A DNA stretch of 42,993 nucleotides from Candidatus Poseidonia sp. (GTDB lineage: Archaea; Thermoplasmatota; Poseidoniia; Poseidoniales; Poseidoniaceae), in contig JAURDA010000010.1 of the NCBI GenBank assembly GCA_030828165.1, positions 1-42,993 of the forward strand, in the 5' to 3' direction. A program made the position numbers and the translations under genes. How positions within the stretch are numbered: position 1 is the stretch's first letter; each line of letters begins with the position of its first letter. Below the pieces are notes generated by a model. That model was not told the origin of the DNA and searched no databases. It saw nothing but the letters and a program-made list of their open reading frames with translations. This document shows positions 1 to 42,993 of the stretch, piece after piece.

Positions 1-327
1 TACGGATTTCTTGAGGAAGGTTCCAACTTTCACACCGGGGATGACCGCCGGGTATTGGAAGGAGAGAAACATCCCGGCACGAGCACGCTCAAACACGTCC
101 ATCTCTTGGAGGTCGGTGCCCATGTAGTGGATGCTGCCTTGCGTGATTTCGTAGGCAGGGTGCCCCATGATGACGCTGGCAAGGGTGGATTTCCCCGCCC
201 CGTTCCGCCCCATGATGACGTGGATTTCGCCACGGTGAATCACGAGGTCCATGCCGTTGAGAATCGGGGTGCCTTCAACGCTCACATGGAGGTTTTCAAC
301 CCGCAAAATCTCTTCGCCCATGGTCAT
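1..327 (-). CDS. sufC: SufC, Fe-S cluster assembly ABC ATPase (N-terminal part, runs off left edge)
   Basis: SufC is the soluble ATPase of the SufBCD scaffold that builds Fe-S clusters in the cytoplasm. The visible 109 codons show a Walker A motif (MGRNGAGKST). They also contain the family-typical stretch with GHPAYE, an 'ERARAG' segment and 'SFQYP' (the Q-loop region), which separates SufC from transport ATPases. The signature motif, Walker B and H-loop lie outside the window. Two in-frame ATGs compete for the start, at 327 and 321. A TATA-like TTGATAAA centred about 29 nt upstream of 327 favours that one if the mRNA is leaderless. The gene is divergent from a NifU-like gene, which fits a shared Fe-S role; sufB/sufD would be expected downstream, beyond the edge. 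Confidence 0.9.
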   Translation of the reverse strand, partial: MTMGEEILRVENLHVSVEGTPILNGMDLVIHRGEIHVIMGRNGAGKSTLASVIMGHPAYEITQGSIHYMGTDLQEMDVFERARAGMFLSFQYPAVIPGVKVGTFLKKSV

Positions 328-352
328 CCCGAATATAGCGTCTCGTCCCTCC

Positions 353-360
353 TTTATCAA
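353..360 (-). promoter_or_regulatory. TATA-like box for sufC
   Basis: The minus strand reads TTGATAAA, centred about 29 nt upstream of the sufC ATG at 327. That is the distance expected if transcription starts at or next to the start codon. No strong Shine-Dalgarno sits directly before the ATG. Inferred from spacing only. Confidence 0.35.
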
Positions 361-449
361 GGGATGTAGTTGCGTGGAACGGGGGCGAGTACCGTTGTCG
401 AAACCGCGTCAAAGGCGAGGATTGAAGGTGAACAGACCTTGCCCGGGGC

Positions 450-911
450 ATGGACGATGATTTGGTGGCGAAGTATGCCGCCGAGGCCAGAGCCGCCATG
501 GAAGCCGAAGCCGCTCGGCGAATTGCAGAGACGGCGGACGCTGAAGAAGACGAACGGCTGCGAAACATGGCCCTGCACGACCTGACGGATTCCGAACACT
601 TCGTCCCAGCACTCGTGGCCCGCCTGGGCGCTGTTCGCGCAGCGCTTGACGGCCACGGCGGCGGCATTGCGGTCACCTCTGTTTCCATTGCATCCGAAGG
701 CCTTGACCTCGTGCTCGACCTCACGGGGGCCTGCCTTTCCTGCGGTGCTGCGCCCGGTACGCTCGAGGGCGTTAAGACCGACTTGGAGGCGGACGATGAG
801 GTGCATCGTATCCGATTTTCTTCGGCACTCCTCGACACCTTTGACGCGTTGGGCCGTGAATTCATCCTCGCTCACGGAAAGGTGGAGTTTGTTGACCCCG
901 ATGGTGCTTGA
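450..911 (+). CDS. NifU/Nfu-type Fe-S cluster carrier
   Basis: This 153-residue protein has a charged helical N-terminus (about residues 1-45). A NifU C-terminal-like domain follows, with a glycine-rich start (GHGGG, about 68-72) and the cluster-binding CxxC pair at C95 and C98 (CLSCGAAPGTLEG). Proteins of this family carry a labile [4Fe-4S] cluster between subunits of a dimer and hand it to target enzymes. Divergent placement from sufC supports the assignment. The ATG at 450 is the first good start; there is no clear TATA box at -26 and no strong Shine-Dalgarno. The stop codon is 50 nt before the tgtA start, so the two may be co-transcribed. An HesB/IscA-type carrier is unlikely because the single CxxC arrangement is Nfu-like. 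Confidence 0.8.
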   Translation: MDDDLVAKYAAEARAAMEAEAARRIAETADAEEDERLRNMALHDLTDSEHFVPALVARLGAVRAALDGHGGGIAVTSVSIASEGLDLVLDLTGACLSCGAAPGTLEGVKTDLEADDEVHRIRFSSALLDTFDALGREFILAHGKVEFVDPDGA

Positions 912-961
912 AACGGGAAGTTTGGCGAGCCTTTGAAATGAACACCGCAGGAGGGACGTTC

Positions 962-3199
962 ATGACCGCATGGAAGGAAGGTGTGCGCCCAGACCCCGCT
1001 CCGTGCAGGGAGCAAGACTTGGGCCGGTTCGAAGTGACGCAACGTGACGGCCAAGCCCGTCTTGGACGCTTGCACACCAAGCACGGTGTGCTGGAAACCC
1101 CTGCGCTCCTGCCGGTGGTCAACCCGAACATTCGCACCGTTGAGCCCCGTGTGATGTGGGACAAGTACGGCATTCAAGCCCTCATCACCAATTCGTACAT
1201 CATTTGGAAACATGAAGATTTGCGCAACCAAGCAACCTCAGAAGGCGTTCATGCCCTGCTCGATTACCCCGGTGTGGTGATGACGGATTCGGGTACCTTC
1301 CAGTCCTACGTGTACGGCGACGTGGAGGTCGGTGTCGATGAAATCGTCCGCTTTCAACGGTCCATCGGCGTGGACATCGCCACGATGCTCGATGTGTTTT
1401 CGCGCCCCGACATGAGCGAGGAGGAGGTTGAAGCGGCTGTCCGTGAAACGGCGGAGCGGGCCGAACAAAGCATCTTGGCGGCCGAGGAAACGATGCTCAA
1501 CGGCCCGGTTCAAGGGGGCTTGTTCCGCAACCTGCGTCACATTTCTGCCCAACTCATGGGCGCCTATCCCTTTGCCGTCCACCCCATCGGCGGCATCGTT
1601 CCGGTCATGGAGCAACAGCGCTACAAGGAGTACGCGAAGATCATGATGGCCACGCTGCCGTTGTTGCCCGCTAACCGGCCCGTCCACATGTTTGGATGCG
1701 GGCACCCGATGCTGTTCCCGATGTCCATCGCCTTGGGCGCCGATCTGTTTGACTCTGCCGCGTACGCTTTGTTTGCTCGAGACGGCCGCCTGCTGACCCC
1801 TTGGGGAACCGAGCGGTTGGCCGAGTTGGTTGATTGGCCCCTGTTGATGCCCTGCGTTGCCGCCCTGACTCCAGCGGATGTTCGCGCCCTGCCCTCCGAC
1901 AAGCGAGAGGAAACCCTCGCCCTGTACAACTTGGAGGTGACGTTGGCTGAATTGGCTCGGTGCAAACAGGCGGTGCGTGACGGGACCATCTGGCAACTCG
2001 CTGAACAACGGAGCCATCAACATCCTGCGCTCCGAGAAGCGTTCCTTTGGCTCACGACCTCGCCGTCTTCCGACCGAAATCTACGTCCCGAGAAGTTCTA
2101 CACCGACCGAGATGCAGCACGGGACACGGGCAGCGACCAAGGCATGTGGGAAGACGCATGGGATTGGGTTGTTTGGAGCCAACAAACCCCACGGACCGGA
2201 GGCGTTCAGTGGGGCGGTGACGACACCTTTGTGCGCCCCCAAATCGTGAAAGCGCGTCGCTTGTTGCACACCCGATGGGGAGGTCGCGAGGCGACCGAGG
2301 CCATCGTCGTGTTCCACGGCATTCGCGGGCCTTATCGCGAGCGGCTTGGAGAGGTCCTGACGTGGTTAGCGCATCGGTGTCCAAACGTACAGCCGCTCAT
2401 TCTTTCGCCGCTCGGCTTGGTCCCTGCGGCGCTTGAAGACCTCAATCCCTTCGCCCATCTCGATGCACCGCAGTGGGTGTTGCGCCACGAACCCGAGAAG
2501 GCGTGGATGGCTTCTGAACTCTCCCGATTGGGGCTTTCAGGCCATCCCGTCTCGACCGTCGATGTGAACGGACCCGGCTTGAAACAGCGCCTCGCTGAGG
2601 CCTTGGTTGCGGTGAGCCAAGAGAGCGACGTGCATCAAAACTTGACCCATGAACAGGAGCGTGAAGCTCGAGACCGTCTCCGCGTTGAACAGGCCGTGGC
2701 GAAACAAATGGTCCTCTTGAACGCCTCGAGAGAGGTGGCAACCTCCACGGTTGACGGTTGCACCTTCGTGACCAATCGCGAAGGGCGTGTCAAGAACGTG
2801 AACAGCGCCGATGGCCAGCATTTGTTCAGCCCCCGCCTGCGAGACGGCGGCATGTCCATGGCCAACGCCGGAGCGCTCGCCTTGCTCGCTTCCCGAACAC
2901 AGCCCCTTCCAACGCTCGTGCCGGCAACGGAGTGGCGAGGTCATGCGGGCAACGGGCCGGCCGTGGTGGTCGTTGACGACGACGCCGAACCCTTCGTTAG
3001 GAAAGGCCGCAACGCCTTCCACGGCTTTGTTCTCGCTTGTGACCCTTGGCTTTCTCCAGGGGAGCCGTGCCTCTTGACCAACCAAAACGGCACCTTGCTC
3101 GGCCACGGCATCGCACAATGCAACGCCGACGAACTGCGAACCTTCACGAAGGGCATCGCCGTCAAAACGCGAGGCGGTTTTGGCGAAAAAAACGAATGA
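962..3199 (+). CDS. tgtA: Archaeal tRNA-guanine(15) transglycosylase, zinc site degenerate
   Basis: TgtA swaps guanine-15 in the D-loop of tRNAs for preQ0, the first tRNA-bound step of archaeosine synthesis. The N-terminal barrel is clear: 'PVVNPN', DSGTFQS with the catalytic Asp near residue 109, 'HPIGG', and DLFDSAAYAL with the nucleophile Asp near 264. A PUA domain fills the last ~75 residues (EPFVRKGRNAF onward). The region matching the zinc site (CxCxxC plus His in characterised enzymes) keeps one Cys near 298; the His position is Tyr. The middle ~300 residues resemble the C1/C2 domains but are longer than in the ~580-residue Pyrococcus enzyme. ATG 962 is preferred over TTG 908 or ATG 938 because AGGAGGG lies about 6 nt upstream. 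The stop overlaps the next start (ATGA). Confidence 0.9.
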   Translation: MTAWKEGVRPDPAPCREQDLGRFEVTQRDGQARLGRLHTKHGVLETPALLPVVNPNIRTVEPRVMWDKYGIQALITNSYIIWKHEDLRNQATSEGVHALLDYPGVVMTDSGTFQSYVYGDVEVGVDEIVRFQRSIGVDIATMLDVFSRPDMSEEEVEAAVRETAERAEQSILAAEETMLNGPVQGGLFRNLRHISAQLMGAYPFAVHPIGGIVPVMEQQRYKEYAKIMMATLPLLPANRPVHMFGCGHPMLFPMSIALGADLFDSAAYALFARDGRLLTPWGTERLAELVDWPLLMPCVAALTPADVRALPSDKREETLALYNLEVTLAELARCKQAVRDGTIWQLAEQRSHQHPALREAFLWLTTSPSSDRNLRPEKFYTDRDAARDTGSDQGMWEDAWDWVVWSQQTPRTGGVQWGGDDTFVRPQIVKARRLLHTRWGGREATEAIVVFHGIRGPYRERLGEVLTWLAHRCPNVQPLILSPLGLVPAALEDLNPFAHLDAPQWVLRHEPEKAWMASELSRLGLSGHPVSTVDVNGPGLKQRLAEALVAVSQESDVHQNLTHEQEREARDRLRVEQAVAKQMVLLNASREVATSTVDGCTFVTNREGRVKNVNSADGQHLFSPRLRDGGMSMANAGALALLASRTQPLPTLVPATEWRGHAGNGPAVVVVDDDAEPFVRKGRNAFHGFVLACDPWLSPGEPCLLTNQNGTLLGHGIAQCNADELRTFTKGIAVKTRGGFGEKNE

Positions 3200-4257
3200 C
3201 CAAAGCCTTCATGGGTTGCCGTCAAAACCCGTTTGTCGTGAGCCCGATGGAGGATGAACGCATCATCCACACCAAGGGACTCACCAAATCGTACGGCCCG
3301 CACGTTGCGTTGGACAGCCTTGACATCAGCATCCCCAAAGGGGCGACCGGATTGTTGGGACAGAACGGGGCGGGAAAATCGACCTTCCTGAAAACGATCC
3401 TTGGGCTGATTCAAGCGACCTCCGGCGAAGGCACGGTCTTGGGGTACGATATCCGCAATCAAGGCGTTGACATCCGCCAGCGCATCGGGTACATGCCCGA
3501 ATACGATGCCCTGAATCCCGACATGGACGCCATCCACCAAGTCCGATATTCCGGTGAACTGTTGGGCATGAATCCCGTTGTGGCGATGAACCGGGCCCAT
3601 GAAGCGCTCCAATTCGTCGGCATTGGGGAACAACGCTACCGTGAAATCAGCAGTTTTTCCACCGGCATGAAACAGGCCACAAAACTGGCTTGCGCCATCA
3701 TCCACGACCCGGATTTGCTCATCGCCGATGAGCCATCCAACGGCTTGGACACCAAGGCCCGTGAATTCATGATCTCAACCCTGAACACCATGGTCCACGA
3801 CGGGGAGCGCTCGGTGTTGATGGCGAGCCATTTGATGGACGATGTGGAGCGGGTGTGCGAGAACATCATTTTGCTGCACAAAGGGAAACTCGCCGCTCAA
3901 GGGAAAATCAAGGACCTCAAAGCCATTGACCGAGAAATCGAGATTCACGTTTGGGGCGGTGCTACCCCGCTTGAACAGCGGCTCATCGACCAAGGCTTTC
4001 GCGTGCGTCGCGAAGGCCGAGTGATGCGAATCGCTCACACCGTGGACGACACGACCACGCACATTCTTCGAGCCGCAGCGGAGGTTGGCGCCCAGATTCG
4101 AAGGATGCACGAGTACGAGGCCTCCCTCGAGGACCTCTTCTTGGCCATTATGGACAACCTCGGCTACGCCGTCAAATCAAGCGACGACCTGCTCCGCTCA
4201 CCGATGGAAGCCAAGCGAGTGGACGCTCCGGAATCGCTTGGAGGTGGTGCGTCATGA
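3196..4257 (+). CDS. ABC transporter ATPase, first of two ATPase-permease pairs
   Basis: A 353-residue ABC ATPase of the ABC-2 exporter type, which powers the membrane subunit encoded next. Visible motifs are Walker A (GQNGAGKST, residues 55-63), the signature FSTGMKQ (about 154-160) in place of LSGGQ, Walker B with LIADEPSNGLD (about 175-185), and the switch His in MASHLMDD. The last ~90 residues form a C-terminal extension common in this subfamily. The ATG at 3196 overlaps the tgtA stop as ATGA; an internal ATG at 3247 would place the start right at the ATPase fold and is a fair alternative. Substrate unknown; the operon context does not identify it. Confidence 0.88.
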   Translation: MTKAFMGCRQNPFVVSPMEDERIIHTKGLTKSYGPHVALDSLDISIPKGATGLLGQNGAGKSTFLKTILGLIQATSGEGTVLGYDIRNQGVDIRQRIGYMPEYDALNPDMDAIHQVRYSGELLGMNPVVAMNRAHEALQFVGIGEQRYREISSFSTGMKQATKLACAIIHDPDLLIADEPSNGLDTKAREFMISTLNTMVHDGERSVLMASHLMDDVERVCENIILLHKGKLAAQGKIKDLKAIDREIEIHVWGGATPLEQRLIDQGFRVRREGRVMRIAHTVDDTTTHILRAAAEVGAQIRRMHEYEASLEDLFLAIMDNLGYAVKSSDDLLRSPMEAKRVDAPESLGGGAS

Positions 4258-5270
4258 GCGACGAAGAACGGTTGCAACCCGAGGCCCCGGTGACGGGTCA
4301 GGGTCGAATAGACGTCGCTTGGGGGGCCAACACCGGCGACGAAACCGAACAGGAATTGTCCCGAGCCAACACCGCTCAAGGAGGCGAAGTGTTTGAGCAA
4401 CACTACACCCCCTGGCAGGGCACGCTCAACCCACGATGGATGCGGAACTGGGCGATTTTGCGCCATCACCTCCTCGGTATCTTCCGCAAGGGTCACCGGC
4501 CCTGGACGATGCCCACGCGCATTTTCATTCTCATCGCCTTCCTCGCATCGCTCTCGGATGCGGGCATGACCTTGCTTTCGGGACTGGTCGGGAGTTCGGA
4601 ATTCCACAGCCTCTTCGGCGTGAGCAGGGACAATCTCTACGGCCATGTCTTGGGGTTCTTTCCCCGGAACGTCCTCTACTACCCCATCATCGCCGCCCTG
4701 TTGGTGGGAAGCGTCATCTCTGAAGACCGTGAACACGGCACCTCCGCCCTCTACTTTTCTCGACCCGTATCACGCGTCGATTACGTCGGCATGAAGTTCG
4801 TCTCGGTAAGCCTCATTCAGGCCTTGGTGGTGTTGGGCTCCTACATTCTCTACTTCCTCGCCGAGGTCGTCGCCTACGGTCGAGGATGGGCGTGGATGGT
4901 TGACGTCTTTCCGATGTTCCTTGCCGGTTTTGTAGCCGGATTGCTGCTGATCTTTACCTACACCAGCATCGGGCTCAGCCTTTCCAGCGTCTCAACCGGC
5001 CGGTTTTTCCCCGGCATCGGCCTCTTGGCCATCGTGTTCGGCTCCAAGACCCTTGCAAGCATCGTGAAGAACCTCTTCGGCCGTGAAATTCTCTACCTCA
5101 CCTCACCCTACGACTGCGTCGCTCATGTTGGACAAGCCATCATCGGTACCCAAACCACCTACGACCAGTATTCGTGGACGTATTCCCTGCTCGCTTTGGT
5201 CGTCATGAACGCCCTTGCCCTCTATGTGTTGGCTTCGCGGGTGGCTTCGATGGAGGTGACCCGAGAATGA
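4254..5270 (+). CDS. ABC-2 type permease, partner of the upstream ATPase
   Basis: A 338-residue integral membrane protein. It begins with a hydrophilic ~80-residue cytoplasmic segment and then has about six hydrophobic stretches (near residues 85-105, 140-160, 180-200, 215-240, 250-270 and 310-330). The sequence ISEDREHGTSALYFSRPVSR is the recognisable cytoplasmic coupling loop of NosY/ABC-2 permeases ('E...G....l..P.sR'). It should form a homodimer or pair with the second permease below. The start overlaps the previous stop by 4 nt and the end overlaps the next start by 4 nt, so translation is likely coupled along this operon. The transported molecule cannot be read from the sequence. Confidence 0.82.
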   Translation: MSDEERLQPEAPVTGQGRIDVAWGANTGDETEQELSRANTAQGGEVFEQHYTPWQGTLNPRWMRNWAILRHHLLGIFRKGHRPWTMPTRIFILIAFLASLSDAGMTLLSGLVGSSEFHSLFGVSRDNLYGHVLGFFPRNVLYYPIIAALLVGSVISEDREHGTSALYFSRPVSRVDYVGMKFVSVSLIQALVVLGSYILYFLAEVVAYGRGWAWMVDVFPMFLAGFVAGLLLIFTYTSIGLSLSSVSTGRFFPGIGLLAIVFGSKTLASIVKNLFGREILYLTSPYDCVAHVGQAIIGTQTTYDQYSWTYSLLALVVMNALALYVLASRVASMEVTRE

Positions 5271-6259
5271 TTCCCGACGTCACCCAACAAGGACGACCGC
5301 CCTCGACCGATTCCCCCGCACCGACTCAAAACGTCCCGGTGGTTTACTTCCAAGGCGTCTCCAAATCCTACGGTCGCATCCATGCCCTGAGCAACATCAC
5401 CCTCGCTCTGTCGGGCGGCGTCACGGGTCTTTTGGGGATGAACGGTGCAGGAAAATCCACCTTGTTCAAGCTCCTCATGGGCAAGTTGCGACCGTCTGCG
5501 GGCGAGGTGAAACTCTTCGGTACCGACCCTTGGAAAAACCCCGCGCCCTACGCAAAAGTTGGCTTTGTCCCCGAGCATGAAAAAATGCACGACTGGATGA
5601 CAGCGCTTGATTTCGTCAGCACCTTTGCCCGACTCCACGGCATGACGAGAAAAGAAGCCGAGGCCGAGGCACTACGCGTGCTCGAGTTCGTCGGCCTCTC
5701 CGACGTCGCCAACAAGGAGATCGGCCGGTTTTCCAAAGGCATGCGCCAACGAACCAAAATCGCCCATGCCTTGGTCAACGACCCCGAACTCATCATCCTC
5801 GACGAACCGTTGCAAGGCTGCGACCCCTTGGCCCGTACGACCATCATGAACGTCATACGAGAACTTGGGAAAATGGGGCGAACGGTGTTGGTCAGCAGCC
5901 ACATTCTCAACGAAATCGAGCGAATCACCGAACAGATCGTGATCCTCCACCATGGAAAATTGGTGGCGTTGGGAAACCTGCATGCCATTCGAGAGCGGTT
6001 GGACCAAATCCCGCACACCATTCGTATCGTCGGTGAAGACGCCCGAAGCATGGCCAAGGACATCCTCGACCACCCCGCCGTGTACGGGTTGAGTTTCCCA
6101 AACGACACCGAACTGTTGATTCAAACCTACCACTTTGGTCAACTCCATGCTGAACTGCCTCGCCTTATCGTGGAAAACAACCACCGAGTAAGCCTCATCG
6201 ACAATCCCGATGACGATTTGGAATCCCTGTTGAACTACCTGGCCGGAGGGAGCGCATGA
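5267..6259 (+). CDS. ABC transporter ATPase, second pair, with unusual D-loop
   Basis: A 330-residue ABC ATPase with Walker A (GMNGAGKST, about residues 57-65), signature FSKGMRQ, Walker B LIILDEPLQGCD and switch His in SSHIL. The D-loop, normally S-[AG]-L-D after the Walker B Glu, reads QGCD here, which is uncommon. A ~28-residue Pro/Gln-rich leader precedes the ATPase fold. The long C-terminal tail after the H-loop resembles that of the first ATPase, so the two pairs probably arose by duplication. The ATG at 5267 lies in an ATGA overlap with the preceding stop. It is expected to drive the permease that follows, or a heteromeric assembly with both permeases. Confidence 0.87.
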   Translation: MIPDVTQQGRPPSTDSPAPTQNVPVVYFQGVSKSYGRIHALSNITLALSGGVTGLLGMNGAGKSTLFKLLMGKLRPSAGEVKLFGTDPWKNPAPYAKVGFVPEHEKMHDWMTALDFVSTFARLHGMTRKEAEAEALRVLEFVGLSDVANKEIGRFSKGMRQRTKIAHALVNDPELIILDEPLQGCDPLARTTIMNVIRELGKMGRTVLVSSHILNEIERITEQIVILHHGKLVALGNLHAIRERLDQIPHTIRIVGEDARSMAKDILDHPAVYGLSFPNDTELLIQTYHFGQLHAELPRLIVENNHRVSLIDNPDDDLESLLNYLAGGSA

Positions 6260-7554
6260 GTCGGAAAAACGACCTCCCAAGCCTCTGGAGCGGTCTGGAC
6301 CGCAAAGCCATGGCGGTGGCCGAGTTCACGCTCCGCCAACAACGAAAGCGGCTCTCCACGTGGGTCGTGCTGCTGGTCGGTATCGCCGCCATGGGGGTCT
6401 TGACGATGTTCTACATCGACAGCATGACGCGTGACTACGAAGCCGTCGATAACGACGGCGACAGTTACGACTGGGACGGCGACGGGTATCCTAACGGTCA
6501 GGAACGGCTGTACGGAACCGACATTCTGGACGTGGACTCCCATCCGGGTCTGCTCGACCCCCCCGTCCTTCCCGATGACGCAAGCGTTTGGATCAACGAA
6601 GACGATTTTGACTGGGCTGCGCTGGAAGAAGGGAGCGTTGGCTACGACGACAACGGAGATTGTGACGTTGAGGAGCGAACCGATTCGCAAAAAGATGCCA
6701 ACGGAAACGGTATCCCGTGCGACATCCAATTGACGCTCAACCGGTATTCGGACTCGTACTCTGTTCGCTCAGACGGCAACGTTGACGAAGACCCCGACGA
6801 CGAAGCGTATGCCCTTGAAGCGATTCACCGCAGTTTCGTCCTGGCCATCGGCAAACTTGGTGTCGTGTTCTTGATTGGAATTTTCGTTCCCCTCTTCATG
6901 GCGACCGGACTGATTCGGCAGGAGATGACCTCCGGGACGATGCATTTCATGCTCGCCAAACCCATTGCTCGCAGCGAGGTCTTCCTCTATCGCATTCTTG
7001 GTTTCCTGGCCATCGCTTGGACGTACGTCACCCTGCTCATCGTCCTGCTCGCCATCGTCACCGGCTTTGCCGGACCGAGCGACGGCATCTTCAGGTTCGC
7101 CGACCTTGGCGTTTGGCTCTCTGTTTGGCTGGCTGCCCTGCTCGCCATCATGGTCTACAGCATGTTATTCTGCATGCTGGGTGTGCTCTGGAAACACGGC
7201 ATGGTCTTGGCGCTGCCCATTGCAGCGTGGGAACTCGGCATGATCCTCACCACCCTCGGCGCTCCGGATGCGGCCATCCTTCGATTCTCCGTGATCGGTT
7301 GGGCGATGAACATCGTGGATGCGGGCGCAGCCTTGGCCTGGGCCGACCTGCCGCTGCTCATCCAAATGGGCATGTGGGGAGGTGGCTACGGACCGCTTGA
7401 AGGGGCTGAAGCGCTCAACACCTTCGCCTCAACACCGGGGCTCAACCTGAGTGCCTTAGCGACGATGACGGTTTCCGGACTCGTCCTCGTCGGTCAAGCC
7501 GCGATTTGTTGGTTCCTCGGAAGCACGCTGTTCAAGAGCAAAGAAATCGAGTGA
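6256..7554 (+). CDS. ABC-2 type permease with calcium-loop-like extracellular domain
   Basis: A 432-residue membrane protein. One hydrophobic helix (about residues 35-54) is followed by a ~137-residue acidic hydrophilic loop and then about five further helices (near 193-215, 240-265, 280-305, 315-335 and 405-425). The coupling-loop signature RQEMTSGTMHFMLAKPIARSE (residues about 216-236) marks it as ABC-2/NosY type. The loop contains DNDGDSYDWDGDGYPNGQE (65-83), a thrombospondin-type-3/dockerin-like calcium pattern, and a second motif DNGDCDVEE...DANGNGIPCD (132-156) with a Cys pair. That insert is absent from the sister permease. It likely faces the cell exterior. The start overlaps the preceding stop (ATGA). 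Confidence 0.82.
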   Translation: MSRKNDLPSLWSGLDRKAMAVAEFTLRQQRKRLSTWVVLLVGIAAMGVLTMFYIDSMTRDYEAVDNDGDSYDWDGDGYPNGQERLYGTDILDVDSHPGLLDPPVLPDDASVWINEDDFDWAALEEGSVGYDDNGDCDVEERTDSQKDANGNGIPCDIQLTLNRYSDSYSVRSDGNVDEDPDDEAYALEAIHRSFVLAIGKLGVVFLIGIFVPLFMATGLIRQEMTSGTMHFMLAKPIARSEVFLYRILGFLAIAWTYVTLLIVLLAIVTGFAGPSDGIFRFADLGVWLSVWLAALLAIMVYSMLFCMLGVLWKHGMVLALPIAAWELGMILTTLGAPDAAILRFSVIGWAMNIVDAGAALAWADLPLLIQMGMWGGGYGPLEGAEALNTFASTPGLNLSALATMTVSGLVLVGQAAICWFLGSTLFKSKEIE

Positions 7555-7563
7555 GTTGAGCGC

Positions 7564-8763
7564 ATGAACAACGTCCCTCCCGCCAAGTTCGAAGGGGATT
7601 TTTCCACCATGTGGCAACTCGGGTTGCGCGAACCGCTCTGGCACCTGACCTGGGATTGGTGGTGGTGGCTGGTCATGCTCGACGATGATGAGCATCCGTG
7701 CGGTAAGCAACTCATGGTGCTCTGGTCGACCAAGGACAACGACCGCGTGGAGGTCAACGGTTTCCCTTGGATGCCGAAGGGACGACCCGGGAAGGACGAC
7801 CAAGGCGGCATGGCGATTGACGGCATGGTCTGCGCTTGGTGGTTCGATGGCGAGCGAATGCACGAACCCTACATCAAACGGACCTGCACCATGGTGGCGA
7901 TGGACGACCAACATCCACGCTGGCCCGCCAAAGGGAAAGGCGACGGGGGAGGCGCCGTCGTGCCGCTTTTACCCGACGACCTTTCCATGGGATTGAACAG
8001 CGACAAGAGCGCTTTTTGGATCAACTTGTCCGGGGATAAAACCGCCGTTCAGGACGGAGCACCTGAACAGATGAACCTAACACTCACGCCGTGGAACCCA
8101 CCCATGTCCGTTGCTCGACCTTCCACAGCCACCTACGCTGCCGGCATGGGGTACGACATTCTTCGCGTCCACGGAACTCGGGTCGCCGGGGAAATTGACG
8201 GCGAGAGCGTCACCGGGACGGCGTACTTTCAGAAGGTGTGCGTGCAAGCTCCGTCCCCTCCGTGGTATTGGGGCGTGCTCCACTTCGAGGACGGCTCCTA
8301 CATGGATTGGTTCTTGCCCCACCTTGCACCGACCGTCTTCTCTCGAGATGCGCGTCCTTGGAAGAAGCGAGACCTGAACCACATTGCGCTCTCGCAAGGC
8401 GGGCTCTTTCACGACGCAAAGCGCCAGCGCACCGAACGTTTTGCGCGGGTCGAAGTGGTGAAGCAAGCGTCGGAACGAAGCGAAGGAGCCCACGGCCAAA
8501 GCCCCGAAGCCCCACTGCCACGGTTCCTCGTGAAGATGCACAACGGGCGAACGAGCGTCAAACTTGAGGTGCAGGCGGTGGAGCGCGCCCACTGGCACTT
8601 TGACCAGCCAACCCGAGGAGGCGTCTGGTCTCATTTGACCTACAACGAGTACCCGCTCGAAGTCACGAGGCTCGAGATCGTGGATGAATTCGGCACCCGG
8701 AAACGGTCGGACTACGGATGGGTCCGAGGCAACGCTGAGCACGCTTGGGGCATGCTCCACTGA
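7564..8763 (+). CDS. Lipocalin-like protein, possibly AttH/CrtC (carotenoid hydratase-like) family
   Basis: A 399-residue, Trp-rich, apparently soluble protein with no signal peptide. Two halves of beta-rich sequence can be seen. The stretch GEIDGESVTGTAYFQ followed by W-x-W-G-V-L-H-F-E-D-G-S (residues about 210-245) resembles the AttH/CrtC lipocalin-like superfamily ('G.v.G.aY...W.w....L.dG'). That superfamily includes carotenoid 1,2-hydratase and tocopherol-cyclase-related proteins that bind lipids or isoprenoids. I assign the fold at low confidence and no reaction. It starts 9 nt after the second permease, so it belongs to the same operon; a role in handling a lipid-like substrate of the transporters is only a guess. 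Confidence 0.5.
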   Translation: MNNVPPAKFEGDFSTMWQLGLREPLWHLTWDWWWWLVMLDDDEHPCGKQLMVLWSTKDNDRVEVNGFPWMPKGRPGKDDQGGMAIDGMVCAWWFDGERMHEPYIKRTCTMVAMDDQHPRWPAKGKGDGGGAVVPLLPDDLSMGLNSDKSAFWINLSGDKTAVQDGAPEQMNLTLTPWNPPMSVARPSTATYAAGMGYDILRVHGTRVAGEIDGESVTGTAYFQKVCVQAPSPPWYWGVLHFEDGSYMDWFLPHLAPTVFSRDARPWKKRDLNHIALSQGGLFHDAKRQRTERFARVEVVKQASERSEGAHGQSPEAPLPRFLVKMHNGRTSVKLEVQAVERAHWHFDQPTRGGVWSHLTYNEYPLEVTRLEIVDEFGTRKRSDYGWVRGNAEHAWGMLH

Positions 8764-8832
8764 GCAAATCACGCCGCTTCAAGGGGGAAGTTATTTGATT
8801 CAGCGGGGCACAACGCGTTTTGAGGGGTCCAC

Positions 8833-9873
8833 ATGACGGAAGAAGTATCCGACGAGATTGCCGCTGAAAACACCGAGGGCGAACAAGGCGGTAACGCCCA
8901 CAACAAATACCGCTTGATTCCGGGCGAGTCCGTGCTTGAAAACGGTGAGGCACGGCCGAGCACACTCGCCTTCCTGGGCATGTACACCCTCGGCGCTTTG
9001 GCGTTTGGCGTTCACATGCTCTTCTACTCGGCCCGAAACGGCTTGAACGTGGCGGACGACGCCAACCTTCTCGTGAAGGTGACGGCCAAACTCATCGAGT
9101 TGACCGACAGCGAAACCGTGCCAATCGGATTTGTCTTCGTCATGCTCTTCCTGGCATGGTCCAACCGCATGCTCAACGTTTCAACGTCGGGAAAATGGGT
9201 GACCACGGCCCTTCTCTTCACCACCTTCCTTCCCGTGCTCATCACCGTGGACGACCTCGTCAGCATGATCGCCTCGTTGTTTGGCGCCGAAGACGGCGCT
9301 TACGATATCATTCCCATCGGCTACAACTACCTCTGGGCAGGCCTGGCATTCCTCGTCCTCTTTTGGGGGTTGACCTACAAGTACCAACGAAGTTTTTCGT
9401 ACGCTGTAACGACCAACGCCGTGATTTTCCAGCACGAGTTCTTGCTTTCACGCTCCCACCGCCGCATCCTCTTTGACCGAATTTCCGAAGTGATGGTCGA
9501 GCGCACACCCACCGGCACCCTGCTCGGGTTCGCCACCGTGACCATCATGACCGATTCAGGGGTCGGTCTTGTTGAGGAATCCGTTGGAACGTCGGCGGGA
9601 ATTGCACCCGGACTCAGCGGCGGGAAAGGCAACAGTGACGACAGCGCTACCGAAATGGTTCGCAAGGGTATTTTCCGTTCGCTCTTTGCTGTTCTCAGCT
9701 ACCAACGCACCAGCCGTCGTGTGGACCCGGACCCAAAGCATTGCTTTTACAAAATCCGAAAGTGGGAGAACATCAAGATGATGCTCAACGAAATGCATCG
9801 AAAGCATTCCCAATCCCACATGCTCGAAGACATCAAGAGCGCACTCAGCCAAGGCAACAACGACGAAGCCTGA
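8833..9873 (+). CDS. Membrane protein with bacterial PH-like (bPH/DUF304-type) domain
   Basis: A 346-residue protein with an acidic ~30-residue N-terminus and about four membrane helices (near residues 50-70, 95-115, 120-140 and 160-182). After the last helix, 'RSFSYAVTTNAVIFQHEFLLSRSHRRILFDRISEV' type sequence matches the start of bacterial PH-like domains, in which a strand pair follows the membrane anchor and ends in a basic 'I.f..I..v' strand. The C-terminus is basic, then acidic. Such domains usually sit at the cytoplasmic membrane face; their ligands are mostly unknown. GAGGGG 5 nt upstream of the ATG supports the start, and TTATTTG about 30 nt further up could be its TATA box. Function unknown. 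Confidence 0.65.
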   Translation: MTEEVSDEIAAENTEGEQGGNAHNKYRLIPGESVLENGEARPSTLAFLGMYTLGALAFGVHMLFYSARNGLNVADDANLLVKVTAKLIELTDSETVPIGFVFVMLFLAWSNRMLNVSTSGKWVTTALLFTTFLPVLITVDDLVSMIASLFGAEDGAYDIIPIGYNYLWAGLAFLVLFWGLTYKYQRSFSYAVTTNAVIFQHEFLLSRSHRRILFDRISEVMVERTPTGTLLGFATVTIMTDSGVGLVEESVGTSAGIAPGLSGGKGNSDDSATEMVRKGIFRSLFAVLSYQRTSRRVDPDPKHCFYKIRKWENIKMMLNEMHRKHSQSHMLEDIKSALSQGNNDEA

Positions 9874-9928
9874 GTCTTGGGCTCTCGGGCGAGGCTTGAA
9901 AAGCCGATGGAACTACGGCGAGGTGGAG

Positions 9929-10456
9929 ATGACCACCATGGTTGAAGAACTGCTTGAGAAACCCATTGACCTTTTTCGAAACGGCGACATTGACGGTGCC
10001 CTTGCCGACCTTGAGGGGAAACTGGGAAGCCACGCCGATGTGGCAGAACTCCACCACATGTGGGCTGAGTTTGCCAACTTGAAGAACATGGAAGCCCAAG
10101 ACGACGTCATTCCCGGACGCAAGATCATGAACGCGTACAAGAAGGCCATGGAACTCGATGAGGAGAACATGGAATACATCGCCGACTTCGCCTCTTTCGC
10201 TTTGGAGTGCCGTCGCATTCCCGTTGCCGTGAAAGAATTCCAGCGCTACGCTCGCCGTCTCGAACTCGAAGACATCCCCGTTGACGAAGTGCTGTACACG
10301 GCAAGTCGCAACCTTGTCGATGCCATCGAAGTGATGGACCCAAGCCGCAAAGAAGCAATGGTTCAACCTTGGCTCAAGCAAGCCCTTGTTTGGGCGGTTG
10401 GCGCCCTCGGCTACTCAACCGAAGACGCCATCGCCACGCTCAGTTCCGAGGATTGA
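9929..10456 (+). CDS. Small helical-repeat (TPR-like) protein
   Basis: A 175-residue all-helical acidic protein. Helix pairs such as LFRNGDIDGALADLEGKL, AELHHMWAEFANL and KKAMELDEENMEYIADFASFAL have the spacing of tetratricopeptide repeats ('A..y..al.ld..n...'), so a protein-binding scaffold is likely. An upstream in-frame TTG at 9896 exists, but ATG 9929 is preferred: it follows GAGGTGGAG closely, while the TTG has no ribosome site. The stop is 3 nt before truA, which indicates co-transcription. No catalytic motif is visible and I do not recognise a named family. Confidence 0.65.
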   Translation: MTTMVEELLEKPIDLFRNGDIDGALADLEGKLGSHADVAELHHMWAEFANLKNMEAQDDVIPGRKIMNAYKKAMELDEENMEYIADFASFALECRRIPVAVKEFQRYARRLELEDIPVDEVLYTASRNLVDAIEVMDPSRKEAMVQPWLKQALVWAVGALGYSTEDAIATLSSED

Positions 10457-10459
10457 GGG

Positions 10460-11383
10460 ATGGAGGTGGCCGAACCGAAGGTTCGCCTGTTTTTCCGCAT
10501 CGGCTACCTTGGCGACGCCTTCCATGGAAGCCAAGTTCAACCCGATGTCAAAACCGTTCAGGGCGAACTCATCCGGGTGTTTCGGGCCCTCAAATGGTTG
10601 CGAGGACCGGAAGAAGACCAGGTGTTGGTCCTTTCCAGCAGAACCGATGCAGGCGTGCATGTTCGCATCAACGGGGGCATCGTGGACCTTGACGCGTCCC
10701 TCTGGCAGGCCCTAACGCCGCGCAAGATGATCCGCGCCATCGATGACCGGTTGGACGACAACATCGCCTTCCTCACCGTGGAGGAAGTCGAAAGCGACCA
10801 CAACCCGAGAATGGCGCTTCATCGCGTTTACCGATACCGATTGGAATGCATGGAATTCTGGCAGGCTCCCGCTCTTGAGGAGTTCAAAACCTGGTTGAAT
10901 CTTTTTGTGGGCACCTACGATGCCCGGAATTTTGCACGACTTGAGGAGGGGAAAAACCCCATTCGAACCGTCCTGGACGTCCAACCGTGGATGGATGGAG
11001 ACCGAATCATGGGGTTTGAAATCAAAGGCGAGGCCTTCCTTTGGAACCAAGTCCGGAGAACGGCGAACGCCCTGTTTCGCTTAGCGGTGGGTGAACTCCA
11101 ACCTGACGACGTCAAGACGGCCATTGACCATCCCCTGCAACCGGTCGATTTTGGGGTCGCTCCCCCCGAATGGTTGGTGCTTTGGGGTGTCGCATGGGAA
11201 GGCGCACCGTTGCCCCCGAGCACCCACTCCACCTCCTTTTCTCCACCGCCCGTGGGGCGAACCGCTGAGCGGACGCGAAAAGCACGTTGGCAGCGAGCAG
11301 CGCAGCATGAGTTGAAGAGCATGCTTCACAACGAATGGGCCACCATCGGCATCTTGCCCATCACTCGCCATCGCACCTCATAG
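10460..11383 (+). CDS. truA: tRNA pseudouridine(38-40) synthase TruA
   Basis: TruA isomerises uridines 38-40 in the anticodon stem-loop of tRNAs. The catalytic motif SSRTDAGVHV places the essential Asp at residue 63. Other family landmarks are YLGDAFHGSQVQP (about 16-28), a VYRYRLE segment (the second-half 'YrY.i'), the 'GTYDARNFA' motif and 'FLWNQVRRTANALF' near 195-210. At 307 residues it is somewhat longer than most bacterial TruA; the extra residues are a basic C-terminal tail. It ends in TAG, overlapping the convergent ribK stop by 6 nt, so the two genes share their 3' ends. Start ATG 10460 follows the previous stop after 3 nt. Confidence 0.92.
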   Translation: MEVAEPKVRLFFRIGYLGDAFHGSQVQPDVKTVQGELIRVFRALKWLRGPEEDQVLVLSSRTDAGVHVRINGGIVDLDASLWQALTPRKMIRAIDDRLDDNIAFLTVEEVESDHNPRMALHRVYRYRLECMEFWQAPALEEFKTWLNLFVGTYDARNFARLEEGKNPIRTVLDVQPWMDGDRIMGFEIKGEAFLWNQVRRTANALFRLAVGELQPDDVKTAIDHPLQPVDFGVAPPEWLVLWGVAWEGAPLPPSTHSTSFSPPPVGRTAERTRKARWQRAAQHELKSMLHNEWATIGILPITRHRTS

Positions 11384-11842
11384 GGCGATGGTGATTCGGT
11401 CGCCGTCGTGCAGATCGAAGGTTTCCCGCAAGAAAACGGTGGAAATCACTTCGATGACATCGACGTGCCGAGTCAAGTCGGGGATCAACACCGCACACGG
11501 CACGGAATCACCGTTTACCGTCACCGTGCCGTGGAAGGCGGATGCTCCTCCGAACGAAACGCCGTCGCGGAGAAAGCCTCGCACCCGAATCAAACCGTGT
11601 TCGCTCACGTCGATGGAGGCCGCAGCGGCCCGCGCTTCGTCGGGAGCGTCCAACGTGTCAATGCCGGCCTTTTGGCGCAGCGCGATGTAGTGGCTTAAGA
11701 GCGCCTCATCAACACGGACGTTCAAGGTCCCCGGCCATGCTTGGCCGCCGAGGATATCCTTGAATTGGTCTTGGTAATGCGGTTGAGCCATGAAGACGTG
11801 GGCTCGGCCAAGGCCACTGCTGACCGCTCCATGCAATTCCAT
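11378..11842 (-). CDS. ribK: CTP-dependent riboflavin kinase (archaeal type)
   Basis: RibK makes FMN from riboflavin using CTP rather than ATP and is unrelated to the bacterial RibF kinase. The 154-residue sequence has the archaeal signature: GAVSSGLGRAHVFM near the start, 'YQDQFKDILG', and PGTLNVRVD (about 38-46), followed by a small beta-barrel. Its length fits the stand-alone form without the N-terminal helix-turn-helix found in some archaeal versions. ATG 11842 is chosen over TTG 11848 because CATAAAG lies about 24 nt upstream, as for a leaderless transcript. This is one of the strongest archaeal markers in the window. Confidence 0.93.
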   Translation of the reverse strand: MELHGAVSSGLGRAHVFMAQPHYQDQFKDILGGQAWPGTLNVRVDEALLSHYIALRQKAGIDTLDAPDEARAAAASIDVSEHGLIRVRGFLRDGVSFGGASAFHGTVTVNGDSVPCAVLIPDLTRHVDVIEVISTVFLRETFDLHDGDRITIAL

Positions 11843-11862
11843 GGCCAACGGCTTGGGTTCTG

Positions 11863-11869
11863 CTTTATG
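11863..11869 (-). promoter_or_regulatory. TATA-like box for ribK
   Basis: CATAAAG on the minus strand, centred 24 nt upstream of the ribK ATG at 11842. It supports that start over the TTG two codons earlier. Confidence 0.45.
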
Positions 11870-11893
11870 AGGATGCGTTCATCCCCGAATGAA

Positions 11894-11905
11894 CGGTTCA
11901 TATAC
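11894..11905 (+). promoter_or_regulatory. TATA box region CGGTTCATATAC
   Basis: The 12 bases CGGTTCATATAC end 21 nt before the ATG at 11926. An identical 12-mer precedes the gene at 16773 at nearly the same distance. The TATATA-like core, the placement and the absence of a Shine-Dalgarno indicate a TATA-box promoter giving a leaderless mRNA; the preceding CGG may be part of the factor-B recognition element. Confidence 0.65.
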
Positions 11906-11925
11906 GGTGAAACGACAAGACGGTC

Positions 11926-12372
11926 ATGACCGATGACGAACAGGAAAAGGAACCCAAGGCAGAGGATGAATCGGAGTCGCAGACCGATGATGTTTTTGAT
12001 GAGATTGAAGCCTATGCCAAGGCTTTGCATCGTTTTTCAAACTTGGTGGCCGAGCTGGATTGGCCGGACAACATGAAGATGGACGAGGACACCGAATTGT
12101 GTGTCCGAATGTTCCGTGATTTTTGGCGACAACACCAACGTTTGGTTCTTGAACGGGAACGCCGGAAATCGAACGAAACGGGTGAAACCTATGTTTCTGT
12201 GACGGAAAAGAACGTTCGTGAGTTCTTCCAACGACGGTTCCACAAACGCTGGGGAATCGACCTTGACGATGAACCGCTCAACATCGACCCGAAAAACCAC
12301 AACCCCAACGAGGAGCACGAGGATGAGGCATCGAAAGAACGTCAACGGCGCTTCCAAGACGAGTGGGAATGA
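11926..12372 (+). CDS. Acidic protein of unknown function
   Basis: I do not recognise this 148-residue protein. It is strongly charged: an acidic disordered start (to about residue 22), a helical centre containing 'ELDWPDNMKMDEDTELCVRMF' type sequence, a mixed-charge segment, and a disordered acidic tail rich in Asn, Glu and Asp. No membrane segment or metal motif is visible. A good TATA box 25 nt upstream supports expression and the ATG start. The TGA stop is directly abutted by the stop of the convergent gene (together TGATCA). Confidence 0.7.
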   Translation: MTDDEQEKEPKAEDESESQTDDVFDEIEAYAKALHRFSNLVAELDWPDNMKMDEDTELCVRMFRDFWRQHQRLVLERERRKSNETGETYVSVTEKNVREFFQRRFHKRWGIDLDDEPLNIDPKNHNPNEEHEDEASKERQRRFQDEWE

Positions 12373-12867
12373 TCACTGAATGAGACCGGTTGCAAAGGCC
12401 AGGAACTCCACGGACGCACGCTTGCTGTCTTGATTTCGAGCCGAGGAAATCACCGAAGTCTCAAGGCGAACGTTGTGAATTGAGGTGCAGCCGAGCGACT
12501 TGGCCTGCTCTCTCAGTCTCAACAGCACTTCTCGGCGTCCGTACTCGAGGACGAAGTCGTAGGATTGCAAGCGACCTCCAAAGAGGCTCTTGAACCACAT
12601 GAAGAAAATCTGACCGATGGACGGCCCCACGCAAATGCTCACGTGAAGCAGGGCCGATGCTTGAGCCGACATGAGGGCTGTGGTCGATGCCGTGGAGAGG
12701 TGGTTCTCGTTTTGCAGGGAGGCACCCTCGAGTTTTTCCTTTTCCAGCAAGACGTTCATGATGCGGTTCTGGTACCAGCGACCCAACGCCCAGGACGTGA
12801 ACGGGAAGAGCAACGTGACCGCAAGGGGCCCGATGATCCACGCCATGGCAATCAGGGTCTCGCTCAT
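12373..12867 (-). CDS. Membrane-anchored YbjQ/UPF0145-like protein
   Basis: This 164-residue protein starts with a membrane helix (about residues 5-29). A linker and a second hydrophobic stretch (about 70-90) follow, then a YbjQ-like domain. The pattern 'SLFGGRLQSYDFVLEYGRREVLLRLREQAKSLG' then 'VRLETS' matches the YbjQ core 'iVGGe...Y..ll...R.eAl.rm...A...GAn.vv..r', although GAN is replaced by GCT and the family's terminal 'YGTAV' by 'FATGL'. It lies 9 nt downstream of a soluble YbjQ gene on the same strand. YbjQ proteins form pentamers of uncertain role; despite the old 'heavy-metal-binding' label, no metal ligands are evident here. Confidence 0.65.
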   Translation of the reverse strand: MSETLIAMAWIIGPLAVTLLFPFTSWALGRWYQNRIMNVLLEKEKLEGASLQNENHLSTASTTALMSAQASALLHVSICVGPSIGQIFFMWFKSLFGGRLQSYDFVLEYGRREVLLRLREQAKSLGCTSIHNVRLETSVISSARNQDSKRASVEFLAFATGLIQ

Positions 12868-12876
12868 GCAAGCACC

Positions 12877-13185
12877 TCATTCAACAAAGACAGCGGTGCC
12901 GTAGCAGAACAGTTCCGATGCACCCGCGGCCACGCTTGAGGTTGCAAACCGAATGTTCACAATACCGTTGGCGCCCATGCTTTGAGCTTGGGTCATCATG
13001 CGTTGGAGGGCTTCGTTTCGTGACTCGTTGAGCAGTTCCGTATACTGTCGAAGTTCTCCACCGACGATGTTCTTCAGACCGGCGAAAAGATCCTTTCCAA
13101 AATGCTTGCTGCGAACAGTGGACCCGGTAACGAGGCCGAACGACCGCGTGATGGTTTTTCCTGGTATGGTTTCAACGTTGGACAT
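12877..13185 (-). CDS. YbjQ/UPF0145 family protein
   Basis: A 102-residue protein with full-length family features: ETIPGKTI at the start, 'GLVTGSTV', KNIVGGELRQYTELL (about 48-62), 'ARNEAL'-like helix, MGANGIVNIRF, and the final strand CYGTAVFVE. The family is widespread, forms ring-shaped oligomers in known structures and has no firmly established function. ATG 13185 is chosen because family members begin a few residues before the IPGK motif; an upstream in-frame start at 13242 would add an unlikely leader. It is the promoter-proximal gene of a pair with the membrane-anchored paralogue. Confidence 0.85.
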   Translation of the reverse strand: MSNVETIPGKTITRSFGLVTGSTVRSKHFGKDLFAGLKNIVGGELRQYTELLNESRNEALQRMMTQAQSMGANGIVNIRFATSSVAAGASELFCYGTAVFVE

Positions 13186-13268
13186 GAAGAGAGAAACGGA
13201 CCCCGGTTGCATGGGTCGGATTCCCTTGGCCTCCCTTATCAATCACTCGCCTGCAATTGAACCAAACC

Positions 13269-14756
13269 TCAGAGGATGGGTTGCTGGCGCAACCAATCAA
13301 GGTCGGAGATGTAGAGTTGGCGAATATCGTCCAAGCCGAGCACGAGCATGGCCAGTCGCTCAAGGCCCATCCCCCACGCCAACACCGGTGTCGTGATGCC
13401 GAGAGGTTCGGTTACCTCGGGGCGGAAGATGCCCGCACCCCCGAGTTCAAGCCATTTTCCTCGCCATTTCACTTCAATTTCCAAACTGGGTTCGGTGTAC
13501 GGGAAGTAGGCCGGACGAACCCGAACTTCGGGATAGCCCATTTTGGCATAGAAGGTTTTCAGGGTCGTGACCAACATTTGCAAATTGGCTCCCTCTTCGA
13601 CGATGATGCCCTCGATTTGGTGAAATTCTGGGAGATGCGTTCGGTCAATGGCCTCTTTTCGGAAGACGCGGTCCACGGAAAAGACACGGCATGCTTCGTT
13701 GGGATGTTTTGCGAGATACTGCACCGTATTCACCGTGGTGTGGGTCCGAAGGAGAGGGCGTTGTGAAACGTCGGTGGAATACGCCCCACCCCAACCGGTT
13801 GAACCTGTTTCGCCGCCGTGTTCATGAACGGCTTTCCAAGACGCCATCAGGGTTTCATCAAGCGGAATTTCTGCCGGCTCTTCGAGATAAAACGTGTCCT
13901 GCATCTCACGAGCGGGATGATCTTGTGGAATGAACAAAGCGTCCATGTTCCAACCCGCAGATTGGACGTAATCGTCAACGAGTTCCGAGAACCCCATCTC
14001 GAGGAAGATGGTCCGAATCCGTTCGATGAGGGCTTGCATGGGGTGGCTCCGGCCGGTTCGTGGTGATGCGGCCTCAAGCGTCACGTCAAAACGACGGAAC
14101 TCGGCCTCTTTCCAAGCGTCGGTTTGCAACAATTCTGGCGTGATGTCGGTGATGACGAGCTGTTCGACCAAAGCCTCGGCGGGGATGCCTTTTCCGGCCT
14201 CGGTAATGGCCCACGAGCGTTCGGTGTGTTCGACCGTTGCGATGAGTCCTCGGCGACCGGAGAAATGTGCAAGGAGGTCATCGTCAAGTTCGCCCGATAA
14301 GCGGGGTAGCGAATGGAGAAAGGCCGTTCGCTGGTCGATCGTTGAATTCACGGCCTCTGCATCGGCTGCTTGCAACACACCGCCCTCAATGCTAACGCCA
14401 AGTTGCTTCAGCAACCCGACCCCCGGGCCGGCTTCGTGGCGTTCAAACGCCGTTTGCAAGTCCCCCATGGTGGGCTTCGCTTGAGCGGACATCCACGCCC
14501 AAAGACGAGCCTCAAGAAGGCCGTTGGCCAACGCACGTTCACCTTCGCCGTCGAGGCGAACCTCCCGCAAAACGGTCTCTTCAAGGGTCACCAATCCGTG
14601 GTTTTGCAATCCATGCCCCGCACCCACGGCAACCGCTTGATCGTTCCATTCACAAACATCGAGGACCTCGTCAAGGGACCACGACGATTTCGTTGGCTGA
14701 CCCTGCATCGCAAGCAACATGCGTCGCTCGGGATTCAGCAGGTTCGGACCATCCAT
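13269..14756 (-). CDS. pheS: Phenylalanyl-tRNA synthetase alpha subunit, archaeal type
   Basis: PheS is the catalytic subunit of the (alpha-beta)2 enzyme that charges tRNA-Phe. The N-terminal ~230 residues form the helical, winged-helix-like region typical of archaeal/eukaryotic PheS. The class II core follows: 'SHPMQALIERIRTIFLEMGF' region, 'RTHTTVNTVQYLA', motif 2 with FSVDRVFRKEAID and 'HLPEFHQIEG', and motif 3 WGMGLERLAMLVLGLDD. The length (495) fits archaeal PheS rather than the ~330-residue bacterial form. pheT is not in the window, so the subunits are encoded apart. A weak TATA-like TTTCAAA lies about 28 nt upstream of the ATG. Confidence 0.95.
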   Translation of the reverse strand: MDGPNLLNPERRMLLAMQGQPTKSSWSLDEVLDVCEWNDQAVAVGAGHGLQNHGLVTLEETVLREVRLDGEGERALANGLLEARLWAWMSAQAKPTMGDLQTAFERHEAGPGVGLLKQLGVSIEGGVLQAADAEAVNSTIDQRTAFLHSLPRLSGELDDDLLAHFSGRRGLIATVEHTERSWAITEAGKGIPAEALVEQLVITDITPELLQTDAWKEAEFRRFDVTLEAASPRTGRSHPMQALIERIRTIFLEMGFSELVDDYVQSAGWNMDALFIPQDHPAREMQDTFYLEEPAEIPLDETLMASWKAVHEHGGETGSTGWGGAYSTDVSQRPLLRTHTTVNTVQYLAKHPNEACRVFSVDRVFRKEAIDRTHLPEFHQIEGIIVEEGANLQMLVTTLKTFYAKMGYPEVRVRPAYFPYTEPSLEIEVKWRGKWLELGGAGIFRPEVTEPLGITTPVLAWGMGLERLAMLVLGLDDIRQLYISDLDWLRQQPIL

Positions 14757-14872
14757 GGTGTTCCCAACCTCGCTTCCGCTTTGAAATCACCGTCGGAGGC
14801 GAGGTGCACATGCAGATAGTGAGCCCCGTTTTCCTTCCGGTCGTTACGCCATGGAACCTTCTATGCTCGCGC

Positions 14873-15250
14873 CTATTCCTCTTCATCCCAGAGGAGCCGG
14901 TTGCATTGAGGGCAGGAGAACACGGTCGGCTTGGGACCGTCTTGAACGGTGAGATGACCGCAAGGTCCGCACAGAATGGAGGACGTCACCGGCTCATCGA
15001 GGGTCACGTCAACCCTGAACATGAATCGCCCGGCATCGGGGAGCATCTCGGCGTCGGGCGTCCAACGAGCGACGGCTTCGTCCGAAAGGCCGTTTTGACG
15101 ACCCATCGTCATCCCGACCACGAAGAAAACAATGCCAAACATGCCGACGGTCAGCGCCATCGGAGCCAACCCTGCAACGCTCATCGAGGCCCCGAAAACG
15201 ATGCACACCATGCCCGAAAGGAGGAAATTTTCTCGGTTAAGGCGAGTCAC
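14873..15250 (-). CDS. Small membrane protein with C-terminal zinc ribbon
   Basis: A 125-residue protein with two membrane helices (about residues 10-30 and 33-50), a ~40-residue linker, and a C-terminal zinc ribbon. The ribbon is formed by CGPC (about 94-97) and CPQC (about 113-116), each Cys pair separated by two residues, ending in an acidic tail. Metal binding follows from the Cys spacing; I do not recognise the family or its function. Its start overlaps the aminotransferase stop by 4 nt (ATGA), so the two are translated from one mRNA. Confidence 0.65.
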   Translation of the reverse strand: MTRLNRENFLLSGMVCIVFGASMSVAGLAPMALTVGMFGIVFFVVGMTMGRQNGLSDEAVARWTPDAEMLPDAGRFMFRVDVTLDEPVTSSILCGPCGHLTVQDGPKPTVFSCPQCNRLLWDEEE

Positions 15251-16542
15251 GAGGTCGCCTCCATGGCTTCGAAGAGGGCTTGGGCGACGCGCTCAACGCT
15301 CGCTTCTGGAACGGCGCAGAGCCCAATACGAACGCCGCCCGAAAGCGGTACGAGATAGACATGGTTGTTGGCGCAGGATTCGGCGACGGCGACCGGATCG
15401 TCGCATTCGTACCACGCAAAGAAACCGTCGTGGCTTGGGTTGACCGGGACGTTTCGTGCCTCGCAAGCCCGAAGGAAAGCTGACCGCCTGCGATGGAGGA
15501 GCTGGCCAAGTCGGTCCCGTTCGTCGGACCAAGCCGACCCGCCCGAGGGAGAAGCGTGCAATTCGCTCAACACATGTTGGGCAATCCGTGGAGCTGCCGA
15601 CCACGTCTGTCTTCCCGTCACACCCATCACGTCGTTGAGCCGCTCCACGCTCTCGACCTCTGGATGCAAGTACACCAACGCGCCCGTTCGCAAACCGTAG
15701 ATGGTGTGGGACTTTGAGAGGGACAAAGCAAAACAAATCACCATGTTTTCGGGCCATGGCACACCGCTTGCAAGCACCTCGGCGAGGGTTTCTGCCCAAC
15801 CGTGAGGCTCATCCGCATACAGATGGTAGGCGGCATCGATGAGCAAGGTGTGTCCGGTGTGCTCGTGGCGCATGGCGGACTCCATGAACGCCGTCAACAG
15901 GGCTGCGCGGCTTTCCCCGGGCAAACTCAACCCCGTGGGATTGTGAGCGGGGTCGTTCAGCCAGGTCATGACCGTCTTTTGGGTCGTTGCAAGCGATTCA
16001 AGTTGCGTTTTGAAGCCCTGCAAATCAAGGAAGGGAGAAGCCTCGCTCGGGGTTTGAGGCAACAGCGGATAGGTTGCGGTCTTGAGTTGACAGCCTCGCA
16101 AAAACCCGGCATATGGACCCCAATGACGGTCGCGAAGCAACACCGCATCGCCGCGTTCTGCGAAGTTGTTGGCTGCCAAGAAAAGGGCACCCGAGCCGCC
16201 GGGGGTGGCCGTTGCGCCGGTGAAGAGGCCGCCTGCTTCCAGCACCTCACGTTGATCGCCCAGGGCGAGGGTTACGGCGAGGTCGAGGAAAGCTGGAAGT
16301 CCTTTGAGCGGAGCGTAAGCCGAGAACTCGGTGGCTGGAGCGACTCGGAGGGCCGCATCAACAACGCCGTTGACCGCCAGCGAACCGTCGTCCTCAAGCA
16401 GGGCTCCGACGGTCCCGTTCACGGCATCCGCACCCGCTGCAGCAGCGTTTTGGTAGCGTGCAAGCCAACTGAAGATGACATCGTTGCCGGTCTTCTCGTG
16501 GCCGTGACTGGACAAATATTGCATGCCCTCGTCCACCACCAT
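15247..16542 (-). CDS. PLP-dependent aminotransferase, aspartate/aromatic class I-like
   Basis: A fold-type I aminotransferase of 431 residues. Landmarks are GGSGALFLAANNF (cofactor phosphate loop region), NDPAHNPTG (the Asn/Pro substrate-binding motif), LIDAAYHLYAD (Asp for the pyridine nitrogen, Tyr), and ALSLSKSHTIYGLRTGALV with the PLP-binding Lys in SKS and the conserved Arg. The 'SKS...YG.R.G' form resembles the aspartate/tyrosine aminotransferase group more than the AlaT/AspC1 group. The amino donor cannot be told from the sequence. Starts at GTG 16590, ATG 16542 and ATG 16524 are possible; 16542 is used because the longer leader is basic and unlike the family. Position within 70 residues of the N-terminus is therefore uncertain. 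Confidence 0.8.
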   Translation of the reverse strand: MVVDEGMQYLSSHGHEKTGNDVIFSWLARYQNAAAAGADAVNGTVGALLEDDGSLAVNGVVDAALRVAPATEFSAYAPLKGLPAFLDLAVTLALGDQREVLEAGGLFTGATATPGGSGALFLAANNFAERGDAVLLRDRHWGPYAGFLRGCQLKTATYPLLPQTPSEASPFLDLQGFKTQLESLATTQKTVMTWLNDPAHNPTGLSLPGESRAALLTAFMESAMRHEHTGHTLLIDAAYHLYADEPHGWAETLAEVLASGVPWPENMVICFALSLSKSHTIYGLRTGALVYLHPEVESVERLNDVMGVTGRQTWSAAPRIAQHVLSELHASPSGGSAWSDERDRLGQLLHRRRSAFLRACEARNVPVNPSHDGFFAWYECDDPVAVAESCANNHVYLVPLSGGVRIGLCAVPEASVERVAQALFEAMEATS

Positions 16543-16643
16543 GACCCCGCCAACCCTTCGTCTCTTTTTGCTTTCACCGTTGGGTTTCACGAGCGTGGGC
16601 TTCCGCTTTGTTCATCAAGGAGTTGCTCAACCGTTGCCTTGAC

Positions 16644-16717
16644 GCCAACGTAGCACAGTCTGGTAGTGCGTCTGATTTGTAATCAGACGGTCGGGGGTTC
16701 GAGTCCCTCCGTTGGCT
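16644..16717 (+). tRNA. tRNA-Thr (anticodon TGT)
   Basis: A 74-nt cloverleaf. The acceptor stem is GCCAACG paired with CGTTGGC. The D-arm begins GCAC and closes GTGC, with AGTCTGGTA in the loop. The anticodon stem TCTGA/TCAGA encloses loop TTTGTAA with TGT at positions 34-36, which reads ACA (Thr). The T-arm is GGGGG-TTCGAGT-CCCTC. The discriminator base is T, common for archaeal tRNA-Thr, and CCA is not encoded. No intron is present. It sits in the gap between the divergent aminotransferase and a small membrane-protein gene. Confidence 0.95.
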
Positions 16718-16738
16718 CTTCGTTCGCAAAAAAAACAG

Positions 16739-16750
16739 CGGTTCATATAC
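16739..16750 (+). promoter_or_regulatory. TATA box region CGGTTCATATAC
   Basis: Identical to the 12-mer upstream of the gene at 11926 and ends 23 nt before the ATG at 16773. It is preceded by a run of eight A (about 16729-16736). Promoter for the small DUF2892-like gene, predicted leaderless. Confidence 0.65.
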
Positions 16751-16772
16751 TCGGTCGGATGATTTCCTTGCC

Positions 16773-17003
16773 ATGCTCGAATGCAACATAGATGCCAAAG
16801 GAAAAGCCGCTCGTTTCGTTGGTGGACTTGCTGGGGTAGCCTTCTCTCTCCTGCTCGCCGTCCTCCTCATCACCGATGTTGTGGCTCATGACTTCGGATG
16901 GTACGCCGTCGCCGGCGCCTTCTTCGGCGGAGCATTCGCCATCTTCGAAGCACGAGCAGGTTGGTGCGTGATCCGCGCCATGGGCATAAAAACACCGTTG
17001 TGA
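16773..17003 (+). CDS. Small membrane protein, DUF2892/YgaP-like
   Basis: A 76-residue protein with two hydrophobic helices (about residues 15-35 and 42-58). The ending GWCVIRAMGIKTPL recalls the 'GWCPlyallGint' ending of DUF2892 inner-membrane domains, which occur alone or fused to rhodanese (YgaP). One Cys is kept in that motif. Such domains may take part in sulfur handling, but this copy has no rhodanese neighbour. The TATA box upstream and the ATG at 16773 agree with a leaderless start. Confidence 0.65.
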   Translation: MLECNIDAKGKAARFVGGLAGVAFSLLLAVLLITDVVAHDFGWYAVAGAFFGGAFAIFEARAGWCVIRAMGIKTPL

Positions 17004-17043
17004 CGAAAGCAAGCCTCAAGAGGCGGCCCTCCTTCACCGAATT

Positions 17044-17931
17044 GTGCCTGCACAACGATTGGACGGAAAGGCCTGTGCAGCCGAAGTTGAAGCGGCACTG
17101 CTGGAGCGCGTGAAGACGCTCACGGCGAACGGAACGATACCTCATTTGGCGGTTCTCATCGTCGGCGACGACCCGGCATCGCACGTTTACGTGAACTCCA
17201 AAGTCAAGATGTGCGAGCGACTCGGCATTCGCTCCACCCACATCGCACTCCCGGCCACCACAACCGAGGAAACGGTTCGTCAACACGTCGCGGCTTTGAA
17301 TCAACAGGAGGACCTGGACGGGATTTTGATTCAATCCCCTCTTCCCGACCACATGGACGAGGAGGCGTTGACCGACTTGATTCTCCCTTCCAAAGACGTC
17401 GACGGCTTCCACCCCCAAAACCTCGGCCGTTTGGTGCAGGGGCGGCGGGACGGATTGCTTCCCTGCACCCCCAGCGGCGTCATGCGCATGTTGGATTGGG
17501 CCGGAATCGACCTGAAGGGGAAACGAGCCGTCGTTCTTGGTCGCTCTCGGATCGTGGGCATGCCTGCCGCTCTGCTCCTCGCCGCTCGTGGGGCGGATGC
17601 AACGGTCACCGTAGCCCATTCCAAAACCGAAGACCTTCCTTCGGTCTGCGCCGAAGCCGATGTCTTGGTAGCAGCGGTTGGAAGAGCCGAAATGGTTCAG
17701 GCCAGTTGGGTCAAACCCGGCGCTATCGTGGTGGACGTGGGCATCAACCGAGTGGACGATGCCTCCCGCGAGCGGGGGTGGCGGCTTGCCGGCGATGTGT
17801 CTCCAGAGGTTGAACACGTTGCATCGTGGCTCTCGCCCGTTCCGGGTGGCGTCGGGCCGATGACCATCGCCATGTTGATGGAAAACACCGTGCGTTCGGC
17901 AGAGTCGCGCCATGTCGGCGGAACCGAATGA
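17044..17931 (+). CDS. folD: FolD, methylenetetrahydrofolate dehydrogenase/cyclohydrolase
   Basis: FolD oxidises 5,10-methylene-THF to methenyl-THF with NADP+ and hydrolyses it to 10-formyl-THF in cytosolic one-carbon metabolism. The sequence has Y49-x3-K53 (YVNSK) with the catalytic Lys, GILIQSPLPDH, PSKDVDGFHP, PCTPSGV, the dinucleotide loop VVLGRSRIVGMP, and the C-terminal PVPGGVGPMTIAMLMENTV. Length 295 fits the family. The start is GTG 17044 (residues PAQRLDGKA...), where family members begin. It implies a folate rather than only a methanopterin one-carbon carrier, as in several non-methanogenic archaea that carry FolD. Confidence 0.95.
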   Translation: MPAQRLDGKACAAEVEAALLERVKTLTANGTIPHLAVLIVGDDPASHVYVNSKVKMCERLGIRSTHIALPATTTEETVRQHVAALNQQEDLDGILIQSPLPDHMDEEALTDLILPSKDVDGFHPQNLGRLVQGRRDGLLPCTPSGVMRMLDWAGIDLKGKRAVVLGRSRIVGMPAALLLAARGADATVTVAHSKTEDLPSVCAEADVLVAAVGRAEMVQASWVKPGAIVVDVGINRVDDASRERGWRLAGDVSPEVEHVASWLSPVPGGVGPMTIAMLMENTVRSAESRHVGGTE

Positions 17932-17938
17932 ATAAAAC
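17930..17938 (+). promoter_or_regulatory. TATA-like box for the gene at 17960
   Basis: GAATAAAAC centred about 26 nt upstream of the GTG at 17960, overlapping the end of folD. The spacing supports a leaderless mRNA starting at that GTG. Confidence 0.45.
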
Positions 17939-17959
17939 TCAACACGCCCACAACCAACC

Positions 17960-18985
17960 GTGGCCCACGACCCTCGAGCACCTCGTCTCGCTGCAGTGGC
18001 CACGCTGACGGCAGCGGCTTTGTTTGTGGCAGGTGCGGCGAATCTCCAATTCAACCTCGTCGGCACCAAGGGTATCGGCATCGAAGAAGGCGTCACCGTA
18101 GCGCTTGCCGCAGTGGCCATCTTCATCGGAAACATCGCCAACAAAGAGCGTGAGGTTCCCGACCTTGGGCAACAACGGGAGCGAAGTGATATCGAGGATT
18201 TCGGCCAAACCCTCACGCGGACGAGCGGGTCTAGTTCCACGGAGTCGGTCAACCCGACCACGGCCTCCATCATATCGGGCATCCTCGGTGAGACGACCAC
18301 CACAGAAAGCGAAGCGGTGCATTCCGCCATCTCCACGTTGTCCACGGGCGACTTCGCCGCCAATGTGGAGGCCGTGCTTCAAGCCCCTGAGAAGGCCAAC
18401 CAAAACCTTGCAGCCTTGGAACCGGAGCGTTCGGAAGAGACCAGCCTCAACCGAGCCAACGTCCGCGAAGCGAACCCCACCGATGAGACAACCGGCGAAA
18501 CCCTGCAACGGGTCCTTGTCAAACCCGTACCCCTCCCTGGGCGAGAAGATGAACCACCGGTTGACCCAGCCAGCATACCCGGTCTCGAACCCAACCGGGT
18601 CTTTGTCCGGGAGGGCGTTGCAGCCGTTCCCCTGCCTGCAGCAGCGCTGGGCGAGGAGATTCCAGACGCCCACGATGAAACCCGAGGCGGTACACCCCAC
18701 GTCGCCGAACCCAACCGCTCGGAGCCTGTGAACACCGAGACAGGAACACCCACCCCCGCCCTCGAGTTTGAACTGCCGGACCTTTCCGGACTTTGGGAGG
18801 ACGAGGGAACGGCACCGTCCTCCGTTCATGAAGAGCCGTTGACCGCACGAGAAGAACCGCCGTTGGCCGTTCCTCCTTCCGTGCCTTCGCTGCCCGAACT
18901 CGAAGACCTCTTTGATGCACCCCAGCCACCAGGCGAACCGGTGATAGCAACGCCGAATCTGCCGGATCTTGACGAATTGTTTTGA
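17960..18985 (+). CDS. Membrane-anchored protein with long disordered cytoplasmic or external tail
   Basis: A 341-residue protein with two N-terminal hydrophobic helices (about residues 10-32 and 43-60). About 270 residues of low-complexity, acidic, Pro/Glu/Thr-rich sequence follow. Short similar blocks recur near the end (ELPDLSGLW, SLPELEDLF, NLPDLDELF), each with the pattern LP-[DE]-L-x-x-L-[FW], which look like repeated short linear binding motifs. I do not recognise the family. The start is the GTG at 17960, with a TATA-like box 26 nt upstream; upstream sequence overlaps no other good start. A tethering or adaptor role is possible but not shown. Confidence 0.6.
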   Translation: MAHDPRAPRLAAVATLTAAALFVAGAANLQFNLVGTKGIGIEEGVTVALAAVAIFIGNIANKEREVPDLGQQRERSDIEDFGQTLTRTSGSSSTESVNPTTASIISGILGETTTTESEAVHSAISTLSTGDFAANVEAVLQAPEKANQNLAALEPERSEETSLNRANVREANPTDETTGETLQRVLVKPVPLPGREDEPPVDPASIPGLEPNRVFVREGVAAVPLPAAALGEEIPDAHDETRGGTPHVAEPNRSEPVNTETGTPTPALEFELPDLSGLWEDEGTAPSSVHEEPLTAREEPPLAVPPSVPSLPELEDLFDAPQPPGEPVIATPNLPDLDELF

Positions 18986-19023
18986 GAAGAACCCTTGAAA
19001 GGGAGCGGACATCACGGTAAATC

Positions 19024-19911
19024 GTGTGGACACAATCGGTGGATTTGCACTCGCATTCAACGCACAGCGACGGTCAACACGATGTTGCCACCGTTGCTCG
19101 CCTGATGCATGAAGCCGGCGTCAAAACATGGGCACTGACCGATCACGACACCACCGATGGCTGGATTGAGGCAAGGCACGAAGCCGGCAAAAACGGCCTC
19201 CGGTTTGTACCGGGTGTTGAAATCACCTGCGAGCCATCCTTGGAACCCAACGCCGCTCACATGGCCCAACAAGGACGGGAACGGGCCTCCTCCTCCTGGC
19301 ACCTGCTGGCTCTGTTTCCCGACCACGACCCAAACGAACGTGATTTGCGCATGGAGGTATTCAAAGCATGGCTCGCTCCGAAACAGGACGGGAGAGGACC
19401 GAGAATGCGGGCCATGTGTGAGCGTCTCACTGAACTGGGCATGCCCGTTGATGTGGATGCCGTCATGAAACGAGCCACCGGTTCGGTTGGCCGGCCCCAC
19501 CTCGCCGAAGAGATGGTGCACCTCGGCTATGTCGCCTCCAAATCCGAAGCCTTCGAGACGTGGATTGGTGATGGTTTGCCGGGCTTTGTGGCCCACAAAA
19601 AGCCGAGCATACCCGAAGCGGTGCAAGCCGTGCATGACGCGGGGGGTTTGACCTCGCTTGCCCATCCGTTGTACTACGGCGTTCCCACCGACGTTCTCCT
19701 TGATACCCTTGTCGAGCAACACGTGGACGGTGTGGAAGCGGTCCACCGAAGCCACGACGATGCCTATCGCCACGCTCTGATGGAGGGAGCAAAACAACGG
19801 GGCTTGGGCGTGACCGTCGGTTCCGATTTCCACGGCCTGGATTACCAGCCGAGACCGGGACACATGCCGGTACCGAAGAACCGTCTTCTCAAACCGCTTC
19901 AGGCCGAGTGA
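19024..19911 (+). CDS. PHP-domain phosphoesterase (YciV/TrpH-like)
   Basis: A 295-residue single-domain PHP protein. Metal-binding motifs appear in order: DLHSHSTHSDG (residues about 7-17), LTDHDT, FVPGVEIT, the His-rich WHLLALF segment, GRPHLAEEMV, LAHPL and GSDFHG. These match the trinuclear metal site of the TrpH/YciV branch, which includes 3',5'-nucleoside bisphosphate and 5'-3' RNA-trimming phosphatases (RNase AM type). The insertion between VPGVEIT and the RPHLA motif is typical for that branch. The start is GTG 19024. Its end overlaps the convergent tatC end by 23 nt. Confidence 0.88.
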   Translation: MWTQSVDLHSHSTHSDGQHDVATVARLMHEAGVKTWALTDHDTTDGWIEARHEAGKNGLRFVPGVEITCEPSLEPNAAHMAQQGRERASSSWHLLALFPDHDPNERDLRMEVFKAWLAPKQDGRGPRMRAMCERLTELGMPVDVDAVMKRATGSVGRPHLAEEMVHLGYVASKSEAFETWIGDGLPGFVAHKKPSIPEAVQAVHDAGGLTSLAHPLYYGVPTDVLLDTLVEQHVDGVEAVHRSHDDAYRHALMEGAKQRGLGVTVGSDFHGLDYQPRPGHMPVPKNRLLKPLQAE

Positions 19912-20686
19912 ATCGGTCGGCGACCATCGCCGCTTCAAACAGCACGATGACGGGGACCGCCACCAAAAACAACGAGAGCGGGTCGGGCGGGGACATCAAC
20001 GCACCGAGAACGAAGGCGCCAAACCAGATCCCTCGACGGGATTGGGCGAGTTGCCCTCGGGTGACAAGGCCCGCACGAAGCACGACCGTGGTGACAAGGG
20101 GTGCTTGAAACCCGACGGCCGAGGCCGCAAGCAGATTGACGATGAAGCCTGCGTAACTCGACAGCCTCCATTCGGTCGAGAGGCCGGCTTGTTGCGCATC
20201 GTTGGTCAAGTAGTCGAGCAACATCGGAATGAGGGCGTACCATGCGTACAGCAGTCCCATGACCATCAGGGAACCGGCCGCCACCGTGGCCAAAACAACC
20301 GCGGGTCCCGGACGAGGCAACCGAACATCCAATTCTTGAAGGCGGGTTTGGATGGCCTGATGACGTAGACCGTGCCTCGCGACTTGCACCACCATGAACA
20401 ACACCACCAGCATCAGACCGAACGAGCCTGCAATTCGAAGCTGCAGAAACAAGAACTCCACCGGGGAGACCACGATGATGTCAACGCCGGAGGGCAGACG
20501 GTCTGCATCGATCAACCAAGCGATGAGACGACTTGTCGCAGGAAAGGCACCCACAAATCCAAGCACGAAGATGCCCAGATACGCAGGGAGCGAGCGTTGA
20601 AGGCCGTCCCTTAGCGCCAGCAGAATCTGGCCTCCGGGTGAATCAGCCAATCGCTGGACGGTGCCCTCAATGGCGTCGTAGGTCAT
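19889..20686 (-). CDS. tatC: Twin-arginine translocase subunit TatC
   Basis: TatC is the membrane receptor for twin-arginine signal peptides and exports folded proteins. The 265-residue protein has six hydrophobic helices (near residues 32-55, 75-100, 125-150, 168-195, 215-235 and 238-255). The later part, YAGFIVNLLAASAVGFQAP followed by 'RRGIWFGAFVLGALMSPPDPLS', is the recognisable TatC core ('Y..f.......F..Pl', 'P.D..sq'). The usual polar N-terminal 'HL.ELR' motif is weak (LRDGLQRSL). ATG 20686 is preferred to an upstream in-frame start because it falls 4 nt after the PAP2 gene stop, indicating one transcript. No tatA is visible in the window. Confidence 0.85.
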   Translation of the reverse strand: MTYDAIEGTVQRLADSPGGQILLALRDGLQRSLPAYLGIFVLGFVGAFPATSRLIAWLIDADRLPSGVDIIVVSPVEFLFLQLRIAGSFGLMLVVLFMVVQVARHGLRHQAIQTRLQELDVRLPRPGPAVVLATVAAGSLMVMGLLYAWYALIPMLLDYLTNDAQQAGLSTEWRLSSYAGFIVNLLAASAVGFQAPLVTTVVLRAGLVTRGQLAQSRRGIWFGAFVLGALMSPPDPLSLFLVAVPVIVLFEAAMVADRFTRPEAV

Positions 20687-20690
20687 GCGC

Positions 20691-22145
20691 TTACGCCTCT
20701 TCTCCCAACGACGGGGAAGATGCCCACACATATGAAGGCGTAGAATCAACGAAACTTCGCCCCTCTTTCTTCAAGCGGTACAGGCGATACACCACAAAGC
20801 CGGTCATCCAGAGAGAAGGAAGGCTCAGCAACATCGCCTGCCACATCCGGTCATCGCCGTAATCGTTCATGACTCGGACTTCCATCACCGCATCCTGGTC
20901 TTCGCTCGCCTCGTAATGCATCACGATGAAGTGGTAGATTTTCGGCGAGGTGATGTTCAAACTCAAGGTGGTTTGCGGTGCGACGGTATGGTGTTCGCCC
21001 AAGGATTGCATCACCGCCCAATCGATGCTACCGGTTTCCATGGCTGGCACGCTGGTTTCCACCATCACGACGACCACCTCAAGCAACCCGTCCTCGTTGA
21101 GGTTGGTGATGTTGGAGAGCACAAACTCACCAGGCTCAAACTTTTGGATGATTTCGAACGTGCTGTCCCCCGAGCCAAGGCGGAACGAAACACGTTCGTC
21201 AACGGTTTCCTCTTGGTAGTTGACCGCCATGAGCATCGTGGTCAACAACAACAACATGACCACGCCTTCGACGAAGATATGGCGGCGAATCTTTTCCTTG
21301 GTGAAGCCCTTGATGAAGGAGCCGTAGTCGTTTCGAAGCCGCGGTTGGAGGTGGTGAATGAACAGGGCGCCGATGGCGCCGATGAGAATGCCGAGAGGGA
21401 TATCGACGACCCAATGAATGCCCAAGTAGAGAATGGTGAACATGAACAAGATCGTGTTGAGCAGGACGAAGAGGTGGTAGGGCCAATGGCGCCAGGTTCG
21501 CAACGTCCCTCCGGATTCTTTGACGTGGAGGTAATTCAACATGAGAATCCCGAAGGGGATGGCGACGTGCAAACTTGGAACGGCGTTGTCCAACGGGTCA
21601 TGCAAGGCGTAGAAGACGGTGTACCAGCCCTCGTGGTAGAGCAGGGCGTCCATGCCCGGAATCCACGACGACGTCACCTCGACGTTGAAGAACAGGTAAT
21701 AGGGGACGGCGAGCGCATAGATGAGCAAATAGTTCAACGTGACTTTGTCGGTCATGTCCCGGTCGCCAGAGAAAGCGAAATAGACCGTGGTAACGTAAAT
21801 CAAGAAGAGATAGACGAAGAGGTAGTGGAAATTCAGAAACTCCGTGAGCGTGGCGTTGGCGAACACATCTTGGACCCATTTCGTGAATTCACCCTCGATT
21901 CCGTACACCCACGAGGTCCAATGACCCGTTCGTGCTTTCATGGGTTCGTTCAGTTTGTCGGTGATGGATTTCCACCGAATGATGACGATGTAACCCATGG
22001 CGTGGAGGTAGTAGCGCTTCTCATGAAACTCCTGTGCCCAAGCGCGCCAAGGAATGCGCTCGCCCGGTTGATGGCGGGTAAAAAACCAACAAATGACCGG
22101 TGTCAGGACCAAAATCATCCCCATCATGATTTCATAGGGGTCCAT
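20691..22145 (-). CDS. PAP2-superfamily membrane phosphatase/phosphotransferase (Aur1-like)
   Basis: A 484-residue polytopic protein. The PAP2 active-site parts seen are DNAVPSLHVAIPFG (catalytic-type His in PSLH) and GIHWVVDIPLG (HxxxD). The first PAP2 motif (KxxxxxxRP) is not evident, as in Aur1/inositolphosphotransferase-like members. About six helices form this core. A further helix (about residues 315-335) leads to a ~120-residue beta-rich, probably external domain, and a final helix (about 440-460) precedes a basic then disordered tail. The enzyme probably removes or transfers a phosphate on a lipid headgroup. ATG 22145 has CATAAAA 27 nt upstream; ATG 22163 is in frame but too close to that box. 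Downstream tatC is 4 nt away. Confidence 0.78.
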   Translation of the reverse strand: MDPYEIMMGMILVLTPVICWFFTRHQPGERIPWRAWAQEFHEKRYYLHAMGYIVIIRWKSITDKLNEPMKARTGHWTSWVYGIEGEFTKWVQDVFANATLTEFLNFHYLFVYLFLIYVTTVYFAFSGDRDMTDKVTLNYLLIYALAVPYYLFFNVEVTSSWIPGMDALLYHEGWYTVFYALHDPLDNAVPSLHVAIPFGILMLNYLHVKESGGTLRTWRHWPYHLFVLLNTILFMFTILYLGIHWVVDIPLGILIGAIGALFIHHLQPRLRNDYGSFIKGFTKEKIRRHIFVEGVVMLLLLTTMLMAVNYQEETVDERVSFRLGSGDSTFEIIQKFEPGEFVLSNITNLNEDGLLEVVVVMVETSVPAMETGSIDWAVMQSLGEHHTVAPQTTLSLNITSPKIYHFIVMHYEASEDQDAVMEVRVMNDYGDDRMWQAMLLSLPSLWMTGFVVYRLYRLKKEGRSFVDSTPSYVWASSPSLGEEA

Positions 22146-22168
22146 GGCCGTGAGGCGGGACATATCGG

Positions 22169-22175
22169 TTTTATG
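22169..22175 (-). promoter_or_regulatory. TATA-like box for the PAP2 gene
   Basis: CATAAAA on the minus strand, centred 27 nt upstream of the ATG at 22145 and only about 9 nt from ATG 22163. This spacing is the reason for choosing 22145. Confidence 0.5.
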
Positions 22176-22263
22176 CGTTCGGGCACGATGGTTTCGCCTC
22201 GTGCCGATTCCGCAACCCTTGGTCACTGGCAAACCTTGAGAAGGCAGGTATCCATGGAAACCC

Positions 22264-23439
22264 ATGGAGGACGTTGAAGCGTGGGCCCAAGCCCCAGAAA
22301 ACACGCTTGAGAGCCTCCGCCACGGCATCGTCCATTTTGACGGCATCGAGTTTGACATCAGGGTGACGGCGGACCGCCAACTCGTCGTCCATCACGATCG
22401 AGACGTTTCGGTTCCAAAGGGCCATCTGAGCAACAAACCGCTATGGGTTGAGGAATGGACATTGGACGACCTCGTTGGCCTCGGCTTCCTTGCCTTTGAG
22501 GACCTGCTTGACGATGCTAAAGTTCAACGCCAATGGGTGGAAAACGGGAAGATGGGGTGCATCGAAATCAAGCGACCGCATCCCAAAGCCGCCTCGGGAG
22601 GCGGTTATCTGGGCCGTCAACGCCACAACGAGCACATTGCTCTGGCCATGCGACTCGCTGAAGACGCGATGGAACAACGGGCCATACCCGTTGAAAACAC
22701 GGTGTTCTATTCTTTTCACAAAGGCATGCCCGAATCCGCTGCACTGGCCGGAACCTCACGCCCGTGGGCGGCGTTGATCCCGTACATCCCTCCCTACGGA
22801 AATCGCACGACGCAACGATTGCAGGCCTTCCCGCAATACCTCACCACGCCGTTTCGGCGACTCGTTCGACGTCATGAACAACAGGGAAGTTCAATGCTCC
22901 CGTGTGCCGTGGAGTATTTCCATTCGCGGACCCGCCATCTATCGGTTGGACGGGCGGTTGGCCTCCAGGGCGGTGGACGGCAACGTTTGGACCGTCACCG
23001 CAACGGCATGGCGACCTATGTTTGGCCGACGCGACCTCAGATTGAACACGACCTGCTTCGAGCGGGTTTGACGGGATTGACGGACCATGCGGATCCAGCG
23101 TTAACATGGCTTCCATCAGGTCATCCAAGATGGAACCAACCGGGAACACGTCCCCTGGACGATGAGCAATGGAGGCGGCTCGCTTCGGTCGAACATGACG
23201 ACCATCAAACCGTTCTTGCAGAGCTGCAAAACGAGACCCCGACATGGGCCGAGGCCGACGTGGCACGGCGAAGGCAACTTGTTGAAGAATGGCGGTCGGC
23301 CTGGTCATGGTCGGGCAGCGTTGAATCGATTCTAACCTCCGCCAACGGAACAACGCCGCCGTGGTCTGCACCCCGGCTCATTGGTCACCGTGGAAGCGGT
23401 AAGACATCGCGGCCGGTCCTGCACCCTCAGTCAAGGTGA
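22264..23439 (+). CDS. GDPD-like protein lacking the N-terminal HRG motif, with GHRGSGKT at its C-terminus
   Basis: The first 280 of 391 residues read as a glycerophosphodiester phosphodiesterase barrel: APENTLESL (residues 10-18), GIEFDIR with metal-binding E29 and D31, HHDRD (H44), MGCIEIKRP (E101), and GLTGLTDHADPAL (about 269-280), matching the final strand 'GvdGiiTD.P'. The first strand with the catalytic 'GHRG', which normally stands ~8 residues before PENT, is missing; an in-frame stop lies only 27 nt upstream of the ATG. A ~90-residue helical segment follows the barrel. Residues 370-381 read PRLIGHRGSGKT, which fits either the missing GDPD strand or a Walker A P-loop. It overlaps the convergent citrate synthase stop by 13 nt. 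Confidence 0.65.
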   Translation: MEDVEAWAQAPENTLESLRHGIVHFDGIEFDIRVTADRQLVVHHDRDVSVPKGHLSNKPLWVEEWTLDDLVGLGFLAFEDLLDDAKVQRQWVENGKMGCIEIKRPHPKAASGGGYLGRQRHNEHIALAMRLAEDAMEQRAIPVENTVFYSFHKGMPESAALAGTSRPWAALIPYIPPYGNRTTQRLQAFPQYLTTPFRRLVRRHEQQGSSMLPCAVEYFHSRTRHLSVGRAVGLQGGGRQRLDRHRNGMATYVWPTRPQIEHDLLRAGLTGLTDHADPALTWLPSGHPRWNQPGTRPLDDEQWRRLASVEHDDHQTVLAELQNETPTWAEADVARRRQLVEEWRSAWSWSGSVESILTSANGTTPPWSAPRLIGHRGSGKTSRPVLHPQSR

Positions 23440-24593
23440 CGCAGCGACTGTTCTTCGGCGATGTATTTTGGCCGGTAAATGGGCGTCCCTTTTCCACCAC
23501 GCATCACGGTGCGCTCGTCAAGGATTTGTGCACCGATACCGGCGACGCGAGCCCAACCAAAGAAGGTCGTGTAGTAGGTAGGGTCGGTGAATCCGATGTG
23601 GTGGAGCAGCGCCCCGCTGGCGATGTCAACGTTGGCGTTGGGGTTCGAGATTTTTGGATTCTCGGACAGCACTCGCGGGGCGACTTCGCGAAGCGTGCGA
23701 ATGATTTTGAAATTCTCATCGTCCGGGCAAAGTTGCTCTCCAAGGGCAAACTGAACGGTTGCCCTCGGGTCTTCCGCTCGAAGAACAGCGTGACCGAAGC
23801 CAAACACGGGGCGTTTTGCTGCGAGTTCACCACGAACAAAGGCTTCCACTTCGTCGGGATCGCTCGTACCGATGCGAAGGACGAACTCAAGGCACGACTG
23901 GTTCGCTCGCCCGTGAAGTGGACCCGAAAGGGCGTTCATCGCTCCTGCGATGGAGGCGTAAACCGTTGCGTGGCCGGAGGCAACGGCTTTCCCGGTGAAG
24001 GTGGAGAGGTTACCGCCCCCGTGGTCCATGTGAAGAACGAGGTAGGTGGCGAGAATGCGTTCCATCAAGTCCTGGTCAACCCCGTCGAGGTCGAGGGTAC
24101 GCACGAAGCGATGAACCATGGAAGCTGAAAGGTCGTCTTCTGGGATGTTCTCGCCGCGCCCGTCACGAATACGAAAGAGAAGCCCCATCATCCGTGGCAT
24201 GCGAGCGATGAGATTGAGAGCGTCCTCCTGCCAGTCCCCGGTGGTGTCCAACATACCGAGGGTGTGAATGCCGACGCTCAGCCAGTCCATCGGGTGACCG
24301 TCTCGAGGAAGGGTGTGAAAGACGGCTGCAACGCTGTTTGGAACTGCCCCTCGAGACACCAAATCGGCACGGAAGGCCTCGGCTTGGGCGGGGGTTGGAA
24401 GTTCCTTGTTGAACAGGAGGTAGACGATGTCTTCGGGAGCAAAATGGGCGAGTTCGGCAATGGGGTAGCCGCAGTAGTGAACGCCTTCGGTGGGGGTCAC
24501 AAAGGAAGTGCGGCAGGTGCCGACAGGAATCCCACGAAGTCCGGTGTTGAGGTGCGAGCGGTTGACGGTGAACATCGGTTCATCTCCAGTCAT
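23427..24593 (-). CDS. Citrate synthase, mitochondrial/eukaryote-like type
   Basis: Citrate synthase condenses acetyl-CoA with oxaloacetate at the entry of the TCA cycle. The catalytic set is present: GPLHGRANQ (His 227), FGFGHAVLRAEDPRA (His 268) and NANVDIASG (Asp 323), numbering from the ATG at 24593. 'GHAVLR..DPR', 'PLHG.ANQ' and the N-terminal GLRGIPVG...TSFVTPTEG are the forms found in mitochondrial-type enzymes, whereas most prokaryotic citrate and methylcitrate synthases carry 'GHRVYK'. Length 388 fits without a presequence. GGAGGG precedes ATG 24593, and a TTTATAC box about 39 nt upstream would give a short leader containing that site; ATG 24623 and 24575 are alternatives. Confidence 0.9.
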   Translation of the reverse strand: MTGDEPMFTVNRSHLNTGLRGIPVGTCRTSFVTPTEGVHYCGYPIAELAHFAPEDIVYLLFNKELPTPAQAEAFRADLVSRGAVPNSVAAVFHTLPRDGHPMDWLSVGIHTLGMLDTTGDWQEDALNLIARMPRMMGLLFRIRDGRGENIPEDDLSASMVHRFVRTLDLDGVDQDLMERILATYLVLHMDHGGGNLSTFTGKAVASGHATVYASIAGAMNALSGPLHGRANQSCLEFVLRIGTSDPDEVEAFVRGELAAKRPVFGFGHAVLRAEDPRATVQFALGEQLCPDDENFKIIRTLREVAPRVLSENPKISNPNANVDIASGALLHHIGFTDPTYYTTFFGWARVAGIGAQILDERTVMRGGKGTPIYRPKYIAEEQSLRHLD

Positions 24594-24628
24594 TCCTCGC
24601 CCTCCAAAAGAGCCGACAGCCATGTTTC

Positions 24629-24635
24629 GTATAAA
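24629..24635 (-). promoter_or_regulatory. TATA-like box for citrate synthase
   Basis: TTTATAC on the minus strand. A start site about 26 nt downstream (near 24606) would leave a short leader carrying GGAGGG before the ATG at 24593. ATG 24623 would then lie upstream of the transcript. Confidence 0.45.
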
Positions 24636-24693
24636 GGCGGCTCATCCGAAAAACGCCCGATTCAAACGGTGTGCCTAACAACACCGTCGCAGG

Positions 24694-25170
24694 CTATCGG
24701 TTCAACCGCCGTTTTTCAACAGGCCACGTTCTGAAGCCTTTCGTTGAGGTTCGGTCGGCGAACACGTGGAGGCGAATGGTTTGCCCGTCCACCACGATGG
24801 CGTCTTCGGCATCGATGCCCGGACAGGCGGTTTTCGTCGTGCCCCATGCTGCGGGTGTTGCAAGGTTCTCCCCCCACCACGGAAAGGCCTTGCATTGTTG
24901 GGGCCGAACCTCGTAGATCGAACATTGCTTCTGCTCGTTCAAATGAATGCAAACCCCGTCTTCTTCACGGCTTTTCAGCACATAACGACCGTCAAAGGTT
25001 TTCCGAGTATCGCGTTCCAACCACGCTTCGACATCGAGGCCAGCATGCTCGGAGAGCCGCTCTGCATCATCGGGTGAGAGGTAAACGATACCGCCGGGTT
25101 GGTCACAGCAACGTCCGCAGTTAGGCTGGCATCGGAAAGCGACGCCCTCCATCCACCACGGCGCCCTCAT
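24694..25170 (-). CDS. YkgJ-type cysteine cluster protein (putative Fe-S or zinc binding)
   Basis: A 158-residue protein of the YkgJ-like family. The N-terminal CxxxCxxCC cluster (residues 14-22: C-QPN-C-GR-CC) is followed by a GGIVYLSPDDAERL segment. The second cluster is C...C-SIYEVRPQQC-KAFPWW, all typical of the family. Eight or so Cys suggest a bound metal, thought to be Fe-S or zinc; no reaction is established for these proteins. Its ATG overlaps the stop of the upstream DnaA-like gene by 4 nt, so it is the third gene of that operon. ATG 25152 is an alternative closer to the first Cys. Confidence 0.8.
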   Translation of the reverse strand: MRAPWWMEGVAFRCQPNCGRCCDQPGGIVYLSPDDAERLSEHAGLDVEAWLERDTRKTFDGRYVLKSREEDGVCIHLNEQKQCSIYEVRPQQCKAFPWWGENLATPAAWGTTKTACPGIDAEDAIVVDGQTIRLHVFADRTSTKGFRTWPVEKRRLNR

Positions 25171-27233
25171 TCCTCTTCACCAACCAACACGGTTCGTGGG
25201 TGGATTCTGGAGAGACGTACAGGGACGCGAGGCATTGCCTCTTCGTTGAGAAGGTCGTCCGCAGAGATTCCAACGTCGTCAACGTTCCATTCCCCCTCGG
25301 GTTCGTAGGAATCAAGCGAAGAAGCGGCAACAGGTTCAGGTTCCTGTTCGTGGTTCTTTTTCCGTTTTGGAGAAGAACGACGCCCCACCTTTCGCCGGGT
25401 TTTGGCCGGTGCGTTCGCTTCAAACGGCGGCAACGGTCCTCGTTCAGGGTCGAGTTCAACCAGACGCTCTTCGATGCTTCGCAATTCATCGGCGATGGTG
25501 ATGAGTTCATCGATCTCCGCTTCGAGGGCCCGCTGTCCCAACATCACCATCTTCTCCTCCAGCCGGTTCAATTCGATGGACGCCTCAACGCCGGTTTGCT
25601 CCGTCCGCAGAAGTCGGGATTCGATGTTCTCGTCAAGGTCAACCAGAACATCGACCGCCCGCTCAACATCCTTGATGTTCAAGGGTTCCCGGTTGGAAAT
25701 CAAGTACTTCTCTCGCTCGTGAACATCCAAGACCGTTGGTCGACCGGGCGTGATGTGGTCAATGCTCTCGCGCACGTTTTGTTCAAACGTCGTCGTGTGA
25801 GTTGCTGCCGTAAGGTCCTCATCGAGCGAAGGGGGAAGGTAATCGTCCTCGCCCCAGGGCTCAACGTTCGTGCGAAGATCGATTCCGCCGGGCTCAACGC
25901 TCGAATAAACGCTGTCAAGCACTTCACCGACCATGGAGGCGGCGACGTCTTCAATCCGCTTGCTTTCGAGGGCGTCCGAGGCCGCTGATGGACCGCCTTC
26001 GAGGAAGACCGTCAAATCGTCTTGGTCCAGAAGAACACCGCCGCTCTCAAGAGCGAGCGCAACCCGCTCGAGGCGACCGTCGACCGTTGCCCACCCCGCC
26101 GGGTGTTCCCTTGCGATTTGGGCGAGATGCGGGTCTGCCAAGAGCAGATTCTTTTGGGCACTGCGCCACCGGGCGTACGCCATCATCGTTCCAACCGAAG
26201 GGGACTGAAGTGAGGCGACGGTGGCTTGGAGCAAGACCTCCTTGAGACGAGAGGGTGGAAGCGCATCAAGGGGTAGACGAGAGCCCACCAACACGTGAAC
26301 GCCGAGGTTCAGTGCTCGGTCAAGCATCACGCCCATGTGACGGTTCCAATGTTCCTCGGTTGCAAACAAATGGAGGTCGTCAACGAACAGGGCTGTTGCT
26401 CCCGCCAACGCTTCCTGCCAGTCTCCAACCGTTGGGTCCACCCCGTGAAGGTCGGCTGCCGAGACAACGAGAACGTGGCCTTCGTTTCGCCGCAACAGGG
26501 CTTGTCCGGTGGCGTGGAGCAAGAGCGAGATTCCAGACGCAGCATCGCCTTGAAGAAAGAGAGGATTGAACCGTTGACCCGGTGCATCAACAACCGCCTC
26601 GCACAAGCGGGTGGCATCAAAATTCTCTTCGGCGACGAACCACTGCTTGAAGGTCCGTTCGTTCGACCACGTTAACCGAGCGGGCCAGTCGGGAATCGAG
26701 GCACGCTTAACGGCCGAAGACGAGGCCGGTTGAGACGGCGGTTCGTTTTCGCTAAGCCCCTGAAAACCGTACGACGCCCGACCGCGTTGCTGTTCCAAAA
26801 CTTGGCTCCAAACAGGCCGACCATCGTCCTCTACCCCCACATACGCTGATGGTGCACCGTTTTCGCTCTCATCAACGGCTGGCGAGTTCAGTCGCTCCTG
26901 CAGTTGACGCAAACGCAGTGCTACGTGATCGGCATAGGTGGAACCCTCCTCGAGAAAATTCCGATGTTGCGGAACATCGGGGCCAAGCACACGTTCTGCA
27001 ATGAGGTCGTACGTTGGTCGTTGAGGAACGCCGACGCGCTGGAACACCGAGAGCGGTCGCTGTTCCACCGAGGTCACGCCACGAAGGGTGTTCAACTTCG
27101 ACCGAGCCGGTTCGTGATTTGGCCGCTCTGCGTCGTGAGAAGAAGCCTCTGAGGAGGAAGGTGACGCCGCTCGCTCACCGAGATGTCGCTTGGCGTCGTC
27201 GAGGACCGAGCGCAGCTTTGTCGGCGTGCTCAA
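25167..27233 (-). CDS. DnaA/Hda-like AAA+ domain protein with degenerate P-loop
   Basis: A 688-residue protein. Residues 1-180 are mostly disordered. Residues about 188-400 follow the DnaA/Hda ATPase layout: TFKQWFVAEEN.., 'AVVDAPGQRFNPLFLQG' (DnaA 'AvaeaPg.aYNPLfiyG'), a P-loop position reading GDAASGIS (229-236, no Lys), ALFVDDLHLFA as Walker B (281-291), 'HVLVGSRLPLDALP' (sensor I, DnaA 'ivissDrpP..l') and TVDGRLERVALAL near sensor II. No C-terminal DNA-binding domain IV is visible. Instead there is a long coiled-coil-like region (about 515-595) and a basic then acidic tail (KTRRKVGRRSSPKRKK). Without the P-loop Lys it probably binds ATP poorly and may be a regulator. ATGA overlaps join it to both neighbours. 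Confidence 0.7.
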   Translation of the reverse strand: MSTPTKLRSVLDDAKRHLGERAASPSSSEASSHDAERPNHEPARSKLNTLRGVTSVEQRPLSVFQRVGVPQRPTYDLIAERVLGPDVPQHRNFLEEGSTYADHVALRLRQLQERLNSPAVDESENGAPSAYVGVEDDGRPVWSQVLEQQRGRASYGFQGLSENEPPSQPASSSAVKRASIPDWPARLTWSNERTFKQWFVAEENFDATRLCEAVVDAPGQRFNPLFLQGDAASGISLLLHATGQALLRRNEGHVLVVSAADLHGVDPTVGDWQEALAGATALFVDDLHLFATEEHWNRHMGVMLDRALNLGVHVLVGSRLPLDALPPSRLKEVLLQATVASLQSPSVGTMMAYARWRSAQKNLLLADPHLAQIAREHPAGWATVDGRLERVALALESGGVLLDQDDLTVFLEGGPSAASDALESKRIEDVAASMVGEVLDSVYSSVEPGGIDLRTNVEPWGEDDYLPPSLDEDLTAATHTTTFEQNVRESIDHITPGRPTVLDVHEREKYLISNREPLNIKDVERAVDVLVDLDENIESRLLRTEQTGVEASIELNRLEEKMVMLGQRALEAEIDELITIADELRSIEERLVELDPERGPLPPFEANAPAKTRRKVGRRSSPKRKKNHEQEPEPVAASSLDSYEPEGEWNVDDVGISADDLLNEEAMPRVPVRLSRIHPRTVLVGEEE

Positions 27234-29185
27234 GACGCATCACCTTGGTAGCGCTTGAGGGCCTCGCCCTTCTCGTTGTAGAGAACGCTTGACTCCATGT
27301 CCTTCTCGTCGAACATGGTCCATGCACGATATACGGCGTCCATGTCAAGCGTTTTTTGTTCGTAACTTGCTGCTTCGCGTGCAGGTTTTTCCTCATCACG
27401 GTCAACCGGCACCAGGCTGCTCGACAACGGTTGACCGGTGGTGTTCGCCGGCAAGGTCACGGTTTGGAACGAAGTGGGTTCTGAGAATCCATCTGAATCA
27501 ACATCGGGCGACGCCGCAACGACATCGCGAAGTTCGGGCGACGGTCCTGCCAAATGACGGGAACCTTGGCGGTCAACCGCGTCGGCTTGGCGAAGCGAAA
27601 AGGCGTCCATGTTTTCCTTTCGGAAGGCGTCTTTTTTGCGTGGATGTTCCGGCCATGGAGGAAGCGTTGCGCTCGTTTTGGCGAGCGCATCGGTTTGTCG
27701 GTGATGGTTTTTGACCTCGGGTTGAGGCAAAACCGGTGGCTTTTTTCGAGTGGGAAGGCGTTGCGCCGTGCGCATTTTTGGAGGACCTGCGGGGAGGTCC
27801 GGCGTCGCTGATGGCGTGGGGCGTCGGCGGGCCGGTTGAATCAATTCGTCCTCGGCGGCTTTGAACCGAGGTGACTCGCTGATGTAACGACCTTCGTTGA
27901 ACGAGGCATCGGTTTGGGGGCGCCATGTCGTGCCGCCAATGGTCGTTGGAGACTGGAGGTCGTCGCTCACGGGGCTCGCTGACGCCGGAGAGATGCCGGG
28001 GGTCTGCCAGCCTTCAACGACGTCGCTGAGGGCTGCGGCGGCTTCGGCACGAAGGTCGTCATCAACCTCAGAACTGCCGCCTTCAATGACGGGCTCAACC
28101 GACGATGAGGCGGCTCCCAATTTTGCACCTTGATGTTGAATTTGAGCGGCCAACCACTGCTCTTCTTCCTCATCGGGTGCGAGCAGAAACGGTTCATCCC
28201 AAAGCAAATCGGGCTCGTCTAGCCAGGCATCCAAGGTTCTACGGGGCAGTTCAGTTGCCTCGCTCAAAAGACCGTGGCGAATGGAGGTGTCGAACATTTC
28301 CAGATCGGTCGAGCACAACACGGCGTGGTCGTTGAAGCGCGCCCCGTCGCACAAAGAGCGAAAGACGTTGAGCATCACGTCGTCACCAAAGGCGTTCCCG
28401 AGCCGGTCAAGTCCGTCGATGACGAGGACGCTGCGTTCGTTGCCCCATTGGAACCCGTTCACGGTGGCGAGCAGGGAGGCCCGATCCTCCAACACCTCGT
28501 AGCCGCCGTGGGGAGAGAGAAGAGCGTAGCACTGGGGACGGGGCAGACGTTGGGTGACTTCGGTGGAAGCATGCGGGAGTCCGAACAGCCCCAACACCGG
28601 AATCCCTCGTTCCGCCAGCTCCACGGCGAGGTGAATCATCGGATGCGGGTCTGGTGTGTCGAGGAGATACACGCCTCCGGGGGAAAGCGCCTGTTTGTTG
28701 GCGATCACCGAAGACCGACGGCGATGTTCGGAGGAGAGCGCGATTTCTTCGATGTCCTCCAAACGGGCCGCTCTGCGCCAAGAGGTGGCGGGCAAGCGCA
28801 CCGAAGACCACCAAGATTCGCCGTCCCCTTCGGTGGGTTGATGCTCAAGGTGCAGGACGCTTTCGGGGTGGTTTGCCATCGTGGCGCGAAGGGCGTTCAT
28901 GGTGAGTTCAAACAACCGAACCTCGTTCTCGACGTTCAGGGCATCGTCTTCAATGGCCATGAGCGCATCGAGACCCACCGAGGTCACGTCACCGTCGTGA
29001 AACGCCATGACCGGATGCCCAAGCCGAAACAGGAGCCAACCTCGGCGCCCCTCCTCGTCTCCGGATGCCCGGATTTCAACGGCACCCGATTGCTCGTGAA
29101 CCGCTAGGTTGCGAACCAAAACCCGCAGGACATCAACGCCACCTCGGCGCTCTTCCAGCAAATCTCCGTGCTCAAAGTCAACCAC
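27230..29185 (-). CDS. Two-domain protein: DUF4388/PATAN-like and DUF835-like regions plus disordered tail
   Basis: A 651-residue protein starting at GTG 29185. Residues about 17-115 resemble DUF4388/PatA N-terminal domains ('sGavei...g.rGwllFrlGhpv.A...g...G.dAl'), which occur in signalling proteins of gliding bacteria and cyanobacteria. Residues about 165-315 (LSPGGVYLLDTPDP..., then SVLVIDGLDRLGNAFGDDVMLNVFRSL and 'AVLCSTDLEMFDTSIRHGLL') match the pattern of archaeal DUF835, a degenerate ATPase-like sensory domain. The remaining ~330 residues are disordered and rich in Pro, Ser and charged residues. It heads the operon with the DnaA-like protein, whose start overlaps its stop by 4 nt. No clear TATA box precedes it. 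Family calls are from motif memory, not a search. Confidence 0.6.
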   Translation of the reverse strand: MVDFEHGDLLEERRGGVDVLRVLVRNLAVHEQSGAVEIRASGDEEGRRGWLLFRLGHPVMAFHDGDVTSVGLDALMAIEDDALNVENEVRLFELTMNALRATMANHPESVLHLEHQPTEGDGESWWSSVRLPATSWRRAARLEDIEEIALSSEHRRRSSVIANKQALSPGGVYLLDTPDPHPMIHLAVELAERGIPVLGLFGLPHASTEVTQRLPRPQCYALLSPHGGYEVLEDRASLLATVNGFQWGNERSVLVIDGLDRLGNAFGDDVMLNVFRSLCDGARFNDHAVLCSTDLEMFDTSIRHGLLSEATELPRRTLDAWLDEPDLLWDEPFLLAPDEEEEQWLAAQIQHQGAKLGAASSSVEPVIEGGSSEVDDDLRAEAAAALSDVVEGWQTPGISPASASPVSDDLQSPTTIGGTTWRPQTDASFNEGRYISESPRFKAAEDELIQPARRRPTPSATPDLPAGPPKMRTAQRLPTRKKPPVLPQPEVKNHHRQTDALAKTSATLPPWPEHPRKKDAFRKENMDAFSLRQADAVDRQGSRHLAGPSPELRDVVAASPDVDSDGFSEPTSFQTVTLPANTTGQPLSSSLVPVDRDEEKPAREAASYEQKTLDMDAVYRAWTMFDEKDMESSVLYNEKGEALKRYQGDAS

Positions 29186-29372
29186 GCGTCCGCACCCTAC
29201 ACGCTCCCTTTGCCGAACCCCCTCTTGAAGAGTGCGGCGTCGGGGTTCCGTTGGTCTTCGGTTTGGCGTGCACTTGAGGCGTGCCGACTTCGCCGCTTCT
29301 GCTTGAAAACGCAGCGTTGATGCGGGTGGCGCTCAGACGAAGGCTTTCAAACCTCATCGTCCTCAAAAAGCC

Positions 29373-29765
29373 ATGGAACCGTACAGCGCCGCACCGCTGA
29401 ACGGTGAAGAGGGGCGGGAACTGCACGAAGGTTTAGCGCTGTTTGACGAAGGCAAATTCTGGCACGCCCACGAGGCGTGGGAAGCGTTGTGGAACCGACT
29501 GAAACAACGGCAGGCTCCTTCCGAGGAGATTCTGCTCGTTCAAGGCTTCATTCAAACGGCGGCCTTGTTGCTCCATCATCAACGACGGAACGAAGCCGGT
29601 GTCGAGAAACAGTGGACAAAGGTCCAATCCAAACTCGAGGGGTGGTCCACCGCTTGGGGTCTTGATGTTGCCTTGCATCTCGAAACCATCGCGAACTACG
29701 CCGCCGATAACGGGCGTTGGACACTGGTTGCAGCCGATCACCAATTCCCCCGAACGAGGGTTTGA
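29373..29765 (+). CDS. DUF309 family protein
   Basis: A 130-residue helical protein with the DUF309 signature: 'FDEGKFWHAHEAWEALW' (residues about 25-41), where HEAWE carries the conserved His and Glu, followed by 'ILLVQGFIQTAALLLHHQR' and 'GVEKQW'. Family members are small helical proteins of unknown function; the conserved His/Glu pattern suggests a metal or active site. A TATA-like TTTCAAA is centred about 25 nt upstream of the ATG. The stop lies 1 nt before the next gene's probable GTG start. Confidence 0.82.
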   Translation: MEPYSAAPLNGEEGRELHEGLALFDEGKFWHAHEAWEALWNRLKQRQAPSEEILLVQGFIQTAALLLHHQRRNEAGVEKQWTKVQSKLEGWSTAWGLDVALHLETIANYAADNGRWTLVAADHQFPRTRV

Positions 29766-29766
29766 A

Positions 29767-30447
29767 GTGGACGCCTCGCCTCTTCGGAACATGGGTGGAG
29801 CTTCGTCGACGCTGCCACCGGACATGCTCCCGTTCATCCAAACCACGGTGGCTCAACCCTTCATCAACGGACGAAACGCAGGACTAGGGGCGAGTGCCGG
29901 ACTTGCCGTCGTGCTTTTTGCGCTCCTTTCCTTGGTTGCCTTCACGGCCCCGGTTGCAGGCCTCGTCGCCATAGCGGTGGCCTCCATGAACATGGTCGTG
30001 GTGTTGCTTCGCTATCGGGGACATGCGACCACGCCGCTGGCCGTGAACATGAATCACCCGTTCATGGACGGTGAGCCCCTTGGTGAGGCCGCTTTGCTCG
30101 TCCGCTTTTCCGACGGGACGTGGCGGGACCCTGGCGAACACCGGGTCCGTCTTGTCCCCGACGGACTTCTCGGAGGGTTCAACCTCGCCCACGATACGCT
30201 TGATTTTCCGGTTCTTGGCCACTTCACCGAAGCCAAGGAACGAACGCCAACCCTCAGCCGCCACCTGACGCTGATCAACCAAGCCATCGCTCTGCGCGAC
30301 GCCGTGAACGACGTCCCCGACCCCATCGAGACCGCCCGTGAGCGGGAAGCCATGGACACCGGTTTGCTCGAGCGCTCTTGGCTGGAAGAGGAGGAGAGCG
30401 TTGAGGTTGAGAGCCCGCTGGTGTCGTTTTTCAGGAAGAAAGAATGA
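29767..30447 (+). CDS. Membrane protein of unknown function
   Basis: A 226-residue protein with one hairpin of hydrophobic helices (about residues 42-62 and 64-88), flanked by a short N-terminus and a ~135-residue soluble C-terminal part. The soluble part has a beta-rich segment (LGEAALLVRFSDGTWRDPGEHRVRLVPDG) and an acidic helical end. GTG 29767, one nucleotide after the DUF309 stop, or ATG 29791 are both possible starts; translational coupling favours the GTG. I do not recognise the family. Confidence 0.6.
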   Translation: MDASPLRNMGGASSTLPPDMLPFIQTTVAQPFINGRNAGLGASAGLAVVLFALLSLVAFTAPVAGLVAIAVASMNMVVVLLRYRGHATTPLAVNMNHPFMDGEPLGEAALLVRFSDGTWRDPGEHRVRLVPDGLLGGFNLAHDTLDFPVLGHFTEAKERTPTLSRHLTLINQAIALRDAVNDVPDPIETAREREAMDTGLLERSWLEEEESVEVESPLVSFFRKKE

Positions 30448-30498
30448 TGGTTTTGGCCTGATTTCAGCCCTTACCTTGAAAACCCGTTCGCCCGACGA

Positions 30499-31116
30499 GT
30501 GTTCGTGCCAACCAACGAAACTTGGATGTCCAAGGTGGAGCAATTGGCTGCCAGCGAGCAGGAAACCTTGCTTGGCACGTCGCTCTCTAGGCGCTTTGCA
30601 CGCCTCCCGCTTTGGTTGAACCACCCCGCCAACATCGGTGCGTTCTACGGTTTGCTCGTGGCGTTGGCGCTCATCCTCCCCTATGCGTTTGGCGATGAGG
30701 GCAACGAAGTATGGGCCGTTCAGTGGCTCTACCACACCTCGCTCTTGCTTGTCGCTTGTGCCTTTTTGGGATTCATTTCGTTGCTCCTCGTCGCCTTTTC
30801 CAAGCGGCATCCCGTTACCCCGCCGCGTGCGTTCCTCTACCCGATGCCCTTCCTCGGCTTGGCGTTGCTCACCGTCGACCGAACCGGTCTGCTCGGTATG
30901 CCGGCGCTCTTGGTGTGGACCCTTCTCTTGCTCCCCGGGCCGGTCTACGTCCACCTCTCGTGGGCGCCCCGGTGGCGGTTGCTTTGCATGGTTGAGGACG
31001 GAAACGATCCCTTTGTTGGTTTGGAGCCGAAAAACGAAGGCACCGGAGACGCCGAAGAAATGGTCGGCGAGGACGCTGAGATGCTCGAAGTTGTTGACGC
31101 CTTTGAATCGGAATGA
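30499..31116 (+). CDS. Four-helix membrane protein of unknown function
   Basis: A 205-residue protein with four hydrophobic helices (about residues 45-65, 75-105, 112-130 and 133-155), then a 50-residue acidic cytoplasmic-looking tail. The start is GTG 30499 or ATG 30526; TTACCTTGAAAAC about 24 nt upstream of the GTG could be a weak TATA region. No catalytic motif is visible and I do not recognise the family. The gene before it also encodes a membrane protein. Its stop lies 3 nt from the stop of the convergent kbl-like gene. Confidence 0.55.
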   Translation: MFVPTNETWMSKVEQLAASEQETLLGTSLSRRFARLPLWLNHPANIGAFYGLLVALALILPYAFGDEGNEVWAVQWLYHTSLLLVACAFLGFISLLLVAFSKRHPVTPPRAFLYPMPFLGLALLTVDRTGLLGMPALLVWTLLLLPGPVYVHLSWAPRWRLLCMVEDGNDPFVGLEPKNEGTGDAEEMVGEDAEMLEVVDAFESE

Positions 31117-31119
31117 AGG

Positions 31120-32301
31120 TCAGAGAACGCCGACCTGAGGCCCAACTTTCTCGAACACGGCCAAGACATCGTCAAGGTCTTGACGTGACAAGCCCGCCGA
31201 CATTTGGGTTCGGATTCGGGCTTTGTCTCGAGCCACCATCGGGAAGACAATGGCGCCGGCCATCACCCCTTCGCTGCCCAGCGCTTGCGTCATGGCCTTC
31301 GCCGTGCTGGATTCGCCGCACATCACAGGAATGATGGGCGTGACCGAATCGCCCGTATCGAAACCCATCGATTGCAGTTCTTTGCGGAAATAATTCGTGT
31401 TTTCCCACAGCCTTGCGTGATGCTCGGGCTCTTCCATCAACACCTCAATCGCTGCTTTTTGGGCGGCGGCAACGCCGGGGGGTTGAGAGCCGGAGAGCAA
31501 CCATGAACGGGAATGATTGAGAGCGTGGGTTCGGGTCATTTCCGTTCCGGCAAGAATGCCTCCTTGCACCCCGAGCGCCTTGGAAAACGAACCGGTCTCG
31601 AAATCCACCTTGCCTTGGAGCTTGAAGTGGTCGACGATACCGGCACCTCCGTCACCCAAGACACCTTCACCGTGACAGTCGTCAACGTACACCATCGCAC
31701 CGTGCTCTTCAGCCAGGGCGGTCACCTCGTCGAGCGGTGCGATGTCGCCGTCCATGGAGAAGACGCCGTCGGTGATGATGAGTTTCCGATCCGATCCTTC
31801 GTGGGCTTTGAGCACCGCTTCCAGTTCGCCCATGTCGTTGTGAGCGTACACGGCTCGGGAGGCTTTGGTCAGGCGAACGCCGTCGATGATCGAACCGTGG
31901 TTGAGTTCGTCGGAGATGATCACGTCTTGAGGACCGGCAACCAGCGTCGGAATGAGACCGACATTGACCGTGTAACCTGCCGAATAGATGAGCGAGGCTT
32001 CAACGCCTTTGAATTCGGCGACTTTTTTCTCGGCTTCCAAGTGAATGTCCATCGTTCCTGCGATGGCTCGCACCGACCCGCTGCCGGCTCCGTAGGTGGT
32101 GGTGGCGTGTTGCATAGCGGCGACCACTTTGGGATGGGTGGTGAGGTTGAGGTAGTTGTTCGCCGAGAGCATGATCGTGGGTTTACCGTCCATCTGACAC
32201 CGTGGTTGATTCGGTCCTTCAAGCGTGGGCGGCTCCCACAACAAGGACTTCTCGTTGAGTTCGTCGTAACGCGCTTTCATCCACGACATGTCACCGGGCA
32301 T
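31120..32301 (-). CDS. kbl: Glycine C-acetyltransferase (2-amino-3-ketobutyrate CoA ligase)
   Basis: An alpha-oxoamine synthase of 393 residues. Evidence: 'SANNYLNLTTHPKV' near the start, GSGSVRAIAGTMDIHLEAE (the 'GsGsvR.i.Gt...h..lE' motif), VDDCHGEGVLG (Asp 207 and His 210 at the cofactor) and GSFSKALGVQGG with the PLP Lys at 241. The FSKALG and 'R.i.GT...H' forms fit Kbl, which splits 2-amino-3-ketobutyrate with CoA into glycine and acetyl-CoA; BioF (7-keto-8-aminopelargonate synthase) and serine palmitoyltransferase are related alternatives. No threonine dehydrogenase gene is adjacent. The pseudouridine synthase gene ends 33 nt upstream on the same strand. Confidence 0.85.
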   Translation of the reverse strand: MPGDMSWMKARYDELNEKSLLWEPPTLEGPNQPRCQMDGKPTIMLSANNYLNLTTHPKVVAAMQHATTTYGAGSGSVRAIAGTMDIHLEAEKKVAEFKGVEASLIYSAGYTVNVGLIPTLVAGPQDVIISDELNHGSIIDGVRLTKASRAVYAHNDMGELEAVLKAHEGSDRKLIITDGVFSMDGDIAPLDEVTALAEEHGAMVYVDDCHGEGVLGDGGAGIVDHFKLQGKVDFETGSFSKALGVQGGILAGTEMTRTHALNHSRSWLLSGSQPPGVAAAQKAAIEVLMEEPEHHARLWENTNYFRKELQSMGFDTGDSVTPIIPVMCGESSTAKAMTQALGSEGVMAGAIVFPMVARDKARIRTQMSAGLSRQDLDDVLAVFEKVGPQVGVL

Positions 32302-32334
32302 GGGGCATCCTCATGTGTCCTTGGTGAAGGGTGT

Positions 32335-33117
32335 TCAAGGTCTTTTGTCTGCCGAAGCATGGCTCACCAACGCCTCAACGTCCGTTTCGCTCAAGTCAAC
32401 GAACGCCCCTTCCTCGAGGTTGAACGCCGACATCTTCAAACCACCGATCGCCAGTCGTTCAAGGGCAAGAACCTCGTGGCCGAGCGATGCAAACATCCGA
32501 CGCACCTGCCTTTTTTTGCCCTCCGTCACGGTGACCAGAGCGACGTTCGTGGCCTCGACGGCCCATTCAGCCGGAAGGGTCCGGTACACCTCGACTTGCC
32601 CGTTGACCTCCAACTCAATATCGATGCCCTCTGCCATCCGTGCACCGTCCTCCGGATTGAGCGGAGCGTCCGTTGTCACGCGGTACTGTTTCGACACCTT
32701 TTGGTCAGGAGAAGCGATGCGGTGAACCAGGTCGCCGTTTGTCGTCACCAACAAGAGGCCTGTCGTGTCCTCATCGAGGCGACCGACCGAAACGAGGCGT
32801 TCAAATTCCGTGGCGGTGAGGTGGGGGCGAAAGACCTCGAACACCGAGCGTTTTCCCAACGCCGCCTCTTGTGAATTGAGGCGGGAGCAGACGACACCTC
32901 GGGGTTTGTTGAGCAAAAACGTGCGCTCCACAGAGGGCAAACGAAGCGGCGCACCCCGGTAGGTAACGCCCTTTTTCCTGGCATTGAACTGAAAGGCGAT
33001 GTCTTTCACCACCGAGCCGTTGACCGTGACTTCGCCCGACCAAATCGCTTCTTTGACTTCCCGCTTGGAGGTGAAATGCCCCGTCTTGGAGAGGAATTGG
33101 TGCAATCGCAGTTTCAT
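32335..33117 (-). CDS. RsuA/RluB-family pseudouridine synthase
   Basis: A 260-residue enzyme with an N-terminal S4 RNA-binding domain (LRLHQFLSKTGHFTSKREVKEAIWSGEVTVNG) and an RsuA-type catalytic domain: 'FLLNKPRGVVCS', VGRLDEDTTGLLLVTTNGDLV with the catalytic Asp in GRLDxxTxG, and 'VTEGKKRQVRRMFASLG'. Such enzymes modify rRNA (RsuA, RluB, RluE, RluF) and are essentially bacterial, so this copy suggests gene transfer. The exact target cannot be assigned. ATG 33117 is chosen because the S4 domain begins right after it; GTG 33153 would add 12 residues. Confidence 0.85.
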   Translation of the reverse strand: MKLRLHQFLSKTGHFTSKREVKEAIWSGEVTVNGSVVKDIAFQFNARKKGVTYRGAPLRLPSVERTFLLNKPRGVVCSRLNSQEAALGKRSVFEVFRPHLTATEFERLVSVGRLDEDTTGLLLVTTNGDLVHRIASPDQKVSKQYRVTTDAPLNPEDGARMAEGIDIELEVNGQVEVYRTLPAEWAVEATNVALVTVTEGKKRQVRRMFASLGHEVLALERLAIGGLKMSAFNLEEGAFVDLSETDVEALVSHASADKRP

Positions 33118-33167
33118 TGCTTCCGCTCTCGATGCCACCTTGGCGCCACGCACTTAGCCGTTTCTCC

Positions 33168-33195
33168 GAAAACGCGCCGTGCTGGTGCGCTTTTC
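33168..33195 (-). terminator. Hairpin between the giant surface-protein gene and the pseudouridine synthase gene
   Basis: The minus strand can pair GAAAAGCGC with GCGCgTTTTC around a 9-nt loop with one bulged base, ending in a TTTT tract. It lies 14 nt beyond the stop of the 2196-residue protein gene and before the next gene on the same strand, so it may end or reduce read-through. Only the base pairing is observed. Confidence 0.3.
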
Positions 33196-33208
33196 AGAAG
33201 CGTCCGAA

Positions 33209-36200
33209 TCAGGCATCTGGTTCGTCTTCATCCTTTTCACGGGTGAGGAACACCAGCAAGAAGAGCACGCCAACGATGGTCGTGAAGTATTGAGCAAAGG
33301 AGATCGAGAAGCCCGGTTCATCCCAAACGAGGGGATTCAAGCTGTCGTAATCGTCAACATCGCTCACACCGTCGCCGTCATCGTCTTCATCGGCGTTGTC
33401 ACCCAAGCCGTCACCGTCGGTGTCGACGGTTTCGTTGGCGTCGTACGGGAAGGCGTCGACGGTGTCTCGAACGCCGTCGTTGTCGTCGTCGTCATCGGCC
33501 CTGTCGCCAATGCCGTCACCGTCGATGTCCGTGCAGTCGTAGGCATCGTTGGGGAACAAATCGCCGTTCGTGCCCTCAGCGTTATCCCCGCATCCGTCGC
33601 CATCGCTGTCCAGCCATTGAGAGGCATCGTTGGGCAAGAAGTCGCCGTTGTCGCCGTAACCATCGCCGTCAGTGTCCACGGATTCATCAGCGTCGTTGGG
33701 GAACAGGTCCGTATTGTCTCCCACACCGTCGCCGTCAGCATCGCCGCATTCGCTTGCATCGCTGGGGAAACGGTCGCCGTTGGTGCCCTCGGGGTTATCA
33801 CCGCAGCCATCGCCGTCGGCGTCAACGGTCTGCGTGGCATCGTTGGGCAGGAAGTCGGAGTTGTCGCCAACCCCATCGCCGTCTGCATCGTCCGATTCAG
33901 ACGCATCGTTGGGGAACGCGTCGGCGTTGTCGCCAACCCCGTCACCGTCGCTGTCTGCTGATTCGTTGGCATCGTTCGGATAGAGGTCCCCGTTGTCGCC
34001 AACGCCGTCACCGTCGCTGTCAGGGCACTCCGTGGAATCGTTGGGGAATTGGTCACCGTTGGTTCCCGTAGCGTTGTCACCGCAACCGTCGCCATCGCTA
34101 TCAGCGGATTGCGAGGGGTCAAGGGGCAGGAAGTCGCCGTTGTCACCAACACCGTCACCGTCCGTGTCCACCGCCTCGTTGCCGTCGTCGGGGAAGAGGT
34201 CGCTGTTGTCACCCACGCCGTCGCCGTCCCGGTCAGAAGATTCGTTAGCGTCGGAGGGGAAAGCATCGCCGTTGTCGCCAACGCCGTCACCGTCCGAATC
34301 GACGGTCTCGTTCGCATCGTCGGGGAAGGCATCGCTGTTGTCACCCACGCCGTCGCCGTCTCGGTCCCCGGATTCATTGGGGTCGTTGGGGAAGCGGTCA
34401 GCGTTGTCCCCAACACCGTCGCCGTCGGTATCGTCCGTTTCGTTGGAGTCGTAGGGGAAATCATCGTCCACATCGTCCACGCCGTCGTTATCATCGTCGT
34501 CGTCCATGATGTCACAAACGTTGTCACCGTCGAAGTCAACGGGCACGGAAAGGTTCCACAAGGGGTTGGAGCCACAGGTTGTTTCGTCACTGTCCGACCA
34601 ACCATCGTCGTCGTCGTCCGTATCAACAGCGTCGCAGTCGCCGTCGCCGTCGGTGTCGAAGTCCGTCGGAATGGACGTGTTGTCGGTTGAACTGGACCCG
34701 CAGGTTTCCTCCAACGTGTCGAGGTAGCCGTCGTTGTCGTCGTCGGTGTCAGCGTTATCACCGGTTCCATCGCCGTCGTTGTCTGACCATTCCGTACCGT
34801 CGTAAGGCCAAAGGTCGTTGCTGTCGTCAACGCCGTCGTTGTCGTCGTCCGTATCGGCGTTGTCGCCCGTACCGTCAGCATCCGTGTCTTCCCATTCGTT
34901 CGGGTCAAGCGGGAACGGATCCATCGTATCGTTGTACCCGTCGTTGTCGTCGTCAGGGTCCCGGTCGTCGGGCAATCCGTCGTTGTCCGAATCAATGGGC
35001 GTGAAGGTGGACATCACTTGCATCGAGAACGACATGGTCGACGTCATGCCGGCCGCCGTCGTGGCGGTCACGGTGTAGTTCCTCGGGAAGAATTCAACGA
35101 ACGCAGGGGTGCCCCACATGGAGCCGTTCAGCGTCTCAAAGTAGACGCCCGTGGGCGGACTGGGAGAGATGGACCACGAGGATGTCTTGCCCGTGGTGTC
35201 GTTGAAATCAATCTCCGTCATGGACTGGTTCACAAGAACTTCAATGTGCGAGTACGGGTTGGACTTCACGATGATCGGGACGGTGAGGTCCTTGACCACG
35301 GCAATTTCGATTTGAACTTCGTCCGAACCGTTGGCTGCCGAGGCGTTCAGCGTGTAGGTCGTTGCAGCGAACTCCTGACTGGCATAGCCCGTGATGTCGC
35401 CCGTAACGGAATTGAACTGCCAGTTTTGGGGCAGCGGTGGCGTGAAGGTGAAGTTCGTACACCACGTGCAGTACGTCGTTCCGGGAATGGTGAAGGAGGT
35501 CGTGTTCACAATTTCAACCGTTGACGATTCAAACTCAACCGCATGGACGTAATCCAACTTGAACGGATAATTCACCGAGTAGTCGCCGTCCCAGCTGATG
35601 GGCGGCGAGTCGGAGATGTCCTTTTGCCCGTAGGTGGTGTTCACGTAGAGATCGAGCGTTTGGCTCATGCCGTAATTTGCAGGTGTGGCCGGCGTGTACA
35701 CCATCAAGCCCACGGGCGTGTCCAAGATCTTGCTAAAGTTCACGAAGGCGGGCGTCCATCCCTGGTTCACACCGAAGTAGATTTCCTTCTCACCGATGCC
35801 CATGATGGTCTTGTCCACCCCTGCGCACGAAACGGTCCCGTTCGCATAAAGCACACAGACGGTGCGGTCGGTAATTTCGACGTCCACCACTGCGCCGCCG
35901 GTGTCAACCTGCTGATAGGTGCTGGTCCACGAATCCAACCGCTGGCTGGTGTCGAGCATGTGGTAGGTTGGGTAGTAGTTGCTGTAGATGTAGCCCGAGC
36001 ACCAGAGGCTGTGATTGTCGTCCACGAGACAGGACTGCTCATTGCTGTACGTGCTCATGTTGATGGCGGCACCCATGTTACCAAACGTCCGATGGGGTGC
36101 GTAGGAGGGGTTTTGGTCGTCCAAATCGCCGAGGTTTCGCCCGAAACAATACACCGAATCGTCGTCGAGCTGGACACAGCTGGACCGACCCTCCATACCG

Positions 36201-39200
36201 AGGAACGTGACCGCCGTACGACCCGTTGGCATCTCCAGCAGTTCAACATCGCCGTTTTGGAGAATGCGACTGCCGTTGTCAAATTTGGAAAGTTTCACAT
36301 GATCGTAGCCAGTTTGACCGGGACCGGGCACCCAAACCGTACACGCAATGCTACCGTTTGACAAAATGGCGCAGAGGTTACGGTAGGACATGGACTCCAC
36401 CTCCACCGCCGAGGCCCCGCTCGGGAGGGGCATCCACGATATGCCGTTGATGGAAGGGGGCAAACCCCAGTCGGAATTCACCGAACGGCAGGCCACAGAG
36501 CCGTTGCTAAGCACGGCGCACTGGCCGGCATTGGATTTGTCCGAGGCCGTAGCGCCGTTGTAAGGGTCCTCCCACGTGATGGTGTAGGGGCTGTTGTACT
36601 GAACGGAGGTTGGGCACCGGACCACGGAGGTGGCGTTCATCACGCACCCCAGGGTACCGTAACCGACGGTAGAGATGTCGAAATCACCGGAAACGCGGGA
36701 TGGAATGGGCGTGCTGAACGTGTCGTCAATGGTGGTGGTGTTTGGCAGGAAATAGCGCTGATTGCTGATGCCGTTGTAGGGGTTTGTCGAGCCGTAGGTG
36801 TAGTACCTTCCCCAACAGGACATCCCGTCGTTGCCGTCAGCGCAAACCATACCGTTGTTCGTACCAAGGGTATCAAATCGACGGTCTTCAACCTGAAGCG
36901 TGAAGTTGAAGTTGGGCACCGTGCCCTCAAAGGAGAAGGATTCCGAAGCCGTCATCAACGGCATCAAGCGGTTGAGGTTCGCATCGAAGGGGAATCCGTT
37001 CGCCACCACCGGGAAGGTGCCGAAGGAACGAAGGCTGGGGCGGACCGTGACGACTTCCTCAAAGATGTTGACCAGGTCACCGCTGTTGTAGTCGGACGGA
37101 TGATACACTTCCCACGTGTCCACCCACTGTTGCACGACGATGGAGAACGTGGTGTTGATGACGTTGGCTTGAGCCGTACCGGTGAACTGGAAATTGGAGC
37201 CCGTCCAGCCATAGTAGTCGTTCAAACTGATGCCTCTCGGGGCTTCGGGTGCAAAGAACGCGTCGCATCGTTGCCCGAGGTCACCTTGAACACAGGTGTC
37301 CCTGACGTCAATTGGTTGGTTGACATAGGTGTCGATTTCGTACTCGTAAATCGGGGCGGTGAAGCGGAACGGCGCCGTTGCGTTCAGTTCAATGTCGTAG
37401 GATTGCGAAGTGGTGCTCGAATTGTACCAGACCGTGAATCGGTGGAGACCGAGACCGGTGAGCGTGCCGTTGATGTAGTGAGCCGGGAGGTCGTAGCCGT
37501 GCCATTCGGCACTGTAGTTGATGGACGAACCGGTGTATTGGGAATACGAGGCGGATTTATTGACCAGGTATCCAGAGCCGTTCGTGGCGCGGTAATTGTA
37601 CAACAGGTTGTCAGAGGTGATGATTTGGCTGGGACCGTATTCACCCGAACGGGTGGTGGTGAACAGGTCGAGCGTGTTGGCCGGCACATTCACGGCTGCA
37701 GGAGTGGGGCCTGGGGCGGTGTAGGGCCACGTGTTGGTTCGGTTTAGGCCCCAACAGGCGATCTCATCCGTGTCCAACAGCGCACAGAGTTGACGAGCGT
37801 AGTTGTTCCAAACCGATTTCGCAGCAATCGCCGTGGCGTTCGTGTTGTTGGGCAACGAGGCAAAGGTGACCTCGTGGTACGACGCTGGCGTCGCCGCACC
37901 TTGGCCCATTCCACGCATGTAGGCGTAGTTGATATCGCCGTAACAGGCCACGGAGCCGTTGGTGAGAACGGCGCAGACCGTGTTCTGTTCTTGAGCCATG
38001 TCAACCACGGACGAGCCTGAGTTGATGGTCGAGAGCAGACTCGTGGTTGAGGGCGTATCGGCCGATGCGTATTCGGTGGCGCCGGTGGTCGGATTGATGG
38101 TCGTCCCGAGACAGTACTCCAAGCCCGAAGATGACAAGGCGCAGATGGACTGGTCGAGGTGGACCAGTTCCGTGATGGTCGAACCGGACCACGTTACGGC
38201 GACGGAGGCCGTGGTAAAGGCATAATTTGAGTTGCTCGTAAGGATACGAGCGGGGTCTTTGCCCCAGCAGTTGACCTGCCCGGTTTCAAACAAGCCGCAG
38301 AAGGTGTCCGTCGTCCCTACGATTTGGGTCACGTTGTCCGAAGGGAGGTTGGAGATGTTGACAAAGGTGCGCGCCGAGACGCCGTTGTCGCCCCAGCAAC
38401 GGATGTCATTGGCTCCGTTAGCAGCGCAGAAGGCGGAGAAGGTGGACCCTACGGCCGTCCAGTCCAAGCCTGCAGGCTCGTGAACTTCGACCGGAGCTCG
38501 GGAGGCGTATACCGAGGAGTAATGCCCATTCAAATGATAATCGGGGCCAAGCGCCTTGTTGTTATCGTAGCCCTGACAAAACACCCGGCCGTCTTCCGTG
38601 AGCGAACATTGAGCATAATAGCCGCTCTCGGTGACCTGGGTGATGTTGGTTCGTGGAGGCACATAGGTGACACCGGTGGGCAGGCCTTCCACTTCGACGG
38701 TCACATCAGGGTTGATCCATGCATCACCGACCGGCAACACATGCACAAACTCAGCGCCTTCGGCCACGTCGACCACATGGTCGGCTGGAGCGAGGTAATC
38801 GGTCACCGTCACGAGGAAGGTGGAATTGACGGAAACGGTCGAGGTCCCGAAGGTGGTGTTGGCGAACACCTTGACCCAATCCGAACCGACCCCATCGCCC
38901 GTGATGGTCACGGCGCCGTTGGTGGCCACAGAGGCGTTGATGGAGCCGTTGGGGCCAAATTCCAACCCATACGTCGCCGATGGTGGGTTCGAGATCGCGT
39001 TGATGTTGAGGCTTGACCCGTTGACGACCGTGACGTCGACGTACTTGGCTCCGCCAGCGGTGTAGGCGTTGGGGTAGGAGAGACGAGTGGAAGGGTCAAG
39101 GGAATCGGTATCACTGGCCAAGGCTTGAAGCGTAACAGGGTCGTTGGAAAGCCCGTCGTGACATACAAAGTCGCCGTTGATGTTGGAGGGTTGGGTCGAG

Positions 39201-39799
39201 GTCCCAAACCAGTAGGCCGTCGTGGTGTCCCGTGTGATGTCATGGTCGGCGAGGGTGGACCACGGGAGAATGAAGGTGAGCCAATAATCGGTGGAACCGG
39301 CGAAGGCGGAATTGGCCGCCGTGACGTTCCACCAGGAAGCCGTGTTCGAGAAGGTCACGGACGTTGATTCGGTGGAGTCGGTCGGGTCGTCCGGACTGGT
39401 CGTCACGGTGTTGTTTTTGATGTAGAGAGTGTCTTGGCCCGCCCCGTTCATGATGACCAGGTGCTCGTAGGTCGACAAGTTTCCGTCCGTGTCAAATTCC
39501 AGCCCCCATGCGAAGGATTTCAGGTTGGTTGAGGTTTGGAGAGGGCTCTCGTCAAGGAGCATTCGGATGTAAAGATTGGTGGCGTTGGAGGCCGTTGAAA
39601 TGGCGGGGTACGTTTCGTTGCCCACGATATCGAGCACGGCGTTGTTCACATCGGCTACGGTGTCCCACATCGTTTGTCCGCCGCAGGTCATGGGCGAGAA
39701 GGACAGGGCGGGCGAGGACGGCAGCGTTGCGTTGCTTTGAGCGAGGGGAACCAGACTCGTGAGAAAAATCGTCACCAGAAACATGGCTTTGGCTTTCAT
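33209..39799 (-). CDS. Giant surface protein: two RCC1-like propellers, Ig-like segments, thrombospondin-type-3 array, C-terminal anchor
   Basis: A 2196-residue secreted protein with a signal peptide (MKAKAMFLVTIFLTSLVPLAQS). Next comes a ~200-residue domain with beta-sandwich character. Two blocks of RCC1-like blades follow, each blade marked by C-x(7-9)-C followed by W/Y/F-G (for example FCGLFETGQVNCWG, VCAVLTNGSVACYG). Block one spans about 38640-37580 (six Cys-paired blades plus one degenerate), block two about 36870-35820 (seven blades). Between and after them are Ig-like linkers such as 'LPQNWQFNSVTGDITG'. A ~550-residue DxDGDGxGDN calcium-binding array follows, then one C-terminal helix (FTTIVGVLFLLVFL) and a charged tail. 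ATG 39799 has TTTTATGG 26 nt upstream. Likely a calcium-stiffened adhesin or binding protein on the cell surface; ligand unknown. Confidence 0.88.
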   Translation of the reverse strand: MKAKAMFLVTIFLTSLVPLAQSNATLPSSPALSFSPMTCGGQTMWDTVADVNNAVLDIVGNETYPAISTASNATNLYIRMLLDESPLQTSTNLKSFAWGLEFDTDGNLSTYEHLVIMNGAGQDTLYIKNNTVTTSPDDPTDSTESTSVTFSNTASWWNVTAANSAFAGSTDYWLTFILPWSTLADHDITRDTTTAYWFGTSTQPSNINGDFVCHDGLSNDPVTLQALASDTDSLDPSTRLSYPNAYTAGGAKYVDVTVVNGSSLNINAISNPPSATYGLEFGPNGSINASVATNGAVTITGDGVGSDWVKVFANTTFGTSTVSVNSTFLVTVTDYLAPADHVVDVAEGAEFVHVLPVGDAWINPDVTVEVEGLPTGVTYVPPRTNITQVTESGYYAQCSLTEDGRVFCQGYDNNKALGPDYHLNGHYSSVYASRAPVEVHEPAGLDWTAVGSTFSAFCAANGANDIRCWGDNGVSARTFVNISNLPSDNVTQIVGTTDTFCGLFETGQVNCWGKDPARILTSNSNYAFTTASVAVTWSGSTITELVHLDQSICALSSSGLEYCLGTTINPTTGATEYASADTPSTTSLLSTINSGSSVVDMAQEQNTVCAVLTNGSVACYGDINYAYMRGMGQGAATPASYHEVTFASLPNNTNATAIAAKSVWNNYARQLCALLDTDEIACWGLNRTNTWPYTAPGPTPAAVNVPANTLDLFTTTRSGEYGPSQIITSDNLLYNYRATNGSGYLVNKSASYSQYTGSSINYSAEWHGYDLPAHYINGTLTGLGLHRFTVWYNSSTTSQSYDIELNATAPFRFTAPIYEYEIDTYVNQPIDVRDTCVQGDLGQRCDAFFAPEAPRGISLNDYYGWTGSNFQFTGTAQANVINTTFSIVVQQWVDTWEVYHPSDYNSGDLVNIFEEVVTVRPSLRSFGTFPVVANGFPFDANLNRLMPLMTASESFSFEGTVPNFNFTLQVEDRRFDTLGTNNGMVCADGNDGMSCWGRYYTYGSTNPYNGISNQRYFLPNTTTIDDTFSTPIPSRVSGDFDISTVGYGTLGCVMNATSVVRCPTSVQYNSPYTITWEDPYNGATASDKSNAGQCAVLSNGSVACRSVNSDWGLPPSINGISWMPLPSGASAVEVESMSYRNLCAILSNGSIACTVWVPGPGQTGYDHVKLSKFDNGSRILQNGDVELLEMPTGRTAVTFLGMEGRSSCVQLDDDSVYCFGRNLGDLDDQNPSYAPHRTFGNMGAAINMSTYSNEQSCLVDDNHSLWCSGYIYSNYYPTYHMLDTSQRLDSWTSTYQQVDTGGAVVDVEITDRTVCVLYANGTVSCAGVDKTIMGIGEKEIYFGVNQGWTPAFVNFSKILDTPVGLMVYTPATPANYGMSQTLDLYVNTTYGQKDISDSPPISWDGDYSVNYPFKLDYVHAVEFESSTVEIVNTTSFTIPGTTYCTWCTNFTFTPPLPQNWQFNSVTGDITGYASQEFAATTYTLNASAANGSDEVQIEIAVVKDLTVPIIVKSNPYSHIEVLVNQSMTEIDFNDTTGKTSSWSISPSPPTGVYFETLNGSMWGTPAFVEFFPRNYTVTATTAAGMTSTMSFSMQVMSTFTPIDSDNDGLPDDRDPDDDNDGYNDTMDPFPLDPNEWEDTDADGTGDNADTDDDNDGVDDSNDLWPYDGTEWSDNDGDGTGDNADTDDDNDGYLDTLEETCGSSSTDNTSIPTDFDTDGDGDCDAVDTDDDDDGWSDSDETTCGSNPLWNLSVPVDFDGDNVCDIMDDDDDNDGVDDVDDDFPYDSNETDDTDGDGVGDNADRFPNDPNESGDRDGDGVGDNSDAFPDDANETVDSDGDGVGDNGDAFPSDANESSDRDGDGVGDNSDLFPDDGNEAVDTDGDGVGDNGDFLPLDPSQSADSDGDGCGDNATGTNGDQFPNDSTECPDSDGDGVGDNGDLYPNDANESADSDGDGVGDNADAFPNDASESDDADGDGVGDNSDFLPNDATQTVDADGDGCGDNPEGTNGDRFPSDASECGDADGDGVGDNTDLFPNDADESVDTDGDGYGDNGDFLPNDASQWLDSDGDGCGDNAEGTNGDLFPNDAYDCTDIDGDGIGDRADDDDDNDGVRDTVDAFPYDANETVDTDGDGLGDNADEDDDGDGVSDVDDYDSLNPLVWDEPGFSISFAQYFTTIVGVLFLLVFLTREKDEDEPDA
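33350..35010 (-). repeat. Thrombospondin type 3-like repeat array (coding)
   Basis: Tandem ~23-residue (about 69-bp) units of the form D-S-D-G-D-G-V-G-D-N-x-D-x-F-P-x-D-x-x-E-S occupy the 3' part of the giant gene. Three larger units contain DGCGDN, then GTNGDxFPxD and a second Cys (near 34090-34030, 33810-33745 and 33598-33530), giving a higher-order pattern of three or four units. Asp side chains at regular spacing imply bound calcium. The repetition also leaves long meaningless open frames in other frames and on the opposite strand. Confidence 0.9.
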
Positions 39800-39820
39800 A
39801 CTCTGTGCCAGGGGCACGCA

Positions 39821-39828
39821 CCATAAAA
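39821..39828 (-). promoter_or_regulatory. TATA-like box for the giant surface-protein gene
   Basis: TTTTATGG on the minus strand, centred about 26 nt upstream of the ATG at 39799. It supports this start, directly before the signal peptide, over the in-frame upstream start at 39844. Confidence 0.55.
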
Positions 39829-39890
39829 CGGTTGTTGGGTTCATGAATCACGGACCAATCATGAACGGTGCGGCGACGAGCCTTAACCAC

Positions 39891-39900
39891 TTATCAAATA
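39891..39900 (+). promoter_or_regulatory. TATA-like box for the glutathionyl-hydroquinone reductase gene
   Basis: TTATCAAATA centred about 26 nt upstream of the ATG at 39922. No Shine-Dalgarno is seen, consistent with a leaderless mRNA. Confidence 0.5.
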
Positions 39901-39921
39901 CGATTGGGAACACGGTAAGCC

Positions 39922-40866
39922 ATGGCCACCCACCAATCAGGCGCCTGGACGAAGGCTTTCAAGGAGGGCTCGTTTGTCAGAAAGCAGAGTGAATTTCGCG
40001 ACTTCATCGTGGCCGACGGTCTGTTCCCGACGGAGGCCGAACGCTACCACCTCTACGTCTCCCACGCTTGCCCATGGGCCCATCGGACCCTTCTCACACG
40101 ACTCCTCTTGGGATTGGAAGACTGCATCACGTACGATGTCGTGGATTGGCGAATGGAATCGGACGGTTCGTGGACGTTCAATCCCGCTGAGCCAGGAGCG
40201 ACCAAGGACTCCCTTCACGACGAGCAAAGTCTGGAAGGCATTTACAACCGGGCCTTTGAGGGTTGGACCCGGAGTGGAAAGGTAGGAACCGTTCCCGTTC
40301 TTTGGGACAAAAAGTTGCACACCATCGTCAACAACGAGAGCCGAGAAATCATCCGAATGTTCGCTACGCTGACGGACGCGGGTCTCGGAAACGGGACAAC
40401 CCTGTGTCCCGAACACCTGAAGGGCGACATCGACGAAATGATCGACGCCAATTACGAATCGGTCAACAACGGCGTTTACAAGTCCGGGTTTGCACGAACC
40501 CAGTCGGCCTACGACGCCGCCGTCAACGCTCTTTTCCAACGATTGGACGAACTTGAGGCCCACCTCGAGGGAAGAGACTGGTTGGTCGGAGAGGGCGCCG
40601 GTGTGCTCACGGAAGCCGATATCTGCTTGTTTCCAACGCTCGTTCGGTTTGATTTGGTGTATGTTGTCCACTTCAAATGCAATTTGCGACGCATTCTCGA
40701 CTACCCGAACCTCACCGCTTACATCGACCGAATGCTCGCTCTTCCCGGTGTTCGCGAGACGTGCAACTGGGACCACATCAAAGCGCATTACTTCTGGTCA
40801 CACGAGAGCCTCAACCCGTACCGCATCGTGCCTGCAGGACCCGCAGAGGGACCTCATGTTGGTTGA
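39922..40866 (+). CDS. Glutathionyl-hydroquinone reductase (YqjG/ECM4-like, GST omega-type)
   Basis: These enzymes reduce glutathionyl-hydroquinones through a Cys nucleophile. The 314-residue protein has the N-terminal thioredoxin-like part with YVSHACPWAHRT (Cys 50 in the diagnostic CPWAHR), then VGTVPVLWDKK and IVNNESREIIRMF (glutathione-binding cis-Pro and 'NES' regions). The all-helical C-terminal domain carries 'DIDEMIDANYESVNNGVYKSGFARTQ' and 'LTEADICLFPTLVRFDLVYVVHFKCN'. All are strong family landmarks. Most archaea lack glutathione, so the natural thiol may be different or acquired. Likely horizontally acquired. It has its own promoter and ends 5 nt from a convergent gene. Confidence 0.9.
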   Translation: MATHQSGAWTKAFKEGSFVRKQSEFRDFIVADGLFPTEAERYHLYVSHACPWAHRTLLTRLLLGLEDCITYDVVDWRMESDGSWTFNPAEPGATKDSLHDEQSLEGIYNRAFEGWTRSGKVGTVPVLWDKKLHTIVNNESREIIRMFATLTDAGLGNGTTLCPEHLKGDIDEMIDANYESVNNGVYKSGFARTQSAYDAAVNALFQRLDELEAHLEGRDWLVGEGAGVLTEADICLFPTLVRFDLVYVVHFKCNLRRILDYPNLTAYIDRMLALPGVRETCNWDHIKAHYFWSHESLNPYRIVPAGPAEGPHVG

Positions 40867-40871
40867 AGTTC

Positions 40872-41162
40872 TCAACGTTCGCCCTCGACGTCCACCACTT
40901 GGCCCAAACGTTGTTGTTTGTTGGCTTGAACCGACGCAAACATGCCCATGATGCTCGCCATGCGTTCTTCTCGGTCTTCAGCATGGAGGCGATTGAGGGC
41001 CCGCTGATGTTCGAGATGGATGCGAAGCCTCTCCCGCTCGGCGTCGAGGTCAACTCCCTGGTTCATTCGGCCCTGTTCTTCCCTTGAAGGACGGCGAAGC
41101 CATTTCCACAATGCACGAGCGCCATTCATAGCGGAGAGGGTCGTTGATGGATTCAATCGCAT
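40872..41162 (-). CDS. Small basic helical protein of unknown function
   Basis: A 96-residue protein with a basic N-terminus (MRLNPSTTLSAMNGARALWKWLRRPS) and a long charged helix of coiled-coil character (about residues 38-75, 'AERERLRIHLEHQRALNRLHAEDREERM'). I do not recognise it. ATG 41162 is chosen because the sequence upstream changes to AT-rich non-coding composition, although the frame stays open to 41291. An AAAGATAAC tract about 23 nt upstream could serve as a TATA element. Coding status rests on composition and on the tight tail-to-tail fit with the preceding gene. Confidence 0.5.
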   Translation of the reverse strand: MRLNPSTTLSAMNGARALWKWLRRPSREEQGRMNQGVDLDAERERLRIHLEHQRALNRLHAEDREERMASIMGMFASVQANKQQRLGQVVDVEGER

Positions 41163-41228
41163 GTTCAAAGCACCATTGTTATCTTTGTTGAGGACCTCTT
41201 TACAAGTTTGGTTCAGAGAACCATCATT

Positions 41229-41235
41229 CTTATAG
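41229..41235 (+). promoter_or_regulatory. TATA-like box for the subtilisin-like protease gene
   Basis: CTTATAG centred about 28 nt upstream of the ATG at 41260, in the AT-rich gap between two divergent genes. Confidence 0.5.
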
Positions 41236-41259
41236 CGGTCCGACCGGCGAAATTGGGTC

Positions 41260-42993
41260 ATGGTAACCCATCGTCGTGCGCTCCTGCTCACCGCCGTCGT
41301 GCTTCAACTCCTCATGGTCGGCGCAACCGCCTCGCCGCTGGCAGAGGGCGTCAACCCGCTTGGTGACGAACGCCGAATGAACGCCGACTTGGTGGAACGT
41401 TTGGCCGCTTCCAGCGACAGCGACGTTCATCCGGTGATCTATCAACTCGCCTCCCCTGTGACGGCCCACGACCGCTCCTACATGGAAAGCCTCGGCCTTC
41501 AACACCTCGGAGATGCCCCGCTCGTCGACGGTGGATTGGTCGAAGGGACATCGCAAGCCGTTCGCTACCTCTCGTCGTGGGACAGGGTGGCGTACCTTGA
41601 GCTCGACAAGCCGCTCGATTTCTTCTACCTCCCCTCTGAATGGGGAGGTGACCCCTTCGATGCAGGCATCATGATGCACGAAACCACCCACATCGTCGGT
41701 GCCACCGATGCTTGGACCCGAGTCATTGTCCAGCCCAACGGAGAAGTCCAACGCGAAACCGACCTCTCCTTCACCGAATGGGACGGGGACGGCACCGCCA
41801 TCGTCGACTTGGATACCGGCGTGGACGCCGGCCATCCCGACTACGATTACCTCGAACCTTGGGCCGGAGAGAAGACCCTGTACTCGGCGAAATTCGGGCC
41901 AACCGGCTGGGTCGAGACCCGCAATTCCGACACCTCGTCCGGTCACGGGACCCACGTTGGCGGCACCATTGCCGGCAACGGGGACGCTTCTTCAGGCCGC
42001 CGTGCGGGCGTTGCTAAGGGCGGCCAATTGGTTGCCTTGGGAACCGGCGACGGCGCCTCCATCTTTGCTGCGGAACAGGGTCTTGAATGGACCTATGCCC
42101 ACTCGGTCCCGGGCCAGAACCCCTACCACATTCGCGTGGTCTCCAACTCGTGGGGCACCGACGGGGATTACGACCCCAACGGCGTGATCGCCCAACTCAC
42201 CGACCGCCTGACGTACGAGAACGGCGTGGCCGTGATTTTTGCAGCCTCCAACAGCGGCGGCTCGGGCGCTGAATGCTCGGGCGGATTGCGAACCAACGTA
42301 TACGCCAACACCCCATCGGCGATCTCCGTCGCCGCCCTCACCCACGACGGAACGGCCGTCACCTCCTTCTCCTCCCGAGGCTGCATGAACCAGCAGCACA
42401 CGTGGCCGGACGTTGGAGCACCCGGGCGAGACATCTGGGCCACCGCTCCCCGGGGCACGGCCATTGATGCATCCACACGGGCTCAGGGCGACCTGTACTA
42501 CATGGCCATTTCAGGCACGTCCATGGCCACGCCTCACGTTGGCGGCATGGCCGGTCTCCTGCTCGATGCCGCTCCCTCGCTGGGCGTGGCGGATTACCAC
42601 CGAGACGACCACGATTTCGGCGACAGCCTTGTGGGCGGCGAGGGAACCGCTGCCTACGGCCAGTTCGAAGATTGGGGCACCGCCAATTTCAGCCGGATTC
42701 ATGAAGTGGAGCTCATTTTGGAACTCACCGCTCGTTACGAGGCCATGGACAACTCGTGCGAAGCGGGCAACGACGAAGATTCTTGCAACGACATTCCCGC
42801 CGAATGCTATCGAAGCGCAACCGGTGGCTGTCACGATTGGCGAGTGGGTCACGGGCTCACGGACGTTGACGCCGCTGTAGCGCTTGCTCGTACGCTTCAA
42901 TTGATGCGAGACCAAGACAACGACGGCATCGTCGACCATCCGGAGTACAACGTGTGGGATGCGTACGAAATCTACGAGAGCATGATGACAACC
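41260..42993 (+). CDS. Secreted subtilisin-like serine protease (S8), incomplete at right edge
   Basis: The frame is open from the ATG at 41260 to the window end (578 codons, no stop). A signal peptide (residues 1-25, RRALLLTAVVLQLLMVGATAS) is followed by a prodomain-like region to about residue 170. The catalytic triad of the S8 family is complete: Asp 185 in LDTGVDAGHPD, His 229 in SGHGTHVGG and Ser 421 in SGTSMATPHVGG; the oxyanion Asn is in AASNSGG. Beyond about residue 490 there are Cys-rich and acidic segments, and RDQDNDGIVDHPEY near 548 begins a calcium-loop region like those in the giant surface protein. Probably an exported protease that degrades marine protein; the C-terminus and anchor lie beyond the edge. 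Confidence 0.92.
   Translation, partial: MVTHRRALLLTAVVLQLLMVGATASPLAEGVNPLGDERRMNADLVERLAASSDSDVHPVIYQLASPVTAHDRSYMESLGLQHLGDAPLVDGGLVEGTSQAVRYLSSWDRVAYLELDKPLDFFYLPSEWGGDPFDAGIMMHETTHIVGATDAWTRVIVQPNGEVQRETDLSFTEWDGDGTAIVDLDTGVDAGHPDYDYLEPWAGEKTLYSAKFGPTGWVETRNSDTSSGHGTHVGGTIAGNGDASSGRRAGVAKGGQLVALGTGDGASIFAAEQGLEWTYAHSVPGQNPYHIRVVSNSWGTDGDYDPNGVIAQLTDRLTYENGVAVIFAASNSGGSGAECSGGLRTNVYANTPSAISVAALTHDGTAVTSFSSRGCMNQQHTWPDVGAPGRDIWATAPRGTAIDASTRAQGDLYYMAISGTSMATPHVGGMAGLLLDAAPSLGVADYHRDDHDFGDSLVGGEGTAAYGQFEDWGTANFSRIHEVELILELTARYEAMDNSCEAGNDEDSCNDIPAECYRSATGGCHDWRVGHGLTDVDAAVALARTLQLMRDQDNDGIVDHPEYNVWDAYEIYESMMTT

Follow-up and report, generated by a model that had tools for sequence, protein, structure and literature searches.

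A DnaA-type ATPase domain without the DNA-binding domain, paired with DUF835 in Poseidoniales and fused to it in related archaea

Gene B of a small gene cluster in Candidatus Poseidonia carries a genuine AAA+ domain of the DnaA domain III type. Together with its neighbor, gene A, it looks from domain content like a divided form of a single conserved protein of archaea, which in other members of the phylum runs from an N-terminal domain through a DnaA-type AAA+ domain to DUF835 in a single chain. Our best reading is that a DnaA ATPase has been repurposed within a signalling scaffold and does not act as a replication initiator. Below we describe the cluster, its two large proteins, their fused homologs and their inheritance, and then weigh this reading against four others.

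Results

Organization of the cluster

The window, by which we mean the whole stretch of 42,993 nucleotides that was analyzed, contains three minus-strand genes, A, B and C, flanked by the genes listed in Table 1. In the original prediction these genes were joined by ATGA overlaps. The three open reading frames and their coordinates were as described and B and C do overlap by ATGA, but the overlap of A and B is TTGA and includes the TTG start of B. No response regulator, kinase or receptor was found in the Poseidoniales cluster, which counts against a signalling role. An anti-phage defence system was considered and rejected, as A, B and C gave zero matches to the PADLOC models. Elsewhere in the window (33209-39844, minus strand) lies a gene for a probably secreted protein of 2211 aa, in which RCC1-like repeats are combined with putative Ig repeats and thrombospondin type 3 repeats.

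Table 1. Coordinates of the cluster, its subregions and its neighbors in the window.
Feature	Position	Strand	Description
Gene A	27230..29185	-	651 aa, GTG start; N-terminal domain (alpha/beta), DUF835 (inactive KaiC-like), long variable tail
A N-terminal domain, residues 1-113	28847..29185	-	Shared with the N-terminus of fused archaeal proteins (profile matches and alignment)
A DUF835-like region, residues ~167-318	28232..28687	-	No P-loop; fold matches KaiC/RecA/FlaH (weak)
Gene B	25167..27233	-	688 aa, TTG start; DnaA-type AAA+ with long N- and C-terminal extensions, domain IV absent
B AAA+ domain and lid, residues 178-415	25989..26702	-	AlphaFold pLDDT 91.4; B. subtilis DnaA domain III, TM 0.84
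B degenerate P-loop GDAASGIS, residues 229-236	26526..26549	-	Lys position is Ile235, codon 26529-26531
B C-terminal stretch	25170..25313	-	Recurrent motif PEGEW-[ND]-[IV]-D ... DLL ... EEE-end, in several genera of both families
Gene C	24694..25170	-	158 aa, ATG start; CxxCxxCC (YkgJ-type) protein, PF03692 7.4e-12
m7	29824..30447	+	Small membrane protein, divergent from A; two adjacent transmembrane stretches (hydropathy); no Pfam match
DUF309 gene	29373-29765	+	Divergent neighbor of A
Further ORF	30499-31116	+	Divergent-side neighbor
Citrate synthase	23427-24623		Downstream of A-B-C

Gene B carries DnaA domain III without domain IV

A single-sequence scan of B matched Pfam Bac_DnaA (PF00308) over residues 193-318 (E=1.5e-6), and the NCBIfam models of DnaA and Hda matched at 2.1e-12 (residues 168-393) and 4.9e-8, respectively. 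When 20 orthologous B domains were aligned, Bac_DnaA matched all 20, at best with 3.2e-18. A profile of the B domain searched against the PDB found DnaA (8bv3, E=9e-28) and Hda (3e-7), with DnaC and other AAA+ proteins weaker. The AAA+ domain was also modelled with AlphaFold (pLDDT 91.4, pTM 0.88). The best 18 Foldseek matches to this model were all DnaA or Hda, with other AAA+ proteins appearing from 1.8e-8 on; the top match was domain III of B. subtilis DnaA (TM 0.84), while Hda reached a query TM of up to 0.76. Pfam, NCBIfam, the model and the fold match agree on the DnaA/Hda similarity that had been claimed for B, and the structural test proposed with that claim placed the model inside the DnaA/Hda clade.

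Domain IV, the DNA-binding helix-turn-helix of DnaA, is absent from B: Pfam detects the ATPase domain alone, and the NCBIfam DnaA match stops at model position 317 of 437 (at ~340 in the fused homologs described below). It had been proposed that a coiled coil takes the place of domain IV. The first half of this proposal stands, but the coiled coil after the AAA+ domain did not rise above shuffles in a crude heptad test. The segment that joins Walker A to Walker B carries ssDNA-contacting, initiator-specific helices in DnaA. In Poseidoniales this segment is ~7 residues shorter (50 versus 57) and forms one short helix in the model; it is full length in most fused homologs. B thus shares with bacterial DnaA domain III (PF00308) the AAA+ core and lid fold, Walker B and, in most orthologs, a sensor-II-like Arg, but differs from bacterial DnaA in the missing domain IV, in the shorter segment of the Poseidoniales, in the loss of the P-loop Lys in the window's genus and in its genomic context, which is DUF835 instead of dnaN and recF.

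Gene A combines an N-terminal domain with DUF835

The window's own A gave zero Pfam family matches, DUF835 included. DUF835 (PF05763) was found in 16 of 18 A orthologs (best 7e-19), and on this basis we assign it to the window copy by homology, that copy being too diverged to match alone. The prediction of a DUF835-like region in A was in this way borne out through the orthologs. A P-loop was found in none of the 18, and the fold of the modelled DUF835 part weakly resembles KaiC, RecA and FlaH. In the account of Galperin and colleagues (PMC5847659), DUF835 is a KaiC domain that has been inactivated and that accompanies REC and PAS in response regulators of two archaeal groups, Methanomicrobia and Thermoplasmata. 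Similar to these signal-transduction proteins, A has a DUF835 without a P-loop as its second domain; unlike them, the partners here are a DnaA-type AAA+ domain and the N-terminal domain instead of REC and PAS. A further DUF835 protein is apparently encoded outside the cluster in the window's genome (G000) and in most genomes of family f1, which have two matches each.

The N-terminus of A had been likened to DUF4388/PatA. We rejected this label, since the DUF4388/PATAN model (PF14332) had zero matches in the 18 A orthologs and nothing significant in 20 genomes. What is left is a resemblance by eye, in the similar order of helix, strands and glycines and in a GxxAL helix.

The two halves are fused in other archaea

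A search of the whole phylum with the B profile returned strong DnaA-type domains in other families. At four fetched loci a single ORF encodes the N-terminal domain, DnaA and DUF835 in that order (L119, 717 aa; L125, 658 aa; L130, 867 aa; L132, 977 aa), and a fifth, L123, encodes DnaA and DUF835. Bac_DnaA scored 1.6e-22 in L123 and between 1e-46 and 1e-60 in the four proteins with all three domains, DUF835 scored 1e-21 to 1e-26, and the profile of the A N-terminal domain matched the four and also L126. A scan with DUF835 as the query, limited to one genome per species, gave 80 named loci. A DnaA domain is present at 28 of these, and in 27 of the 28 it shares a single ORF with DUF835; nearly all of the 27 fused ORFs also contain the N-terminal domain of A. 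Their hosts are Methanomassiliicoccales, Thermoplasmata and Halarchaeoplasma MAGs. In the literature searched we found no description of DnaA with DUF835, or of a cellular archaeal DnaA of this kind, with a mention in the KaiC-hub paper (PMC5717392) possible; the fusion of N-terminal domain, DnaA AAA+ and DUF835 is a new result.

A tree of 70 AAA+ domains placed the B proteins of Poseidoniales in one clade (100/99) on a long stem. The tree neither joins this clade to the fused proteins nor separates the two, so the kinship of B and the fused protein rests on their shared partner domains. The neighborhoods of the fused genes yielded no homologs of m7 or C, so these two may be additions made in Poseidoniales only. 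The DnaA-like protein of L122 is up to 58% identical to DnaA of Bacillota, which suggests that the DnaA domain of these archaea was transferred from bacteria.

At L124, DUF835 is fused to HisKA_7TM near a DnaA-like gene. Additionally, genes for KaiC- or Rad51-family ATPases directly adjoin the DnaA/DUF835 genes at L130 (3575-4267), L132 (4347-5030) and L124 (5636-6337). Both observations speak for a link to signalling.

DnaA-type domains also occur in other settings. Thermoplasmatota proteins of 1200-1400 aa (L120, L121, L126, L133, L135) have a second architecture, with the AAA+ domain near the C-terminus and, in some, zinc ribbons after it. Family f11 has a conserved DnaA-like protein of 425-452 aa without domain IV and without an adjacent DUF835 (L128, L129, L131, L136); the L128 copy is close to DnaA (NCBIfam 6e-94).

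P-loop decay and selection

The P-loop reading of the original prediction was confirmed: residues 229-236 of B are GDAASGIS, with Ile235 in place of the Lys of GxxxxGK[ST]. No sampled member of g1, the window's genus, has this Lys (GDAASGIS, AEPQAGCS etc.). Outside g1, g2 and g5, most genera of the two families have an intact Walker A; it reads GR[ST], a K to R change, in most sampled members of the sister genus g2 and in g5, and it deviates in two members of g4 also. B orthologs mostly retain the DD of Walker B and the arginine of the lid, and all 26 readable fused copies keep both GK[ST] and Walker B. The description of B as having lost its P-loop lysine therefore holds for the window's genus but not for most other genera or the fused homologs. 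Judged by these motifs, the decay is lineage-specific.

When the window was compared with the closest relative sampled, dN/dS was 0.13 for the AAA+ domain of B, 0.065 for residues 1-345 of A and 0.051 for C. By this measure A, B and C are functional genes under purifying selection, despite the lost Lys in B.

A, B, C and m7 are inherited as a block

Across 194 genomes of the order, we found A in 115, B in 120, C (strong matches alone) in 114 and m7 in 114. The genomes are related to one another and incomplete, so that a Fisher value computed on them does not give the probability of independent events. C is nested within the genomes that have B, and m7 follows almost the same pattern as the other three. 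All four genes are present in 104 of the 194 genomes and none in 72. In several genomes with part of the set, the break falls between A and B, as contigs ending at that point would produce. Removal of one contaminant genome, G091, lowers the count for B to 119. That archaeal MAG contains a bacterial-type dnaA (L087, G091:C23, 3093-4466) whose neighbors are sized like dnaN, recF and gyrB, a probable contamination. Orthologs are spread across 15 of 21 genera, one of the 15 (g19) being the contaminant. In seven genera (g11, g12, g13, g15, g17, g19 and g20; one genome each) m7-A-B-C is missing as a unit and the flanks of the gap are intact, with the glycine C-acetyltransferase-like gene, citrate synthase and genes beyond in place. 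Where it is present, B occupies the same syntenic position beside citrate synthase in dozens of genomes from two families.

Co-occurrence of the three genes, the second test proposed for the cluster, was thus found among genomes of the order. The three-gene operon needs one correction: although the genes are co-inherited, C points the opposite way from B in several f2 genomes, so that it belongs to the block without always being part of the operon. Taken together, orthologs in many genera, conserved gene order and purifying selection indicate that A-B-C is more than a chance grouping. The cysteine-cluster identity given to C was upheld, as the protein matches PF03692 (E=7.4e-12; 46.2 bits versus a cut-off of 23) with the Cys cluster present. 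C resembles the YkgJ/CxxCxxCC family in this match and its cysteine pattern; its orthologs as a group go together with the A-B module, and many of these genomes also encode weaker paralogs at other places.

Discussion

We tentatively regard A and B as complementary halves of a signalling scaffold of archaea whose fused, probably ancestral, form is one protein with the N-terminal domain, the DnaA-type AAA+ domain and DUF835, and we would put this not far short of an even chance. The DnaA AAA+ domain has been kept, the DNA-binding domain dropped and a dead KaiC domain added, so an assembling scaffold in signal transduction would be the simplest account. DnaA AAA+ domains assemble side by side. 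In B, the AAA+ domain would no longer open origins and could serve as an oligomerising switch that lines up the domains of A, with m7 as a putative membrane anchor and C as a candidate metal-binding accessory. ATP would set assembly in most genera. In the window's genus the switch would be nucleotide-independent, making the AAA+ fold a structural or partner-controlled platform. The proposal of a signalling or positioning complex built from degenerate ATPases is partly supported: neither the structure test nor the co-occurrence test refuted it, and DUF835 and the fused homologs strengthen the link to signalling, but the positioning part does not hold. It is also possible, at somewhat below even chances, that archaea of the Thermoplasmatota lineage captured the DnaA ATPase domain from bacteria and made it the engine of a signalling hub, which was split in Poseidoniales and became a pseudo-ATPase in one genus.

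Replication control is an unlikely alternative, in which B and the fused protein would be Hda-like regulators with archaeal Orc1/Cdc6 or the replication clamp as their target. The closest folds of B are indeed two replication proteins, DnaA and Hda, and Hda is likewise a DnaA domain III without domain IV. However, Hda is ~230 aa long and acts by binding DnaA, which is absent from archaea, whereas B has 688 aa with long extensions in hosts without a DnaA initiator. A regex for the archaeal PIP box found no conserved box in A or B, the region of the ssDNA-contacting helices is shortened in Poseidoniales, and the partner domain, DUF835, is linked to signalling. Seven related genera do without the entire block, which would be improbable for a core replication regulator.

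Slightly less probable still is control of motility or pili, with the module regulating archaella or type IV pili in the manner of bacterial PATAN-domain regulators or FlaH/ArlH. The resemblance of DUF835 to KaiC/FlaH points this way, as did the earlier PatA analogy, and motility and the module are both common in family f1. Within f2, however, the predicted co-variation with archaellin fails, and we rejected the archaellum link on the basis of this survey: 10 of 24 B-positive f2 genomes (the contaminant G091 among the 24) lack archaellin, and every g16 or g21 genome sampled is one of these; conversely, A and B are missing from 19 f2 genomes that do have archaellin, most of which belong to g13 and g20 and some to g18. 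Additionally, no motility genes were recognised in the neighborhood and DUF4388/PATAN was not detected.

That B is a relic turning into a pseudogene in the window's genus is very improbable and largely refuted by the selection test, for although the P-loop is lost and the long tails are poorly conserved, the reading frame is open in sampled members of the genus, gene order is conserved, Walker B and the fold are retained and the AAA+ dN/dS is low. Bacterial contamination or chance similarity has almost no probability left: bacterial dnaA contigs can enter MAGs of this order, as in G091, but the constant position beside citrate synthase and the fusion of archaeal DUF835 to the DnaA domain in relatives refute it for B.

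In the usual view, DnaA is the initiator of bacteria and Orc1/Cdc6 its counterpart in archaea. A conserved archaeal family that joins a DnaA ATPase lacking its DNA-binding domain to a KaiC-type domain would show that an initiator ATPase was repurposed for signalling. The B orthologs and fused homologs form a natural gradient, with active ATPases at one end and inactive ones at the other, in which the loss of ATP dependence by AAA+ scaffolds may be followed, and the four-gene block is a signalling candidate for the uncultured MGII archaea.
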